From assembly GCF_007856155.1 (NCBI RefSeq), contig NZ_CP042266.1, positions 6,014,001 through 6,078,000 on the forward strand: a stretch of 64,000 nt of DNA. The letters run 5' to 3'. Position 1 is the first letter of the stretch. Each line of letters starts with the position of its first letter. Positions 1-64,000 of this stretch are shown here, in pieces. Below the pieces are notes generated by a model. That model made no database searches. It worked only from the letters and a program-made list of their open reading frames with translations, and was not told the origin of the DNA. The stretch is from Streptomyces qinzhouensis (GTDB lineage: Bacteria; Actinomycetota; Actinomycetes; Streptomycetales; Streptomycetaceae). The translations under genes were made by a program, and so were the position numbers.

Positions 1-1
1 G

Positions 2-151
2 CTGAGCGAACGGCTGGCCGAGCTGCTGCCGCGGGCCGAGCAGATCCGGATCCCCGGTGCGTCGCATCTGATGCACGAGGAGAACCCTCCGGTGCTCAAC
101 CGGGCCGTTCTCGACTTCCTGGCGCGCCACGGCGGCCGCCCGCCCGGCTGA
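2..151 (+). CDS. alpha/beta hydrolase, C-terminal fragment
   Basis: An open frame enters from the left edge and ends at a TGA at 149-151, giving 49 residues. The tail contains GASHLMHEENP, which looks like the catalytic-histidine strand and following helix of an alpha/beta-hydrolase fold enzyme (G-x-S-H before a helix leading to the final FL segment). The nucleophile and acid lie outside the window, so the substrate cannot be inferred. A GC-rich hairpin follows the stop. Confidence 0.65.
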   Translation: MSERLAELLPRAEQIRIPGASHLMHEENPPVLNRAVLDFLARHGGRPPG

Positions 152-166
152 CGGCGCCCGGACAGT

Positions 167-202
167 GGCCGCCGTCCCCACCCCCGAGAGGGGACGGCGG
201 CC
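167..202. terminator. bidirectional hairpin between convergent genes
   Basis: A 13-bp perfect stem (GGCCGCCGTCCCC at 167-179, complement at 190-202) with a 10-nt loop sits between the stop of the hydrolase fragment and the stop of the UvrA-like gene. There is no T-run, as is usual in high-GC actinobacteria. Confidence 0.65.
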
Positions 203-214
203 GGCCCGCTTCCG

Positions 215-2539
215 TCAGGCGCCGTTGATGTACGACGCGAGATGGCGGGCGGTCAGGGTGGCGCCCGTGGAGACGAGATCGCGCGGGGTGCCGGTGAACA
301 CGACCTCGCCGCCGTCGTGCCCGCCGCCGGGGCCGATGTCGATGATCCAGTCGGCGTGGGCCATCACGGCGAGATGGTGTTCGATCACGATGACCGAGTT
401 CCCGCCGTCGACCAGCCGGTCGAGGAGGGCCAGCAGCTTGTCGACGTCCGCCATATGGAGACCGGTCGTGGGTTCGTCGAGGATGTACGTGGACGACTTC
501 TCGGCCATGTGGATGGCGAGCTTCAGCCGCTGGCGTTCACCGCCGGAGAGGGTGTTCAGCGGCTGGCCGAGCCGGACATAGCCGAGGCCGACGTCCTTGA
601 GCCGGCCGAGGACGGTACGGGCCTGGCCGGCGGGGAAGAAGCCGTACGCCTCCGCGATCGGCATCTCCAGCACCTCGCTGATGTTCTTGCCGCGCAGGGT
701 GTAGGTGAGGACCTCGGGGGTGTACCGCTTGCCCTCGCACTGCTCGCAGACCGAGGCGACCCCGGCCATCATCGCCAGGTCCGTATAGACGAGGCCGACG
801 CCGTTGCAGCCCGCGCAGGCGCCCTCCGAGTTGGCGCTGAACAGGGCGGCCTTGACGCCGTTCTCCTTGGCGAAGGCGGTACGGATCGGGCTGAGCACCC
901 CCGTGTAGGTCGCCGGGTTGGAGCGGCGCGAGCCCCGGATGGGGGACTGGTCGGCGACGACGACCCCGTCCCGGTGGGAGAGATGGCCGTGGATCAGTGA
1001 GCTCTTTCCGGAGCCCGCGACACCGGTGACCACCGCGAGGACGCCCAGCGGTACGTCCACGGAGACGTTCTTCAGATTGTGGAGCCCGGCGTTCTCGATG
1101 GAGAGCCGCCCCTTCGCCGTCCGGACGGTCTTCCGCAGGGCCGCCCGGTGGCCCAGATGGCGGCCGGTGAGGGTGCCGGACTCCCGCAGGCCGGCGACAT
1201 CGCCCGCGTACCCGATCAGTCCGCCTTCGGTGCCGGCGCCCGGTCCGAGGTCGACCACATGGTCGGCGATGGAGATGACCTCGGGCTTGTGCTCGACGAC
1301 GAGGACCGTGTTGCCCTTGTCGCGCAGCCGGACCAGCAGACCGTTCATGCGCTGGATGTCATGGGGGTGGAGACCGGTCGTCGGCTCGTCGAAGACATAG
1401 GTGACATCGCTGAGCGGGGAGCCCAGATGCCGGACCATCTTCACCCGCTGGGCCTCGCCGCCGGAGAGGCTGGAAGAGGTGCGGTCCAGACTGAGATAGC
1501 CGAGGCCGATCTCCACCAGGGAGTCCAGGAGCCCGCCGAGGCCGGTGAGGAGCGGGGCCACGGCCGGGGCGTCGAGCTTGCGCACCCATGCGGCGAGATC
1601 GCTGATCTGGAGCGCCGAGCATTCGGCGATGTTCAGACCGCCGATCCGGGAGGCCAGGGCGGCTTCGTTGAGCCGGGCGCCGTCGCAGTCGGGGCAGGTG
1701 CGGAAGACGACGGCCCGGTCGACGAAGGCCCGGATATGGGACTGCATGGCCTCGCGGTCCTTGGCGAGGTACGTCCGCTTGATGCGGGTGATCAGGCCCT
1801 CGTACGACAGCGTGCTGGTGTCGACCTTCACCTTGGTCAGCGGCTTGTGGAGCAGGTCGAAGAGTTCGGTCCCGTCGTAGTCGGCGACCTTCTTGTCCGG
1901 GTCGAAGAAGCCGGAGCCCGCCATGACCTTCCACTGCCAGGAGTCGACGGTGAAGCCGGGGACGACGATCGCGCCCTCGTTCAGGGACTTCGACCGGTCC
2001 ACGATCTCGCCGACGTCGATGTCGGAGACCCGGCCGATGCCCTCGCAGGCCGGACACATGCCCTCGGCGTTGTTGAAACCGAAATGGTGGGAGGGGCCGA
2101 CATGGGGTTCGCCGAGGCGGCTGAAGACGATCCGGAGCATCGTGTAGGCGTCGGTGGCGGTGCCGACCGTGGAGCGGGAGTTGGCGCCCATCCGCTCCTG
2201 GTCGACCACGATCGCGGCGCTGAGGTTGCGCAGCGCGTCCACGTCCGGACGGCCCACCGGGGCCATGAAGGACTGGATGAAGCTGGTGTACGTCTCGTTG
2301 ATCAGCCGCTGGGACTCGGCCGCGATCGTACCGAAGACCAGGGAGGACTTCCCGGAGCCGGAAACCCCGGTGAAGACGGTGAGACGTCGCTTCGGTATGT
2401 CGACGGAGACCTCGCGGAGATTGTTCTCGCGGGCCCCGCGCACCTCGATGACGTCATGGCTGTCGGCGAGCGCGAAAGTGCCGGGTCCGGTCCCGTCGGG
2501 GCCGCTGCGGTGCTGGTCGGACGTGCCGTCGGCGGGCAT
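215..2539 (-). CDS. short UvrA-like ABC ATPase (DrrC type, drug resistance or DNA repair)
   Basis: The 774-aa product has two ABC ATPase modules. Walker A motifs (GVSGSGKSS near residue 58, GVAGSGKSS near 506) and signatures (LSGGEAQRVKM, LSGGERQRLKL) are both present. UvrA-type CxxC zinc modules occur at CPACEGIG, CPDCDGAR, CAGCNGVG and CEQCEGKR. The length matches the short UvrA paralogues such as DrrC (about 764 aa) rather than housekeeping UvrA (about 950 aa), so the UvrB-interaction insert is probably absent. In antibiotic producers these proteins protect DNA from intercalating or DNA-bound drugs. The ATG at 2539 is chosen because a GAGGAG ribosome site lies about 9 nt upstream; the frame stays open further upstream but without such a signal. 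It is divergent from the large protein at 2833, so a role in self-resistance is inference. Confidence 0.9.
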   Translation of the reverse strand: MPADGTSDQHRSGPDGTGPGTFALADSHDVIEVRGARENNLREVSVDIPKRRLTVFTGVSGSGKSSLVFGTIAAESQRLINETYTSFIQSFMAPVGRPDVDALRNLSAAIVVDQERMGANSRSTVGTATDAYTMLRIVFSRLGEPHVGPSHHFGFNNAEGMCPACEGIGRVSDIDVGEIVDRSKSLNEGAIVVPGFTVDSWQWKVMAGSGFFDPDKKVADYDGTELFDLLHKPLTKVKVDTSTLSYEGLITRIKRTYLAKDREAMQSHIRAFVDRAVVFRTCPDCDGARLNEAALASRIGGLNIAECSALQISDLAAWVRKLDAPAVAPLLTGLGGLLDSLVEIGLGYLSLDRTSSSLSGGEAQRVKMVRHLGSPLSDVTYVFDEPTTGLHPHDIQRMNGLLVRLRDKGNTVLVVEHKPEVISIADHVVDLGPGAGTEGGLIGYAGDVAGLRESGTLTGRHLGHRAALRKTVRTAKGRLSIENAGLHNLKNVSVDVPLGVLAVVTGVAGSGKSSLIHGHLSHRDGVVVADQSPIRGSRRSNPATYTGVLSPIRTAFAKENGVKAALFSANSEGACAGCNGVGLVYTDLAMMAGVASVCEQCEGKRYTPEVLTYTLRGKNISEVLEMPIAEAYGFFPAGQARTVLGRLKDVGLGYVRLGQPLNTLSGGERQRLKLAIHMAEKSSTYILDEPTTGLHMADVDKLLALLDRLVDGGNSVIVIEHHLAVMAHADWIIDIGPGGGHDGGEVVFTGTPRDLVSTGATLTARHLASYINGA

Positions 2540-2617
2540 GGCTGAACTCTCCTCGGGCTGGACTGGGGGAGCGCGCGGGGCCGGGCGGCGGCCCTGGCCA
2601 CGGCGCTCGGAAGCCTT

Positions 2618-2645
2618 CACTGTACCCCAATTGGATACACTGTAC
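2618..2645. promoter_or_regulatory. direct repeat CACTGTAC in the UvrA-like promoter region
   Basis: The octamer CACTGTAC occurs at 2618-2625 and 2638-2645, a 20-bp pitch (two helical turns). Between them is the imperfect palindrome GTACCCCAATTGGATAC with six of eight pairs matching. This AT-richer patch is the only such one in the 293-bp divergent spacer 2540-2832. It is a candidate operator for the UvrA-like gene; the regulator is unknown. Confidence 0.4.
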
Positions 2646-2832
2646 GCAGATATTTTCGGAGTCGGCCGTGCGTCAACCGTCGCGCGGCGCAAAGGTTGAC
2701 CACGGAACAGCCCTCAGGCACCGGTCGATCGGTCAACTCCCCGGTGGCAGCCCGGGAGAGGTGGTGAAAAACTGGCAGCGGGGGAAGGTACCGCCCCGGT
2801 CCGGGTCCGGGAGACCACAGGAGCTGGTGCAT

Positions 2833-5661
2833 ATGTGCGCCGGGACGTCCATGGACGGGCAGACCGTCTCTCTGCTGCGCCGCGAGGACATGGCCGTCCT
2901 CGACTTCACCTTCACCAACCTCAGCCGCTCCGGGCCCGCCGGACAGGTGGTGCTCACCCCCACCGCGCCCGCGCTGCCCGCGACGGTCACCGTGCACTTC
3001 CCGCCGCAGTCCGTACTGGAGGAGGCCACCTCGCCCGCGGACGCCACCACCGCCACCAAACGCGTGCGGTACGCGGGCGAGAGCACCCTCGCCTTCCGCG
3101 TCCCGGCCGGGGGCGGTGTGCCGTTCACCGTGGACGGACTGCTCACCTGGACCGGTCTGGCGCCCGACCGGGCCGCCCTGGAATGCGTCTGGGGCCTCTT
3201 CCTCGGCCCCGACACCCCGGATGTGGAATGGCGGCACTCCAACTTCCCCGTGATGGCGAGCGCCGGGACCTTCGCGCTCTGGCACACCCTGCTCGCGCCC
3301 ACCGGCTCGTCCGTGTCCGACGGCGGGCCCGTGGGGCTCACCGGAACAGCCGCGGCACGGCCCGAGGAGCCCTTCCTCAGCTCCCTCGACCCCGCGCACC
3401 GGCAGCAGATCACCACCGCCAGCGCCACCCGAGCCGTCACCGCCGACGCCCTCCTCCTCAGCGCCCTCGGCGCGAGCGTGGACCTCGTCGGCAACTGGGC
3501 CGACTACCCGGGCCTCGGCATCGAGGCCTACCAGCACCGGTCCGCGGTCGGCCGGGACACCACCGTCCAGGTCGACGAACGCGGCTATCTGCTGCCCTTC
3601 GGCTTCCCCGTCCAGGTCACCGCCCGCACCGAACGGCACCTCGACACCGGACTGCTGAAGGTCTACCGGCTGACCGTACTGCGGCCCGACATCTCCTACG
3701 ACGGCATCGCCGCCCTTCCGCACGAAGGACGCGCCTTCCCCTTCGCCCGGATCCGCCTCAACCGGCCCCTCGACACCGATGTCGTCCCCGCGGACCCCCT
3801 CGACGGCGCCGGCTACTGGCTGAACCGGCCCGACCAGCAGGACCAGCGGCTCCTCTTCGACCTCACCGCCGAGGACCGACTCGGCCACCGCGTCGACCTC
3901 ACCGCACCGCTCGTCTTCATCCACGGCGACCAGGCCTACGACCCCCCGACTCTGGCGGGCCCCCTGACGGCGTACGAGACGATCGCGGCCGGACTGCCAC
4001 TGTCCGCCACCGGCCGGCTCACCCTCGCGCCCGTCCCCGGCAGCAACTCCGAGACGTCCACGGTCGATGTCGCCGAACTCCGCGTCGGCGCCGTACCGTC
4101 CACGGCCCAGCCCGCCGAACTGCTCGCCGCCGGACGCCTCGCCGCACTGCCCCGGCTGCTCTCCGTCGGCGCCCGGATCCCCGCCATGGACGCCATGGCA
4201 CCCCCGCTCCCGGCCGCGGCCGCCGCCATCGCCGGGCCGCCCGGCACCGGGCCCGCCGTCGGGGCCGTCCGGAGCCTGATCCTGGACAACGACTACGTAC
4301 AGAGCGGACTCGCCGCCACCCATCAGGTGTACGCGTCCCTCGCGTCCGCCGTCCCGTTCGCGCCGCCGCCCACCGTCTCCGGCGCGGTCGCCGCCCTCGG
4401 CCTGCCGGTGCACGGGCTCTCCGCCACCACCGGACTCGTCGGCGGCCCGCTGGACGCCGTGAAATCCGGACAGTTCAACGCCACCGACTACCTCTCACCG
4501 ACCGGCACCGGCAGCGCCCTGCCCACCCGGCTGCTCGGCGTCATCGACCTGACCCAACTCGTCCCCTCGGGCCCCATCGGCGCCGGTGACGGCACCACCG
4601 CCCCGAAGATCCTCACCACGGTCGAACGGCCCGACGGCGACCTCAAGCCCCCCACCGCCGTCCGCACCGAACTGACCTGGACCCCCGATGTCTCCCACAA
4701 GACCGTCAGCTGCCTCACCACCGGCGCCGACGCCACCCTCGACCTCCACAGCACCACCGTCACCCGCTTCGACGGCACCCCGCCGACCGCCGAGGTCCGG
4801 GGCGAACTCCGCAACTTCACCCTGAGCTTCGCGGACATCCTCGACATCGGCTTCCGGCGGGTCGGCTTCACCAGCAAACCGGGCACCACCCCCGCACTCG
4901 ACGTCCAGATCGGCACGGTCGGCTTCTCCGGAGACCTCAGCTTCCTCAACAAGCTCCGCGAATATCTGCCCTCCTGCGCGGGCGGACCCCGGATCGACGT
5001 CGGCCCCGACGGCATCCAAGTCGGCTACGGACTGGCCGTACCCACCATCGAAGCCGGCATCTTCCTCCTCCAGAACCTCACGCTCACCACCACCATCACG
5101 CTCCCCTTCACGGAGAAAGCGGTCACGGCCACCTTCGCCATCTCCTCCGCCGACCACCCCTTCCTGATCACCGTCTCCTTCCTCGGCGGCGGCGGCCACT
5201 TCGCCCTCACCGTCGAAGCCGGCCAGGTCACCGCACTCGACGCCCAGCTCCAGTTCGGCGCCGCCGCCGCCCTCGACCTCGGGATCGCCAGCGGCTCCGT
5301 CTCCATCACCGCCGGGATCTCCCTGCACCTGCAGAACCAGGCCTCCAAACTCGAAGGCTTCTTCCGGGCCGTCGGCGCCCTCGACGTCCTCGGGATCGTC
5401 AGCGTCTCCGTCGAGTTCTTCCTCGAACTCGGCACCGAACAGGTCCCCAAGCCCGGTCTCCCCGGACAGACCCGCACGGATGTCGTCGGCAAGGCCTCCG
5501 TGACCGTCCGGGTCCGCGTCGCCTTCTTCTCGCAGTCCGTCACCCTCTCCGTCGAGCGCCGCTTCGGCGGCGGCGGAGACCCCTCGTACGCAGACGCCTT
5601 CCCCGACCAGACCTCCTGGGACCGGCGGTGCGCCGCCTTCGCCGATATGGAGGACGCATGA
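2833..5661 (+). CDS. large uncharacterised beta-rich protein (942 aa)
   Basis: I do not recognise this family. The ATG at 2833 is preferred because AGGAG lies 10 nt upstream; the frame extends further 5' without a convincing signal. The product has no signal peptide or clear transmembrane helix. The first 500 residues are Ala/Pro/Thr-rich with many short predicted strands. The last 250 residues alternate hydrophobic and polar positions (for example ITLPFTEKAVTATFAISS and KASVTVRVRVAFFSQSVTLS), a pattern of amphipathic beta strands as in barrels or elongated beta sheets. It ends in an ATGA overlap with the next gene, so the two are translationally coupled and probably act together. Start and coding status are secure from codon bias; function is unknown. 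Confidence 0.8.
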   Translation: MCAGTSMDGQTVSLLRREDMAVLDFTFTNLSRSGPAGQVVLTPTAPALPATVTVHFPPQSVLEEATSPADATTATKRVRYAGESTLAFRVPAGGGVPFTVDGLLTWTGLAPDRAALECVWGLFLGPDTPDVEWRHSNFPVMASAGTFALWHTLLAPTGSSVSDGGPVGLTGTAAARPEEPFLSSLDPAHRQQITTASATRAVTADALLLSALGASVDLVGNWADYPGLGIEAYQHRSAVGRDTTVQVDERGYLLPFGFPVQVTARTERHLDTGLLKVYRLTVLRPDISYDGIAALPHEGRAFPFARIRLNRPLDTDVVPADPLDGAGYWLNRPDQQDQRLLFDLTAEDRLGHRVDLTAPLVFIHGDQAYDPPTLAGPLTAYETIAAGLPLSATGRLTLAPVPGSNSETSTVDVAELRVGAVPSTAQPAELLAAGRLAALPRLLSVGARIPAMDAMAPPLPAAAAAIAGPPGTGPAVGAVRSLILDNDYVQSGLAATHQVYASLASAVPFAPPPTVSGAVAALGLPVHGLSATTGLVGGPLDAVKSGQFNATDYLSPTGTGSALPTRLLGVIDLTQLVPSGPIGAGDGTTAPKILTTVERPDGDLKPPTAVRTELTWTPDVSHKTVSCLTTGADATLDLHSTTVTRFDGTPPTAEVRGELRNFTLSFADILDIGFRRVGFTSKPGTTPALDVQIGTVGFSGDLSFLNKLREYLPSCAGGPRIDVGPDGIQVGYGLAVPTIEAGIFLLQNLTLTTTITLPFTEKAVTATFAISSADHPFLITVSFLGGGGHFALTVEAGQVTALDAQLQFGAAAALDLGIASGSVSITAGISLHLQNQASKLEGFFRAVGALDVLGIVSVSVEFFLELGTEQVPKPGLPGQTRTDVVGKASVTVRVRVAFFSQSVTLSVERRFGGGGDPSYADAFPDQTSWDRRCAAFADMEDA

Positions 5662-8600
5662 CCGCCACCCTGCAGACCCTGATCTGGACCCTGCTGCCGG
5701 ACCCGGCGGTCCCCGTCACCACCCCCGGCACGGTCCCGCTCTCCATCGTCATCAGCATCCGGCTGTCCAACGACGAAGGGGACCCGCCCGGCACCGCGGT
5801 CCTTCCGCTGTCCGACTACCCGACCGTCGCCGACTGGCCGTCCTTCGCCTTCGACCCGCTGACCGTCATCGTCAAACAGGAGGGCGGCGGGGCCTCCGTC
5901 ACCCCCATCGCCACCTTTCAGGACGGTCCGCCGAACGGCGCCCTGTGGCGGGCGCTGTTCCCGCCGGCGCTGCCGGTCCGGCCCTTCGTCTTCGACGAGG
6001 AGGCCACCCACTCCTTCATCCGCTGCTACCCCGCCGCCCGGCTCTCCCGCTCCCTCAGCGATATCTACACCGGCCTGCTGACCACCGGACCCGAGCGGCA
6101 CGGCCTCGGCGCGGCGGACCGCTGGGCCGCGGCGGACCGGCTCGTCCGCCGCGTCGGCGCCCTCGACGACTCCGACCGGGACTTTGCCGTCCACCGCGAA
6201 CTGCCGCGCTCCGGAGCCGTACCCGACGACGATCCCGGCGACCCCGAGGGCTGGGCCCGGCTCGCCGACTTCCACCGGCCGCTGAACTCCTCGCCGTCCG
6301 CCCGGCACTCGGCCGCCTTCGGGCGCGGCACCCGGAACACGTACGAATTCCACGCCCTGCTCGCCGCGCTCGCCGACCATCCGGAGCTGATGGTCCCCCT
6401 CGGCCTCGTCCGACGGCTCACCATCACCATCCCCACCGACCTGGAAGGGCCCTTCACCCTCCAGGCACTGCCCCATCTGAGCACCCTGCTGGGCAGTTAC
6501 CGGCCCCGCACCCGGTGCGTCGCCCACGCCGGCACCCTCTCCCTCGCCGACCCGCAGGGACACCCGGGCGCCACCGTCCTGCCCCTCGACGACAGCGCCG
6601 TCTACACCCCCATCGACCACGATGTCGACGCCGCCGGACTCGCCCTGCGGTCCTACGCCGCCGCCCTGCGGGACCTGCCCCGCGACGCGCCCCCGCCGCC
6701 GCTCAAACCCCCGGCCCTGCGCTCCGACGGCATCTTTGTCGCCGAAGCCGACCGGCAGATCGCCTTCCGGGCCGTTCTCACCAACGCCGCCGGTATCGAC
6801 GCGGACCTCAAGGCGGGCGGCGAGGGCGATGCGACGGTGATGGACGCCTCCACCGTGCAGCAGGGCATCCGGGTCGACGTCCACGACGAGGGCTCCGGCC
6901 ACTGGTATCCGCTCTGCCGCCGCACCGGCCGCTACACCGTCGACCAGTACGGCACCCTGCCCGTCGACGACGAGGGCGTCCTCACCGACACCGTCAGCAC
7001 CGGCACCGACGCTTCCGGCAACCCGATCCAGAAACTCACCCCGGCGCTGTTCCGCTGGAACAACTGGAGCCTGGTCGCCGAACCCCGCGGCCGGACCGTC
7101 GGCATCGACGGCGAACTCACCGACCCCGCCCCCCAGCAGAACCCCGCCCTCCCCTTCGCCGCCGACTTCACCTGCCCCGACCACACCCTCCCCACCCTGC
7201 GCTACGGACGCACCTACCGCTTCCGGGCCCGGCTCGTCGACCTCGCGGGCCGCAGCCTGCCCTTCACCCGCGACCCCACGCCCGCCGACCGCACCACCAC
7301 CCCCCTCACCTTCGCCCGCTACGAGCCGGTGCCCGCCCCCGTCCTCGTGCTGCGGCGGCCCGTCACCACGGGCGAGTCACCGACCGCCCTGGTCGTCAGG
7401 ACCGACAACGCCGACCCCGCCGCGCCCGCCGCCGGACCCACCTGCGAACGCCATCTCCTCGCCCCCAAGGCCGCCCTCGACCTCATCGAACGGCACGGCG
7501 TCCTCGACCTGCCCGGAAAACACCGCACCGACCCCGCCGTCCACCCCCTCCTCACCCGCTACGACGACGGAAAGATCACCGGCACCCCGGACCCGGACGC
7601 GGGTGGCAGCCCGTACGTGGACACCGACACCCTCGACCTCCCCTGGCTGCCCGACCCACTCGCCCGCGGCATCGCCCTCCACGGCGTGCCCGGTACCCCC
7701 GAACTGCTCACCGACTGGCCCGCCGGAGGCCCGGACTGGTACGCCCGGCTGCCGATGCGGCTGGTCGTCGTACCCGGGCCGATGGACAGCACGCAGTCCA
7801 CGGCCGTCGCCGACCCCGCCGCCCGTACCGTACGCGTCACCCTGAACCCGGCCGCCGACTTCCCGGCCGTACTCGGCTCCCTCCCGGCCCCCGGCGACGA
7901 GGACCTCCTGGGTCCCTGGCGCTGGTACACCGAGCGCGAAGGGGTCTCCGCCGCCGATATCGCGGCCGCCCGCACCGCGGCCCGCTCCGGACGGCTGGGA
8001 CAGCTCACCCCCGTCACGGACCTGACCCTCGTCCACGCCGTACGCTGCCCTGTCACGGCACCGGTCTTCGACGGTGTCACGATCCTGCGCGCGCCCGGCG
8101 AGACGGCGTACCTCCTCGACGATCCGGCCATGGGCGTCCACGGCGCCTCCACCCTGACCGTGCACACCGAGGCGGAGTGGACCGACACCGACGACGATCC
8201 GTCCCAGGACGGTCCGGTCCCCGTTCCGGCGCTCGCCGTACTCCGCCCCGAGAGCGAACCGCTCAGCGACCCCGGCGGACCGGCCCTGACCACCGTGCCG
8301 TTCCACACCCGGCACGACCCCGGCGACACCCGGCACCGGATCGTCACCTACACCCCCGTCGGGGCCTCCCGGTTCGTGCCGTACTTCATCCAGCGGCGCA
8401 CCGTCACCCTCACCGGGACCGACCCCGTCGCCGTCGCGGGCGGCTTCGTCCCCGGCACGGTCACCGTCCGCGAGACCGGGCCGGCGCTCACCGCCGACGC
8501 CACCCCCGCCGGGCCCGGCATCACCTACCGCCCCGGAACCGACTACACGGTCGACGAAACCGGCGGGACCGTCGCCCGCGGCGCCGCCGGGACGATCCCC

Positions 8601-9584
8601 GACGGGGCAGCCGTCGACGTGTCCTTCGCCGTGCCGCCCGTCACCCGCTCCGGACCGCCCGTCACTCTCCATGTCCCGTCGACCGTCGCACCGCCCGTAC
8701 CCGTGGTGCACTCCGTCGTCCCCGCGTTCCGCTGGTCGCGGACGGTGAACGGGAACACGACCATCAGCATCCGCCAGGAGGGCTCGGTCCGCGTCCATCT
8801 GAAACGCCCCTGGTACGTCTCCGGGGCGGGCGAACTCCTCGGCGTACGCGTCGTGGACCCGCAGACGCCGCCGGGCGATCCGGCGGCCCTGGACTGGGCC
8901 ACCGCCTGGGCCCGTGACCCGGTCCGGGACCCGGGCGCGGCGCCCTTCCCGGCCGGTTTCCCGGGCCCCGCCGACCTCGACGGCTGGACCGCCGATATCG
9001 GCCTGGGCGCCGCCGGGGGACACGCGCTGGGCTTCGGCGTCGACTACGACCCGCAGCGCCGTCTGTGGTGCGCCGACATCCATTTCAAGGCGGGCAACGC
9101 CTACCAGCCCTTCGTCCGGCTCAAGGTCGTCCGGCTCCAGCCCGACTCGCTGACGGACCCCGGTGATCTGCGGCTCTCTCCCGAGGTCGACGCCGGATTC
9201 GTCCAGCTGCCGGCCTACCGGCGGGCCAGGGTTGTCCTCGGCGGTACCACAGCGGGCTCACCGGTCGCGGTGACGGTCGTGGGACCGGCGCCGCCGGACG
9301 GGCCGGACGGGCTCACCTCACGGATGACGGCGGTCGTCCAGTTCCGCAGCACCTCACTCCTCGACGACATCGGCTGGCTCGAACTGGACTCGGACCCCGT
9401 GGAACTGGCCAAGGACCCGGCGGGCGGCCCGGTCGGCCTCTGGACCGGGACGGTGCGGCTGCCGAACGCCGTGGGCGTACGGGATATGCGGGTGCTGATC
9501 CGGGAGTACGACAGCCAGCCGGACAGCCCGGTTCCCGGCGAGCGGACGGAACGCGTCTCGTATCTGGACACGATCCCGGTCTGA
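5658..9584 (+). CDS. very large uncharacterised multi-domain beta-rich protein (1308 aa)
   Basis: The start ATG overlaps the TGA of the preceding gene (ATGA at 5658-5661). The product is rich in Pro, Thr, Asp and Ala, has no signal peptide or transmembrane helix, and looks like a string of immunoglobulin- or jelly-roll-like beta modules. One is near residues 510-530 (YRFRARLVDLAGRS, as in Ig-like folds); another around residues 915-990 resembles a beta-sandwich linker (ITYRPGTDYTVDETGGTV). No catalytic motif was found. Size, lack of an export signal and pairing with the 942-aa protein suggest a structural or scaffold role, but this is inference. It converges on the PatG_C-like/Cys-rich operon, and the five genes seem to form one locus. 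Confidence 0.8.
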   Translation: MTATLQTLIWTLLPDPAVPVTTPGTVPLSIVISIRLSNDEGDPPGTAVLPLSDYPTVADWPSFAFDPLTVIVKQEGGGASVTPIATFQDGPPNGALWRALFPPALPVRPFVFDEEATHSFIRCYPAARLSRSLSDIYTGLLTTGPERHGLGAADRWAAADRLVRRVGALDDSDRDFAVHRELPRSGAVPDDDPGDPEGWARLADFHRPLNSSPSARHSAAFGRGTRNTYEFHALLAALADHPELMVPLGLVRRLTITIPTDLEGPFTLQALPHLSTLLGSYRPRTRCVAHAGTLSLADPQGHPGATVLPLDDSAVYTPIDHDVDAAGLALRSYAAALRDLPRDAPPPPLKPPALRSDGIFVAEADRQIAFRAVLTNAAGIDADLKAGGEGDATVMDASTVQQGIRVDVHDEGSGHWYPLCRRTGRYTVDQYGTLPVDDEGVLTDTVSTGTDASGNPIQKLTPALFRWNNWSLVAEPRGRTVGIDGELTDPAPQQNPALPFAADFTCPDHTLPTLRYGRTYRFRARLVDLAGRSLPFTRDPTPADRTTTPLTFARYEPVPAPVLVLRRPVTTGESPTALVVRTDNADPAAPAAGPTCERHLLAPKAALDLIERHGVLDLPGKHRTDPAVHPLLTRYDDGKITGTPDPDAGGSPYVDTDTLDLPWLPDPLARGIALHGVPGTPELLTDWPAGGPDWYARLPMRLVVVPGPMDSTQSTAVADPAARTVRVTLNPAADFPAVLGSLPAPGDEDLLGPWRWYTEREGVSAADIAAARTAARSGRLGQLTPVTDLTLVHAVRCPVTAPVFDGVTILRAPGETAYLLDDPAMGVHGASTLTVHTEAEWTDTDDDPSQDGPVPVPALAVLRPESEPLSDPGGPALTTVPFHTRHDPGDTRHRIVTYTPVGASRFVPYFIQRRTVTLTGTDPVAVAGGFVPGTVTVRETGPALTADATPAGPGITYRPGTDYTVDETGGTVARGAAGTIPDGAAVDVSFAVPPVTRSGPPVTLHVPSTVAPPVPVVHSVVPAFRWSRTVNGNTTISIRQEGSVRVHLKRPWYVSGAGELLGVRVVDPQTPPGDPAALDWATAWARDPVRDPGAAPFPAGFPGPADLDGWTADIGLGAAGGHALGFGVDYDPQRRLWCADIHFKAGNAYQPFVRLKVVRLQPDSLTDPGDLRLSPEVDAGFVQLPAYRRARVVLGGTTAGSPVAVTVVGPAPPDGPDGLTSRMTAVVQFRSTSLLDDIGWLELDSDPVELAKDPAGGPVGLWTGTVRLPNAVGVRDMRVLIREYDSQPDSPVPGERTERVSYLDTIPV

Positions 9585-9673
9585 TCCCGGTCTGATTCCC
9601 GTCCGATCCCCGTCCGACGATGCCCGAACGGGAGCTCGGCGTCAGGTCAGTCGGGTCAGTCGGGGCAGTCGGG

Positions 9674-9967
9674 TCAGATATCGCAGGTGCTGCTGATCCG
9701 GACCGGCGGGTCCACCGTGATCCTGCCGTCGCACTGCTTGCACGTCGTCACCTTCATCGTGGTGCCGTTCTCGTCGCAGTACAGCCGGTCCCTGCAGTCG
9801 GGCCCCGGGCACTCGCACAGCGTCATGCACGGTCCCATGCACCGCGCTTCGCACGCCGTGGGGTCGTACGCGTGCAGACACTGGTGCCAGCACTCCGCAC
9901 GGCACTCCTGATCGCAGAAGTCGAGGGGGACGTCGTTGCCGCTCCACGCGGCCGTGAATCCGGGCAT
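9674..9967 (-). CDS. small cysteine-rich CX3C-array protein
   Basis: This 97-aa protein has 14 cysteines. Two arrays stand out: C-x3-C-x3-C-x3-C near residues 18-30 and C-x3-C-x3-C-x3-C-x-C near 39-53. A CECPGPDC stretch and a CKQC pair follow. Repeated CX3C spacing puts cysteines on one helix face, as in disulfide hairpins or metal clusters. No signal peptide is visible. The start could be ATG 9967 or GTG 9973 (GTGACCATG); the ribosome site is not decisive. It is the last gene of a three-gene minus-strand operon, 35 bp after the PatG_C-like gene. It could be a structural metalloprotein or a modified-peptide precursor; I do not recognise the family. Confidence 0.7.
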   Translation of the reverse strand: MPGFTAAWSGNDVPLDFCDQECRAECWHQCLHAYDPTACEARCMGPCMTLCECPGPDCRDRLYCDENGTTMKVTTCKQCDGRITVDPPVRISSTCDI

Positions 9968-10002
9968 GGTCACCGTTCTCACCTCTCCACTCCGGGCACC
10001 CC

Positions 10003-10824
10003 TCACAGGGAGGGGGCGAGAGGGGTCAGCAGATAGGGATACAGATACTCCGTGTCGACCAGCGCGGACCAGCGTTCCGTCAGATCCGTCCCGCGCTGGG
10101 TGAAGGACAGGGTGAAGCTCACCACGCCCCGGTCACCGCCGACGGGCGCGGGCCCGACGTCGATCGACGTCAGCGCCGAGTCGGCGGCGAACGCCTCGAA
10201 GGTTTTGACGTACACCGCCGCGTACCGGCAGGTGATGTAGTTCGCGGCCCGGTCCTCGGCGGTGGCGCCCGCGTTCGCCGCGACGGCCAGCAGCCGGGTG
10301 AGCACCTCGTCGGCGGTCTTCCGGAACCGCTTGGCGGGCATGTCCTTCGGCTTGTCGACGGCGTCGACGAGTTCGGTCCGGTCGAACGAGTACACCTGCT
10401 CGAACTCCACCATCGGAAGCCGCGAGCCGCCGCACCCCCCGGGCGGGACCGGCTCGCGCACCCCGATGAGGACATCGAGGTCGAGGGGCGTCGGCTGCGG
10501 CCGTACCGCTTCGATCAGCCGGTCGTAGTCCTCTTCGTACCGGGGGCGCACGGTATAGGTCTCCACGCCCCGGACCGAGAACACATACAGCAGCTGCCGG
10601 GCCAGATAGCGGTTCTCGGGCCGGTCGATGACCTCGTGCAGGGCCTCGTGGTCCGTCCGTCCCCGGGTGTCGGTGCGACCGGTGGCCTGCGCGAACTCCT
10701 TCTCGACCCCGCGATCCGGGAAGCGGCAGCCGATGCGCCCGATCGCGTACACGAAGGCGGGCCGCCGGGGCGCGTCCCCGGGCTCGGGAAGGGGGGTGTC
10801 GTCACTCGTGCCAGGCTCACTCAT
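10003..10824 (-). CDS. free-standing PatG C-terminal-domain-like protein
   Basis: The 273-aa product resembles the C-terminal domain found after the subtilisin domain in cyanobactin proteases of the PatG type. The run FVYAIGRIGCRFPD, then VEKEFAQATGR, NRYLARQLLYVF, GVETYTVRPR, LIEAVRPQPTPLDLDVLIG and NYITCRYAAVY follows that family's conserved order as I remember it. There is no protease domain here, so it is a stand-alone version of unknown activity. The ATG at 10824 has GGGAG upstream. It lies between the CGGC small protein and the Cys-rich protein in a tight operon. The function of this domain in cyanobactin enzymes is itself unresolved, so calling this a RiPP enzyme would go beyond the evidence. 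Confidence 0.7.
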   Translation of the reverse strand: MSEPGTSDDTPLPEPGDAPRRPAFVYAIGRIGCRFPDRGVEKEFAQATGRTDTRGRTDHEALHEVIDRPENRYLARQLLYVFSVRGVETYTVRPRYEEDYDRLIEAVRPQPTPLDLDVLIGVREPVPPGGCGGSRLPMVEFEQVYSFDRTELVDAVDKPKDMPAKRFRKTADEVLTRLLAVAANAGATAEDRAANYITCRYAAVYVKTFEAFAADSALTSIDVGPAPVGGDRGVVSFTLSFTQRGTDLTERWSALVDTEYLYPYLLTPLAPSL

Positions 10825-10868
10825 GGCAGGCTCCCGGTGTCTCGCCGCCGTGCCTCGGGGCCGGGGTC

Positions 10869-11084
10869 TCAGCGGCGCCGTTTGGTGAAGGTGACCCACT
10901 CGTTCATGCGCCGGGCCCGGCGGGTGCAGCCCCCGCACGGCGCAACGCCCACGGCACGGGTCGCCCGGGAGACCAGATCACCGAGCCCGATCTCTTCCTC
11001 GCGTACGAAACCGGGCACCCGGACCTGGTGGTTCCGGCGCGCCCGTCCCTTGTGGTCCTCGCCGTCCCGGCGCTCACCACCCAT
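10869..11084 (-). CDS. small CGGC-motif basic protein
   Basis: This 71-aa protein has AGGAG 8 nt before its ATG. The C-terminal half carries GLGDLVSRATRAVGVAPCGGC followed by a basic helix and NEWVTF. A similar pattern (GLGD, CGGC, then a basic segment ending in N-x-W) recurs in small uncharacterised bacterial and phage proteins. The two cysteines in CGGC suggest metal or redox chemistry. It is the promoter-proximal gene of the operon that continues into the PatG_C-like gene 44 bp downstream. A precursor-peptide role is possible but not shown. Confidence 0.65.
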   Translation of the reverse strand: MGGERRDGEDHKGRARRNHQVRVPGFVREEEIGLGDLVSRATRAVGVAPCGGCTRRARRMNEWVTFTKRRR

Positions 11085-11208
11085 ATCCGGCGCTCCTGAA
11101 TCGGCCCCCGTGACGCCTCCATTGTCCTGCGGCCGATACCGCCCCGCATCCGGACGGCGCCGGACGCCCCGGCCCGGCCGGTCAGCAGCCCCGGCCCGGT
11201 CAGGAGCC

Positions 11209-11940
11209 TCAGGAGTCCTGGAGCAGGATGTCGCCGTCCTTGGAGCGGAGCGTGATCCCGTAGCGGCCGGACGGGTCGTGGGCCATCTCGACGTTCGTAT
11301 CGCCGCCCTCGGACGCCACCGACACCTGGTAGCGGGCCTTCGGGACGCGCACGTTGATCCGGCCGCCGTCCGTGCGGACCGTCGCGGAGACCGGGGTGCG
11401 GGCCGTCAGCTGGACCGCGCCCTCCGACGACTGGGCCCGGACCGGTCCGCCCTTGATGTTCCGCCCGGTGATCCGGCCCTTCCCGGTCACCACCTCGACC
11501 GCGCCGGTGACCCCGTTCAGCTCGACGCGGCCCGAGCCCGTCGTCACCCGGACCGAGCCGACCTGCGAGAGTTTGACCGTACCGCCGGAGACCTTGCCGC
11601 GGACGGGGATGCCGTCGGGCACCTCCACCTCGTACTCGGCGGTGCAGTCCTTGCCGCAGTCGCCGAGGACCAGAACACCGTTCTCGATGCTGTACGTCGA
11701 CTTCTTCGGGCGGTCGCCCCGGTATTCGACGCGGCGCTCCAGGGTGAGCGCGGCGCCGCCCTTGCGGCCCCGGACGGTGACATCGCCCGGGCCGTCCAGC
11801 AGCACCGAGGTGATCTTTCCGGAGAGGGCCGTCCTGTCGTCGAAGCTGTCGCCCCGGGTCATACCGCAGCCCGACAGCCCGGTCGTCACCAGCCCGGCCA
11901 CCGTCACCACCGCGATCCGGCGCAGTCGCCGACGACGCAT
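11209..11940 (-). CDS. DUF4097-type beta-repeat lipoprotein
   Basis: The 243-aa product starts with an Arg-rich signal peptide and a lipobox (LSGC, Cys25), so it should be anchored outside the membrane. The rest is a regular run of short strands with glycine turns (GSGRVELNGVTGAVEV, TDGGRINVRVP, DGDILLQDS), typical of the DUF4097/DUF4098 right-handed beta-helix-like adhesin family. A CGKDC pair is present. The family has no assigned biochemical role. It is divergent from the PPTase gene across a 238-bp spacer. Confidence 0.85.
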   Translation of the reverse strand: MRRRRLRRIAVVTVAGLVTTGLSGCGMTRGDSFDDRTALSGKITSVLLDGPGDVTVRGRKGGAALTLERRVEYRGDRPKKSTYSIENGVLVLGDCGKDCTAEYEVEVPDGIPVRGKVSGGTVKLSQVGSVRVTTGSGRVELNGVTGAVEVVTGKGRITGRNIKGGPVRAQSSEGAVQLTARTPVSATVRTDGGRINVRVPKARYQVSVASEGGDTNVEMAHDPSGRYGITLRSKDGDILLQDS

Positions 11941-12082
11941 GAACGCCCCCCGTTCCCCGAGTCAACGGGCCCGCCGCCGGGGCCTGTTCGGCACCGCGGG
12001 AACCTCTGCGTCCGACGCTACCGTGCCCGCCGCCCGACTGCCACGGTGCGGGTCGCCGCGGGCGCTCCGCTTTAGGGGGCGC

Positions 12083-12091
12083 CTAGGGGTG
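12083..12091 (+). promoter_or_regulatory. TAGGGG-type motif upstream of the PPTase gene
   Basis: CTAGGGGTG at 12083-12091, preceded by TTAGGGGG at 12072-12079 (11-bp pitch), lies about 90 bp upstream of the PPTase start. Similar motifs occur before the LAL regulator and the metallophosphoesterase, each in the same orientation as the downstream gene. It is proposed as an activator site, perhaps for the LAL protein; this is inference from recurrence. Confidence 0.4.
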
Positions 12092-12178
12092 TCGCACCTG
12101 CGGCGTTGCTGAAAACCTTGTAGGAGAATGCCCGTATCGGACGGTCGGCCGGGCACCGGAACATCGGGGAAGCGACTG

Positions 12179-12841
12179 ATGATCGAACGGATACTGCCCG
12201 GCCGTGTGGTCGCGTACGAGACCTTCACGGACCCGCCGGACGCGGTCCTCCTCCCGGAGGAGGAGCCCCTCGTCCGGGGCGCCGTGCCGGCCCGGCGCGA
12301 CGAGTTCAGAACCGGCCGCCACTGCGCCCGCCGGGCGCTCGCGGGCCTCGGCTTCGCGGAGCGGCCGCTGCTCCGCGGATCCAAAGGGGACCCTCTGTGG
12401 CCCGAGACGGTGGCCGGGAGCATCACCCACTGCGCCGGCTACCGGGCGGCCGCCGTCGCCCTGACCGAGGACATCGTCTCCCTCGGCATCGACGCCGAAC
12501 CCAACCAGGCCCTGCCCGGCGGGGTCCTGGAGGCGGTGGCGCTGCCGGAGGAGCAGGTCCGCATCGAGGAACTGCTCCGCGGTCATCCCGGTGTGCGCTG
12601 GGACCGGCTGCTGTTCAGCGCCAAGGAGTGCATCTACAAGACCTGGTATCCCATCACCCGCCGCCCCCTGGGGTTCGAGGAGGCGACCGTCGACATCGAC
12701 CCCGTCGGCGGCGGATTCACCGCACGACTGGCGGACCGCAGTGTCCGCGGTGTCCCGGGCGCCCCCCGGGAGTTGACCGGCCGCTGGACGGCCGGCGACG
12801 GGCTGGTCCTCGCCGCGATCGTCCGGCCCGCCGGGCACTGA
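12179..12841 (+). CDS. Sfp/EntD-type 4'-phosphopantetheinyl transferase
   Basis: This enzyme converts apo to holo carrier proteins of polyketide or nonribosomal peptide synthases using CoA. The family motifs are present: GSITHC, LGIDAEP (Mg-binding Asp and Glu) and FSAKECIYKTWYP (catalytic Glu and Lys). The ATG at 12179 (MIERILPG) gives 220 aa, the usual length, with a GGGGAAG site about 8 nt upstream. An upstream in-frame ATG at 12128 has AGGAG only 1 nt away, too close to use. It leads a stretch of assembly-line support genes, yet no synthase is in the window, so it may act in trans. Confidence 0.95.
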   Translation: MIERILPGRVVAYETFTDPPDAVLLPEEEPLVRGAVPARRDEFRTGRHCARRALAGLGFAERPLLRGSKGDPLWPETVAGSITHCAGYRAAAVALTEDIVSLGIDAEPNQALPGGVLEAVALPEEQVRIEELLRGHPGVRWDRLLFSAKECIYKTWYPITRRPLGFEEATVDIDPVGGGFTARLADRSVRGVPGAPRELTGRWTAGDGLVLAAIVRPAGH

Positions 12842-12916
12842 ACCGGAGCCCGACCGTCCGCCCCCGGTGGACGGTCCCGGTACCCGTTTGCGCATTGCCC
12901 AGGAAGGAGCACCGCC

Positions 12917-13135
12917 GTGAGCCCGACCGAGCCGAATGTGGTTCTACGGGGCGGAACCTCGCCCTATCTCCCCGACGTTCAGCGCATCCGCCACGTGTTT
13001 GACACGGACGACACCCTGAAGCTGCTGCTGGGCAACCGCTACGAGCACTACGAGCCCACCGCGGAGAACGAATTGCACCAGGGCGTCCCGCTCCGGGTGT
13101 TCCGCTGGGTCGGGAGTACCAAGCCCGCCGAGTGA
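12917..13135 (+). CDS. DUF5988 family small protein
   Basis: This 72-aa protein starts at a GTG with AAGGAG 8 nt upstream. The pattern NVVLRGG ... HVFDTDDTLKLLLGNRYEHYEP ... RVFRWVGST matches the small DUF5988 family, often found beside PKS/NRPS or PPTase genes in actinobacteria. It lies 75 bp after the PPTase and is probably co-transcribed. No function is known. It is distinct from MbtH, whose conserved tryptophans are missing. Confidence 0.75.
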   Translation: MSPTEPNVVLRGGTSPYLPDVQRIRHVFDTDDTLKLLLGNRYEHYEPTAENELHQGVPLRVFRWVGSTKPAE

Positions 13136-13192
13136 ACCCGGGCAGGCCCGTCGGACCGGGGCGCATCCCACCCCCGGTCCATGCGTGGACGA

Positions 13193-13232
13193 CGGCGGCG
13201 GCCGGATACCCGAAGGCATCCGGCCGCCGCCG
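13193..13232. terminator. strong bidirectional hairpin
   Basis: A 15-bp perfect stem (13193-13207 with 13218-13232) and 10-nt loop separate the convergent DUF5988 and thioesterase genes. Confidence 0.75.
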
Positions 13233-13243
13233 TTCCACGGGGG

Positions 13244-14005
13244 CTACCGCGCGGAGCCCGCCCGGTAGCCGTCCAGATGGTCGGTGATCATCGCGAGGAT
13301 CTGCGGTACGCAGTCGTTCAGGTAGAAGTGGCCCCCGGGGAAGACCCGGTAGTCGAACGCCCCCTTGGTGTGCTCCGCCCAGGCCCGCGCGTCCTCCACG
13401 GTCGCCTTGGGGTCGGAACCGCCGATCAGCGCCGTCACCGGGCAGCTCAGCTCCCGCCCGGGACCGGGGTTGTACGTCTCCGCCGCCCGGTAGTCGTTGC
13501 GGATCGCCGGAAGGATCATCCGCAGTACGTCCTCGTCGCCCAGCAGCGAGGAGTTGGTGCCGCTCAGCGCCTTGATCTCGGCTATCAGACCGTCGTCGTC
13601 CCGCTGGTGGACGGTATCCGGGCGGAACCGGGACGGCGCCCGGCGGCCCGAGACGAACACCCCGGTCGGCACCACACCGGCGGCCTCCAGCCGCAGCCCG
13701 ACCTCATAGCCGAGCGATGCGCCCATGCTGTGGCCGAACAGCGCGACCGGCCGGTCCGTCCACGGCAGCACCGCCTGTGTGACGACGTCCGCCAGCTCTT
13801 CGATCGTCCCGATACCCGGCTCGGACATCCGGTCCTGACGGCCGGGGTACTGGATCGCCAGCACATCGACCTTCGGTGACAGCGCCCGGGACACCGGGAA
13901 GAAGTAGCTGGCCGAACCACCGGCGTGCGGCAGACAGACCAGACGGGTCCGCGCGTCCGGCGCAGGGTGGTAGCGCCGCACCCACAGGTCGGAGGTGGAG
14001 GACAT
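13244..14005 (-). CDS. type II thioesterase (TEII)
   Basis: This 253-aa alpha/beta hydrolase matches discrete thioesterases that clear misprimed acyl groups from PKS/NRPS carrier domains. Visible features are CLPHAGGSASYF at the N terminus, the nucleophile elbow GHSMG (Ser93), YPGRQDR, and the catalytic His in PGGHFYL near residue 230. The ATG at 14005 gives the family's usual length and N-terminus; a GTG at 14191 is in frame but would add 62 atypical residues. It is convergent with the PPTase/DUF5988 pair and supports an assembly line not present here. Confidence 0.93.
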   Translation of the reverse strand: MSSTSDLWVRRYHPAPDARTRLVCLPHAGGSASYFFPVSRALSPKVDVLAIQYPGRQDRMSEPGIGTIEELADVVTQAVLPWTDRPVALFGHSMGASLGYEVGLRLEAAGVVPTGVFVSGRRAPSRFRPDTVHQRDDDGLIAEIKALSGTNSSLLGDEDVLRMILPAIRNDYRAAETYNPGPGRELSCPVTALIGGSDPKATVEDARAWAEHTKGAFDYRVFPGGHFYLNDCVPQILAMITDHLDGYRAGSAR

Positions 14006-14210
14006 GGTCGAGGGGGTCCCTTCGCTCTGCGTCCGCCCCGGCGGCGGAGTGTTCGCCGTGCACGGCACCGCACCGGCGCCGCCCGTGCGGGGGAGATCCA
14101 ACAGCTCCCCCACTCCAACCTGCCAGGCCGCCGAGCGCCCGGACAACCCCTGACTTCCCCTACCGGGTCGCCTCCGAACACCTCCGAACACCTCCGAGTG
14201 CCGCCGGCGC

Positions 14211-14756
14211 TCAGGTCGCGTCGCCGGGGCCGGCCTGTGTGATCCGGGTCAGCTCCTCGGCCAGATCGCGGGCGAGTTCGTGCGCCAGTCCGTCGATCCG
14301 CACCGCGCCCGCGGCCGAAGCGGTGGTCACGATGAGGGTGGCGAGTCCGAATGTCCGCTGGAGCGGGCCGCGTACGGTGTCGACCGTCTGGATCCGGGTC
14401 AGCGGAGCGATCCGCCACTGCTGCCACACCCAGCCCGCCCGGGTGAACACCGCGTCGTCGGTGGTCTCCCAGCGGTGCACCCGGTACCGCCAGGACGGCA
14501 TCACGGCCGCGTACAGCAGACCGGGCACCCCGATCACGGCCGCCGAGAGCAGCAGCCAGAAGCGGGCCGGGGCGATCAGCGTCCCGAGCAGGACCAGGGC
14601 CAGTACCGGCGGCAGTACGGCGCCCAGCGCCCGCACCGTCCACCAGGCGACCGACCGCCGGTCCACCGCACGGGTCGGCGGGCGCAGGGCGAGCCGTACT
14701 CCCGTACCGCCTCCGGTGGGCGGGGGATGGGCTTCGGTCGTCGCGGAATCGGCCAT
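14211..14756 (-). CDS. PH domain-containing membrane protein (YdbS-like)
   Basis: The 181-aa product has two closely spaced hydrophobic helices (about residues 37-85) followed by a bacterial PH domain of the YdbS type (YRVHRWETTDDAVFTRAGW and WRIAPLTRIQTVD). Such proteins are membrane-anchored and of unknown role. The ATG at 14756 has GGAG upstream. It is divergent from the LAL regulator across a 407-bp spacer. Confidence 0.85.
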   Translation of the reverse strand: MADSATTEAHPPPTGGGTGVRLALRPPTRAVDRRSVAWWTVRALGAVLPPVLALVLLGTLIAPARFWLLLSAAVIGVPGLLYAAVMPSWRYRVHRWETTDDAVFTRAGWVWQQWRIAPLTRIQTVDTVRGPLQRTFGLATLIVTTASAAGAVRIDGLAHELARDLAEELTRITQAGPGDAT

Positions 14757-15163
14757 CGTCAGCTCCGGGAACAGGTCGAACGGTCGGGCGATCGGGGGGA
14801 CTTCCAGCGTACGCCTGCGGTTCTGACGCGTCCGCATCAAGCAGCCGTCCGGCGCGGTAACCCCGGACGCACCGTCACGGCCCCTGTGACCTGCGGAGCA
14901 AAGGGGACCCACGGCCGCCGGGCGAGGCCCCTTAGGGGTGTCCGGAGGGTAGGGGTAAGGGTTTACAGGGGATCCGGCTGGGGTTACTGTGTCAATTGAA
15001 AGCGGCTGTCTGCAGAAAGTTATCCGGATAACGAGAACAACTTAATTCGGGTGACGGTTGCATGGGTGAGGCGTAACGGAGATCCGTCTAAAGCCCAGGT
15101 ATATGCAGACCGTTGCCGATTTTTTTGGCCATGGTGCGGTAATGACGGGGGAAGGCGTCGCCT
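14757..15163. promoter_or_regulatory. divergent regulatory spacer of the LAL regulator
   Basis: This 407-bp gene-free region drops in GC toward its right half. It contains TTAGGGGTG at 14932-14940, another TAGGGGT at 14950-14956, and the perfect 14-bp palindrome GTTATCCGGATAAC at 15019-15032. These are candidate sites for the LAL protein or another regulator. The LAL start at 15164 is preceded by a GGGGGAAGG ribosome site about 8 nt upstream. Confidence 0.5.
15019..15032. promoter_or_regulatory. perfect 14-bp palindrome GTTATCCGGATAAC
   Basis: A complete inverted repeat about 130 bp before the LAL start codon, in an AT-richer patch. It looks like an operator for a dimeric regulator. No other copy was noticed in the window. 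Confidence 0.45.
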
Positions 15164-17923
15164 GTGGTATTGGTGGAACGTTCGCGTGAAATGAAACTAT
15201 TTGACGAATTGTTCGCCGATACCGCAAGGGGTAGCGGCAAAATCACGCTCGTCAGTGGTGCCGTGGCGAGTGGGAAGACAGAGTTACTCCATACCTTCGC
15301 CGACCGCTGTGTCGCCGGCGGCGGAATTCTGCTGTCCGCTACCGCGACCAGGGAGGACCGTAGTGTTCCCTTCGGGGTGCTGCGGCAATTGCTGGACCCG
15401 GTACCGTCCGCGGGCCGGCTCGTCGACGCGCTGGTGGCACCTCATGTGAGCAGCGAGACGCTGCGCGCGGTGGGCACGCTGGCGCTGGGGCTGTCCGACG
15501 AGGCGCCGCTGCTGGTGGCCGTCGACGATGTCCACCACGCCGACGCGCCGTCCATGGACTGTCTGTTGCGCCTGGTGAAACGGATCCGCTCGACCCGGGT
15601 GATGCTGGTGCTCGCGGAGTCCACCCAGGCCTGGTCGGTCCACCCGGCCTTCCGGATCGAACTGGTCCGGCAGGCCCAGTTCCGCCGGATCCGGCTGGCG
15701 CCGCTGACCGTGAACGGCGTGGCGGAGATGCTCGGTCAGCATCTCGGGCAGGCCGCCGCATGGAGTCTGGCCCATGAGGCCCACCAGGCCACCGGGGGTA
15801 ACCAGCTCCTGGTCAGAGCGTTGATCGAGGACTATGCCGATGTGGTCGAGTTTCCCGACCACATGAGCCGGCCGATGGGGGAGAGCTTCCGTCAGGCCGT
15901 CCTGGCCTGTCTCTACCGCAGCACCCCGGAGACGCTGGAAGTGGCCCAGGGCACGGCCGTTCTGGAGACCACCGGCTCACCGGCCGAGGTCGCCGAACTG
16001 CTGGACCGGGACCCGGAGGCGGTCGAACGGGCGATGTACGCGCTCCGGTCGGCGGGACTGGTCGAGAACGGGCGGTTCCGGCATCCGCTGATCCGGGCCG
16101 CCGTCTACGACGACCTCACCCCCGGTCGGCTGACGGAGCTGCACACCCGGGCCGCGCAGCTCCTGCGCGACGAGGCCGGCTGTGTGACCGATATCGCGGA
16201 CCATCTCGTGGCCGCCAAGCAGGTGAGCGCCGACTGGGCCGTCGCCGAACTGGAGCGGGCGGCCGAACGGGCGCTGGACGAGGACGACGAGGAATCCGCC
16301 GTCCGGTACATCGAGTTCGCGCTGTCGATGTCCGTGCCCCCCCGGCAGCAGGCCTCTCTGCGGATGCTGCTGGTCAGGGCCGAATGGCGAAGCAGCCCCG
16401 AGACCGCGGCCCGGCATCTGGAAGCGCTGTACCGGGCGCAGCGGGACGGACTGCTGAGCGTCGAGCAGACCGCCGTGCTGGTGCGCGCGGCGATGTGGCA
16501 CGGCCATGTCCAGGACGCCGAGGAACTCATCGGCGATATGGCGGTCGCCCGGCCCGAGGCCACGGCCCGGGCGCATCCCTTCCTGATCAGCACCAGGAAC
16601 TGGCTCAGGTTCTCCTGTCCGCAGTTCCTGCCGGACGACGCCCGCGACGACGCCGGCGGTGATGCTCCGGCGGCCGGCGCCGCGCCGGCGCCGCCCGGGC
16701 AGCAGGACCAGGCCGTGGCCGCGCTCAGTACGGTCCTCGGCCGGGGCCGGGACGAGGACGGCGGCTGTACCCGGGTCGCCGAACAGATCCTCCAGACGAC
16801 GTCGCTCTCCGATGTCACCCTGGAAGCCGTCGTGGCGGCCCTGCAGACCCTGATCTACGCCGAGCAGCTGCCGATGGCCGCGCACTGGTGCGATGTTCTG
16901 CTCGCCGAGGCGGACGCCCGCGGCGTGGTGTGGTGGCAGGCGGTCCTCTCCTGCTCCCGGGCGGAGATCGCGTTGCGCAAGGGCGAACTGGTGGAGGCCC
17001 AGCAGCACGCGGTCCGCGCGCTGAAGCTGATCGGGGTCCGGGGCTGGGGGGTGGCCGTCGGCCTGCCCGTGGGCATCCTGCTCTCCGTCGCCACCGCCAT
17101 GGGGGACTTCGACAGCGCCCACCGGTACCTCAAGGAATCGGTGCCCGAGGCCATGTTCCAGACCGTGTACGGACTGCCCTATCTGCGGGCCCGCGGCCGC
17201 TACTACATGGCGACCGACCGGCTCCAGGCGGCCCTGGTCAACTTCCGCTACTGCGGCGAGCTGATGACGGCCTGGAACCTCGACGCCCCGCCGCTCATCC
17301 CGTGGCGGAGCGATATGGCGGAGGTCTACCTCCGGCTCGGCGACCACGAGCGGGCGCAGCAGCTCGCCAAGGAGCAGATGGCGCGCTCCGGCTCGCGGAC
17401 CTCGCGTACCTACGGCTACGCGCTGCGGGTGCTGGCGGCGACCTCGGGCCACCGGGCCCGGCTGCGGATACTGAAGGAGTCCGTCGAGGTCCTCCAGGCG
17501 CGCGGTGACCGGCTGACGCTCACCCAGGCACTGTCCGATCTGAGCCGCGCCCATCAGTCGCTCGGCGAGTTCAGCAAGGCGCGGATGATCTCGCGCCGGG
17601 CCGGCCGGCTGGCCAAGGAGTGCCGGGTCCAGCAGCTCCAGGCCGAGGTCGCGGCGGTGCCGGAGAAGCCGCTGCTGATCGTGGAGAGGGGTGCGGACAC
17701 CTGGTCGCCGGCCCCGGCCGCCGAGGTGCTGACCCTCTCCGAGCGCAGGGTCGCCGCCCTCGCCTCTCTCGGCTACACCAATCGCGAGATATCCGGAAAG
17801 CTGCACATCACGGTGAGCACTGTCGAACAGCATTTGACCAAGGTGTTCCGCAAGTTGAATGTGAAGCGACGGACCGACCTCCCCGTCGATCTGGAGTTCC
17901 AGGGCGACGGATCGGTCCGCTGA
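15164..17923 (+). CDS. LAL-type LuxR family transcriptional regulator with TTA codon
   Basis: This 919-aa regulator begins at GTG. It has an N-terminal AAA ATPase with Walker A GAVASGKT (32-39) and Walker B LLVAVDDVHHAD (116-127), a long TPR-like middle, and a C-terminal LuxR helix-turn-helix (LTLSERRVAALASLGYTNRE ... TVEQHLTKVFRKL). LAL regulators usually activate polyketide or other specialised-metabolite clusters. A TTA leucine codon at 15284-15286, two residues after the Walker A Thr, makes translation depend on the bldA tRNA in Streptomyces. The 5' end is less GC-rich than the rest of the gene. Recurrent TAGGGG-type motifs upstream of the PPTase, itself and the phosphoesterase are plausible targets. 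Confidence 0.93.
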   Translation: MVLVERSREMKLFDELFADTARGSGKITLVSGAVASGKTELLHTFADRCVAGGGILLSATATREDRSVPFGVLRQLLDPVPSAGRLVDALVAPHVSSETLRAVGTLALGLSDEAPLLVAVDDVHHADAPSMDCLLRLVKRIRSTRVMLVLAESTQAWSVHPAFRIELVRQAQFRRIRLAPLTVNGVAEMLGQHLGQAAAWSLAHEAHQATGGNQLLVRALIEDYADVVEFPDHMSRPMGESFRQAVLACLYRSTPETLEVAQGTAVLETTGSPAEVAELLDRDPEAVERAMYALRSAGLVENGRFRHPLIRAAVYDDLTPGRLTELHTRAAQLLRDEAGCVTDIADHLVAAKQVSADWAVAELERAAERALDEDDEESAVRYIEFALSMSVPPRQQASLRMLLVRAEWRSSPETAARHLEALYRAQRDGLLSVEQTAVLVRAAMWHGHVQDAEELIGDMAVARPEATARAHPFLISTRNWLRFSCPQFLPDDARDDAGGDAPAAGAAPAPPGQQDQAVAALSTVLGRGRDEDGGCTRVAEQILQTTSLSDVTLEAVVAALQTLIYAEQLPMAAHWCDVLLAEADARGVVWWQAVLSCSRAEIALRKGELVEAQQHAVRALKLIGVRGWGVAVGLPVGILLSVATAMGDFDSAHRYLKESVPEAMFQTVYGLPYLRARGRYYMATDRLQAALVNFRYCGELMTAWNLDAPPLIPWRSDMAEVYLRLGDHERAQQLAKEQMARSGSRTSRTYGYALRVLAATSGHRARLRILKESVEVLQARGDRLTLTQALSDLSRAHQSLGEFSKARMISRRAGRLAKECRVQQLQAEVAAVPEKPLLIVERGADTWSPAPAAEVLTLSERRVAALASLGYTNREISGKLHITVSTVEQHLTKVFRKLNVKRRTDLPVDLEFQGDGSVR

Positions 17924-17940
17924 TATCGCTTTCGGTTATC

Positions 17941-17962
17941 GGAATCGCCGCTCGGCGATTCC
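17941..17962 (+). terminator. hairpin after the LAL gene
   Basis: GGAATCGCCG and CGGCGATTCC form a 10-bp inverted repeat separated by 2 nt (in practice an 8-9 bp stem with a small loop), 18 nt after the LAL stop. Confidence 0.55.
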
Positions 17963-18104
17963 GGTCCCGCGGTGTCTCCGGGTAGATTTCCACCCGGGGG
18001 CCCGGTCCGTTACGGGGCGAGGTTTTCCGGTACGGCGCCGAGGGCGTCGGCCGGGCTGCGGTGAAAGCGCGGCGGGGCCCGCTCCGGCGGCCGGTGGATA
18101 TCCG

Positions 18105-18126
18105 GAAAGAAAGAGCCCCGGGGCTC
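18105..18126 (-). terminator. intrinsic-type terminator after the AccE-like gene
   Basis: Read on the minus strand, the palindrome GAGCCCCGGGGCTC (18113-18126) is followed by TTTCTTTCC. This is one of the few hairpins in the window with a U-rich tail, and it lies 160 nt after the AccE-like stop. Confidence 0.5.
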
Positions 18127-18285
18127 GGCCGTTCGGGCGGCCGGGCTTCGGCGACACCCGGAAATAGTTGAAAAATTACATACCCACGTATCTTCTCGGC
18201 CATTCTGGCGCGACTCCCGGCCCGGGGCACGGCGGCAGCCCCCGGGCCGCGCCGCCCGGGCCCTTCGCTCCTGCGGCGTCGGCCC

Positions 18286-18528
18286 TCAGCGGTGCCGCCA
18301 ACTGTGCGGGGCGCGGAAGCCCGAGGTGGGTTCCAGCCGGTGCCAGGGGGCTCTGGAGCGGCTCCGGCGGCCGGCCCCGGCCGGTGGTACGGCGGCGCGG
18401 GCCAGCAGCAGCGCGGTGACGGCGGCGAGTTCCTCCGGCGCGCACTCGCCCTTCTCGACGCGCAGCAGGGACGGGTCCGTGAGTTCGGTCGGCTGGGTCG
18501 GCCGGGTCGGCTCGGTCGGCTCGGTCAT
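18286..18528 (-). CDS. acyl-CoA carboxylase epsilon subunit-like protein
   Basis: The 80-aa product matches the small epsilon subunits that bind and stimulate the beta subunit of actinobacterial acyl-CoA carboxylases (making malonyl- or methylmalonyl-CoA). It has a TEPTEP low-complexity N-terminus, then LLRVEKGECAPEELAAVTAL and the C-terminal W-x(n)-FRAPHSWR signature. GGAGG lies 9 nt before the ATG. The gene is normally next to a carboxyltransferase beta gene (accD/pccB), but none is present here, so it is an orphan in the window. Its neighbours are the metallophosphoesterase upstream and the LAL regulator. Confidence 0.82.
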   Translation of the reverse strand: MTEPTEPTRPTQPTELTDPSLLRVEKGECAPEELAAVTALLLARAAVPPAGAGRRSRSRAPWHRLEPTSGFRAPHSWRHR

Positions 18529-18681
18529 GGCGTACGTCCTCCGGGTCCACGCTCGGCGTACGTCTTCCCGGTCCGTGCCCGGCGGAAGGCCGGGTACGGC
18601 CGGCAGCGTGACGATGGGGTTAGTGAAAGCCTTGCATATCTGGAGAAAGCTCGCAGGGCGGAAGTTTTTCGTGCATCGGGC

Positions 18682-19554
18682 CTACGGTCCGCTCCGGGCC
18701 GCCGCCGCGGGCGCGGCCGCCGGCAGGATCTGCACCAACTGTCCGGGCCTGCCGGTGCGGCGGCGCCACTCCCGGGGGTAGCCCAGGGAGACCTCCTGGT
18801 GCGGTACGCCGTCGATCCGGATCGTGCGGGGGATGTGCAGATGCCCGTAGACGACGGACCGGGCCCGGAACCGCCGGTGCCAGTCGGCCGTGGCCGTGGT
18901 TCCGCACCACAGCGCGAACTCCGGATGCCACAGCACCCGGGTGGGTTCGCGGACCAGGGGGAAGTGGTTGACCAGCACGGTGGGCAGTCCGTCCGGCAGC
19001 TCCTCCAGCCTGGCCTCGGTCCACCGCACCCGGGCCCGGCACCAGGCCTCCCGGCTGGGGTAGGGGTCCGGGTGCAGCATAAATTCGTCCGTGCAGATCA
19101 CCCCGGCCCGCTCGGCCTGTTCGAGCGCCGCCTCCTTGGTGTACGTCCCTTCCGGGCGGAAGCTGTAGTCGTAGAGCAGGAACAGCGGGGCCACCGCGAC
19201 GGGGCCGTGCTCCCCCTCCCAGACCGGATAGGGGTCCTCGGGGGTGACGACGCCGAGCCCCCGGCAGAGCTCCACCAGATGCCGGTACCGCTCCTCGCCG
19301 CGCAGTTGCACGGGGTCGTCCGGCGGAGTCCACAGTTCATGGTTGCCCGGTGCCCACACCACCTTGGCGAAACGGTCCCGCAGGGTCCGCAGGGTCTCCT
19401 CGACCTCGGAGACGATTTCCCCCACATCGCCCGCCACGATCAGCCAGTCCTGATCGGACTCGGGCCTGAGCCCGTCGGCGATCTTCCGGTTCTCCTCGTA
19501 GTGGACGTGCAGGTCGCTGATGGCGAGGAGTTTCCCCGGCCCGGTCTCACGCAT
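18682..19554 (-). CDS. calcineurin-like metallophosphoesterase
   Basis: This 290-aa metallophosphoesterase shows the full set of metal-binding motifs: ISDLHVHY (residues 12-19), AGDVGE, APGNHE, VNHFP and YGHLH. Related genes in Streptomyces often sit next to phosphopantetheinyl transferases, and a PPTase lies 6 kb away here. The substrate is unknown. A TAGGGG-type motif upstream (19684-19692, minus orientation) links it to the LAL/PPTase group. Confidence 0.9.
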   Translation of the reverse strand: MRETGPGKLLAISDLHVHYEENRKIADGLRPESDQDWLIVAGDVGEIVSEVEETLRTLRDRFAKVVWAPGNHELWTPPDDPVQLRGEERYRHLVELCRGLGVVTPEDPYPVWEGEHGPVAVAPLFLLYDYSFRPEGTYTKEAALEQAERAGVICTDEFMLHPDPYPSREAWCRARVRWTEARLEELPDGLPTVLVNHFPLVREPTRVLWHPEFALWCGTTATADWHRRFRARSVVYGHLHIPRTIRIDGVPHQEVSLGYPREWRRRTGRPGQLVQILPAAAPAAAARSGP

Positions 19555-19683
19555 CGTTCACTCCGCTGGATTCGCGCGCCCTGAGGGCCGGTTCCCGGTC
19601 CGGTCCGGTCCGGCCCGAATCGAACCGGGCCCTGCCCAGGCCGACTTCGCCCCGGAGACTACCGGCGGACCCGCCGTACGGGG

Positions 19684-19692
19684 CACCCCTAA
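19684..19692 (-). promoter_or_regulatory. TAGGGG-type motif upstream of the metallophosphoesterase
   Basis: Minus-strand TTAGGGGTG, with a second G-rich half-site 21 bp away. This is the third promoter in the 12-20 kb region with this motif. Confidence 0.4.
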
Positions 19693-19829
19693 TCGAGGCC
19701 CGGGCACCCCCTGACATGGGCAGACCCGCTCCGGCCCGACGGCGCGACGGCCCTGGAAACCCCCGGACGGGCGGGCGGAGCGCGGAAAATGTCCCAGCTA
19801 GGTGCCCTATGCAATGAACAGGTGAAGGG

Positions 19830-19848
19830 TTAGGTTAGGCTAAGCAAA
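19830..19848 (+). promoter_or_regulatory. DmdR/IdeR-type iron box
   Basis: TTAGGTTAGGCTAAGCAAA matches the 19-bp iron-box consensus (TTAGGTTAGGCTAACCTAA) at 17 of 19 positions, with a perfect left half. It lies 69 bp upstream of the siderophore-binding lipoprotein. Iron-replete DmdR/IdeR should repress the transporter operon from here. Confidence 0.88.
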
Positions 19849-19916
19849 GTCTGAAGCTCTTCGCGGCCTCGTCGTCCTACGGCGGGGCTGCCTTTCCGTT
19901 CCGGGAGACCTCCGCC

Positions 19917-20906
19917 GTGCGTTCCGTCCGTTTTCGCAAGAGCATCGTCGTGACCAGTACGGTCCTGTGCGCAGGCGTGGTGCTGAGCGCCTGCGGCAAG
20001 TCCGACAGTGGTTCGGACTCCGGCAAGAGCCAGGGCAATGTCACCGTGACGACCGCCAAGGGCGAGGTCGAGGTTCCGCTCAAGCCCGCCAAGGTCGTCG
20101 CCCTCGACAACACCTCCTTCCTCACGCTGAAGGCCTTCGGCATCAAGCCCGTCGCCGCCCCCAAGGGGCTGCTGCCCAACGAGGGCTTCGAGGACTGGCA
20201 GAAGGACTCGTCCATCAAGGACGCGGGCATCCACCACGAGCCCAAGTTCGAGGCGATCAACGCCACCGAGCCGGACCTGATCATCGGCGGATACCGCTTC
20301 ACCGAGCACCACGACAAGCTCTCCAAGATCGCGAAGACGATCGACATCGCCCCCTCCGACGAGTCCAAGGAGGGCTACGTCAACGCGCTGAAGGCGCAGA
20401 CCGAGACCCTCGGCAAGATCTTCGGCAAGGAGGACAAGGCCAAGGAGATCGTCGCCGCCCTGGACAAGGCCCAGCAGTCGGCCACCGCCGCCACCAAGGG
20501 CGAGAAGGTCTTCCTCGGTGTCGCCAGCGCGGGCAAGATCGACAACGGTGCCAGCCGGATCGGCCGTCTCACCCAGCCGCTCAACCTGAAGAACGTGCTC
20601 GACGCCGGGGGCAAGAAGAGCACCTCCGTGCACGACAACTCCGGACTGGCCCCGGAGACCATCGCCAAGCTCAACCCCGACTGGGTGATCCTGCTGGACC
20701 GCGACGCCGCCGTCGGCGCCGAGGAGGGCACCGTGGCCGTCCCCGCGAAGAAGGTCGTCGAGGGCATGGAGGCCTGGGACAAGACCACCTTCCGCAGCAA
20801 GGACCAGGTCATCTACCTGGACAACAACTTCTACCTGACCGAGGGCATCCAGGCCTACACCGAGGCCTTCGACCAGGTGGCGACCGCGTTCGGCAAGACC
20901 GGCTGA
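19917..20906 (+). CDS. ferric-siderophore-binding lipoprotein (YclQ/FatB/CeuE type)
   Basis: The 329-aa product starts at GTG and has a lipoprotein signal with lipobox LSAC (Cys26). The mature part is a cluster A-II/FecB-like fold (KVVALDNTSFLTLKAFGIKP, ATEPDLIIGGYR, KLNPDWVILLDRD). The sequence style fits the petrobactin/catecholate group (YclQ, FatB, CeuE) more than hydroxamate binders (DesE), but the ligand cannot be fixed from sequence alone. It is the first gene of the iron-box-controlled operon and works with the two permeases and the ATPase downstream. Confidence 0.93.
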   Translation: MRSVRFRKSIVVTSTVLCAGVVLSACGKSDSGSDSGKSQGNVTVTTAKGEVEVPLKPAKVVALDNTSFLTLKAFGIKPVAAPKGLLPNEGFEDWQKDSSIKDAGIHHEPKFEAINATEPDLIIGGYRFTEHHDKLSKIAKTIDIAPSDESKEGYVNALKAQTETLGKIFGKEDKAKEIVAALDKAQQSATAATKGEKVFLGVASAGKIDNGASRIGRLTQPLNLKNVLDAGGKKSTSVHDNSGLAPETIAKLNPDWVILLDRDAAVGAEEGTVAVPAKKVVEGMEAWDKTTFRSKDQVIYLDNNFYLTEGIQAYTEAFDQVATAFGKTG

Positions 20907-20977
20907 CACCCCTTCACGCGCCGCCGCGGCCCCGGGCACCCGCCCGGGGCCGCACCCACACCCGTCCCGGAAGCCCG

Positions 20978-21943
20978 ATGCGCCGACGACTCCCGCTCCT
21001 CCTGGCCACGCTCGGAGTGCTGGCCCTGATCACCGTCTCCCTCTTCGTCGGGAGCTATGACATCGACCTGTGGTCGCTGTTCACCGACCCCGAGGCCCGG
21101 CGGATGTTCTTCATCTCCCGGGTGCCGCGGACCCTCGCCCTGGTGCTCGCCGCCGCCGCGATGGCCGTCTCCGGCGTGATCATGCAAATGCTCGTACAGA
21201 ATCGTTTCGTCGAGCCGACGACCACCGGCACCAGTGAATGGGCCGCCCTGGGCGTTCTGCTGCTCACCCTGTTCGCCCCGGCGGCCTCCCCGCTGGTGAA
21301 GATGGGCGCCGCCAGCGCCTTCGCCTTCGCCGGCGCGATGGTCTTTCTGTTCGTACTCGGCCGGATCGCGCTCAAGTCCCAGGTCATCGTGCCGATCGTC
21401 GGCATCATGCTGGGTGCGCTGATCAGCTCGCTGACCCTCTACATCGCCTCCACGTACCAGTTGCTCCAGACCCTCGCCACCTGGCGCTCGGGCGGATTCA
21501 GCTCCGTGGTCCGCGGCACCTATGAACCCCTGTGGGTGGTCGGGGTCATCGTCATCGGGCTCTATCTGGCCGCCGACCGGTTCACCATCGCCGGCCTCGG
21601 CCGCGATACCGCCACCAGTCTGGGGCTGCCCTACCGGCGCATCATGTTCATCGGGCTCACCATGGTCGCCCTGGCGACCGGGGTGACCACCGTCGTCGTC
21701 GGATTCCTGCCCTTCCTGGGGCTGATCATCCCCAATCTGGTCTCGATGGCCCGCGGCGACGACATCCGCGCCAATCTGCCCTGGGTGGTCCTCAGCAGCG
21801 TGGCGCTGATGATCGCCTGCGATCTCGTCGGGCGGACCCTCGTCGCCCCGCTGGAGATCCCGGCGACCGTGGTGCTCGGCGCCGTCGGAGCGGTCGTCTT
21901 CGTCGCGATGATCCTGCGCCAGCGGAAGAAGGCCCATGTCTGA
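20978..21943 (+). CDS. ferric-siderophore ABC permease 1 (FecCD family)
   Basis: This 321-aa polytopic protein has many hydrophobic helices and the FecCD-family segments RVPRTLALVLAAAAMAVSG and GFLPFLGLIIPNLVS. It is the YclN/FatD partner, with typical BtuC-fold length. The ATG at 20978 follows the binding-protein stop by 71 bp. Its end overlaps permease 2 by 8 bp. Confidence 0.93.
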   Translation: MRRRLPLLLATLGVLALITVSLFVGSYDIDLWSLFTDPEARRMFFISRVPRTLALVLAAAAMAVSGVIMQMLVQNRFVEPTTTGTSEWAALGVLLLTLFAPAASPLVKMGAASAFAFAGAMVFLFVLGRIALKSQVIVPIVGIMLGALISSLTLYIASTYQLLQTLATWRSGGFSSVVRGTYEPLWVVGVIVIGLYLAADRFTIAGLGRDTATSLGLPYRRIMFIGLTMVALATGVTTVVVGFLPFLGLIIPNLVSMARGDDIRANLPWVVLSSVALMIACDLVGRTLVAPLEIPATVVLGAVGAVVFVAMILRQRKKAHV

Positions 21944-22937
21944 GAAACGACTCACCGTGCGGGCCGCCGCGCCCGCCCGGCGGCGGGCCCTGCCCGTGGC
22001 CGCCCGGCTCACCCTCGCCGGAACGATCGCCGCCACCGCCGTCGTCTGCTACCTCTTCCTCTTCATCCAGGGCTCCTTCGACTTCGCCTTCGAACGACGC
22101 CTGACCGTCATCGGCACCATGGCCGTGGTCGCCTTCGCCCATGCCGTGGGGACGGTGGTCTTCCAGACCATCACCCACAACCGCATCCTCACCCCGTCCA
22201 TCATGGGCTTCGACGCGGTCTACATCCTGATGCAGACCCTCCTCGTCGCCTTCTTCGGCGGCGGTGTGCTCGCCGTGACCGACGGGATGCCCAAACTCCT
22301 CACCCAGACCCTGCTGATGGTCTGCTTCACGATGCTGCTGTTCCGCTGGCTGTTCTCCGGCCGCAGCGGCAGCATCCATGTGATGCTGCTCGTCGGTGTG
22401 GTCCTCGGGCTCGCCTTCCGCAGCGTCTCGGACTTCCTTCAGCGGATGCTCTCGCCGAGTGAGTACGATGTGCTCTCCACCCGGCTCTTCGGCCGGCTCA
22501 CCAGCGCCGAAGCGTCCTATCTGCCCCTGGCGGGGGCCGTCTGTCTGATCGTCGGGGCCGTCGTCTGGTACCGCTGCCACCGGCTCGACGCCCTGCTGCT
22601 CGGCCGGGACGCCGCCACCAACCTCGGCGTCGACCACAAGCGCGAGCTGACCGTGATGCTGCTGATGGTCTCGCTGCTGATCGCGATGTCCACCGCGCTC
22701 GCGGGCCCGATGACCTTCTTCGGCTTTGTCACCGCGATGCTCGCCTACCAGATGACGGGCACCCACCGGCATGCCGCCGTCCTCCCGATGGCCTTCTTCA
22801 TCGGGGTGATCACCCTGGTCGGCGGACAGTTCATCCTGGAACACGTCTTCTACGCCTCCGGCATGCTCACCGTCGTCATCGAGTTCCTCGGCGGGGCGGT
22901 CTTCCTCCTCCATCTCCTCCGGAAGGGCACCCTGTGA
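21936..22937 (+). CDS. ferric-siderophore ABC permease 2 (FecCD family)
   Basis: The 333-aa second permease of the heterodimeric channel (YclO/FatC type). It contains NRILTPSIMGFDAVYILMQT and GPMTFFGFVTAMLAYQMTG, family-typical loops. It overlaps permease 1 by 8 bp and the ATPase by 4 bp (GTGA), indicating coupled translation. Confidence 0.93.
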   Translation: MSEKRLTVRAAAPARRRALPVAARLTLAGTIAATAVVCYLFLFIQGSFDFAFERRLTVIGTMAVVAFAHAVGTVVFQTITHNRILTPSIMGFDAVYILMQTLLVAFFGGGVLAVTDGMPKLLTQTLLMVCFTMLLFRWLFSGRSGSIHVMLLVGVVLGLAFRSVSDFLQRMLSPSEYDVLSTRLFGRLTSAEASYLPLAGAVCLIVGAVVWYRCHRLDALLLGRDAATNLGVDHKRELTVMLLMVSLLIAMSTALAGPMTFFGFVTAMLAYQMTGTHRHAAVLPMAFFIGVITLVGGQFILEHVFYASGMLTVVIEFLGGAVFLLHLLRKGTL

Positions 22938-23692
22938 TCGAGTTCACCGACATCCGCAAGGCGTACGGCGACACCGTCGTCCTCGGCCCGGTGTCGGGCC
23001 GGATACCGGCGGGCGGGGTCACCTCCCTCGTCGGCCCCAACGGCGCCGGGAAGTCCACCCTCCTCACCATCATGGGGCGGCTCGCCGAACCCACCTCCGG
23101 CACCGTGACCGTCGACGGACTCGACGTCCACCGGGCCCCGTCGCGCGAGGTGGCCAGGACCCTGTCCATCCTGCGCCAGGAGAACCACTTCACCGCCCGG
23201 GTGACCGTGCGGGAACTGGTCTCCTTCGGCCGCTTCCCGCACAGCCGCGGCAGACTGACGAAGGAGGACGTCACCCATATCGAAGACGCCCTCGACTTCC
23301 TCCACCTCGGCGACCTCCAGCACCGCTATCTCGACCAGCTCTCCGGCGGCCAGCGCCAGCGCGCCTATGTGGCGATGGTCCTCGCCCAGGACACCCGGTA
23401 CGTCCTGCTCGACGAGCCGCTCAACAACCTGGACATGAAGCACTCGGTCCGGATGATGACCCAGCTGCGCCGCGCCGCCGACGAACTCGGCAAAACCGTC
23501 GTCCTGATCGTCCACGACATCAACTTCGCCGCCGCCTACTCCGACCGGATCATCGCCCTGCGCGACGGCCGGATCGCGGCCTCCGACACCGTCGACGCGA
23601 TGATGCGGGCCGAGGTGCTCAGCGACGTCTTCGACACCCCCGTACAGATCCACGAGGTCGACGGGGTACGGACGGCGGTCTACTACCGCTGA
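22934..23692 (+). CDS. ferric-siderophore ABC transporter ATP-binding protein
   Basis: The 252-aa ATPase starts at GTG within the GTGA overlap with permease 2. It has Walker A GPNGAGKST (about 35-43), signature LSGGQRQRAYVAM, Walker B YVLLDEPLNNLD and the H-loop IVHDINFA. It is of the FepC/YclP class and energises the two permeases. It is the last gene before a strong terminator. No siderophore biosynthesis genes are nearby, so the system may import a xenosiderophore. Confidence 0.95.
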   Translation: MIEFTDIRKAYGDTVVLGPVSGRIPAGGVTSLVGPNGAGKSTLLTIMGRLAEPTSGTVTVDGLDVHRAPSREVARTLSILRQENHFTARVTVRELVSFGRFPHSRGRLTKEDVTHIEDALDFLHLGDLQHRYLDQLSGGQRQRAYVAMVLAQDTRYVLLDEPLNNLDMKHSVRMMTQLRRAADELGKTVVLIVHDINFAAAYSDRIIALRDGRIAASDTVDAMMRAEVLSDVFDTPVQIHEVDGVRTAVYYR

Positions 23693-23744
23693 CCCGAGGA
23701 TCCGGAGCACGGCGGCACCTCCGCCACCGCCGTCCACCACATAC

Positions 23745-23780
23745 GGCAACGGGCCGCGCCGACCGGCGCGGCCCGTTGCC
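23745..23780. terminator. perfect 16-bp hairpin after the siderophore transporter
   Basis: GGCAACGGGCCGCGCC (23745-23760), loop GACC, complement at 23765-23780. It ends the iron-transport operon. Confidence 0.85.
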
Positions 23781-23835
23781 GTACCCCGCCCTGACCGGCC
23801 GCCGATGAACCCACCAGGGACCCAAAGCGGCTCCA

Positions 23836-23854
23836 AGGTGAATCACTGCTAACC
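23836..23854 (+). promoter_or_regulatory. catabolic-island motif, site 1
   Basis: AGGTGAATC-ACTG-CTAACC, 166 bp upstream of the MFS gene. It is one of four copies of RGTGAATC-N4-MTAACC in intergenic regions of this island. Confidence 0.5.
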
Positions 23855-24020
23855 ATCACCAATCTCATATGCGATGAAGAAAGCCTTGTGAGAAGGCTTG
23901 TCGTGGCTTGTTAGTGATGCTTCTCTTTCTCTCGGTGAGAGGCCTGGCCCCGGATCGGGCCGTATCCGACCCGATCGCGTCGTGCCTGCCGTCCCCTTCC
24001 GACCGCTCCGAGGGAGACCC

Positions 24021-25364
24021 ATGACCGTCGATGTGGACCGCACTGCCGACCCCGGCTCCCGGCGCCCCGCCGAGCAGCCCGCGAGCCCGGCCGGGCGCCG
24101 GGCCTGGCTCGTGGTCTGGGTACTCGTCCTCGTGCTCGTCATGAACTACGCGGACAAGATCATCACCAATATCGCCGGGCCCGCGATCATGAAGGATCTC
24201 GGGATCGGCGAGGCCAGGTTCGGAGTCATCCAGGCGAGCTTCTTCGCGCTCTTCGCCGTCGGCGGGATCCTCGGCGGCTGGCTGATGACCAGGGTCCGGC
24301 CGTGGATCCTGCTGTTGATCACCATGGTGATCTGGTCCGTCAGCCTGCTTCCGATGGGCTGGCAGGTCGGCTTCGGCACCATGGTGGCGATGCGCGTCGT
24401 CCTGGGATTCGCCGAGGGCCCGACGACGGCCCTCGCGATGTACATCGCCCACACCTGGTTCCCGCCCGAGAAGCGGGCGCTCCCCAGTTCCGTGATCATC
24501 GCGGGCGCCAGTCTGGGAGCGGTCATCGGCGCCCCCACCCTGACCTGGATCGTCGCCGACTACTCATGGCGGGCCGCCTTCGTCGCGCTCGCCGTCGCCG
24601 GAGCGGTGGTGGCCGGTATCTGGCTGGCCGTCGGACGCGAGGGGGACCAGGGGGGCAGCGCCGCCCGCGCCGCCGGGAGCGTACTGCCGCCGCGGGTCCC
24701 CCTGCGCATAGCGCTCACCACCGGGTCGGTGATCGGCATCTCCCTGATGTTCTTCGCCGCGTACGCCTCGACCGCCCTCAAGATGACCTGGCTCAAGCCC
24801 TATCTGGAGCAGGGGCTGGGCTACGGGGACCGGGCCGCGGGCAATCTGACCGCCCTGCCCTATCTCGGTGGCACGGTCGCCGTCATCGCCATCGGCTTCG
24901 TCTCCGCCGCCCTGACCCGGCGCGGTGTGAGCAACCGGGCCTCCCGGGGCATTCTCGGCGCCTCGCTGCTCATCGGGTCGGGCGTCCTCCACCTCGCCTG
25001 GGCACCGCTGGACGCCGGACCGCTGCATATGACGCTGCTGGTGCTCAGCGCCTCGCTGGGATCGGCCGGTTACGGCGCCGCGTTCGCCGCGATCAGCGAT
25101 GTCGCGCCCGTCGAGCAGCGCGGTGTCGTACTGTCCGCCGTCACCGCGTTCTACGGTCTCGGCGGGGTGCTGGCACCGCTGGTCCTCGGTGGCATCGTCG
25201 AGAGCGCGTCCAGCAAGGCGGCCGGCTACACCACCGGCTTCACCCTGGTCGGGGCGCTGCTGGTGGTCGGCGGTATCGCCGGGATGCTGCTCATCAACCC
25301 CGAGCGGGACGCGGCCAAGCTCGCCGCCTTCGCCGCCGCGGAGCCGGAGCGTCCCGAGGCATAG
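24021..25364 (+). CDS. MFS transporter (metabolite:proton symporter)
   Basis: The 447-aa product has twelve predicted hydrophobic helices. MNYADKIITNIAGPAIMKDLGI and MRVVLGFAEGPTTALAMY fit the anion/metabolite symporter branch of the MFS rather than multidrug exporters. It is at the edge of the beta-oxidation island and shares its upstream motif, so it is probably the uptake carrier for the substrate (perhaps a carboxylic acid); the substrate is inferred from context only. The ATG at 24021 follows AGGGAGA; the frame is open further upstream without a better signal. Confidence 0.85.
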   Translation: MTVDVDRTADPGSRRPAEQPASPAGRRAWLVVWVLVLVLVMNYADKIITNIAGPAIMKDLGIGEARFGVIQASFFALFAVGGILGGWLMTRVRPWILLLITMVIWSVSLLPMGWQVGFGTMVAMRVVLGFAEGPTTALAMYIAHTWFPPEKRALPSSVIIAGASLGAVIGAPTLTWIVADYSWRAAFVALAVAGAVVAGIWLAVGREGDQGGSAARAAGSVLPPRVPLRIALTTGSVIGISLMFFAAYASTALKMTWLKPYLEQGLGYGDRAAGNLTALPYLGGTVAVIAIGFVSAALTRRGVSNRASRGILGASLLIGSGVLHLAWAPLDAGPLHMTLLVLSASLGSAGYGAAFAAISDVAPVEQRGVVLSAVTAFYGLGGVLAPLVLGGIVESASSKAAGYTTGFTLVGALLVVGGIAGMLLINPERDAAKLAAFAAAEPERPEA

Positions 25365-25425
25365 CGGAACCGGGCGCAACCGGGCGGGCGCCCGGCGCCC
25401 ACCCCTCGAAAGTGTTCTTCATCAA

Positions 25426-25444
25426 AGTTAGCGCTCCTTCACTT
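25426..25444 (-). promoter_or_regulatory. catabolic-island motif, site 2
   Basis: On the minus strand AAGTGAAGG-AGCG-CTAACT, matching the island motif except for GG in place of TC. It lies about 80 bp before the first thiolase, on the opposite strand to the gene. Confidence 0.4.
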
Positions 25445-25455
25445 ACGGCTATCGG

Positions 25456-25474
25456 CTCCCTACCCTGTAGGGAG
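25456..25474. promoter_or_regulatory. CTCCCTA-N5-TAGGGAG inverted repeat
   Basis: Perfect 7-bp arms spaced by 5 nt, 52 bp upstream of the thiolase start. It is a candidate operator unique to this promoter. Confidence 0.45.
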
Positions 25475-25526
25475 ATTGAGAGCAGAAGTCAGGTAAGGAA
25501 ATCTTCTCGCAGGAGTTGGAGCACCC

Positions 25527-26696
25527 ATGCGTGACGCAGTCATCGTCGAAGCCGTCCGGACCCCCGTCGGCAAGCGGGCCGGAGCGCTGTCCGGTATCCA
25601 TCCCGTGGATCTGTCGGCCCATGTCCTGACCGCCATCGCCGAGCGGACCGGCCTGGACCCGGCGGACCTGGACGATGTGGTCTGGGGCTGTGTCAGCCAG
25701 ATCGGCGAACAGGCCTCCAACATCGGCCGGTACGCGGTGCTGGCGGCGGGCTGGCCCGAGGAGGTGCCCGGGGTGACCGTCGACCGGGCCTGTGGTTCCT
25801 CGCAGCAGGCCGTGCACTTCGCGGCCGGTCTGGTGGTCGCCGGTCAGTACGACATCGTGATCGCCGGGGGCGTCGAGTCGATGAGCCGGGTGCCGATCGG
25901 GGCCGCGCGCAATGCGGTCGAGTACGGCCGGCCCTTCGGCCCAGCGGTCCGCGAACGGTACGGCGTGGACGAGTTCAACCAGGGGCTCGGCGCCGAACTG
26001 ATCGCCGAGCGGTACGGATTCAGCCGTACCCAACTGGACGAACTCGCCCTGGAGTCCCATGACAAGGCCGCCCGGGCCACCGCCGAAGGCCGCTTCACCG
26101 CCCAGCTGGCGCCGGTCGTCACGGCCGCCGCCGACGACGGCTCGGCGCGCACGGTCACGGCCGACGAGGGCATCCGTACCGGATCCACCCCGGAGAAGCT
26201 CGCCGCCCTCGCCACCCCCTTCAAGGAGAACGGTGTGATCAGCGCCGCCAACTCCTCACAGATCTCGGACGGCGCCGCGGCCCTGCTGATCACCACCGGC
26301 GAGCTCGCCGCCCGGCGGGGCTGGCGGCCACTGGCCCGGGTACACACCGCCGTCGTCACCGGCGCCGATCCGATCACCATGGCCCTCGGCCCGGCCCCGG
26401 CCACCGCGAAGGCCCTCAAGCGCGCCGGTCTGTCGATCGGTGACATCGGGGCCTTCGAGATCAACGAGGCCTTCGCCCCCGTCACGGCCGCCTGGCTGGC
26501 GGAGACCGGAGCGGACCGCGCCAGGCTCAACCCGAACGGCGGGGCGATGGCGATCGGCCATCCGCTCGGCGCCTCGGGCGCCCGGCTGATGACCACCCTG
26601 GTCCACCATATGCGCGACCACGGCATCCGCTACGGCCTCCAGTCCATGTGCGAGGCGGGCGGTATGGCCAACGCCACCATCATCGAACTCCTCTGA
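25527..26696 (+). CDS. thiolase (acetyl-CoA acyltransferase) 1
   Basis: This 389-aa thiolase has nucleophilic Cys89 in VDRACGSSQQ, NEAFAP, the GGAMAIGHPLGASGAR histidine motif and the second active-site Cys in SMCEAGGMA. It performs thiolytic release of acetyl- or propionyl-CoA at the end of a beta-oxidation round. It is about 70% identical by eye to thiolase 2 at 28903, so the two are recent paralogues. An upstream AGGAG-type site precedes the ATG. A strong terminator follows. Confidence 0.95.
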   Translation: MRDAVIVEAVRTPVGKRAGALSGIHPVDLSAHVLTAIAERTGLDPADLDDVVWGCVSQIGEQASNIGRYAVLAAGWPEEVPGVTVDRACGSSQQAVHFAAGLVVAGQYDIVIAGGVESMSRVPIGAARNAVEYGRPFGPAVRERYGVDEFNQGLGAELIAERYGFSRTQLDELALESHDKAARATAEGRFTAQLAPVVTAAADDGSARTVTADEGIRTGSTPEKLAALATPFKENGVISAANSSQISDGAAALLITTGELAARRGWRPLARVHTAVVTGADPITMALGPAPATAKALKRAGLSIGDIGAFEINEAFAPVTAAWLAETGADRARLNPNGGAMAIGHPLGASGARLMTTLVHHMRDHGIRYGLQSMCEAGGMANATIIELL

Positions 26697-26719
26697 CGGA
26701 CCCGCCCGGCCGTCCGTAC

Positions 26720-26761
26720 GGCGGAAGGGGGCGCCACCGTCCTCTGACGCCCCCTTCCGCC
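26720..26761. terminator. 14-bp hairpin between convergent thiolase and dehydrogenase genes
   Basis: GGCGGAAGGGGGCG (26720-26733) pairs perfectly with 26748-26761 around a 14-nt loop. Confidence 0.75.
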
Positions 26762-26777
26762 CCCCCGCCGTCCGGAC

Positions 26778-27935
26778 TCAGAGCCCCAGGTCCTTGGCGA
26801 TGATCGACCTCATCACCTCACTCGTACCACCGTAGATCCGGGAGACCCGGGTGTCCGCGTACAGCCGGGCGATCGGATACTCGGTCATATAGCCGTAGCC
26901 GCCGTGCAGTTGCAGACAGGCGTCGACGACCCGCCCGGCGACCTCCGTACCGAAGAGTTTGATCCGCGCGGCGTCCGCGGCGGTCAGCTCACCGGCCTCG
27001 TCCAGCTCCACCCCCCGGTCCGCGAGGGCCTCGGCCGCCCGGAACTCCGCCTCGCAGCCCGCCAGGACGAACTTGGTGTTCTGGAAGTCGGCGACCCGGC
27101 TGCCGAAGACCCGGCGCCCGGTGACGTACTCCGTGGTGAACCGGAGTGCGGCCCGCGCCTGAGCGACCCCGGCCACGCCGATCGACAGCCGCTCGCGCGG
27201 CAGGTTCCGCGACAGCTGGGCGAAGGCGCCGCCCTCCTCGCCGAGGAGGTTCGCCACCGGCACCCGCACCTCGGCGAAGGACAGTTCGGCGGTGTCCATG
27301 CTGTGTCTGCCGATCTTGTCCGCCTTGCGGCCGACCGTGAAACCCTCACTGCCGGACTCCACACAGAGGATCGACAGTCCGGCCCGCCGGTTCGCCGGAT
27401 CGTACGGAGCGGTCCGGCAGACCACCAGCACCAGATCGGCCACCGCACCGCCGGTGATGAACGTTTTGGCGCCGTTCAGCACATAGTGGCCGCCGTCCGC
27501 CGACCGCACGGCCGCGGTCCTGATCCCGGCTAGATCCGATCCGGTGCCCGGCTCGGTCATCGCGATGGCGAGCAGGATGTCCCCGGCGGCGCAGCCCGGC
27601 AGCCAGCGGGCCCGCTGCTCCTCGTTCGCGAGCCCGAGCAGATAGGGCAGCACCACACCGGTGTTGACATGGTGGTGGCCGATGGACGCGGCGGCCAGTG
27701 CCACTTCCTCGTGGATGACCGCCTGGAACCGGTAGCCGGCCGGTCCGGTCCCGCCGTACTCCTCGGGGATGCCGAAGCCGAGCGCGCCGATCCCCGCCAA
27801 GCCCTTGAAGACCGAGCGGGGAACCTGCCCGGCCCGCTCCCAGTCGTGGATGTACGGGGCGGCCTCCCGGGCGATGAAGTCACGGACCGTACGGCGGAAC
27901 GCCTCGTGTTCGGGGGCGTAGAGGGTACGTTTCAT
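26778..27935 (-). CDS. acyl-CoA dehydrogenase 1
   Basis: The 385-aa FAD enzyme removes alpha,beta hydrogens from an acyl-CoA. Family motifs are [16 protein letters not shown], the [20 protein letters not shown] helix and the C-terminal [18 protein letters not shown]. Its ATG overlaps the SDR stop (ATGA), so the SDR and dehydrogenase are coupled. A near-identical arrangement recurs at 32359-34366. An electron acceptor (ETF) gene is not in the window. Confidence 0.93.
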   Translation of the reverse strand: MKRTLYAPEHEAFRRTVRDFIAREAAPYIHDWERAGQVPRSVFKGLAGIGALGFGIPEEYGGTGPAGYRFQAVIHEEVALAAASIGHHHVNTGVVLPYLLGLANEEQRARWLPGCAAGDILLAIAMTEPGTGSDLAGIRTAAVRSADGGHYVLNGAKTFITGGAVADLVLVVCRTAPYDPANRRAGLSILCVESGSEGFTVGRKADKIGRHSMDTAELSFAEVRVPVANLLGEEGGAFAQLSRNLPRERLSIGVAGVAQARAALRFTTEYVTGRRVFGSRVADFQNTKFVLAGCEAEFRAAEALADRGVELDEAGELTAADAARIKLFGTEVAGRVVDACLQLHGGYGYMTEYPIARLYADTRVSRIYGGTSEVMRSIIAKDLGL

Positions 27936-28735
27936 ACCCGGGCGCCGTCGACGACGAGGCACTGGCCGGAGACGTAGTCGGTCTCCGGGAGGCAGAGCGC
28001 GTAGACGGCTCCGGCGGCCTCCTCGGGGGTGCCGGGCCGCCCCAGGGGGATGATCTTCGAGGCCATGGCGGCCTTCTCCGGGTTGAGGCCGACCTTGATG
28101 TCCCGGCCGTCGATCGACAGGGTGGCGTTGTCGGCGGCGGTGGCCTCGGTCATCCGGGTCAGGATGAAGCCGAAGGCCACGGCGTTGACATTGACCCGGT
28201 AGCGGCCCCACTCCTTGGCCAGGGTCTTGGTCAGACCGATCAGGCCCGCCTTGGCGGCGGCGTAGTTGGCCTGCCCGAGGTTGCCGTAGTAGCCGCTGGT
28301 CGAGGAGATGTTCACCACCTTGCGGTGATAGGGGACCGGGTTGGCCCTGAAGTACGGCAGGGCCGCGCGCAGGACCTTGAACGAGGCGGTCAGATGGACG
28401 TCCAGAACCGTGTGCCACTGTTCGTCGGTCATCTTCTGGATGACGGTGTCCCAGGTGTAGCCCGCGTTGTTGACGATGATGTCGAGGCCGCCGAAGCTCT
28501 CGACCGCGGTCGCGGTGAACCGCTCGGCGAAGCCTTCCCCGGTGACCGAACCGACACAGGCCACCGCCCGGCCGCCGGCGGCCTCGATCGCCGCGACCGT
28601 CTCCGCGGCGGGTTCGGCGTCCAGATCATTGACGACGACCGAAGCCCCCTCGGCGGCCAGTTTGAGGGCGATCGCCCGTCCGATGCCCCGGCCCGAGCCC
28701 GAGACGATCGCGACCCTGCCGTCCATGGTTCCCAT
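27932..28735 (-). CDS. SDR 3-hydroxyacyl-CoA dehydrogenase (MFE-2 type) 1
   Basis: This 267-aa NAD(P)-dependent SDR has GSGRGIG for cofactor binding, NNAG, and the catalytic set with Tyr/Lys in GQANYAAAKAG. VVVNDLDAEP resembles the dehydrogenase half of multifunctional enzyme type 2, which handles methyl-branched and sterol-chain acyl-CoAs. It is the first gene of the minus-strand pair, with the regulatory motif (site 3) and a TTGACA element upstream. A role in the same beta-oxidation round as its neighbours is inference. Confidence 0.88.
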   Translation of the reverse strand: MGTMDGRVAIVSGSGRGIGRAIALKLAAEGASVVVNDLDAEPAAETVAAIEAAGGRAVACVGSVTGEGFAERFTATAVESFGGLDIIVNNAGYTWDTVIQKMTDEQWHTVLDVHLTASFKVLRAALPYFRANPVPYHRKVVNISSTSGYYGNLGQANYAAAKAGLIGLTKTLAKEWGRYRVNVNAVAFGFILTRMTEATAADNATLSIDGRDIKVGLNPEKAAMASKIIPLGRPGTPEEAAGAVYALCLPETDYVSGQCLVVDGARV

Positions 28736-28776
28736 ACCGAACCGTTTCCTTCCGCCGCTGAAGACACCTGCACCTT

Positions 28777-28820
28777 GGTTATCAAGGATTCACTTTTTAT
28801 GTGAACGTCCCTAGTGTCAA
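28777..28820 (-). promoter_or_regulatory. catabolic-island motif, site 3, with TTGACA -35-like element
   Basis: On the minus strand: TTGACA (28820-28815), 19 nt, AAGTGAATC (28795-28787), CTTG, ATAACC (28782-28777). The same spacing occurs at site 4. The motif would cover the -10/+1 region, a repressor-like position. The TTCAC/GTGAA inverted repeat (28789-28793 and 28801-28805) overlaps it. It serves the divergent SDR and thiolase 2 genes. Confidence 0.6.
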
Positions 28821-28902
28821 GAGATGTCAGCAGCTAGCTTGTGTGAGGAGAGATTCGCAATCGGACTCACGGCCGGCTGTCGGTCGAACAAGGAGAGACC
28901 CC

Positions 28903-30069
28903 ATGCGTGACGCAGTCATCGTCGACGCGGTGCGAACCGCGGTCGGCAAGCGGAACGGTTCGCTCGCGCAGCAGCACTCGGCCTCGCTCTCGGCCCAGGT
29001 CCTGACCGCGCTGGTACGGCGGACCGGACTCGACCCGGCCCTGGTCGACGATGTGATCTGGGGTTGCGCGGGCGCGGTGGGCATGCAGACCGGCTGTATC
29101 GCCCGCGCCGCGGTGCTCGCCGCGGGCTGGCCCGAATCGGTGCCGGGCGTGACCGTCGACCGCCAGTGCGGCTCCTCCCAGCAGTCCGTGCACCAGGCCG
29201 CGGCCGGAGTGATCTCGGGCCAGTACGATGTGGCCGTCGCGGGCGGTGTGGAGATCATGAGCCGGATCCCCCTCGGCTCCACCCGCGTCGACGGCCGCTT
29301 CGGTGAACCCTTCGGCCCGGAGGTCTGGAAGCGTTACGGCGATATCCGCTTCCACCAGGGCCGAGGCGCGCAGCTGATCGCCGACGAGTACGGCATCACC
29401 CGCGCCGAGATGGACCGGCACGCCCTCGACTCCCACGCCCGCGCGGCCCGCGCCATCGACGAAGGCCGGTTCACCGGCCAGATCGCCCCCATCACCGTCA
29501 CCGGCGCCGATGGTACGGAGCGGGTCTTCGACACCGACGAGGGCGTACGCCGCGGCTCCACCCCGGAGACCCTCGCCGCCCTCAAGCCCGCCTTCGCCGA
29601 GAACGGTTCGATCACCGCGGGCAACGCCTCGCAGATCTCCGACGGCACCGCCGCCCTCCTGGTCACCACCGGCGAGATCGCCCGGGCCCGGGGCTGGCGG
29701 CCGATCGCCCGCATCCATACGGCGGTCCTCGCCGGAACCGACCCCGTCACCATGCTCAAGGGGCCCATCCCCGCCACCGCCAAGGCCCTCAAGAAGTCCG
29801 GTCTGTCGATCGGCGACATCGGCGCCTTCGAAATCAACGAGGCCTTCGCCTCGGTCACCCTGGCCTGGCTCCGGGAGACCGGCGCGGACTACGAGAAGAT
29901 GAACCCCCTCGGCGGGGCGATGGCACTCGGCCACCCCATCGGCGGCTCCGGCGCCCGGCTGATGACCACCCTGGTCCACCACATGCGCGACAACGGCATC
30001 CGCTACGGCCTCCAGTCCATGTGCGAAGGCGGCGGCATGGCCAACGCCACGATCCTCGAACTCCTCTGA
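28903..30069 (+). CDS. thiolase (acetyl-CoA acyltransferase) 2
   Basis: The 388-aa thiolase has Cys89 in VDRQCGSSQQ, NEAFAS, GGAMALGHPIGGSGAR and SMCEGGGMA. It is a close paralogue of thiolase 1, with AAGGAG upstream of its ATG. It is divergent from the SDR/dehydrogenase pair under a shared regulatory spacer. The presence of two paralogues suggests successive rounds or different chain lengths. Confidence 0.95.
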   Translation: MRDAVIVDAVRTAVGKRNGSLAQQHSASLSAQVLTALVRRTGLDPALVDDVIWGCAGAVGMQTGCIARAAVLAAGWPESVPGVTVDRQCGSSQQSVHQAAAGVISGQYDVAVAGGVEIMSRIPLGSTRVDGRFGEPFGPEVWKRYGDIRFHQGRGAQLIADEYGITRAEMDRHALDSHARAARAIDEGRFTGQIAPITVTGADGTERVFDTDEGVRRGSTPETLAALKPAFAENGSITAGNASQISDGTAALLVTTGEIARARGWRPIARIHTAVLAGTDPVTMLKGPIPATAKALKKSGLSIGDIGAFEINEAFASVTLAWLRETGADYEKMNPLGGAMALGHPIGGSGARLMTTLVHHMRDNGIRYGLQSMCEGGGMANATILELL

Positions 30070-30090
30070 CCCCCGACCCGTACGCGGAGC

Positions 30091-30162
30091 CGGGCCGTCC
30101 GGCACCGGGCTGTCCGGCACCGGGCTGTCCGGCACCGGGCCGTCCGGCACCGGGCCGTCCGG
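30091..30162. repeat. 15-bp tandem repeat, 4.8 copies
   Basis: The unit CGGGCYGTCCGGCAC repeats from 30091 to 30162 in the spacer between thiolase 2 and the thioesterase. Only C/T variants occur within units. Confidence 0.85.
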
Positions 30163-30187
30163 CCGCCCGAGGAGCGGAGCGCACCTC

Positions 30188-31087
30188 ATGACGACAACAC
30201 CGGCGGACACCGCCCCCACCCCCCGAAACCCCGGCACCCATCTGCTCGACTTCCTCACCCTGGAGCGCGCGGAGCGCGATCTGTTCCACGGCTGGTGCCA
30301 CGCCGGTCTGCCCCGGCGGGCCTTCGGCGGACAGGTCGCCGCCCAGGCGCTGACCGCGGCGGGCGGCACCGTCGAAGACGACCGGCGCGTGCACTCCCTG
30401 CACGGCTACTTCCTGCGCGGCGGAAACCCGGCCCGGCCCATCGCCTACCGGGTCGAACGGCTGACGGACGGGCGCGGATACGCCTCCCGGCGGGTCACCG
30501 CGCGCCAGGGCGACGAGGTGATCTTCACCCTCTCCGCCTCCTTCACCCGGCCCGAGGAGATCCCCGGACGGCAGCTCTCCATGCCGCCGACCACACCGCC
30601 CGAGGACCTGCCCAACGCCTTCCGCGCCTGGGCCGCCCGGGACCCCGAAGGATTCGGGCAGTTCGAGATCGGCCGGGTCCTGGACGTCCGCCGGGCCCCC
30701 GAGACCTGGCCGGACCGCGCCGGAGGCACCGAACAGCGGCTGTGGATCCGCTCCGCCGCCCCCCTCCCGGACGGCCCCCTGGTCCATATGTGCGCCCTCA
30801 CCTACGCCTCGGACCTGATGCTCGCCCCGGTCGCCGCCCTCGATGTCGAAGCGCCCGGGGTGCTGAGCGCGGGCCCGGACACCTCCCGGCACTTCCTGGC
30901 CTCCCTCGACCACGCGGTCTGGTTCCACCGCCCGTTCCGCGCGGACGAATGGCTGCTGGTGGTCCAGCGCGGCCCGACCGCGGGCGACGGCCGCGGTCTG
31001 GTCCACGGCGAGTTCTGGTCCCGGGACGGCCGGCTGGTCGCCTCGGTGGTCCAGGAGACGGTACTGCGCCCCCGCCGCAGCCCATGA
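30188..31087 (+). CDS. tesB: acyl-CoA thioesterase II
   Basis: This 299-aa double-hotdog thioesterase hydrolyses acyl-CoA to the free acid. The N-terminal hotdog shows RRAFGGQVAAQAL and HSLHGYFLRGG; the C-terminal half shows FHRPFRADEWLLV and GLVHGEFWSRDGRLVAS, standard for TesB. It may relieve CoA trapping when unusual acyl-CoAs accumulate. It is transcribed with or after thiolase 2 and ends at a very strong bidirectional terminator. Confidence 0.93.
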   Translation: MTTTPADTAPTPRNPGTHLLDFLTLERAERDLFHGWCHAGLPRRAFGGQVAAQALTAAGGTVEDDRRVHSLHGYFLRGGNPARPIAYRVERLTDGRGYASRRVTARQGDEVIFTLSASFTRPEEIPGRQLSMPPTTPPEDLPNAFRAWAARDPEGFGQFEIGRVLDVRRAPETWPDRAGGTEQRLWIRSAAPLPDGPLVHMCALTYASDLMLAPVAALDVEAPGVLSAGPDTSRHFLASLDHAVWFHRPFRADEWLLVVQRGPTAGDGRGLVHGEFWSRDGRLVASVVQETVLRPRRSP

Positions 31088-31113
31088 CCCCATGACTTCG
31101 TGAGCGGTACGAC

Positions 31114-31154
31114 GGCCGGGGGCCGGGACACGCACCGTGTCCCGGCCCCCGGCC
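31114..31154. terminator. 19-bp perfect hairpin, bidirectional
   Basis: GGCCGGGGGCCGGGACACG (31114-31132), 3-nt loop, complement at 31136-31154. It separates convergent tesB and the racemase gene. Confidence 0.9.
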
Positions 31155-31171
31155 TCGTACTCCCGCCCGCG

Positions 31172-32362
31172 TCAGCCGATGACACCCGCACTGCGCAGCG
31201 CGGCCAGCTCGTCGGCGCCGATCCCGGCCTGCCGCAGCACCTCGTCGGTGTCGCTCCCCGTCGGCACCGCGGGGCGCGGTTCGGGGGAGGGGGTGCCGAG
31301 GAAACGCGGCGCGGTCCCCGGTTCCGGGAAGCCGTCGGGGGTGATCCGGTACGTGCCCCGGCCCGCGTTGTGCGGATGCCGGGCGGCCTCCGTCCAGTCG
31401 AGTACGGGCGTCACGCAGCTCTCCGTGCCCTCGAAGGCGGCGGCCCAGTCGTCGCGGGTACGGGCGGCGAACAGCCCGGCCAGCCGCGTGGCCATCGCCG
31501 GCCACGCCTCACGGTCGTGCTGCCGGGCGAATTGCGGATCGTCCGTGAGTCCCAGGACCCGCAGGGTCTCCGCGTAGAACTGCGGTTCCACACAGCCGAC
31601 CGCGATATGCCGGCCGTCCGCGCAGCGGTAGGTGCGGTAGAAGGGCGCGGCGCCGTCGAAGAGGTTGCTGCCGCGGCCCTCGGTCCAGCGGCCGGTGCGC
31701 AGCAGTCCCTGAAGCAGGGCCATCTGGATCGCGGTGCCGTCGGTCATCGCCGCGTCCACCACCTGGCCCCGTCCGGTGACCTTGGCCGAGTACAGGGCGG
31801 CGCTGACGCCGAGGGCCAGCAGCATGCCGCCGCCGCCCATATCGCCGAAGAGGTTGAGCGGGACGACCGGATCGCCGTCGGCCGGGCCGACCTGGGCCAG
31901 CGCCCCGGCGACGGCGATGTAGTTGATGTCGTGGCCGGGGGCCTGGGCGAGCGGCCCGTCCTGTCCCCAGCCGGTCATCCGGCCGTACACGAGCCGGGGG
32001 TTGCGTTCCAGACAGGATTCGGGCCCGAGGCCGAGCCGTTCGGTGACGCCCGGCCGGAAGCCCTCGATCAGGGCGTCGGCGCCGTCGATCAGCCTCCGCA
32101 CGACGGCGGCGCCCCGGGGGTCCTTGAGGTCGGCGGTGACGGAGCGGCGGCCGCGGTGCAGGACGGGGTGGCGCGACGGTCCGCCGTGCTCGGCCGGCCG
32201 GTCGACCCGGACGACCTCGGCGCCGAGGTCGGCGAGGATCATCCCGGCGAACGGCCCGGGGCCGATACCGCCGAGTTCGACGATCCGGACCCCCGCGAGC
32301 GGACCGCCGCCCCCGCCGCCCACGGCCGGCGGTTCGGCGGGAGCGGCAGCGGCGGGCGTCAC
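31172..32362 (-). CDS. alpha-methylacyl-CoA racemase (CaiB/BaiF family III)
   Basis: The 396-aa family III CoA-transferase fold protein carries racemase hallmarks: [25 protein letters not shown] at the N-terminus, His in GHDINY (about residue 144) and Asp in FGDMGGGG (about 174). Those are the catalytic pair of alpha-methylacyl-CoA racemase (MCR/AMACR). It interconverts (R)- and (S)-2-methylacyl-CoA so the dehydrogenase can act, and so points to methyl-branched substrates. The GTG start overlaps the dehydrogenase stop (GTGA at 32359-32362). A plain CoA-transferase is the alternative. Confidence 0.87.
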
Positions 32363-33516
32363 AGCCCCAGGTCCTTGGCGATGATGGTCTTCATGACCTC
32401 GCTCGTGCCGCCGTAGATCCGGTTGACCCGGGTGTCCGCGTACAGCCGGGCGATCGGATACTCCAGCATGTAGCCGTAACCGCCGTGCAGCTGAAGGCAT
32501 TTGTCGATGACCCGGCCCGCCGTCTCGGTGGCGAACAGCTTGATCTTCGCGGCGTCGGCCGCGGTGAGCTCGCCCGCGTCGTCGAACTCGATGCCCTTGT
32601 CGACCATGGCCTGCAGGGCCGCGACCTCGGTCGCGCAGTCGGCCAGGACGAACTTGGTGTTCTGGAAGGCGGCGACCGGCTTCCCGAACACCAGGCGCTC
32701 GGTGACGTACTCCGTTGCGAACCGGATCGCGGCGGTCGCGGCGGCCGTCGCGCCCACACTGATCGAAAGCCGTTCGCGGGGCAGATTCTGCCCGAGGTAC
32801 GAGAAACCCTCGTCCGGCCGGCCGAGGAGGTTCCCTACCGGCACCTTGACCTCGTTGAAGGCCAGTTCGGAGGTGTCGGAGGAGCGGAGTCCGATCTTCT
32901 CCAGCTTGCGGCCGTACTCGAAGCCCTCGCTGTCGGTCGGGACGACGAACAGGCTCAGCCCGTGCCGCCGGTTCTCGGCGGTGGCCGGGGAGGTCCGGGC
33001 GGCGACGACGCACAGCTCCGAATTGCGGGCCCCGGTGATGAAGGTCTTGGAGCCGTTGAGGACGTAGTGGGTCCCGTCGTCGGAGAGCCGCGCCGAGGTC
33101 CGGATGCCCGCCAGATCGGAGCCGGTACCGGGCTCGGTCATGGCCACACAGAGCATGAGCTCCCCGGCGGCGATCCCGGGGAACCACCGCCGCTTCTGCT
33201 CGTCGTTCGCCAGGTTGAGCAGATAGGGCAGGACGATTCCGGTGGAGACCCCGTAGTGACCGAAGGCGACCGCGGCCCGGGCGGCTTCCTCCGTGATGAT
33301 CGCCTGGTACTTGTAGCTGGTCTCACCGGCGCCCCCGTACTCCTCGGGGATGTCGAAGCCCATCACGCCGAGCGCGGCGAGCTTGCGGAAGAGGTCACGG
33401 TCGACGAGGTTGTCCTGCTCCCACCGCGCGAAGTGGGGCTGCACCTCCTTGGCGATGAAGTCCCGGATCATCGCCCGGAACGCCTCGTGCTCCTCGGTGT
33501 AGATGCTGCGCTTCAT
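32359..33516 (-). CDS. acyl-CoA dehydrogenase 2
   Basis: This 385-aa FAD enzyme is a paralogue of the one at 26778, with [37 protein letters not shown] and [19 protein letters not shown]. It sits between SDR 2 and the racemase in one minus-strand operon. Confidence 0.93.
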
Positions 33517-33562
33517 GCGACCATTCCTGACGGTGTGATGTGGACGAGGGACGGGGCGGGGT

Positions 33563-34366
33563 TCAGCGGGAGGCGCCGTCGACGTTGAGCACCTGGCCGG
33601 AGATGTAGTCGGCATCGGGGGTGCAGAGCAGATAGATCGCGCCCGCGGCCTCCGCGGGGGTGCCGGGGCGGCCGAGCGGATGGGTGCGCTTGACGGCCTC
33701 CATGATCTGCGGCGATACGCCGACCTTGATCCGGCGGCCCTCGATCTCGACGAAGGACTCGTCGGCGGCGGTGGCCTCGGTCATCCGGGTCAGGATGAAG
33801 CCGAAGGCGACGCCGTTGACGTTGACCCGGTAGCGGCCCCACTCCTTGGCCAGTGTCTTGGTCAGACCGATGACACCGGCCTTGGCGGAGGAGTAGTTGG
33901 CCTGTCCCGGATTGCCGAAGACACCGGAGACCGAGGAGACGTTGACGACCTTGCGGTGATACGGGGTCGGGTTGGCCCGGATGAAGGGCTGGGCCGCGCG
34001 CAGGATCCGGAACGGCGCCTTGAGGTGGACGTCGATGATGGCGTCCCACTGTTCGTCGGTCATCTTCTGGATGACGGTGTCCCAGGTGTAGCCCGCGTTG
34101 TTGACGATGATGTCGAGGCCGCCGAAGCTGTCGACCGCGGTCGCGGTGAACCGCTCGGCGAAGCCTTCATCGGTGACCGAACCGGCGCAGGCCACCGCCT
34201 TGCCGCCGGCCGCGACGATCTCGGCGACGGTCTCGTCGGCGGGCTCCTTGTCCAGGTCGTTGACGACGACGCTCGCGCCTTCGGCCGCCAGCTTGAGCGC
34301 CACCTCGCGACCGATGCCGCGGCCGGAGCCGGAGACGATCGCGACCTTGCCGTCCAGGGTTCCCAT
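33563..34366 (-). CDS. SDR 3-hydroxyacyl-CoA dehydrogenase (MFE-2 type) 2
   Basis: The 267-aa paralogue of the SDR at 27932, with GSGRGIGREVAL, NNAGYTWDTVIQKMTDEQW and catalytic Tyr/Lys in GQANYSSAKAG. Together with the MaoC-type hydratases just upstream it would supply the two activities of MFE-2. Confidence 0.88.
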   Translation of the reverse strand: MGTLDGKVAIVSGSGRGIGREVALKLAAEGASVVVNDLDKEPADETVAEIVAAGGKAVACAGSVTDEGFAERFTATAVDSFGGLDIIVNNAGYTWDTVIQKMTDEQWDAIIDVHLKAPFRILRAAQPFIRANPTPYHRKVVNVSSVSGVFGNPGQANYSSAKAGVIGLTKTLAKEWGRYRVNVNGVAFGFILTRMTEATAADESFVEIEGRRIKVGVSPQIMEAVKRTHPLGRPGTPAEAAGAIYLLCTPDADYISGQVLNVDGASR

Positions 34367-34392
34367 GATGTGCGTCCGTCCTTCTGTGAGGT

Positions 34393-34788
34393 TCAGTCGG
34401 TGGTGACGACGGCGCGGCCCTGGAGGGTCACGGTGCCGTCGGGCAGGCTGACGGTGAGGTCGAGACGGGCCAGTCCGTCCTCGACGGAGACGACGGTGCC
34501 CCGGCAGACGGGGACGGCGTTGACGGGCGTGATCGCGGAGAACCGCACCCCGTACTCCCGGATCCGGTCCTGCGGCACCCAGTCGGTCAGCAGCCGGCCG
34601 AGATAGGCCATCGAGAGCATGCCGTGGGCGAAGACGTCGTCGATGCCGACGGCCCGGCAGGCGTCGATGTCGATATGGACGGGGTTGTGGTCGCCTGACG
34701 CGCCCGCGTACAGCGCCAGCGCGGTACGGGTCACCTTGGGGGCTTCGAGGCTGAGGGCGTCGCCGGGCTTCAGTACGGGGGTGGTCAT
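34393..34788 (-). CDS. MaoC-like (R)-enoyl-CoA hydratase
   Basis: A 131-aa single hotdog protein with the hydratase 2 motif around YAGASGDHNPVHID (Asp and His catalytic positions) and VFAHGMLSMAYLG. It probably forms a heteromeric hydratase with the next gene; the ATG overlaps the partner's stop (ATGA at 34785-34788), as in ChsH1/ChsH2-type pairs of sterol side-chain degradation. Confidence 0.9.
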   Translation of the reverse strand: MTTPVLKPGDALSLEAPKVTRTALALYAGASGDHNPVHIDIDACRAVGIDDVFAHGMLSMAYLGRLLTDWVPQDRIREYGVRFSAITPVNAVPVCRGTVVSVEDGLARLDLTVSLPDGTVTLQGRAVVTTD

Positions 34789-35240
34789 CGGGCCGCCTTC
34801 GGGTCGCGTACGACGGTGGTGCCGGTGAGGGTGGCGACCGGTTCGCCGGCCCGGGTGACGCGGGTGGTGCGGACGATGAACTCCAGCGCGCCGCCCTTCT
34901 TGCTGTACACGTCGGACACCTCGGTGGCGAAGGTCAGCTCGTCGCCCGCGCAGACGGGGGAGTGGTAGGCGAACTCCTGGCCGCCGTGGAGGATCGTGCG
35001 GACGTCGATCCCCAGATCGCGCAGGAACTTCCCGCGGTCGGGGTTGTCCATCTCCAGACAGAACAGGAAGGTCGGCGGCACCGGCAGATCGCGGTGACCG
35101 GCCGCCACGGCGGCTTCGACGTCCGTGTACACCGGATCGTGCTGGCCGGTGGCCTGGGCGAAGAAGCGCAGTCTGCCGCGCTCCGCCGAGGTCCGGAACT
35201 CCGGGTACCGGGTGCCGATGAGGGAGGGGGAGAGGGGCAT
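34785..35240 (-). CDS. MaoC N-terminal-type hydratase partner
   Basis: A 151-aa hotdog protein of the MaoC_dehydrat_N/FAS1_DH type (RLRFFAQATGQHDPVY, FEMDN-like ending LEMDNPDRG, FAYHSPVCAGDELTF). It is the partner of the MaoC protein downstream, starting 2 nt after the Ltp-like thiolase stop. Confidence 0.88.
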   Translation of the reverse strand: MPLSPSLIGTRYPEFRTSAERGRLRFFAQATGQHDPVYTDVEAAVAAGHRDLPVPPTFLFCLEMDNPDRGKFLRDLGIDVRTILHGGQEFAYHSPVCAGDELTFATEVSDVYSKKGGALEFIVRTTRVTRAGEPVATLTGTTVVRDPKAAR

Positions 35241-35242
35241 CG

Positions 35243-36430
35243 TCAGGAGACCTTCTCGAAGAGGGTGACGACTCCGGCGGTGCCGAGGCCCAGATTGTGC
35301 TGGAGGCCCAGCGTCACGCCGTCGACCTGGCGGGCGCCCGCGTCGCCGCGCAGCTGCCAGGTGATCTCCGCGGTCTGGGCGAGACCGGTGGCGCCCAGCG
35401 GATGCCCCTTGGAGAGCAGCCCGCCGGAGGGGTTGGTGACGACCCGTCCGCCGTAGGTGTGGTCGCCGTCGTGGATGAACTTCTCCGCGCCGCCCTCCTC
35501 GCACAGGCCCAGGCCCTCGTAGGTGAGGACCTCGTTGACCGTGAAGCAGTCGTGGAGTTCGACGACCCGGATGTCCCGCGGGTCGACCCCGGCCCGCTCG
35601 TAGACCTCCGCGGCCGCGGCCCGCGTGACATCGGTGCCGACCAGGGACATCGCGCTCTTCTTGGTGAAGACGCCGTCGCTGTCGGAGTGCAGCGCCTGGG
35701 CGGCGATCGCGACCTTCGGGGCGAGCCCGTTGGCCCGGGCGAACTCCTCCGAGCAGACGATCGCGGCGGCCGCGCCGCAGGTCGGCGGGCAGCACTGGAG
35801 GCGGGTCAGACCACCCGCGACGACCGGGGAGCCCAGCACATCGGCCAGGGTGATCGGATCACGGAACACGGCGTACGGATTGTTGGCGGCGTGTGTACGG
35901 GCCTTGACGGCGACCCGGGCGAAGGTCTCCGGACGCGCGCCGTACTTCTCCAGATACTCACGGCCCGCGGCGTCGAAGTACTGCGGGGTGCCCGGGAGGG
36001 CGGGGTCGATCGGATAGACGTCCTCCAGAACCTCCCGGAAACCGGCCAGTGGATGGGGCCGGTCGTCCCACTTGGCGCTCAGCGCGCCCGGCGGCATCTG
36101 TTCGAAGCCGAGGGCGAGCGCGCATTCGACCGCCCCGCTGCGGACGGCCTGATGGGCCAGCCAGAGCGCTGAGGAGCCGGACGCGCAGTTGTTGTTGACG
36201 TTCAGCACCGGTACCGAGGTCCGGCCGAAGCCGTAGACCACCCGCTGGCCGCAGGTCGAATCGCCGTACACATAGCCCGCGTACACCTGCTGGATCCGGT
36301 CGTACGGAAGGCCCGCGTCGTCGAGCACGGCCCGGACCGCGCCACTGCCGAGTTCGTCGTACGTCATCCCGGCGCTGGGCTTGCGGAACGGCACCATGCC
36401 GACGCCCGCCACCAGTACTCTGCGCGCCAT
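35243..36430 (-). CDS. SCP-x/Ltp-type thiolase (lipid-transfer protein)
   Basis: This 395-aa thiolase of the lipid-transfer/SCP-x class has nucleophilic Cys in NNNCASGSS (about residue 82), ELHDCFTVNE and KGHPLGATG. In sterol and methyl-branched chain degradation such enzymes (Ltp2, SCPx) cleave branched 3-keto- or hydroxyacyl-CoAs, often with MaoC partners. It is the first gene of the operon Ltp - MaoC_N - MaoC - SDR - ACAD - racemase, regulated from site 4. Confidence 0.9.
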   Translation of the reverse strand: MARRVLVAGVGMVPFRKPSAGMTYDELGSGAVRAVLDDAGLPYDRIQQVYAGYVYGDSTCGQRVVYGFGRTSVPVLNVNNNCASGSSALWLAHQAVRSGAVECALALGFEQMPPGALSAKWDDRPHPLAGFREVLEDVYPIDPALPGTPQYFDAAGREYLEKYGARPETFARVAVKARTHAANNPYAVFRDPITLADVLGSPVVAGGLTRLQCCPPTCGAAAAIVCSEEFARANGLAPKVAIAAQALHSDSDGVFTKKSAMSLVGTDVTRAAAAEVYERAGVDPRDIRVVELHDCFTVNEVLTYEGLGLCEEGGAEKFIHDGDHTYGGRVVTNPSGGLLSKGHPLGATGLAQTAEITWQLRGDAGARQVDGVTLGLQHNLGLGTAGVVTLFEKVS

Positions 36431-36448
36431 CAGCTCTCCCCTGAAGTA

Positions 36449-36492
36449 GGTTATTGCTGATTCACTTTCACCTCCATCTTCCCCGGTGTCAA
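36449..36492 (-). promoter_or_regulatory. catabolic-island motif, site 4, with TTGACA -35-like element
   Basis: Minus strand: TTGACA (36492-36487), 19 nt, AAGTGAATC (36467-36459), AGCA, ATAACC (36454-36449). Spacing is identical to site 3. It controls the Ltp-to-racemase operon. Confidence 0.6.
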
Positions 36493-36535
36493 GGTCAGAT
36501 CACGTACGGCGATGGTTTCCGCGGAAACAACGAAA

Positions 36536-36567
36536 CCCGCCCGCCGGACAACAGTCCGACGGGCGGG
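36536..36567. terminator. hairpin after the HxlR gene
   Basis: A 14-bp stem (36536-36549 with 36554-36567) with one mismatch and a 4-nt loop, 21 nt after the HxlR stop. Confidence 0.6.
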
Positions 36568-36588
36568 CGCACGGCTGGGCGGAGCGGT

Positions 36589-36924
36589 TCAGTCCAGCGG
36601 GTTCCCGGGGGCCGTCGCGGGGACGGCGGTGGCCCAGGCGGCCATCGCGTCGAGGACGGCGCGCAGCTCCCGCCCCAGCGGCGTCAGCTCGTAGACCACC
36701 CGCGGCGGTATTTCGGCATGGGCGGTACGGGTGACGATGCCATGGGTCTCGAACCGGCGCAGCCGGCTGGTCAGGGTGTGCGGGCTGATACCGGGCAGGG
36801 CGGTGCGCAGCTCGGTGAAGCGCTGGGGGCCGCGCAGCAGCTCGCGAACGATGAGGGTGGCCCAGGGGCCGTCGAGCAGGGCCAGGAAGCGGGCGACTCC
36901 GCAAGCGGGCAGGGGAGTGGTCAT
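36589..36924 (-). CDS. HxlR family transcriptional regulator
   Basis: A 111-aa winged-helix regulator: LDGPWATLIVRELLRGPQRFTEL, GISPHTLTSRLRRFETHGIV and VYELTPLGREL are HxlR-typical. The ATG at 36924 gives the MTTPLPACGVARFLALLDG start, with a cysteine near the N-terminus as in redox- or electrophile-sensing members. It is divergent from the NmrA-like gene, which it probably controls. Confidence 0.92.
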   Translation of the reverse strand: MTTPLPACGVARFLALLDGPWATLIVRELLRGPQRFTELRTALPGISPHTLTSRLRRFETHGIVTRTAHAEIPPRVVYELTPLGRELRAVLDAMAAWATAVPATAPGNPLD

Positions 36925-36961
36925 GGTGCGATCGTATGCTATTAGTGCAGTTGATGTAACC

Positions 36962-36978
36962 GGTGCATCGCATGCACC
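36962..36978. promoter_or_regulatory. GGTGCAT-N3-ATGCACC palindrome
   Basis: A 7-bp inverted repeat 9 bp before the NmrA-like start, in the 63-bp divergent spacer. It is a likely HxlR operator. Confidence 0.55.
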
Positions 36979-36987
36979 ATTAGCGCC

Positions 36988-37851
36988 ATGAGCTATGTGA
37001 TCCACGGCGCCACCGGCGCCCAGGGAGCCCCCGTCCTCGCCGCCCTCACCGCCGCCGGCAAGCCGGTGACGGCCGTCACCCGCGACCCCGGAAAGGTGCC
37101 GGCCGGGGTCCGCGCGGTCACCGCCGACTACGCCTCACCCGAAGAGCTCGCCCGGGCCTACGAGGGCGCGGACGGCGTCTTCGTTCATCTGCCGCTGGGC
37201 GCACCGGACGACCGCCTCGCCTACGCCCGTCACCTCGTCACCGCGATCGGCCGGGCCCGCCCGGCCCGGGTCGTGGTCTCCACCAGCGGCGCCTTCGCCG
37301 ACACCCCCGGCGCGGCGTCCCCGGTCCCGGCCGACCCGGCGGTCGCGCACCTGATCGAGGGGGTGGCCGCGAGCGGGGTGTCGTACGCGGTGCTCGCCCC
37401 CAAGCTGTTCCTGGAGAACCTGCTGCTGCCGCCGGTCGTCGGCGCGGCCCGGGCCGAGGGCGTACTCCGCTATCCGCTCGGCACCGGATTCCCCGTGTCG
37501 TGGGCGTCCCACCTGGACGTGGCCGATGCGGCGGCCGCCCTCCTTGAGCGCCCGGACCTCACCGGCACGGTCACCGTCGGCCAGTACCCGCCCGTGACCG
37601 GCCCGCGGCTGGCCGAGGCCTTCGGCGCCCGGTTCGGCCGCGAGGTGACCTACGAGGCGATCACCCCGGAGGCCTTCGCGGCCCTGATCGCCCCGCTCCT
37701 CGGCGAGCCCACGGCGGCCGGAGTCGGGGCCCTCTACGCGACGCTCGGCACCCTCCCGGACCATGCGATCACCCCGGAGAACTCGGCCGCGAAGCTGCTG
37801 GACCTCCCCCCGAGGACCACGGCTGCCTGGCTGGCCGACCTGGGCATCTGA
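36988..37851 (+). CDS. NmrA-like NAD(P)-binding oxidoreductase
   Basis: This 287-aa atypical SDR has the N-terminal Rossmann motif GATGAQGAPVLAAL and TRDPGKVPAGVRAV. It resembles NmrA/QorB-type quinone-redox or sensor proteins, and HxlR partners of this type are common in electrophile responses. The substrate is unknown. Confidence 0.88.
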   Translation: MSYVIHGATGAQGAPVLAALTAAGKPVTAVTRDPGKVPAGVRAVTADYASPEELARAYEGADGVFVHLPLGAPDDRLAYARHLVTAIGRARPARVVVSTSGAFADTPGAASPVPADPAVAHLIEGVAASGVSYAVLAPKLFLENLLLPPVVGAARAEGVLRYPLGTGFPVSWASHLDVADAAAALLERPDLTGTVTVGQYPPVTGPRLAEAFGARFGREVTYEAITPEAFAALIAPLLGEPTAAGVGALYATLGTLPDHAITPENSAAKLLDLPPRTTAAWLADLGI

Positions 37852-37865
37852 CACCGCGTACCGTC

Positions 37866-38330
37866 CTACGCCGGGGCGGCGAGGACCCCGTAGACGGTCC
37901 CCGCCGCCAGCACGGCCACCGCTCCCAGCCGTACCCGCCAGCCGGGTACGAGGAGAGCCGCGGCCACGGCGTAGGGTGCCCCGGCCAGCACGATCCGGGT
38001 ACCGGCGCTGCCCAGATCGCCCCCCTCGAAGTAGAAGACCACACCGGCCCCCGCGCCGAGCGTGCCGAGGACGAAGACCATCACGGCCCAGCACAGCCGC
38101 CCGCCCCTGGAAGCCAGGATCGGCAGCATGGCCCGCACCGGTTCGGCCGTCGTGACCAGCAGGCCCAGTATCAGCGGCACCCCCAGGCCGAAGACCAGTG
38201 CCGCCGCACCGTACCCGCCGACCCAGCCCGCCATCAGCAGCCCGTAGCCGAGTACCGGCATCGCCGCCGTCATCGCGCCCCAGACCAGCAGGAGATGAAG
38301 GGCCGTCGGTTTCGCCTTGTCACGCGTCAT
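37866..38330 (-). CDS. small polytopic membrane protein
   Basis: A 154-aa protein with four or five hydrophobic helices (LLLVWGAMTAAMPVLGYGLL, GAAALVFGLGVPLILGLLV, LCWAVMVFVLGTLGAGAGVV, two near the C-terminus). I do not recognise the family. It is convergent with the NmrA-like gene, 14 bp apart. Confidence 0.75.
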   Translation of the reverse strand: MTRDKAKPTALHLLLVWGAMTAAMPVLGYGLLMAGWVGGYGAAALVFGLGVPLILGLLVTTAEPVRAMLPILASRGGRLCWAVMVFVLGTLGAGAGVVFYFEGGDLGSAGTRIVLAGAPYAVAAALLVPGWRVRLGAVAVLAAGTVYGVLAAPA

Positions 38331-38391
38331 AGCGCGGATCCTGCCAACCCCGGGCCCGGGCGCACATGAGTTCGCGTACTCAGTAGACCTC

Positions 38392-38889
38392 TCACCGCGG
38401 CGGAGTAGAGGGCACTGTGTACTCCGCCCAGACCGTCTTCCCCGGGCCTTCGGGCCGTGGATGCCAGCCCCAGCGGTCGGCGAGCCGCGACACCAGGATC
38501 AGCCCCCGGCCGCCCTCGTCGAGCCCCGGATCCACCAGCGCGCCCGGGTGCGGCGGCACCCGTTCGCCCCGGGTGTCGGTCACCTCGACCCGGGCGACCG
38601 GATCCGGCAAGGCGGTCGGCCGGAGCCGGAGGTGGAAGTCCCGCCCGGGGACATGGCCGTGCCGGACCGCGTTCGCGATCAGCTCCGCCGCGATGAGGAC
38701 GATCGTCTCGTGCGGATGGGTGCCGTACGGAATCCCCCACTCGTGCAGCCGCACGGCGACCAGCCGCCGGGCCAGCGACGCGCCCCGAGGCGTGGAGGTG
38801 AACGGCATGGCGAATTCGGGCCCGGTGCTCAAGTGCCCACCGCTACCCAGGGGATAGGTGGTACGGCCGGGGCTGTGGGGGTTGCTCAT
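38392..38889 (-). CDS. RsbW-like anti-sigma factor ATPase (HATPase_c)
   Basis: A 165-aa GHKL ATPase of the type frequent in Streptomyces. N-box AAELIANAVRHG, degenerate G1 box VTDTRGERV and G2 box GRGLILVSRLADRWGW are present. It is divergent from the XRE regulator. ATG 38889 or the adjacent ATG 38892 is the start. Such proteins bind sigma or anti-anti-sigma factors, or pair with DUF397/XRE units; the partner is unknown here. Confidence 0.85.
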   Translation of the reverse strand: MSNPHSPGRTTYPLGSGGHLSTGPEFAMPFTSTPRGASLARRLVAVRLHEWGIPYGTHPHETIVLIAAELIANAVRHGHVPGRDFHLRLRPTALPDPVARVEVTDTRGERVPPHPGALVDPGLDEGGRGLILVSRLADRWGWHPRPEGPGKTVWAEYTVPSTPPR

Positions 38890-39038
38890 CATGGCCACCA
38901 CGGTGCTTGTGGTGGCGTAGCGTGACCAGTGGTGACGCACCGACGCGGGCCCGTTGTACGCGCGTTGTCGGCGCCCGTACGAAGGGCACGGCGTGACCGC
39001 GCCCAGGGGTGGGCGTTGAGCCGTGGAGGCGGTGCGTA

Positions 39039-39908
39039 ATGGCGGAGAACAAGACAACTTCGGCTGACGGCGAGAACGCCGACAACGACGAGGGCCGGGC
39101 GGCGGACAAGTCCGGTCAGGGCGTGGTCACGGCGTTCGGCCGGACCATGAAGACCCTGCGGATCCGGGCCGGGCTGGAACGCGAGGAACTGGGCAAACGC
39201 CTGGGCTACTCGGCGTCGACCATCGCCTCCTTCGAACAGGGCCGGCGCATTCCGCCGCCGAGGGCGATCGACCGGGCGGACGAGGAGGTGGGGGCGGACG
39301 GGCTGCTGGTGCTGTGGAAGGAACAGGTGGAGCGGGCGCAGTACCCGGTGTTCTTCCAGGGAATGGCACAGCTGGAGAAGGAGGCGATGGAGCTGCTGAT
39401 GTACGACACATTGGTGGTCAACGGCTTGCTCCAGACCGAGGAGTACATGCGTGCCCTACTCGCCATGCGACGGCCGCCGCTTGATCCGGAGACCATCGAG
39501 CAGCGAGTGTCCGCACGACTCGCCCGACAGGACATCTTCGACCGACGCTCCGCGCCGTTGCTGAGTTTCGTGATTGACGAGTCGGCACTGCGACACCTGT
39601 ACGGCGGCACGGGCGTGTTGCGCGGCCAGCTTGAACACCTCCTGCTCACCGGCCAGCGGCGAAACGTTGAACTTCAGATCATGCCCATCGAATGCGATGA
39701 CAACGCAGGCGTGAACGGCCCGTTCACAGTTGTCACGCGCAAGGACGGTAAGAGGTTCTTGTACGTGGAGGCGCAGATGACCAGCACTCTGGAGACGGAT
39801 CCCGAGCAGGCAGCTCTCGCTGCTGCGCGCTATGGGATTATCCGTTCACAGGCTCTCAAACCGCGAGAGTCGCTGAAGTTCATCGAGAGGTTGCTGGGAG
39901 AGCTATGA
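39039..39908 (+). CDS. XRE family regulator with DUF5753 (Scr1/WhiJ-like)
   Basis: This 289-aa protein has an N-terminal helix-turn-helix (LGKRLGYSASTIASFEQGRR, about residues 51-70) and a C-terminal DUF5753 ligand-type domain (YDTLVVNGLLQTEEYMRALL). Family members such as WhiJ and Scr1 work with a downstream DUF397 protein to control development. The ATG at 39039 gives the MAENKTTSADG start. It overlaps the first DUF397 gene by 4 bp (ATGA). Confidence 0.93.
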   Translation: MAENKTTSADGENADNDEGRAADKSGQGVVTAFGRTMKTLRIRAGLEREELGKRLGYSASTIASFEQGRRIPPPRAIDRADEEVGADGLLVLWKEQVERAQYPVFFQGMAQLEKEAMELLMYDTLVVNGLLQTEEYMRALLAMRRPPLDPETIEQRVSARLARQDIFDRRSAPLLSFVIDESALRHLYGGTGVLRGQLEHLLLTGQRRNVELQIMPIECDDNAGVNGPFTVVTRKDGKRFLYVEAQMTSTLETDPEQAALAAARYGIIRSQALKPRESLKFIERLLGEL

Positions 39909-40105
39909 ACAACGCTGAGCCCCTGACCTGGTTCAAGAGCACCTACAGCGGAACCGAAGGCGGTCAGTGCTTGGAGGTCGCGGTGTCCGGCACGGGCGCG
40001 GTGCACGTTCGGGACTCCAAGGCGGTGACCGGGCCGGTCCTGCGGATGTCGCCCGAGGCTTGGGCGGGGTTCGTTGGGTTCGCCTCCTCGGAGCAGAGCG
40101 TCTGA
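39905..40105 (+). CDS. DUF397 protein 1
   Basis: A 66-aa protein with the DUF397 pattern TWFKSTYSGTEGGQCLEVA and VHVRDSKAVTGPVLRMSPEAW. It is coupled to the XRE gene by an ATGA overlap and is expected to antagonise or modulate it. Confidence 0.95.
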   Translation: MNNAEPLTWFKSTYSGTEGGQCLEVAVSGTGAVHVRDSKAVTGPVLRMSPEAWAGFVGFASSEQSV

Positions 40106-40123
40106 CGGAGAGGTGGGAGAGCT

Positions 40124-40315
40124 ATGAACAACGCTGAGTCCCTCGCCTGGTTCAAGAGCAGCTACAGCGGCTCTGAGGGCGGCCAGTGCGTTGAGGTGGC
40201 CGCGTCCGGAACCAGCGCGGTGTACGTGCGGGACTCCAAGATCACGGTTGGTCCGGTCGTCCGGGTATCACGTGAGGCATGGGCGGGGTTCGTCGGGCTT
40301 GCCTCCTTCGAGTAG
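40124..40315 (+). CDS. DUF397 protein 2
   Basis: A 63-aa tandem paralogue of the preceding gene (AWFKSSYSGSEGGQCVEVAA, VYVRDSKITVGPVVRVSREAW), 18 bp downstream. Both copies have the same upstream GGGAGAGCT ribosome region, consistent with a recent duplication that includes the translation start. Confidence 0.95.
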   Translation: MNNAESLAWFKSSYSGSEGGQCVEVAASGTSAVYVRDSKITVGPVVRVSREAWAGFVGLASFE

Positions 40316-40329
40316 CGCGTCTGACAGCT

Positions 40330-40386
40330 GTACGTACGTCGGAGCCCTGCCGCCCACATCGTGGGTGGCAGGGCTCTCGTACGTAC
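40330..40386. terminator. long bidirectional hairpin
   Basis: Arms 40330-40357 and 40361-40386 pair over more than 20 bp (GTACGTAC outer arm, GAGCCCTGCC-GCCCAC inner arm). It lies between convergent DUF397-2 and the small secreted protein gene. Confidence 0.8.
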
Positions 40387-40394
40387 CGAACCGC

Positions 40395-40598
40395 CTACTG
40401 CGGGGCGATGTTGAAGACCCCGCACTGAACCGACGGTGAGAGCAGCAGCAGAGCGTCATTGCACGCCCATGCGATCTCGGCGTGCTGCTCGGTGGTGATG
40501 GTGATGTCACCGAATTCGGTCGCAGCGGCGGTGGCCGCGGTACCGGCCACGGAGGCGGCGGTCAGGGCCAGAGCGGCGAGGGCAGTACGGATGCGCAT
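40395..40598 (-). CDS. small secreted protein with two cysteines
   Basis: A 67-aa protein with a classic signal peptide (MRIRTALAALALTAASVAGT ... AAA) and a mature part of about 40 residues (TEFGDITITTEQHAEIAWAC ... VQCGVFNIAPQ). The two cysteines could form one disulfide. It is shorter than chaplins and has no chaplin motif that I can see. The ATG at 40598 is preferred over GTG 40604 because AAGGAC is better spaced. Function is unknown. Confidence 0.75.
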   Translation of the reverse strand: MRIRTALAALALTAASVAGTAATAAATEFGDITITTEQHAEIAWACNDALLLLSPSVQCGVFNIAPQ

Positions 40599-40865
40599 GT
40601 TCACAGTCCTTCGACGGGGCTCTGCATCACGATCAGTGACACCGCATCAAGCGATCCCCGCCCCGCCGCCCGCGGACACCGGTTCGGCCTTTTCACGCCC
40701 GTTCGGACGCGGCGGCACACGGTCGTCCAGGTGAGCCGGTGGTACGGAAGCGCAGGGGCGCTCAGCGGGCGGTCATCGGGCGGGCGAGGAGCGCAGATGA
40801 TTGCGCCCGTACGGGTGAATGTCGCGCATCAGTGGATTTACGGCTGCTTATGATCCGCTTCTGTG

Positions 40866-42038
40866 ATGGAAAGTCAGAGGGCCGACACCGTCCGTGACAC
40901 GGCCGATGTGATCATCCTGGGTGCCGGTCCCGCCGGGCTGGTGCTCGGAAACCTCCTGCGGGCCGCCGGGGTCGACTGCGTCGTACTGGAACGGTCCACC
41001 GCGGCGTCCGTCCGGACCAGGGCCCGGGCCGGATTCCTCGCCGCGAACACCGTACGGATTCTGGACCGCCACGGTCTGGCCGACGGGCTGCACCGCACCG
41101 GACGGCCGCACTCCGTCTGCGAGTTCCGTACCGAAGACGGTGCCTTCCGGCTGGACTACGGCAACCTCGGCCGGCGCGAGCGGCACACCGTCTACCCCCA
41201 GCAGGAACTGGTGACGGACCTGCTGGCCCGATATCTGGACACCGGCGGGCGGATCCGGTTCGAGACCGAGGCGGTCGCCGTGCTGGACGCCGACAGTACC
41301 CGGCCCTCGGTCACCGTACGCGGCCCCGACGGCCGCCCGGGCCGCTGGCGGGGCCGGTATGTCGCGGGCTGCGACGGCCGTCACGGCGCGGCCCGCCGCT
41401 CCCTTCCGCCCGGCGCCGTCCGACGGCACCACCACGACCACGGGATCTCCTGGCTCGGACTGCTCGCCGAGGCGCCGCCCAGCCTCGACGCCGTCGGATA
41501 CGCGGTACACGGCAGGGGCTTCGCCGGACATATGGCCCGTACGGCGGACATCACCCGCTACTACCTCCAGTGCCCCCGCGGTACGGCGCCCGACGCCTGG
41601 TCCGACGACCGGATCTGGGCCGAACTGGAGCTGCGGATGCGGGGACCCCTGCACCGGGGCGCGTTCGTCCAACGCACCGTGGTCGACCTGGAGTCCGACG
41701 TACTCGAACCGCTGCGGTACGGCCGTCTCCTCCTGGCCGGGGACGCCGCGAGCCTGCTCAGCCCGTCCGCCGCCAAGGGGGCCAATCTCGCGGTGCTGGA
41801 GGCGGAGATCCTCGCCCGCGCCCTCGCCGACGACCTTCTGTACGGCGACTCCGAGGGCCTCGACGCCTACTCGGAGCGGTGCCTGGCCCATATCCGGCGG
41901 GCCCAGCGGTTCTCGCAGTGGATGATCCGCCTGCTGCACGACATCCCCTCCGCCCCCACCAGGCGCCCCTGCCTTGAAACGCTGCGTACCTCGCGCGCCG
42001 AACAGGACTGGTTCGCCGAGCAGTATGTCGGCGTCTGA
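40866..42038 (+). CDS. FAD-dependent aromatic hydroxylase (PobA-like)
   Basis: A 390-aa class A flavoprotein monooxygenase. N-terminal GxGxxG (ILGAGPAGLVLGNLL), the middle fingerprint with DG (CDGRHGAARR), and the C-terminal GDAASLLSPSAAKGANLAVLEAE typical of the 4-hydroxybenzoate 3-hydroxylase group are present. It probably hydroxylates an aromatic acid using NAD(P)H and O2. The gene is followed 62 bp later by an O-methyltransferase, so hydroxylation and methylation may be sequential tailoring steps. The start is ATG 40866; a GTG 3 nt upstream is also possible. Confidence 0.9.
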   Translation: MESQRADTVRDTADVIILGAGPAGLVLGNLLRAAGVDCVVLERSTAASVRTRARAGFLAANTVRILDRHGLADGLHRTGRPHSVCEFRTEDGAFRLDYGNLGRRERHTVYPQQELVTDLLARYLDTGGRIRFETEAVAVLDADSTRPSVTVRGPDGRPGRWRGRYVAGCDGRHGAARRSLPPGAVRRHHHDHGISWLGLLAEAPPSLDAVGYAVHGRGFAGHMARTADITRYYLQCPRGTAPDAWSDDRIWAELELRMRGPLHRGAFVQRTVVDLESDVLEPLRYGRLLLAGDAASLLSPSAAKGANLAVLEAEILARALADDLLYGDSEGLDAYSERCLAHIRRAQRFSQWMIRLLHDIPSAPTRRPCLETLRTSRAEQDWFAEQYVGV

Positions 42039-42100
42039 ACCCCCGACCTCCCGACCCCCGCGCCCCGAACCCAAACCCGAAACCCGAGGACATCCCTCCG

Positions 42101-43807
42101 ATGAAGCCCCAGACGCCGAAGATCCCGAGCGACGCGGCCCGGCTGCGTGCCGCGGCCGACTTCGTCAGGAACCACGACACCGCCGCCCTGCTGCCGCTGC
42201 TGCTCCCCGGCCTCGATGCCCTGGAAGCGCGGGCACTGGAGGACCGCTGCCACTTCTCGCACGCCGCCCTGCTGGTCTTCCCGCCCGACCCGGAGACGCT
42301 CCACACCGAACTGGCCGCCTGCGGCCTCGCCGTGGACCCGGCCGCGGCACCGGTGCCCAGTGTCGTCGTACGGGACCGGCTCGCCGCGCGGCACCGGCGC
42401 GACCCGGCCGGGCTGGACGTTCGCATCCTGCGCCCGTCGGTTCCCGGGCCGGGCGCAGGGCACCGTACGGTCGAAGTCTTCGCGCTCACCGTGCCGCCCG
42501 GCTCCGCCCTCACCGAGACCGCCGAGCACGAGCGCGCCCACGAACACGAGGCCCATCTGGCCTTCGAGGTCGCGCACCCGGACCCGCTGGTGCTGCGCGG
42601 CATGTGCGGGATCCTCACCCGCCACGGCGCGGTTCCCGACGGCGGGGGGTACAACCCGCACGAGGACGGCACGGTGTTCTACTTCACCGCCCCCGACCAT
42701 GCGAAGGCCGGATACCGGCGGGTGGAGCTCTCTGCGCCCGGCGACCACCGCGAGGTGCTGGCGGCCCATCTCGCCGCCTCCGGCGACGCCCCCATCGCTG
42801 AAACGCTCCTGCGCCTGCTGACCGGGGCGTGGACGACCCAGGCGCTGTCGGTCTTCGCCGCCCTCCGGCTTCCCGACGCCATGAGCACGGACACCGCGAC
42901 CGCCGCCGGGGCCCTCGCCCGCCGGGCGGGGGCCGACCCGGAGAGCCTGAGCAGACTCCTGCGCTATCTCGCGACGCTGAACGTGGTGGCCGGCGATCCG
43001 GAGACCGGCTTCCGGCTCACTCGCCTCGGCGCCCTGCTGCGCGCGGACGCACCGGGCTCCCTGAGGCCCCTGGCCCTGCTGTACGGCGGCCCGTTCTACC
43101 AGTCCTTCGCGGCCCTCGACCATACGGTCCGTACCGGAGAGACCGCCTTCGACCACCTCTTCGGCACCGACCACTTCGACCACTTCGCCCGGCGGCCCGA
43201 ACTCGCCGAACTCTTCGACCGGTCCATGGCCGCGAGTACCCGGATGTTCGACCCCCTCACCGGCCATCCGGTCATCACCGCGGCGAGCACCGTACCCACC
43301 CCTGGAAGGGTCGTCGACATCGCGGGCGGAAACGGCGAACTACTCGCCCGCCTCCTGATCGCGCACCCCCGCCTCCACGGCACCCTCCTCGAACGCCCCC
43401 ACGCCGTCGAGGCCGCCCGCCGTACCCTCGCCGCCACCGGCTGCGGCGACCGGTGTACTTATGTGATGGGCGATTTCGCGGACGTCCCCACGGACGGCGA
43501 CGTCTATGTCCTCTCCCGCGTCCTCCACGACTGGGACGACGACCGCTGCGTCGAGATCCTCCGCCACTGCGCCCGCGCCATGCCCGCCCACGCGGAGCTG
43601 CTGATCATCGAACGCCTCCTCCCCACCGACGGCTCCCCGTCCCTCGCCGTCGCCTGGGACCTCCACATGATGTGCAATGTCGGCGGCCGGGAACGCACCG
43701 CCGCCCACTACGCCCGCCTGCTCACCGCCGCGGACCTCACCCTGCTCTCCCACGCCCCGCTCCCGCTGGACGGCCAGGTGCTCCACGCACACAAAGCAAA
43801 GGGATGA
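42101..43807 (+). CDS. O-methyltransferase fused to an unknown N-terminal domain
   Basis: The 568-aa product is longer than usual SAM-dependent O-methyltransferases (about 340 aa). The C-terminal half (from about residue 230) has the dimerisation/winged-helix domain and SAM motif VVDIAGGNGELLARLL, then VLSRVLHDWDDDRC with the catalytic histidine, as in small-molecule O-methyltransferases. The first 230 residues are unfamiliar (HEAHLAFEVAHPDP and GGGYNPHEDGTVFYF); they may be a VOC-like or ligand-binding domain, but I could not place them. It is probably co-transcribed with the PobA-like hydroxylase and methylates its product. Confidence 0.85.
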   Translation: MKPQTPKIPSDAARLRAAADFVRNHDTAALLPLLLPGLDALEARALEDRCHFSHAALLVFPPDPETLHTELAACGLAVDPAAAPVPSVVVRDRLAARHRRDPAGLDVRILRPSVPGPGAGHRTVEVFALTVPPGSALTETAEHERAHEHEAHLAFEVAHPDPLVLRGMCGILTRHGAVPDGGGYNPHEDGTVFYFTAPDHAKAGYRRVELSAPGDHREVLAAHLAASGDAPIAETLLRLLTGAWTTQALSVFAALRLPDAMSTDTATAAGALARRAGADPESLSRLLRYLATLNVVAGDPETGFRLTRLGALLRADAPGSLRPLALLYGGPFYQSFAALDHTVRTGETAFDHLFGTDHFDHFARRPELAELFDRSMAASTRMFDPLTGHPVITAASTVPTPGRVVDIAGGNGELLARLLIAHPRLHGTLLERPHAVEAARRTLAATGCGDRCTYVMGDFADVPTDGDVYVLSRVLHDWDDDRCVEILRHCARAMPAHAELLIIERLLPTDGSPSLAVAWDLHMMCNVGGRERTAAHYARLLTAADLTLLSHAPLPLDGQVLHAHKAKG

Positions 43808-43816
43808 CGGTCGGTG

Positions 43817-44251
43817 CTAGTCGAGACAGAACTCGTTGCCCTCGATGTCCTGCATCGCGATGCAGGACTCGTTCTCCTCATCGGCAACCAGTACTTGTAC
43901 GACTACCGCGCCGAGCGCGACCAGCCGTGCGCATTCGGCCTTGAGCACGGCCAGCCGCTCCTCACCCACGAGCCCGGTGCCGACCCGTACATCGAGATGT
44001 ACCCGGTTCTTGACGGCCCTGCCTTCCGGAACGCGCTGAAAGAACAGCCGCGGGCCCACACCCGAGGGATCAACGCAAGCGAACCACGCCCCCTGCTTCT
44101 CGGGCGGCAGCGAACTCTCGAAATCGCCCCATGTGGCAAACCCCTTCGGAGGAGGCGACGCTACATACCCCAACACCTCGCACCAGAAACGAGCGACGCG
44201 CTCTGGTTCCTTGCAGTCGAAGGTGACCTGGAACTCCCTGATCAATGCCAT
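43817..44251 (-). CDS. VOC family protein (glyoxalase/bleomycin-resistance fold)
   Basis: A 144-aa VOC protein: FQVTFDCKEPERVARFWCEVLGY, then KNRVHLDVRVG and IEGNEFCLD, the usual beta-alpha-beta-beta-beta metal-binding pattern. The ATG at 44251 is preferred (MALIREFQVTFDC). It is divergent from a MarR regulator, so it may be an inducible detoxification or resistance gene. Confidence 0.9.
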   Translation of the reverse strand: MALIREFQVTFDCKEPERVARFWCEVLGYVASPPPKGFATWGDFESSLPPEKQGAWFACVDPSGVGPRLFFQRVPEGRAVKNRVHLDVRVGTGLVGEERLAVLKAECARLVALGAVVVQVLVADEENESCIAMQDIEGNEFCLD

Positions 44252-44336
44252 CGGCCCACCGTAACAGTGGAGTTCCGGCACTCATTCCCCAGGAACCCGG
44301 GATCTCCTTGACCGGACCCGACAAGATTCGGTATCA

Positions 44337-44349
44337 CTTCATTATGAAG
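44337..44349. promoter_or_regulatory. CTTCAT-T-ATGAAG palindrome over the MarR start
   Basis: A 13-bp inverted repeat covers the ATG of the MarR gene in the divergent spacer. It suggests autorepression by blocking initiation. Confidence 0.45.
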
Positions 44350-44916
44350 CACGTAACTAACTCCTCCGAGCTGGACCGCGACGCGGACGGCCTGCTCTAC
44401 GACCCCCAAGTCCGCGCCTCCATGGCCGAGTTCATGGCAGGGGCTGACACGAGCCGACTGGAGGCGGCGGCCGCCACCCGTGCCGCACACAGATCCCTTG
44501 AGCGGCTTCGCTCCCTCGGCTCGGAGGGCCGCGGCCTCAGCGCGGGAGCCGTCGACGTCCTCCTCCGGTTGCGCACCCTGGGGGCCGCCGGTGCGCACCT
44601 CGGCGATCTCGCCCGCTCGGCGGGCATGACTCCGCGCAATGCCACCGGCCTTGTCGACACGCTCGAAGGCGAAGGGCTCGTCCGGCGCGACCCCGACCCC
44701 GCGGACCGCCGGTCCGTCCTCGCCCGGATCACCCCTGCCGGGCTGGCATGGCTGGACGATTTCCGGGTACCGACGCAGCGGGCGATGTCGGCGCTCTTCG
44801 ACGGATTCACCGATCCGGAACTCCACCAGTTCCGCGATCTGTGTCTGCGGCTCGTCCGGAACCAGCAGGGCATCGCCGCCTACCACCCCACTGCCGAGGC
44901 CATCGCGTCCGAATGA
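44344..44916 (+). CDS. MarR family transcriptional regulator
   Basis: A 190-aa winged-helix regulator: GAHLGDLARSAGMTPRNATGLVDTLEGEGLVRRDPDPADRRS is the recognition helix and wing of MarR proteins, with RSVLARITPAGLAWL following. The ATG at 44344 (MKHVTNSSE) is used; the frame is open upstream but overlaps the VOC gene. Confidence 0.92.
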   Translation: MKHVTNSSELDRDADGLLYDPQVRASMAEFMAGADTSRLEAAAATRAAHRSLERLRSLGSEGRGLSAGAVDVLLRLRTLGAAGAHLGDLARSAGMTPRNATGLVDTLEGEGLVRRDPDPADRRSVLARITPAGLAWLDDFRVPTQRAMSALFDGFTDPELHQFRDLCLRLVRNQQGIAAYHPTAEAIASE

Positions 44917-44991
44917 GATCCGACAGGGCGCGGCGGTGGCGCGGAGGCACTCACCGCCGCGCGAGGCCCGGGAGCCGGGCGCCGGCTCGGT

Positions 44992-45065
44992 CCGCCGCCC
45001 GGGCCCCTCTCCGGTACTCAGTCGCGCGGGGCACTCACCGCCGCCCGGGCCCTTCTCCGGTACTC
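44992..45065. repeat. 28-bp direct repeat at the tautomerase 3' end
   Basis: CCGCCGCCCGGGCCC-YTCTCCGGTACTC occurs at 44992-45019 and 45038-45065 (one C/T difference, 46-bp pitch). The second copy encodes the last residues of the tautomerase; the first lies around and beyond its stop, so the gene end was locally duplicated. Confidence 0.7.
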
Positions 45066-45245
45066 GTCCACGGGCAGACCCCCCACTCCCCAATCCGCCT
45101 GTTCCACCTCGTCGATCACCACGAAGGTCGTCGCCGGATCCTTGGCCAGCACCTCCACCAGCAGCTCGGTCACCCCGGCGATGATCCGGGCCTTCTGCTC
45201 GGCGGTCGCCCCCTCACGGGTGATCCGCACGTTCACGTACGGCAT
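45018..45245 (-). CDS. 4-oxalocrotonate tautomerase family protein
   Basis: A 75-aa tautomerase with the N-terminal Pro after Met (catalytic Pro1 in mature numbering: PYVNVRITREGATAEQKARI). The ATG overlaps the SDR stop by one base (TGATG), so translation is coupled. It probably keto-enolises a small acid; the substrate is unknown. Confidence 0.93.
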   Translation of the reverse strand: MPYVNVRITREGATAEQKARIIAGVTELLVEVLAKDPATTFVVIDEVEQADWGVGGLPVDEYRRRARAAVSAPRD

Positions 45246-46012
45246 CAGCGGCGCCCCGTCACATGTCCGCCGTCTACCCGCAGGGCATGGCCGGTGACGA
45301 AGGCCGCCGCCGCGAGATAGAGCACCGCATCGGAGATCTCCGCGACCTCCCCGACCCGGTTGAGCAGGGCCACCGGGCCGTAGCCGTCCACATCGGCGGC
45401 GGCGTGCAGCGGGGTGCGGATCACTCCGGGGGCCACCAGATTGACCCGGATGCCGTCGTCGGCCAGCTCCGCCGCGAGGCTGGTGGTCAGCGCGTGGACA
45501 CCGGCCTTGCTGACCACCGGCGCGGAGGCCGGGAAACCCGCCAGCGCGTGATCGACCAGCACCGTACCGATGTTCACGATGCTTCCCCCGCGTCCCTGCT
45601 CCCGCATCCGCCGCACCACCGCCTGGGTGGTCAGATAGGTGCCGCGCAGATTGCCCGTGAGATAGCCGTCCAGCTCCTCCTCGGTGACCTCGGCGAAGGG
45701 GCGCGGGGCGAAGGTGCCGGCGTTGTTCACCAGGACGTCCACGCCCCCGAAGCGCTCGACCGCCGCCGCGACCAGCGTCGCCCCGGTCACGGCTTCGCCG
45801 ATACCGCCCGCCACCGCGGCGACCCGCTCCGGGTGCCCGAGCAGTGCCGCGGCCCCGGCGAGACGGTCCGGGTCCCGGCCGTTGATCACCACCCGGGCGC
45901 CCCGGGCCAGGAAGGCGCGGGCGATATCCAGCCCGATACCGCTGGACGAGCCGGTGACGATCACCGTGGTGCCGTTCCCGCCGTTCCCGTCGTTCCCGTC
46001 GTCATCCGTCAT
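45245..46012 (-). CDS. short-chain dehydrogenase/reductase 3
   Basis: A 255-aa SDR with TGSSSGIG, NNAG and a substrate loop ending in SAPVVSKAGVHALTTSLA. The usual catalytic YxxxK appears as VVSKAG with no Tyr in the standard place, so the catalytic Tyr should be checked. The N-terminus is Asp/Gly/Asn-rich (MTDDDGNDGNGGNG). It is divergent from a LysR regulator and coupled to the tautomerase. Confidence 0.82.
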   Translation of the reverse strand: MTDDDGNDGNGGNGTTVIVTGSSSGIGLDIARAFLARGARVVINGRDPDRLAGAAALLGHPERVAAVAGGIGEAVTGATLVAAAVERFGGVDVLVNNAGTFAPRPFAEVTEEELDGYLTGNLRGTYLTTQAVVRRMREQGRGGSIVNIGTVLVDHALAGFPASAPVVSKAGVHALTTSLAAELADDGIRVNLVAPGVIRTPLHAAADVDGYGPVALLNRVGEVAEISDAVLYLAAAAFVTGHALRVDGGHVTGRR

Positions 46013-46124
46013 GTTCGTACTCCTCTGTCCGTGCCGTGCGGGTGAACCCCGTGCACTGTCGAACCTAGAAGCGCCCAAGTCATAACACCACGACGGATTT
46101 TGAAGCGTTGGATAACCTGAACTT

Positions 46125-47030
46125 ATGGATTGGGATCTGCGTGACCTCGAACTGCTGCGGGTCACCGCCGAGACGGGCTCTCTCACCGCCGCCGCCGGAC
46201 GGCTCCATGTGAGCCAGCCCGCGCTGAGCCAGCGGCTCACCAGACTGGAAGACCGGCTGGGGCTGAGGCTCTTCGACCGCCGGGGCCGCCGTCTGGTCCC
46301 CAACGCGGCCGGACACCGGGCGCTCGCCGCCGCCCATCACGTACTGACGGAGCTACAGGCCGCCACCCGGGACCTCAAGGACCTGAAGGAGGGCAAGGAG
46401 CGGCGGGTGCGTTTCACCGCGCAGTGCAGCACCACCTTCCAGTGGCTGCCGCCGGTGATCCGGGCCTTCCGGGAGCGCCATCCGGACGCCGAGGTCAGGA
46501 TCGAGACCGTCCCGGACGACGCCCCGGTGCCCGCGCTGCTGGCCGACCGGGTGGATGTGGCACTGCTGACCAAGCCCGACCGGGAACAGGACCGGGTGGA
46601 GCTGCTGCGGCTCTTCGACGACGAGATGACGGCCGTCGTCCCGGCGGACCACCCGTGGGCCGACCGGCCCCGGCTGACCGCCCGTGACTTCGACGGGGCC
46701 CATCTGGTCCTCTACGACGTCTACGACCAGAACCGCGTCCCGGCGATCCCGCTGCCGCTGCCCCCGGGCGCCCGGCCCGGCCGGATCACCACCATGCCGG
46801 TGATCACCGACCTGGTGGTCGAGATGGTCGCGGGCGGCCAGGGTGTCACCGTACTGCCGAACTGGGCGGCGGCCCCGTACGTCTCCTCCCACGGCCTGGC
46901 CCTGGTCCCCATGGGTCCCCGGCCACTGACCCGCACCTGGTATCTCGCGACCCGCCCCGGCCCCAAGCCCCCGTACCTCCGGGCCTTTCTGGAGGAACTG
47001 ACGGCCGGCCTCGGCAGACCGGCGGCCTGA
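46125..47030 (+). CDS. LysR family transcriptional regulator
   Basis: This 301-aa regulator has an N-terminal winged helix (SLTAAAGRLHVSQPALSQRL) and a C-terminal periplasmic-binding-like effector domain (RVRFTAQCSTTFQWLPPVI). Divergence from the SDR/tautomerase operon suggests it controls that pair. It is convergent with the MMPL gene, with a strong terminator between. Confidence 0.93.
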   Translation: MDWDLRDLELLRVTAETGSLTAAAGRLHVSQPALSQRLTRLEDRLGLRLFDRRGRRLVPNAAGHRALAAAHHVLTELQAATRDLKDLKEGKERRVRFTAQCSTTFQWLPPVIRAFRERHPDAEVRIETVPDDAPVPALLADRVDVALLTKPDREQDRVELLRLFDDEMTAVVPADHPWADRPRLTARDFDGAHLVLYDVYDQNRVPAIPLPLPPGARPGRITTMPVITDLVVEMVAGGQGVTVLPNWAAAPYVSSHGLALVPMGPRPLTRTWYLATRPGPKPPYLRAFLEELTAGLGRPAA

Positions 47031-47039
47031 CGCCATCCG

Positions 47040-47076
47040 GCCGTGCCCGCCCCCTTCGGTCGGGGGCGGGCACGGC
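47040..47076. terminator. 15-bp perfect hairpin, bidirectional
   Basis: GCCGTGCCCGCCCCC (47040-47054), 7-nt loop, complement at 47062-47076. It lies between LysR and MMPL stops. Confidence 0.85.
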
Positions 47077-47096
47077 GTGCGTGGTGGTCCGTACGG

Positions 47097-49352
47097 TCAG
47101 ACCCCGGACGAGTCCTTCGCGTACGGCGACTCCGTCACGGGCCCGGCCACAGGCCCCGTCGAGGTCGCGGCGCCGACGGTCGGGCCGTCCTCGCTGAGGC
47201 CGTACCGCTGGTGGAGCCTGCGCAGGAAGCGGGGCGCGTACCAGGCCGAGGGGCCGAGGAGGCGCATCGCGGCGGGGACCAGGACACCGCGTACGGCGAT
47301 GGCGTCGATCAGGATGGCCAGTCCGCTGCCCAGCCCGAACAGCTGGAGGAAACTGAGTTCGGCCGTCCCGAAGGCGAAGAAGGACACGGCCAGCAGACCG
47401 GCCGCCGCGGTGACGATGCGTCCCGTGCGGCCGAGGCCGTTGGCCACGGCGGACTCGTTGTCCTCGCCCAGATCGTGGAGTTCCTTGATCCTGCTGGTGA
47501 CGAAGACCTCGTAGTCCATCGAGAGACCGAAGGCGACGCAGAACATCAGCACGGTCATGGACACATCCATCGGCTGCGGGGTGAATCCGAGCAGCGACGA
47601 GAGGTTCCCGTCCTGGAAGATCCAGGTCATGACGCCGAGGGTGGCCCCCAGGCTGATCAGGTTGAGCAGCAGCGCCCGCAGCGGCTGCACGATGCTTCCG
47701 GTGAAGAGGAAGAGCAGGACGAAGGTGGACAGGGCGACCAGACCGACCGCGAGGGGGAGCCGGCCGCCGATGGAGTCCTTGGAATCGACCAGTACGGCGT
47801 CGACTCCCCCCACCAGCGGGCGTGATCCGTCCGGCGGAGTGACCGCCCGCACCCGCTCGACGAGGCGCTGGGCCTCGTCCGACTTCGCCGCCAGGGCGCT
47901 CACCACGTTGATCCGCTGCGCGTCGGGGCGGCCGAGGGCGGCGTTGGCGGGGCCGGTCTCGGCCGACCGCCCCTCGGTGTAGGTTCCGGCGCTGGTCTCG
48001 ACCCGGGCGACTCCGTCCAGCCCGGACAGGGCGATCGCGTACGACTCCAGAGGGGCCTTGTCGACGGGCCGGTCGATGACGACATGCAGGGCCGCCTCGT
48101 CGGTGCCGTCGAAGTCCTTCTCCAGCACCGCCGCGACCTGACGGCTCTCCGCGCTCTCGGGAAGCACCCGCTCGTCCGGTGTGCCGAAGGTGATGCCCAG
48201 CAGCGGGCTCGCCGCGAGGAGGAGCACCGCGAGTACGGGCAGCGCGGTGAGGGCGGGCCGCCGCATGACGGTACGGGCCAGCCCGCCCCAGACGCTGCCC
48301 CGGGCGTCGGAGCGCCCCGGGTTCACCCACGGCAGCCGGCCGCTGTTGACCCGGTGCCCCAGGACGACGAAGAGGGCCGGCAGCACGAACAGGGTGCTGA
48401 CGGCGGCGATGACGACGACACCGGTCCCGGCGTATCCGAACGAGCGCAGGAAGTACTGCGGGAACACCAGGAGCGCCCCGAGCGCGGCGGCCACCGTCGC
48501 GGCGGAGAAGGCGACCGTACGGCCCGCGGTGGTCACCGTCCGCCGGACGGCGTCCTCCACCGTCTCCCCGGCCGCGAGTTGTTCGCGGAACCGGCTGACC
48601 ATCAGCAGGGCGTAGTCGATGCCCAGTCCGAGGCCCAGCGCGGTGGTCAGGTTGATCGCGAAGACGGAGACATCGGTGACACTGCCGAGTACGAAGAGCT
48701 GGGCGAAGGTGCCGATGACGGCGATCAGCCCGATCGCCAGCGGCAGCAGGGCCGCGACGACGCTGCCGAAGACGAGCAGCAGGAGAACGAGGGTCAGGGG
48801 TACGGCGATGGCCTCGGCCAGGATGAGATCGTCGCCCACCTGGCTGCCCATCTCGTCGCCCGCCGCAGTGCCGCCGCCCGCCCGGACCGTCAGGGCGTCC
48901 TCGTACGTCCCGGTGTACCTCTCGATGACGGCCTTGGCGTTCTCGCTCTGCTCCGTCTCGTCACCCTTCACATGGGCGAGCACCAGGGCCTCGCGGCCGT
49001 TCTCGGAACGGAGGCCGGGATTTCCCTCGTCCCAGTACGAGACCACGTTCTCCAGGCCCGGCTCCTTCCTGAGGTCGGCCACCAGGGCCCGGCCGTTCCG
49101 CTCGGTGGCCGGGGTGTCGACGCCGCCTTCGGAGGGACGGACCAGCAGGACGAGGTTCGTCTCCCCGCCGAACTTCTCGCCGATGACCTTCCCCGCCCGG
49201 GTGGACTGCGAGGTGGGGTCGTCATAGCCGCCTTCCAGGAGTTTGCCGAACGCGCCGGTGCCTGCGGCACCCATGAGGGCCACGGCCACGACGGCGATGA
49301 CAAGGACCAGCCGGGCCCGGCGAATCACCAGCTCGGCTATGCGTTCAAACAC
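47097..49352 (-). CDS. MMPL/RND family transporter
   Basis: This 751-aa transporter has two MMPL repeats, each with a large extracytoplasmic loop, and about 11-12 transmembrane helices. The RND-type sequences GLGLGIDYALLMVSRFREQL and AFGLSMDYEVFVTSRIKEL carry conserved Asp residues for proton coupling. It resembles ActII-ORF3 and other Streptomyces drug/lipid exporters. The GTG at 49352 follows AGGGAGA and gives the family N-terminus VFERIAELVIRRARLVLVI. It is divergent from a TetR regulator. Confidence 0.92.
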   Translation of the reverse strand: MFERIAELVIRRARLVLVIAVVAVALMGAAGTGAFGKLLEGGYDDPTSQSTRAGKVIGEKFGGETNLVLLVRPSEGGVDTPATERNGRALVADLRKEPGLENVVSYWDEGNPGLRSENGREALVLAHVKGDETEQSENAKAVIERYTGTYEDALTVRAGGGTAAGDEMGSQVGDDLILAEAIAVPLTLVLLLLVFGSVVAALLPLAIGLIAVIGTFAQLFVLGSVTDVSVFAINLTTALGLGLGIDYALLMVSRFREQLAAGETVEDAVRRTVTTAGRTVAFSAATVAAALGALLVFPQYFLRSFGYAGTGVVVIAAVSTLFVLPALFVVLGHRVNSGRLPWVNPGRSDARGSVWGGLARTVMRRPALTALPVLAVLLLAASPLLGITFGTPDERVLPESAESRQVAAVLEKDFDGTDEAALHVVIDRPVDKAPLESYAIALSGLDGVARVETSAGTYTEGRSAETGPANAALGRPDAQRINVVSALAAKSDEAQRLVERVRAVTPPDGSRPLVGGVDAVLVDSKDSIGGRLPLAVGLVALSTFVLLFLFTGSIVQPLRALLLNLISLGATLGVMTWIFQDGNLSSLLGFTPQPMDVSMTVLMFCVAFGLSMDYEVFVTSRIKELHDLGEDNESAVANGLGRTGRIVTAAAGLLAVSFFAFGTAELSFLQLFGLGSGLAILIDAIAVRGVLVPAAMRLLGPSAWYAPRFLRRLHQRYGLSEDGPTVGAATSTGPVAGPVTESPYAKDSSGV

Positions 49353-49446
49353 GCGTGATCTCCCTTTCGCGCACTGATGGTGAGAGTCCGGCGAACGCGC
49401 AGTCACTCTTCTCGTCGCCGCTGCCGAAGCTAGCGGGCTACCAGAT

Positions 49447-49465
49447 AATTTGGCAGTGTTAGATT
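49447..49465. promoter_or_regulatory. candidate TetR operator
   Basis: AATTTGGCAGTGTTAGATT is an imperfect 19-bp palindrome (AAT-T--CA-TG--A-ATT) in the AT-richest part of the MMPL/TetR divergent spacer. Confidence 0.5.
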
Positions 49466-49525
49466 TTCTTCACTGGTCATAACTTTCCGGTACCGCGCCA
49501 GGAGTTGCCGTCGTAAGGTCGTCGC

Positions 49526-50260
49526 ATGCCTGCGGAAGAACGTGTGACGGCCCGGCCCACCCTGCGCGAGCGGCGCCGGGCGGCCGCCACTCAGGAGATC
49601 CTGGACGCCGCCGAGCGCCATATCGACGAGAACGGCCCGGCGGCGCTGTCCCTGCGCGCGGTCGCCCGGGACCTGGGGATGACCGTCCAGGCGCTGTACC
49701 ACTACTTTCCGAGCTGGGCCGAGCTCGTCACCGCGCTCATCGCCAAGGCGTACGGCGATCTGGCCGACGCCCTACAGACCGCCGTGGACACGGCGGCGGA
49801 GGATCCGGACCTGCCGCGGGTGCTGGTCGCGGCCGAGGAGTACCGCCGATGGGCCGTCACCCATCCCGAGCGGTTCAAACTCCTCTACGGAACCCCCCTG
49901 CGGCAGTACGCGGCACCCGCCGGCGGGCCGACCTCCCTGGCGATGAGACGGATCAGCGAGATCTTCCAGCGGGAGATGTTCGACGGGTTCACCCGTGCTC
50001 AGCTGGAAGCGGCCGACACCCCGCCGCTCTCCCCCTCGCTGAGGGCAGATCTGGAGCAGCTTCCGGCACCGGGCTTGGGAGCCGTGCCGCCTCCCGCGAC
50101 CACCCTTCTCCTGAGCGCGTGGGGTCATTTGCACGGCCTGGTCGTCCTGGAGGTGTTCGGGCACACCTCCTTCCTCGGCGAACACCGGGCCGAGATCTTC
50201 CGCCGGGGGGTGCGGAACCTGGTGGAGGACCTCCACCGACGGATTCCCGTCGCGGAATAG
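49526..50260 (+). CDS. TetR family transcriptional regulator
   Basis: A 244-aa regulator with the TetR helix-turn-helix (ILDAAERHIDENGPAALSLR, MTVQALYHYFPSWAEL, about residues 24-70) and a C-terminal WHG-type ligand domain (TTLLLSAWGHLHGLVVLEVFGHTS). It is expected to repress the divergent MMPL exporter. Confidence 0.93.
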   Translation: MPAEERVTARPTLRERRRAAATQEILDAAERHIDENGPAALSLRAVARDLGMTVQALYHYFPSWAELVTALIAKAYGDLADALQTAVDTAAEDPDLPRVLVAAEEYRRWAVTHPERFKLLYGTPLRQYAAPAGGPTSLAMRRISEIFQREMFDGFTRAQLEAADTPPLSPSLRADLEQLPAPGLGAVPPPATTLLLSAWGHLHGLVVLEVFGHTSFLGEHRAEIFRRGVRNLVEDLHRRIPVAE

Positions 50261-50433
50261 CCGATAACCGACTGGCCATCAGCAACAGCGGGCCGCGGTT
50301 GCGCCGGTGAAACAGAACGGATGGGCAGCCGATGCCGTATCCACGCGTGGTGGATGCGCGGGCTGTCGATAGTGACGGAGTCCACGGACGCCGTGGACCA
50401 TCCCACTGTCCCCTCGCACGGAGGCTTCTCCCT

Positions 50434-52050
50434 GTGTCACCGAACCCTGTGAACCCTGTGACCCCTGTGTCACCGAATCCCGGGTCACCGAATCCTGTGC
50501 CGTCGAATCCGCCGTCACCGATATCCGATCACCGCGGTGAGCAGCCCGGCCCGGCCGGCGGCGCGCGCCGTCGCCGCGCCCTGGCCGTCTCCGCCCTGGT
50601 GCTGGCCGGACTGCAGACGAGCACCGGTCTCGCCGCAGCACAGGACAGCGCGCGTCCCGCCCGGACGGGACTCGACTGGCAGCTCTGCGCCACCGCGACA
50701 CCGGACTGGCCGATCAAGAACGACACCCGCACCGAGTGCGCGGAGCTCTCCGTACCGATGGACTACGCGAAGCCCGGCGGCCGGAAGATCACGATCGCGG
50801 TGAGCCGCGTCAAGGCCACCGACCGGAAGACCTCCGAGGCCCCCATCGTGTTCTCCCTGGGCGGACCGGGGACCTACAACATCACCAACTCGGCGACGAT
50901 GACCCAGCGCGGACTCGCCACACTCAACACCAACCGCGATTTCATCGGTCTTGACATTCGGGGATCCGGCTACAGCGACCGCATCGACTGCGTCGACAAG
51001 CCGTTCGCCGAACCCGCCCCGACGGCACCGGAGAAGAGCTTCAAGAAGGCCGAATTCGACCACCAGGCGGAGTTCAACAACCGCTGTGCGGCCATCGACC
51101 CGGAGTTCGTACGACAGATCACCCCGGAGAACGCCGCCCGCGACATCGACCGGCTGCGGACCGCGCTCGGCACCGAGAAGCTCAGCTTCCACGGGGCCTC
51201 CTTCGGTACCGCGGTCGGACTGGCCTACCGCTCCCTGTTCGACCACCGCACGGAACGCATGTGGCTGGACTCGGTGATGCCCCCGAAACGTCACTGGCCC
51301 ACCATGGACACCGAAATGGAGGCGCCCGGCAAAGCGGACTTCGCGCCGTTCGTCACCTGGCTGACCAAGCGCGACGCCGAATACCACCTGGGCACCGACG
51401 ACTCCACCGTCCGCCAACGCCTGGGCGATCTCCGCAGCGAACTGGAGAAGAAGCCGCGCACCGGCGGCGGAGTACGCCTGTCCGGGAACTGGGTGATCGA
51501 TCAGGCCCTCCGCCCCCAGGAGGAGTGGGACGAAGCGGCGAAGAACCTGGTCGCGGTACGCAATGGCGGTACGCCGGCGACGCCCCCGGCAGCCGCGTCC
51601 GAACCGACAACGCCACGCCCCTTCGGGCTGGGCAACCCGCGTACCGGCTTCAACAACCTCCAGTACAACGCGATGCTCTGTAACACCGCCACCGCGAGCC
51701 GCGGCTTCGGTGAACTGTGGACGGCCCGCGAGGCCCGCCGTACGGCCGACCCCATGACGGGAGGGACACAGTTCACCACGTGGTGCGCCCAGTGGCCGCT
51801 GAACGCCCCGCCCGCCAAGTCCACCCACGGCAAGAGCGCGCTCCAGCTCTCCGGCCATCTCTACGAGGGCGTCACCCCCTATGTATGGGCCGAACAGGCC
51901 CGGGACGCCACCGGAGGCACCCTGTTGACCATTCCGGACAAGGGGCACGCCTCCGTACCCGAAACGCCCTGCGCCGCCGAGAAGGCGATCACCTTCTTCC
52001 GCACCGGCCGCCAAGCCGGGGGCACCTGCACCGACGGCCAACAGCCCTGA
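50434..52050 (+). CDS. secreted alpha/beta hydrolase (tripeptidyl aminopeptidase-like)
   Basis: The 538-aa product is like Streptomyces secreted tripeptidyl aminopeptidases (SlpD/E, Tap family). It has the oxyanion hole FSLGGPGTYN, nucleophile elbow GASFGT (the common form is GxSYGT) and C-terminal His in PDKGHASVPE. The usual Asp before VTP is replaced (LYEGVTP), so the acid may be Glu or absent. GTG 50434 is chosen for its GGAGG site. It then adds a Pro/Asn/Val repeat (PNPVNPVTPVSPNP...) of about 40 residues before the signal peptide-like RRRRALAVSALVLAGLQT. Confidence 0.82.
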   Translation: MSPNPVNPVTPVSPNPGSPNPVPSNPPSPISDHRGEQPGPAGGARRRRALAVSALVLAGLQTSTGLAAAQDSARPARTGLDWQLCATATPDWPIKNDTRTECAELSVPMDYAKPGGRKITIAVSRVKATDRKTSEAPIVFSLGGPGTYNITNSATMTQRGLATLNTNRDFIGLDIRGSGYSDRIDCVDKPFAEPAPTAPEKSFKKAEFDHQAEFNNRCAAIDPEFVRQITPENAARDIDRLRTALGTEKLSFHGASFGTAVGLAYRSLFDHRTERMWLDSVMPPKRHWPTMDTEMEAPGKADFAPFVTWLTKRDAEYHLGTDDSTVRQRLGDLRSELEKKPRTGGGVRLSGNWVIDQALRPQEEWDEAAKNLVAVRNGGTPATPPAAASEPTTPRPFGLGNPRTGFNNLQYNAMLCNTATASRGFGELWTAREARRTADPMTGGTQFTTWCAQWPLNAPPAKSTHGKSALQLSGHLYEGVTPYVWAEQARDATGGTLLTIPDKGHASVPETPCAAEKAITFFRTGRQAGGTCTDGQQP

Positions 52051-52080
52051 CCGCTGAACCCGAGCGGGAAGTGACCCTGT

Positions 52081-52567
52081 TCACCCCGCGAGGCCCGTCA
52101 GCAGCACCCTCAGTACGGACTCCTCCTCGACGCGCGCAGGCTGTGCTCGGTCAGCGCGAGTGCCGGGGCCGGGTCCCATGGCGACAGTGCCGGTCTCCCG
52201 TCCAATGGCCGCGGATCGGGTCCGGCGGCCGCCACCGCCGCACGGTAGTCGCCGGCCGTATAGCGCCAGGGCCGCCAGGGGGCATGTCCCGACAGTGTCG
52301 TAGCGATTCGCAGACCGTCCCAGTCGAAGTCGCCGTGGTAGCGGAGAGCGGTACCGAGCCCGTGCTGCGAGGCGAGGAGGGTCAGGGCGGCGGCCGACGG
52401 CTGGCCCTGGACACAGCCAGGGGCCGGGCCTCCGGTCCGTGCCGGTCCGCTGCGGCCGAGAGGACCGCGGGATTCTCACAGATGTGGACCACGGGCGGTG
52501 CCGTCCGCGGCGGACGGCGGGCGAGCTGACGGAGGGTGAGTACGCGCGGCTCACCGGCGGACCTCAT
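52081..52567 (-). pseudogene. remnant of a TIGR02679 (Wadjet type II) gene
   Basis: Three frame-shifted pieces on the minus strand reassemble into the C-terminal part of a TIGR02679-like protein: GEPRVLTLRQLARRPP and VVHICENPAVLSAAADR, then GQPSAAALTLLASQHG and LRYHGDFDWDGLRIATTL, then VEEESVLRVLLTGLAG. Single-base losses near 52411-52418 and 52130-52136 break the frame, and the N-terminal two thirds are absent. TIGR02677-02680 operons are Wadjet-type (plasmid/phage defence) systems. The relic sits directly after drmC, so it marks an older defence module. Confidence 0.75.
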
Positions 52568-52587
52568 CGTGCCGGCTCGTAACGACG

Positions 52588-53349
52588 TCACCAGAAGCGC
52601 TGGAGGACGCCTGTGCGCTGGAGCTCCGCCACATGCTCCGCGGCCCGCGCCGGCGCCGAGCCTCCTCTGATGAGGGTTCCGGCCTCGATGTTCCGGTCCA
52701 CTCCCGATTGTGTGAGGTTGGCGCTGGTGGTCAGCAGCGTCCGCCGGTCGGCCACGGCCAGCTTCGCGTGCGTCTTGGCCCCGGGCTCCGCCCTCTTGTC
52801 CGGCGGCCAGTGCCAGAGGCGTGCCCCCGGCACATCGGTGAACGCGCTCGCCGGTTCCTCCCCGGAAAGGGCGCTGCCCGCGCCTTGCAGCGTCTCGACG
52901 ACGATGTCCAGGCCGACGCCCCGGGCCGCGGCATCCTGCAACGCCTCTATCAGAGGTGGGTACCGCCGTGCCGAATAGGTCATGAGAGTCAGCTCTGTCC
53001 GTGCCTCGGCGATCAGCCCCAGGAGTGCCCGGTCCGTGGACCGTACGGGCACCCGGTGGGAGGAAGGGCCGCTCCACACCAGTGAGACCTCCTGTTCCCG
53101 GTCGCGCTGCGCGTAGCCGGCGGCCAGCCCGTGCAGCCAGGCCGCGGCTTCCTCCCGGGACAGGCCGTCGGTGTCGATCGCATCGAGCACGGCAGCCGCG
53201 GCCTCCGTGTAGGCGGCGGCCGACCGGACTGTGAGCAGTGTGGCACGGGGCTCTCCGGCCGCTATGCCGTCGGCCAATGCGCCCAGCGCGAGGACTCCCG
53301 CGGCTGCCTCCGCCTCCGCGGCCGCCTTGAGCAGCCGTACCCATCTCAC
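52588..53349 (-). CDS. drmC: DISARM DrmC, phospholipase D-like protein
   Basis: A 253-aa PLD-family protein with one HKD-type motif, HAKLAVADRRTLLTTSANLT, and a second basic/hydrophobic half, as in DISARM DrmC. The GTG start overlaps the drmB stop (GTGA), confirming an operon. DrmC is the putative nuclease component; in published DISARM work it is often dispensable. It is the last intact gene of the operon. Confidence 0.9.
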   Translation of the reverse strand: MRWVRLLKAAAEAEAAAGVLALGALADGIAAGEPRATLLTVRSAAAYTEAAAAVLDAIDTDGLSREEAAAWLHGLAAGYAQRDREQEVSLVWSGPSSHRVPVRSTDRALLGLIAEARTELTLMTYSARRYPPLIEALQDAAARGVGLDIVVETLQGAGSALSGEEPASAFTDVPGARLWHWPPDKRAEPGAKTHAKLAVADRRTLLTTSANLTQSGVDRNIEAGTLIRGGSAPARAAEHVAELQRTGVLQRFW

Positions 53350-55256
53350 TTGAGGCCCTGGAGGAGCACGAGGTCCGGGCCGTCGACGGGGACGATGAAC
53401 CGCCGGTCCAGGAAGCGGTTGCCGCGCTCACAGGTCGTCTCCGACACGAACAGGCATACATGGCAGGCGGCGCCGTGCAGGAAGTCCTCGTGCGGTGGCC
53501 GGGGCAGCCGGTCCGCGCACAGCGGGTCGGAGGAGCACCGCTCGGCATCATGGAGGGCGCGCCGGACCACCCTGCTGAACTTCTCCGGTTCCGCCAGGGC
53601 CACCAGCCCGCCCAGGGTCCCTTCGGCGTCGGGGACCGCGGTGTACATCAGGATGCCGGTACGCCGGTCGTCCTCCCGGCCGGCGTAGATCCGTTCGGAG
53701 AGGCTCGCCGAGGAGTAGCCGCATTCCAGCGAGATGGCACGGATCAGCAGATGCGACAGTGTGTGGAGCGCGATGTAGCGGGCTCCCGGCCAGCCGCGCA
53801 GCGGGTCGTCGTTCTCCTCGACCCGGCCCGAGTAGCGGTTTCGGCGGAACTCGACGTAGGCGTCCCGGTGTGCCGTGAGGGCCGTGGTGCCGGCCACCCG
53901 CTGCTCCCAGTCGGCCATCAGCTCGTCCGAGACCCGTAGGAAGATGCCCTCGCCGCGAACCTCGCTGGCCGGTACCCAGGCCGGAACGCGGCCGCGGGAC
54001 AGGGGCGCGCGGGCCACCAGGGTGGGGTCTTCGGGGTCCGGGGCGTCGAGCCGGGTGAACCCGATCAACGCCCTCACCTCCCGCAGCCGCTCCGCCTGGA
54101 CGACATGGGAGAAGATCCCGTCGAGGGCCGGTGGTACCGGTACGTCGCGCAGCGCGAAGTCCTCGGTCGGTTCGGGAAGCTGCGGTCCGGTGAAGATTTC
54201 CCATTCGGGTGTGAGCAGGTCCGGATACGAGGCGCCCTCCGAGGACGGGGGCTCCGCGGCCGCGGCCCGGTGCGCCTCGATGGCCTCGAAAACCTCGGCC
54301 TGGCTCCACTGGTGCAGCGGTTTGAACTGCGGGAGCTCCCACACCATGTCGAGGAACTCCGGCGACTTCGCCTTCTGCAGGTGCTCCCACAGCTGTTCCA
54401 CCTTGCCCTGCAGGGCACTCCCGCCGGTCGGCGGCACGGCCAGGACGCTGAGTGTCTGCGCGAACCACTGGTTCGACGCGCCGATGACGAGCGGCTTGGG
54501 CCGCTGCTTGCAGCCTGCCGGATCGAAGGATGCCAGATGGGGGTGGCGGCCCCGGCAGTGCGGCAGGCTGATCTCGCCGCGCTGCCCCATGGCGTCGCGG
54601 ATGTTGCGCTCGCTGCCGCAGTTGACGCAGCGCACCTTCACATTGGCCGCCTGGTTGCCGCCGTGGTCGAGCATCTCCAGCCGTGGATGGCTGGCCTCGG
54701 CGCAATTCCCGCCGCGGTGGACGAACGACGCGTATGGGAAGTCGTCCAGATGCCCGGCTTGGCAGACCAGGACGAAGCGCGCCGCGACGGCGAGCGGGCC
54801 CTTGCCTTTGCGCCTGGCGGTGCAGTTGCCGTGGAAGAAGCGCGCCTGGTCGGGACGCCGGGGCTTGGCATTCTCGAACGTGAAGATCTTGGAGTCGAGG
54901 CCGCCGAGAGCGTTGCAAGCGGTGCACCGCAGCCACTGGGGGAAGGGGAGGACCGGGACGCCGACGCGGGATGCGGGGCCGGTGGGGTCGTTGTCCGTGC
55001 CGTCGATCCAGGGCGCGGGCCGCAACTGGGTGACCTGGGCGCCGTACGGTTCGCCTATCAGGCCGTTGACGGCCCGCAGCAGCCGCGGCTCCTTCAGGTC
55101 CGCCCACTCGAACGCGTCGTACTGCCAGTCGTCGATCCCCCGCACCAGGACGGCGAAGTTGGGCAGGTCGACCAGAGCGCCCACCCCGCCGGTGTACATC
55201 AGATGGCTGGGGCGTACGGATCCGACCCGGCGCCGGTGCTGTGACTTGTCCGTCAT
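53346..55256 (-). CDS. drmB: DISARM DrmB (DUF1998 protein)
   Basis: A 636-aa protein with the C-terminal DUF1998 region (LIRAISLECGYSSASLSERIY ... CSSDPLC ... CHVCLFVSETTCERGNRFLD). N-terminal zinc-type cysteines appear in LRCTACNALGG and VRCVNCGSERN. DrmB works with the DrmA helicase in target recognition. Its ATG overlaps the drmA stop (ATGA) and its stop overlaps drmC. Confidence 0.95.
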   Translation of the reverse strand: MTDKSQHRRRVGSVRPSHLMYTGGVGALVDLPNFAVLVRGIDDWQYDAFEWADLKEPRLLRAVNGLIGEPYGAQVTQLRPAPWIDGTDNDPTGPASRVGVPVLPFPQWLRCTACNALGGLDSKIFTFENAKPRRPDQARFFHGNCTARRKGKGPLAVAARFVLVCQAGHLDDFPYASFVHRGGNCAEASHPRLEMLDHGGNQAANVKVRCVNCGSERNIRDAMGQRGEISLPHCRGRHPHLASFDPAGCKQRPKPLVIGASNQWFAQTLSVLAVPPTGGSALQGKVEQLWEHLQKAKSPEFLDMVWELPQFKPLHQWSQAEVFEAIEAHRAAAAEPPSSEGASYPDLLTPEWEIFTGPQLPEPTEDFALRDVPVPPALDGIFSHVVQAERLREVRALIGFTRLDAPDPEDPTLVARAPLSRGRVPAWVPASEVRGEGIFLRVSDELMADWEQRVAGTTALTAHRDAYVEFRRNRYSGRVEENDDPLRGWPGARYIALHTLSHLLIRAISLECGYSSASLSERIYAGREDDRRTGILMYTAVPDAEGTLGGLVALAEPEKFSRVVRRALHDAERCSSDPLCADRLPRPPHEDFLHGAACHVCLFVSETTCERGNRFLDRRFIVPVDGPDLVLLQGLK

Positions 55257-58200
55257 CCCTGTGCCCTCTTCCCGTGACGGCCCGCCCTCTCGGCCTTGCC
55301 GTCCAGTACGGCGCCCGTTTCATCTCCCTCGGGCGAGTCCTCGTCGTCGGAGCCGGGCCGGCCCGCCCCGGCCGCGTAGCTCCACGCGGGCGCCCCGCCG
55401 ACCACGTCGTAGAGGCCGGCCCCCGGCACCAGCAGGTTGATCTCGTTCTCCGTCTCACGCATCGACTGGGCGACCGTGAGCTCGTCCCAGGTGGCGCCGG
55501 TGGCCCGGTTGAGCAGCCCGCTGAGCCGCTGGCCCTGCCACGCCGCCTCCTCGTATCCGAGACGGGCGGAGCCCTGTTTCTTACGCGCCCAGGCGTCCTT
55601 GAGGACCTCGATGCGCTCCCCGAGATACTTGCGGGCACGCGGTCCGCCGACGGTCTCGGCGCGGTCCAGGAACCGCTCGGTGACTTGCTGCGCGACCGGG
55701 CCGTCGAGGTCGAGGTCGTAGGCGTCGTGGTTGCGGGAGTGCGGAATGGTCGCGTTGCGCACGGCGGCGATCCAGGCCGCCGCCGTCGTCCGGTCCAGGG
55801 AGCGGCGGGCGAACGGGGTGACGGAGAGGGCTTCGACCTGCCGGTAGAAGGTGGCGTGGTAGTGCCCGAAGTTCTCGAAGTGGGCCAAGTCCCGTGGCCG
55901 CGTCCAGTTGTAGAGCGCCACGACCAGTCCCGGGCGCCGGGCATCGCGGCCGACGCGCGAGGACGCCTGGATGTACTCGGCCGTGTTCTTGGGCTGGCCG
56001 ACGACCATCATGAGGCCGAAGCGGGAGACGTCGACCCCTACCTGGAGCATGGAGGTCGCGATGACCGCGTCGATCGCTCCCGTCCCCTCGTTGCGCAGTC
56101 CCAGCTTCGAGAAGTCGAGGCGCTGCTTGCGCTGTCCGGCCTCGCGCAGTTCGTCGGCGACCGCCTGTCGCCGCACGGTGGTGTCCATGGACTCGTCGAA
56201 GGACACTTCAAGACGGGACAGTACCTCCGTGATGTCGGCGGAGGAGATGCGTGAGGTCAGCTCCTGGACGGACAGCATCTCCGTGCGGCGCAGGAGGCGG
56301 TTCGACAGGCCCTTGCGGGTTCCGTGGATCCGCACACGGGTGGTGATGTCGTCGTCGAGGAAGCGCCGCATACCGGCGAGTTCCCGCGTGGCGTTGAAGT
56401 AGCCGACCAGCGTCATATAGGGGTCGGCGGGCTTGCCGTGCCGGTCGAAGAGGGTCTGACCGGCCAGGAACAGGATCTCGGCGACCCTGATCTCGGCCTG
56501 CTTCATACGGACGCCGTGGGCGCAGATGCCCAGATAGCGCCGCCCAGGCGCTTCCTTCGAGAGCTCGACCTGCTGGGAGAAGAAGGTGTCGCCGATGTCG
56601 ATGACCTGGGGCGGGAAGATCGCCGACTTCCGCGCGAAGACACCGCTGATCTGGTCCGCCGACCGCTTGGTCGTCGCCGTGGATGCCACGATCTTGGGCC
56701 CGACGCGGACGGTGGTCCCGTAGGCGTCCTGCGCCGGCCAGCCGCACAGCTCGTCCACCGCCGCCTCGAAGAGGCCGACGGTGGTGCCCAGCGCGCCCGA
56801 GATCAGATGGAGTTCGTCCTGGATGATCAGGTCCGGCGGGCGCAGCCGTGTCACCGGCTTGCTCCTCACGGCCGCGTGCTTGCCCTTGGCCTGGTGCTTC
56901 TCCCCGCACTTGGTACGGGTGTCGAGGTCCGCGTGCCGGTAGCCGTGCCTCGGGCAGAGGTCGGAGACCCGCCCGAAGAGCATGCCCGCCTGGCCGCGCC
57001 ACGGCAGCTGCGCCAGTTTGTCGACGGTGGCGATCAGCAGGCCGGGGGCCAGCCGGTAGATCTCCTCGTCCACCGTCAGGATGGGCAGGCCCTCACCCGG
57101 TGAGCGGCGCTGCGAGAACGGACACGCCTGCTTGCCCTCGCCGTTCGGGCAGTAGAGCAGGATGCGGCGCAGGTCACCGTCGGCGTGCAGATCGCGCTGG
57201 GCGCTCAGTGCGGAACCGCACCAGGGGCAGGCCAGCGTCTGGAGCACCTTCGCGCCCTTGCCGTCTCCGGCGCCCTTGGCTTCGGCGATCTGCTTCTCGG
57301 CCTCGTCGAAACTGTTCGGGGAGACCGCGCCGCCCACCCAGAGGCCGATCCGGAAGGGAGTGGTCCCCCAGCGCACGTCGCCGCCGTCGTAGGCCTCGCG
57401 GCGCAGCACTTCGGCGGCGCAGACCAGCGCCGCCGCCCGCTGGAACTGCTGGGCGGTCAGCAGCCGCAGGGTGTACCGCATCAGTACGGCGACGCCGGCC
57501 TCGCCACTGCGGGCGTCATCGCCCGTGCCGATCGTCCCCTGGAGCCGGCGGATGGCGAAGGTGAAGGCCGCGAGCCCGAGGTAGGCCTCGGTCTTGCCGC
57601 CGCCGGTCGGGAAGAACAGCAGGTCGACGATGCCGTCCGGGCCCGCCTCTCGCTCTTTCAGCGTCGGGTCGGCGAGTGCCCGGAGGTTGAGGAGGACGAA
57701 GGCCAGCTGGAACGGGCGCCACGATGCGGCTGCCGGCCCCTCGGCGTCGATGCGCTGCTTGGCCTCCTGGAACGCGATGCCTTCCCGCTCCCGCAGCGCC
57801 GCGATGGCGGTGTGGCGTCGCTGGAGGGCCATGGCCCGGTTGGCGAACCGGAACGCTTCCAGCACCTCGGGCCGTTCGGGGTTCGAGAGGGCATCCACGC
57901 CGAGGGCGATCCGGACGGCGACGTCCCGGGCCTGACCGATCGCGTCGAGGGCGCCGGCGCGCAGCGCCCCGGTCAGCTGTTCCGCCTGCGCGTCCCGCTC
58001 GTCGAGCCAGGCGCTGTAGCCGTCGGCGAGTGGAGCCAGGGCGTCACGCAGCGCGGCCGGGGGGAGCACGGCGAGCTCGTCCATGGACAGCTCGATGCCG
58101 TCGAGGTGCTGCGCCGTCGCCCCGGACGGGGCGATCGTGGCCGGGACGTCGTGTACCGGCAACCAGGTGGTCGTGAGGGCGTGGGCCCGGCGCTGCCCCT

Positions 58201-59125
58201 TGTCGACGGTGACCGCCACGGCTACGTTGCGGCCCGCCGCGTGCTTCAGACGGTCGCGGTAGAGCAGCGTCAGGTGCTGCTCCTCCAAGTCGGCCGCCCC
58301 GAAAATGTCCTGGGCGGCTTCCGCGGCCTCGTCCAGCGGATCGGAGATCGGCAGGAAGACCGGCGCCGTGCCGTCGGCGGCCGTCACGTGCAGCTCGGTC
58401 TGGAACAGCCAGGCAGCGTCCTTCGCCTGCTGGGGCTCGTCCTGCGCGTTGACGAGCGACAGCTCGACGACGCGGCTCGGCCCCGCGGCACCCGGCCGGT
58501 CGCGTACTTCCGCGACCAGCCGCACCCCGGGGGCGTCCTCTCGGTCGGCGGTGAGTGGCAGGACCTGGCGGGGCGCGCTGTCGAGCGGGACGGTGACGAC
58601 CTTCTCGACCTGCTCTCGGCTCCAGGTGGAACGCGCGACGTCGTCGTCGCCGAGAACCTGCGACCGGTGGTACTGCCCCCAACGGATCCGTACGGCGACC
58701 GCCGCAGTGTCGTCCGCTGCCGGGACGGCGAACATCAGGCCCATCGACGAGGCCCACATGCGCCCCGCGTTCTGGGTGGTGAGCCGCTCCGGGAGCCCCT
58801 GGTCGGTGCCGTCCCCTTCTCCGTCGGAGTCGTCGAGGAGCTGTTCGTCGGCGGCGGCGAGGCTGGTGCTCAGGGCACGCTTCGGACCGATCCGCCCCAC
58901 CAGATACCGGTCCCGGGGCCCGGCGGCCCGGTGGTCGAACACCTCGTCCGGCCCGTCCCACGGGCCGAGCAGGTCCCGGCTGATGAGCTCGCCCAGGTCG
59001 TCCCGGATCTCGTACGAGGACGCCGGCACGAAGTTCTGCGCCACCTCACGGACCCGCTGGAGGAGGTCCTCCTCCGTCGAACCGCTTTTACTGCCCGGGC
59101 CTTCGGCGGTTTTGCCCGTCGCCAT
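55253..59125 (-). CDS. drmA: DISARM DrmA helicase
   Basis: This 1290-aa SF2-type helicase has Walker A FFPTGGGKTEAYLG, the DExx box IIQDELHLISGAL, STATT motif, and the C-terminal AVIATSMLQVGVDVSRFGLM and QASSRVGRD motifs (VI). The tail (YNWTRPRDLAHFENF, FYRQVEALSVTPFARRSLDR) is characteristic of DrmA. ATG 59125 (MATGKTAEGP) is preferred; the frame is open upstream but overlaps the preceding gene. It is the core restriction component with DrmB. Confidence 0.95.
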   Translation of the reverse strand: MATGKTAEGPGSKSGSTEEDLLQRVREVAQNFVPASSYEIRDDLGELISRDLLGPWDGPDEVFDHRAAGPRDRYLVGRIGPKRALSTSLAAADEQLLDDSDGEGDGTDQGLPERLTTQNAGRMWASSMGLMFAVPAADDTAAVAVRIRWGQYHRSQVLGDDDVARSTWSREQVEKVVTVPLDSAPRQVLPLTADREDAPGVRLVAEVRDRPGAAGPSRVVELSLVNAQDEPQQAKDAAWLFQTELHVTAADGTAPVFLPISDPLDEAAEAAQDIFGAADLEEQHLTLLYRDRLKHAAGRNVAVAVTVDKGQRRAHALTTTWLPVHDVPATIAPSGATAQHLDGIELSMDELAVLPPAALRDALAPLADGYSAWLDERDAQAEQLTGALRAGALDAIGQARDVAVRIALGVDALSNPERPEVLEAFRFANRAMALQRRHTAIAALREREGIAFQEAKQRIDAEGPAAASWRPFQLAFVLLNLRALADPTLKEREAGPDGIVDLLFFPTGGGKTEAYLGLAAFTFAIRRLQGTIGTGDDARSGEAGVAVLMRYTLRLLTAQQFQRAAALVCAAEVLRREAYDGGDVRWGTTPFRIGLWVGGAVSPNSFDEAEKQIAEAKGAGDGKGAKVLQTLACPWCGSALSAQRDLHADGDLRRILLYCPNGEGKQACPFSQRRSPGEGLPILTVDEEIYRLAPGLLIATVDKLAQLPWRGQAGMLFGRVSDLCPRHGYRHADLDTRTKCGEKHQAKGKHAAVRSKPVTRLRPPDLIIQDELHLISGALGTTVGLFEAAVDELCGWPAQDAYGTTVRVGPKIVASTATTKRSADQISGVFARKSAIFPPQVIDIGDTFFSQQVELSKEAPGRRYLGICAHGVRMKQAEIRVAEILFLAGQTLFDRHGKPADPYMTLVGYFNATRELAGMRRFLDDDITTRVRIHGTRKGLSNRLLRRTEMLSVQELTSRISSADITEVLSRLEVSFDESMDTTVRRQAVADELREAGQRKQRLDFSKLGLRNEGTGAIDAVIATSMLQVGVDVSRFGLMMVVGQPKNTAEYIQASSRVGRDARRPGLVVALYNWTRPRDLAHFENFGHYHATFYRQVEALSVTPFARRSLDRTTAAAWIAAVRNATIPHSRNHDAYDLDLDGPVAQQVTERFLDRAETVGGPRARKYLGERIEVLKDAWARKKQGSARLGYEEAAWQGQRLSGLLNRATGATWDELTVAQSMRETENEINLLVPGAGLYDVVGGAPAWSYAAGAGRPGSDDEDSPEGDETGAVLDGKAERAGRHGKRAQG

Positions 59126-59259
59126 CAGTGCATCCCTCTTCCGTCCCTCGCGCGGTGCCCTCGCGCGGTGCCCTCGCGGGCCCCTCCCCACAGCGCGGCC
59201 GACGCCGCCCGGACCGTGACAGCCGGTCATGATTCCGATGCTAACGAGCACCACCGACA

Positions 59260-61434
59260 TCAGACTTGCGGTATCGCCCCGGACAGCGCCTGTTCGAGCA
59301 GTTCGCCGATGTCCTTGTCCCCGCGCTCGGCAAGCCGTTCCAGCAGAGCGGCACCGTCCTGGCCTGGCTCCATGCCGATGCGGCGGGCGATGACCTCGAC
59401 CGCCTCCGCCGGGGTCACCGCGGCCGTCCAGCCGGTGAGCCGGACAGCTTCGGTTTCGGGGCCGGGTCCGGCTGTCGGTGCGGGCAGCCGCAGCGCGTTG
59501 AGCTTGCCGTCGGTCACGTTGAAGAAGACCTGGTCGCCGATGGTCGCCCCGATGTGCTCCAGCAGCGGCTTCACCGAGCCGAGGGTGGGCTGGGCGCGCC
59601 AGGTCAGTGACGTCTCCCCGGCCTCGTGCCGCAGCTGGACCGGTTCGCGCTGGGGGGCGCTACCGAGGTGGGCGGCCCAGCCGGCGGGCACCGGGCTGCC
59701 GGAGCCGCGCAGGTGGTCGGCGGTCACTTCCACCCGGTACCACCAGCGTCCGTCGAATCCGACGAAACAGCGCCGCGTACCGGCGACATCGTTGCGCGGC
59801 AGGTACGGCGCGTCCTGATCGCCGGTCTGGTCGGCGACGCGTACCCAGCCGCGGCGGGTGCGGGCGAACCCGGGTCCGCCGAGGTTGGTGCGGACCGATG
59901 CCGCCGACACGTCGAAGCGGGTGCTGATGGCCTCGGCGATCGCGGCCACCTCGGCTTCCCCGCCCGCGTTGGCGATCTCACGGGCGATCATCTCCCGGAT
60001 GCCGAGGTACTCCTCACCGCCCCATACGCGCAGCCCGTACAGATTCCGGTCGAGCCGCAGGAAGCGCTCGTCGGTCCAGATCTGGTTCCGCATGCTGCTG
60101 ATGACAGTGCCGTCCGCGAGCTCCTCGTGGATGTCCTCCATCGACATCGGCGCCCCCCGGAGGGCGAGCACGGCGGCGGCCCGGTCGTTGACCGTACGCC
60201 CCCAGTACAGCAGCCGTCCGTCGCGCACCTGGAACCGTCCGATTTCGGCCGCCCAGTCGGCGAGCACCTCGCCGCGGACTCCGTAGCGCAGCCCGAGGGC
60301 CACCGCGTCGTCCCAGGCCAACGGGGTATCCCCGCAGGCGGCGAGGAGATCCTCCTGCATGACCGCCCTCAATGAGGCCGCGTCGCCCTGCACGACCCAG
60401 GTGCCGACGAGTGTGCCCCCGGGCAGCAGCCGCGCCACGATGTCACCGAGCGGCACACCCAGTGCCGCCACGGGGCGGGCGTGATCCGAGTGCAGCGCGT
60501 GCACCTCGGCCAACCGGCCCACGGTGCCGAGCTCTTCGGCCACGGCGGCCAGATGCCCGGCGAAGGCTCGGCCGTCCTCGGCGGCCACCATCCACTGGGT
60601 GAGGGAGTCCGCTATGGCGCGTTCCAACTGCCGGACCCGTTCCCGGCTGACGGAGAACCGCTCGCCCAAGTCCTGGAGCGTCACCGGTTCGCCGGTGAAC
60701 ATCCGCTGCCCGGCGATCACCTGGGCCCGCTCGTCCCAGCCGGCGACCAGCCGCGTCAAGGCGGCGAGCGGCTCGGCCATCAGCCCGGCGGCGGGCGGCG
60801 GGCCCGCATCGTCGTCGACCGGGTCGTGCTCCTCGAACGCCTCCCGCGGCGCCGGAAGTTCTCCGGTCTGGTCTTCGACGGGCTCGGGGGTCGATACCGA
60901 CGACGGCCCGTCCTCGGACCACTCCGCCAACCCCTGGAGCACGGCGAGCGCCGCACGCACCTCGGCCGGTGCGTCCGCGGGCAGCCACCGGGCGATCACT
61001 GACACGGCGTCCCGTACCCGCGTCCCCTCGTCCGCCGCCTCAGGGATGCCGCGCTGGTGCAACCGGTCCAGGATCGAACCGAACACCCCCGCGAGCACCC
61101 GGTCCCCGTCCACGACCCCGGGCCCTGCCTCCCGGGCGACCTGAGCCACCGTCTTCCCCGGCTCGACCACCGGGGTACCGAGCAGGCGGAGTACGGGGAT
61201 CACGTCCCCGAGCTCCGCATGCGGCCACAGGGCCCGCAGGGCCTGTGCCACCTGGTGGCTGAGCGCTTCGGCTCCGATGACCCGCTCGATCTCCATCAGT
61301 GGTGTCGCGTGCCACCAGCCGAGCGGCAGCCGCACGTCTTCGAGCCGGGCGGCGAGCAGTTGCGGATCGGCGTAGCGAACGGCGGGCAGGAGATCGGCCA
61401 GGGAGGTTGAGGCGTACGGCGCGGAGGCTGTCAT
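59260..61434 (-). CDS. DISARM-associated sigma-4/HARE-like DNA-binding protein
   Basis: The 724-aa product is not one of the canonical DISARM proteins. Residues about 246-278 form a sigma-70 region 4-like helix-turn-helix (FSVSRERVRQLERAIADSL). Residues about 418-472 (LRGAPMSMEDIHEELADGTV and FLRLDRNLYGLRVWGG) resemble a HARE-HTH domain. The rest is helical with an acidic linker near 185-215. It sits immediately upstream of drmA in the same direction, with a 134-bp gap. It probably senses or regulates rather than cuts. It should not be called a sigma factor: regions 1-3 are absent. Family identity is by motif recognition only. Confidence 0.7.
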   Translation of the reverse strand: MTASAPYASTSLADLLPAVRYADPQLLAARLEDVRLPLGWWHATPLMEIERVIGAEALSHQVAQALRALWPHAELGDVIPVLRLLGTPVVEPGKTVAQVAREAGPGVVDGDRVLAGVFGSILDRLHQRGIPEAADEGTRVRDAVSVIARWLPADAPAEVRAALAVLQGLAEWSEDGPSSVSTPEPVEDQTGELPAPREAFEEHDPVDDDAGPPPAAGLMAEPLAALTRLVAGWDERAQVIAGQRMFTGEPVTLQDLGERFSVSRERVRQLERAIADSLTQWMVAAEDGRAFAGHLAAVAEELGTVGRLAEVHALHSDHARPVAALGVPLGDIVARLLPGGTLVGTWVVQGDAASLRAVMQEDLLAACGDTPLAWDDAVALGLRYGVRGEVLADWAAEIGRFQVRDGRLLYWGRTVNDRAAAVLALRGAPMSMEDIHEELADGTVISSMRNQIWTDERFLRLDRNLYGLRVWGGEEYLGIREMIAREIANAGGEAEVAAIAEAISTRFDVSAASVRTNLGGPGFARTRRGWVRVADQTGDQDAPYLPRNDVAGTRRCFVGFDGRWWYRVEVTADHLRGSGSPVPAGWAAHLGSAPQREPVQLRHEAGETSLTWRAQPTLGSVKPLLEHIGATIGDQVFFNVTDGKLNALRLPAPTAGPGPETEAVRLTGWTAAVTPAEAVEVIARRIGMEPGQDGAALLERLAERGDKDIGELLEQALSGAIPQV

Positions 61435-61593
61435 GGTCGGGCGACACTCCAGGGACGGGGGCAGACGGCGACAGTCGGTGACTGACTCGCTCGACGTTAC
61501 GGGCCCCCACTGACAGTCACCCCCATGATCACCCTTCTTGTGCCCCCTGACCAGGTCCGAGTCCACATCCGTCAGGACCCGGTGCGCACTTGC

Positions 61594-62409
61594 TCATGCG
61601 ACGGACCGATGCGGTGGGGGACCGCAGTCCCCGCACCGGGCGTCGGAAACCTGACTGCGGAAGGCACGTTCACAGCCGTCGCAGGTGATGAGGGGCGCGG
61701 GCCGTGGACGGCACGACTCGGGAGCGGACACCGGGAGGGGCGGCGGCAAGAGGGTGGTGAGCCGGTACTCCAGGAAACGGGGCGGATGGTGGATGGGGAC
61801 CGGCGCGGGCGGCAGATCGGCGGTGAGGGTGCGGATGATCTGCTCGGGGGTCGCCTGCCGGGCGAGCCACTCCTGGACGGCGGGTGTCAGCCGCTGGACG
61901 TCACGCACTGAGAGGATCAAACGGGCGTCGACCGCTCGTAGCCGGGCCAGGAGATCCGCCGCCGGGCCTGAGTCGGCGGGCGGGACGGGCCCGGGCTCGT
62001 TCTCCGGCGCTGCGGGTGCGGCTGAAGGCGCCGTTGCACAACCGGGCTTGTCGTAGGCGAGTGTGCGGGTCGCGAAACGACCGCCACCGAGCGGAATCCT
62101 CCGGCGCTCCAGATACCCGGCTTCCTCAAGCTCGTTGAGGGCCCGGCGGATCGTGATCTCGCCCTCGCGAAAACGGAGCGTGAGGGCCTTGGCCGTGACG
62201 CTGACCCCGTCCGGAACGGACTGGATGTAGACGGCGAGCCCGATCGCGACGGCGGACAGCTGCCGGTGCTGGGCCAGGTGGTTGCCGACGACCGTGAACC
62301 GGTCGGTGTGACGGTGACGGAAGTGGATCACGCCAGTGCTGGGGGCGTCCGTGGGGATCGGATGCGCGGGGCGCGCGGGCGCGACCGCGTTAGACTGCGG
62401 ATCAGCCAT
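61594..62409 (-). CDS. winged-helix protein with C-terminal zinc-type motif
   Basis: A 271-aa protein with an N-terminal winged helix (SVTAKALTLRFREGEITIRR, ALNELEEAGYLERRR) and a C-terminal C-x2-C-x12-C-x2-C arrangement (CDGCERAF ... CGDC), as in Streptomyces GntR-like/replication-type accessory DNA-binding proteins. It lies between the methyltransferase and the sigma-4/HARE protein in the DISARM direction. It may be a regulator of the island or an unrelated insertion. Confidence 0.75.
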   Translation of the reverse strand: MADPQSNAVAPARPAHPIPTDAPSTGVIHFRHRHTDRFTVVGNHLAQHRQLSAVAIGLAVYIQSVPDGVSVTAKALTLRFREGEITIRRALNELEEAGYLERRRIPLGGGRFATRTLAYDKPGCATAPSAAPAAPENEPGPVPPADSGPAADLLARLRAVDARLILSVRDVQRLTPAVQEWLARQATPEQIIRTLTADLPPAPVPIHHPPRFLEYRLTTLLPPPLPVSAPESCRPRPAPLITCDGCERAFRSQVSDARCGDCGPPPHRSVA

Positions 62410-62676
62410 CGGGAAGCTCTTCTCTTCCGGATCGGTCAGGCCCTCGCCAGGACTGCAATCCTGTCGGGGGCCGTCTGCGTGTATGAGGTTGTTGCGGCCG
62501 ACGGTATCCCACTGGTCCGGGTCGGCGTCGCGCCCTTCACCCGATCGGGTGGCGACGGGAGTTGGACCAGCGGGTTTGGTTGGGTGGGTTCTCTCCCGTT
62601 CCTTTGAAGGGCGACGCGCCGCACCGAGGCCCGGGATTCCGCGCCCCGGTGGCCCACCGCTCTCCCACCCTCGCGC

Positions 62677-64000
62677 TCAGAACAGACTCGGCGGCTCCTC
62701 CACCGGAGCCTTCGGCTTCCGCGCGGGGGCCACCGCCTTCTTCTTGGCGCCCTTCTTGTCGTGCAGACCGGCGGCGACTTCGGCCGCGTAACGCCGCTGG
62801 TTCTCTTCGAGAAGCCGGTCAAGGATCTCCTGCCGGACGACCGGTCCGACGGTGTAGCGGGGGCCTTGCCGGGTGTCGTGGAAACCGTGGTCGAGCCCGC
62901 CGGGCTGACTCAGGAGGTCGTCCCAGCCGTAGGCTCGGGCGACCTCCTCGTCGATGGCACGGTGAATCTCGCGGAGCCCCACGATGTCCTCGTCCGTACA
63001 CGTTTGGTCGTGGACGAGGTTGTATGTCGCCGTCAGTCCAATTTCTCGGACCGACATTCGTTCACCTCTATAAGAATCAAGGTGGTCGCCAAGCCTACGA
63101 AGGCCGTCCGTCATTTCAGGACGTGGCAGAGTCTCCAGAATGTCCGAAGGTGTGTAGCGAAGGTCGCCCTTCATCGTCGATGCCCATGTCGTCGCCCACC
63201 AATAATGCTGGGCACTGCTGAGCCAGGCCAGCATGGCTGCGTCATTTGAAGCAAAGATGACGGTCGCCTCGCTGGGAACCTGGCCAGTTGCGACCCTTGC
63301 CGGCATGACCGATTTGCTATGCCTCGTAATGATGATTATCCGGTCGAGTTCAGAGATGGCCTCAAATAGGGCCGGCCTCGATCGCAGAAAACGCCACCAG
63401 AATTTGCGTCCTGTGGGATCGTTCCGCTTCTCGCGATCGGGTCGGACATGCTTGAGAACATGAGCAAAAGGAACCAAATACGAGCGCGCTTCTTCCTCGG
63501 AGCGCTCGCGGAAGTCAATTACCCAACGCTCACTGGAGAGATCCGGCTTCCCGTTGAGGTCTTCGCCGGCCAAGTAAGGGAAGACGACATCCCGGTTCCG
63601 GTCATCCATGCGAATCATCTCGTTAGCCTCATCCTTCGTGAGGATGAACCCGGTTCCGGCAAGTTTCACCCCCTCGTAGCAGATCTTCGAGTTCCCGATC
63701 AGCTGACCAGCTCCCCCTTGAATGCGTGATGCTTCATCTAGCGTGGAAGCAATGCCACGAACAGGCTTCCCGTCCAACATCCTCAAAGCGTCGGGGGCGA
63801 CGGGCCCAATGGCCAGCCAAACTACACAATAGACGAGCGCTGCAGAACGGGAGGGCCACGGTTCGCCGCTTACCGCGTGATGAATCTCCACCCCTTGCTC
63901 GAGGAGCTGCTCCAGTGCTACTTCACGAGTATCCCCTTGAGAGAGTGAGTTTGTTGCTACGCAACCGATTCGACCTTCAATGGTGCAGATCTCATGGGCC
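62677..64000 (-). CDS. DNA methyltransferase, C-terminal part (DISARM DrmMI-like or BREX/type IIG-like)
   Basis: The minus-strand frame runs off the right edge; the visible 440 residues are the C-terminal half. The start of the visible part (RIGCVATNSLSQGDTREVAL, EIHHAVSGEPWPS) is the target-recognition side of Eco57I-type N6-adenine methyltransferases. YNLVHDQTCTDEDIVGLREIHRAI, followed by a basic C-terminal tail, also fits. The catalytic NPPY motif would lie outside. The segment is less GC-rich than its neighbours. In a class 1 DISARM this is the DrmMI position, but a BREX-type or type IIG enzyme remains possible. Confidence 0.8.
   Translation of the reverse strand, partial: AHEICTIEGRIGCVATNSLSQGDTREVALEQLLEQGVEIHHAVSGEPWPSRSAALVYCVVWLAIGPVAPDALRMLDGKPVRGIASTLDEASRIQGGAGQLIGNSKICYEGVKLAGTGFILTKDEANEMIRMDDRNRDVVFPYLAGEDLNGKPDLSSERWVIDFRERSEEEARSYLVPFAHVLKHVRPDREKRNDPTGRKFWWRFLRSRPALFEAISELDRIIIITRHSKSVMPARVATGQVPSEATVIFASNDAAMLAWLSSAQHYWWATTWASTMKGDLRYTPSDILETLPRPEMTDGLRRLGDHLDSYRGERMSVREIGLTATYNLVHDQTCTDEDIVGLREIHRAIDEEVARAYGWDDLLSQPGGLDHGFHDTRQGPRYTVGPVVRQEILDRLLEENQRRYAAEVAAGLHDKKGAKKKAVAPARKPKAPVEEPPSLF

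Follow-up and report, generated by a model that had tools for sequence, protein, structure and literature searches.

Here we describe a five-gene locus in which two translationally coupled genes for very large proteins, A and B, face a three-gene operon encoding a Cys-rich small protein, a PatG_D + PatG_C protein and a CGGC small protein. We tentatively propose, with a probability of about 40%, that the two giants form a complex and that the operon serves the RiPP-like maturation of a disulfide-rich peptide used by this complex, its function being suggested by gene context and predicted structure. We regard the peptide module as a probable variant of RiPP-like maturation, whereas A and B match no family named in the libraries searched.

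Composition of the locus

The locus is located in the window, i.e. the whole 64 kb stretch of DNA that was analysed, which lies within one contig of an 8.15 Mb genome (Table 1). Judged by the closest named relatives of its proteins, this genome is a Streptomyces. The minus-strand operon converges on the plus-strand giants. The Cys-rich protein has 99 aa when read from its GTG start, and an alternative longer GTG start would extend it to 110 aa.

Table 1. Genes of the locus, with positions in the window
Gene product	Position	Strand	Features
Giant A, 942 aa	2833-5661	+	Family has no name in the libraries searched; AlphaFold model with an amphipathic beta-meander at the C-terminus
Giant B, 1308 aa	5658-9584	+	Start within the A stop codon (ATGA); model of residues 1-1195 suggests FN3/Ig-like domains in tandem
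Cys-rich small protein, 99 aa	9674-9973	-	14 Cys; N-terminal PGFTA motif; CX3CX3CX3C-X8-CX3CX3CX3C; likely precursor peptide
PatG_D + PatG_C protein, 273 aa	10003-10824	-	Stand-alone; corresponds to the PatG DUF
CGGC small protein, 71 aa	10869-11084	-	RVPGFVREEEIGLGD motif and PCGGCxxR; weak match to PHROG 32048 (unknown function)

All five genes and the ATGA overlap of A and B were found where an earlier note on this DNA had placed them. That note described the PatG homologue as protease-free, and Pfam indeed recognizes PatG_D (E 4.3e-23), PatG_C (E 6.6e-18) and no protease domain in it. The suspected non-random gene order is borne out by the recurrence of the same arrangement in other Streptomycetaceae, and within the libraries searched we likewise found no named system of such composition. 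The five-gene locus postulated in the note is correct in composition and incomplete as a single unit, since it consists of two separable modules. Its three operon genes stand, and what it missed is an S8 subtilase gene, which several close relatives carry in this operon and which was not found in the window. The leader-like motif of the Cys-rich protein is an addition to its description.

Elsewhere in the window, at 52588-59125 on the minus strand, there is a DISARM-type gene set with strong matches of three genes to the DrmC, DrmB and DrmA models.

Distribution and linkage of the two modules

A scan of one genome per species identified 163 relatives of A, from which 79 loci were kept; together with the Streptomyces loci they make up a set of 93, in which L030 and L053 represent one genome counted twice. 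A is followed by B on the same strand in all 91 loci that contain both, and the remaining two stop at a contig end. The named A-B loci span 11 phyla, and within Streptomyces A is present in 13 of 121 genomes. The window genome itself carries another, distant A-B pair at 854-861 kb (L028, 8280-15381), which lacks a PatG module. Among other individual cases, giant A is nearly identical in Rhodococcus rhodnii and Kibdelosporangium aridum (L108 and L110), which suggests either recent transfer or mislabelled assemblies, and relatives of B were found on megaplasmids of Cupriavidus metallidurans, Rhizobium and Diaphorobacter (L172, L173 and L174).

The PatG homologue has 2726 relatives at E <= 0.001, with Streptomyces, Nitrospira and Pyrinomonadaceae among the 120 matches listed, and PatG_C was detected in 33 of 392 Streptomyces genomes. 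As a reference set we used 22 PatG loci without giants, comprised of 17 of 20 fetched regions (the profile missed L161, L166 and L169) and L041-L045. None of these 22 other Streptomyces PatG loci has the giants within 8 kb, and only one of 50 giant-bearing genomes outside the linked clade contains PatG_C.

The two modules are joined in a single Streptomycetaceae clade, represented by 11 distinct loci: the window, L029, L030, L046-L052 and the plasmid copy L171. In a tree of the last 400 residues of A, built by a quick method for 78 rows with L050 and L053 left out, the nine linked rows form one group that requires one change (SH-aLRT 86). All 11 loci contain the Cys-rich gene, whose product has 12, 13 or 14 Cys; in an alignment of ten of these proteins nine Cys are invariant and three nearly so, with the spacing CX3CX3CX3C-X8-CX3CX3CX3C. 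The CGGC gene is present in each of the ten chromosomal or draft linked loci by tblastn and was not seen in L171. The S8 subtilase gene occurs in five of the 11 (L029, L030, L046, L047 and, in pieces, L050), while tblastn found none in L048, L049, L051, L052 and the whole 64 kb window, and none is annotated in L171. The best S8 relative in the window genome is 28% identical.

Such a distribution could also be explained by two unrelated modules that became adjacent in one event and have been co-inherited with no joint work, an explanation that we hold to be unlikely. It would account for the linkage having arisen once on the tree, which leaves room for neutral co-inheritance, for each module being common without the other, and for the convergent transcription of what is not one operon. 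On the other hand, all 11 loci have kept the complete block, at A identities as low as about 48-54% and with differing flanks, and it is also carried by a plasmid. Only eight of 45 linked locus pairs share any flanking family, in six cases one BTAD regulator family, of which two members were checked with Pfam. Three linked loci (L048, L052 and L171) have a ferritin-like gene in their flanks. Moreover, the 12-14-Cys peptide type was found only in linked loci among those examined, the nearest exception being a 15-Cys small protein without the motif in the giant-free PatG locus L156. A clade-wide block set in changing flanks and provided with a peptide type of its own argues for a joint function. 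Against a general dependence of the giants on the peptide module stand the single PatG_C-containing genome among the 50 mentioned above and the small genes around 82 giant loci of the unlinked kind, of which just two out of 204 reached the Cys criterion, both of them unrelated.

The peptide module and known peptide pathways

The earlier note had made its interpretation dependent on recurring neighbours of the PatG-like gene, and these exist: the S8 protease, the CGGC protein and PGF-type Cys-rich peptides. In the giant-free loci an S8 subtilase is encoded on the same strand within 2 kb of the PatG gene, or fused to it, in 20 of 22 cases, and the other two (L157 and L158) are short contigs. Inspection by eye added a CGGC-type protein in ten and a PGF/PRF/PRL-type Cys-bearing small protein with 6-9 Cys in 11 of the 22. 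A script for the PGF/PRL-type motif returned 12 small frames in 0.62 Mb, of which 11 share their strand with a PatG gene no more than 3 kb away; this strict script does not pick up the window's own PGFTAA. The leader-like pattern fits both linked and unlinked loci, with L048 deviating by LGF in place of PGF. In Nitrospira (L176), a CGSC protein, a PatG_D/C protein and a 56-Cys protein are encoded in a row, the last of these being a 376-aa product (7112-8242, minus strand) that adjoins PatG_D/C and has a weak Stig1 match.

The PatG_D + PatG_C region is common to the window protein and the cyanobactin PatA/PatG proteins, and PatG-DUF (4uvq) is the only solved relative of the window family profile (E 6e-6). 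Membership in the cyanobactin group was nevertheless rejected, as several of its defining features are missing. The window PatG protein is stand-alone, with neither a fused S8 domain nor, by tblastn, an S8 gene in the 64 kb window, and no Pfam match to YcaO (PatD) was obtained among the locus genes and neighbours scanned. According to passages of PMC10885120, the cyanobactin precursor core lies between G(L/V)E(A/P)S and AYDG-type recognition sequences; direct reading of the 99-aa Cys-rich protein revealed neither of them. Two other Streptomyces loci, L167 (9303-12200) and L168 (8718-11732), encode S8-PatG fusions beside short repeated precursors in which leader and follower are fixed and the middle varies; by sequence these resemble cyanobactin-like clusters in actinobacteria, the precursor flanks being similar to cyanobactin recognition sites. 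A family that is missing from VIA lists is not thereby excluded.

A further parallel is found in S8-processed RiPP pathways: here too, diverse small proteins rich in Cys carry a leader-like motif at the N-terminus, and an S8 subtilase is encoded nearby. It differs from them by having no known modifying enzyme, by its helpers, which are the CGGC and PatG_D/C proteins, and by the absence of S8 from the window. Twin-CX3C helical hairpins, known from small Tim-type proteins, have Cys four residues apart on two helices. The same arrangement is seen here, for which we claim no homology; the Cys-rich protein has four Cys per array versus two, and further Cys at its C-terminus.

We infer that PatG_D/C takes part in leader or precursor handling. 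The parts of PMC4259220 that describe the PatG-DUF structure (2014) report a new fold and a Zn ion in the crystal, with poorly conserved Zn ligands, and no binding of the PatE precursor in the assay, which speaks against a simple version of such a role. The Zn ion, together with the 14 Cys and the CGGC motif, would be in line with an alternative in which the Cys-rich protein binds metal or has a redox role instead of being secreted as a peptide, with the CGGC protein as its thiol partner. This alternative seems improbable to us, because the even, helix-spaced CX3C arrays and the neighbouring protease better suit a disulfide-rich precursor, and because of the poor conservation of the Zn ligands noted in the same source. 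Our literature search, the coverage of which misses most subscription papers and is weak evidence of absence, returned no paper on the motifs or on PatG together with Nitrospira.

The giant proteins and their predicted export

No match at the curated cut-off was obtained for A or B in Pfam, NCBIfam, PADLOC or PHROGs. A search for relatives, in which 7994 candidates were scored for each protein, yielded at least 50 relatives of A and at least 77 of B, labelled at most 'hypothetical' except for one 'Baseplate protein J-like' and one peptidoglycan-binding label, both for B. Pfam detected no common domain among diverse members, with three single weak matches among 36 A proteins, and PG_binding_1 in two and Big_3_5 in one of 34 B proteins. 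The earlier note had allowed that the giants might turn out to be a known family with an assigned role; profile searches gave no named-family match, and judged by their sequences the giants are of no kind named in the libraries searched. Their neighbours outside the clade are mixed. The top families among 85 same-strand genes are PG_binding_1 (3), M23 (3) and BNR_2 (2), and as no family exceeds three, a lectin-like, propeller or cell-wall-lytic neighbourhood stays a mere impression.

The Tat system transports folded proteins. We found a Tat-type start on A in 27 of the 93 loci (18 by script and nine by eye), all outside the window clade and distributed over six named phyla: Bacteroidota (11), Actinomycetota (5), Chloroflexota (4), Pseudomonadota (4), Acidobacteriota (2) and Armatimonadota (1). 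For this analysis the A frames were read upstream, and an N-terminal RRx[FLIVMA] followed by an uncharged hydrophobic stretch was required; the script called 19 loci, from which L086 was dropped by eye. A stricter script applied to called genes gave 17 of 79 for A, four of which look false as they lie inside the mature start, compared to 24 of 699 for other genes and 0 of 77 for B. The A proteins of the window and its clade mates have no Tat signal. The signal on A in other lineages suggests that a folded complex is probably exported by Tat there, and we infer from established Tat biology that B may be carried along as a hitchhiker. Tat hitchhiker complexes such as E. coli PaoABC, as presented in parts of PMC4273604, are similar in having coupled genes and a Tat signal on one partner only. 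They differ in that no cofactor enzyme domain was found in A or B and in that the window clade lacks the signal.

Foldseek of A retrieved mainly outer-membrane proteins, with TM-scores near 0.1 (<=0.13 by query length); the long C-terminal beta-meander is modelled with pLDDT of about 70-80. One could imagine A as a membrane-inserting beta-barrel and A-B as a pore-forming or outer-membrane complex, but we find this distinctly improbable given these low scores and the model confidence of the region, the many hosts without an outer membrane, the misfit between folded-protein export by Tat and classical outer-membrane insertion, and the fact that no transmembrane helix was seen.

B gave a sub-threshold tail-tube match in library searches; a phage origin was rejected because B matched none of 50,697 phage records. 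In the neighbourhoods examined we noted no gene for a sheath, tube, spike or ATPase, and we consider it very improbable that A and B descend from components of phage tails or injection machines. A function in anti-phage defence was also rejected, there being no PADLOC match for the five proteins.

Conclusions

The preferred reading, a two-giant complex served by a peptide maturation line, can be outlined as follows. The coupled two-gene operon would produce A and B, which probably assemble into one large beta-rich complex; in other lineages the folded A-B complex is probably exported by Tat, B being carried without a signal of its own. In the second module, the CGGC and PatG_D/C proteins probably handle the PGF-type leader of the precursor, the core of which is predicted to form two Cys-zipper helices, and the S8 subtilase, encoded adjacently in about half of the relatives, probably cleaves off the leader. 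In Streptomycetaceae, the finished disulfide-rich peptide would then work with, or ride on, A-B at the cell surface or outside it. The earlier note already contained the broad notion of a Cys-rich peptide and of a structure that is exported or lies on the surface; this notion appears right, with the function deduced from context, while the modified or metal-bound state that it proposed for the peptide is hypothetical. A bolder and somewhat doubtful version of this reading is that of an undescribed two-part exported machine in at least 11 phyla, with A guided by Tat and B as a hitchhiker, to which Streptomycetaceae have added a RiPP-like line of stand-alone PatG_D/C and CGGC proteins maturing a disulfide-zipper peptide, which the complex would carry or display or which would plug it.

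If the proposed reading is true, a testable role as an exported complex could be assigned to a widespread pair of very large proteins that belong to no named family. In addition, the PatG domain, the structure of which was described in 2014 (as given in parts of PMC4259220), would gain a protease-free natural setting and candidate partners, namely the CGGC protein and the PGF-motif Cys-rich peptides.
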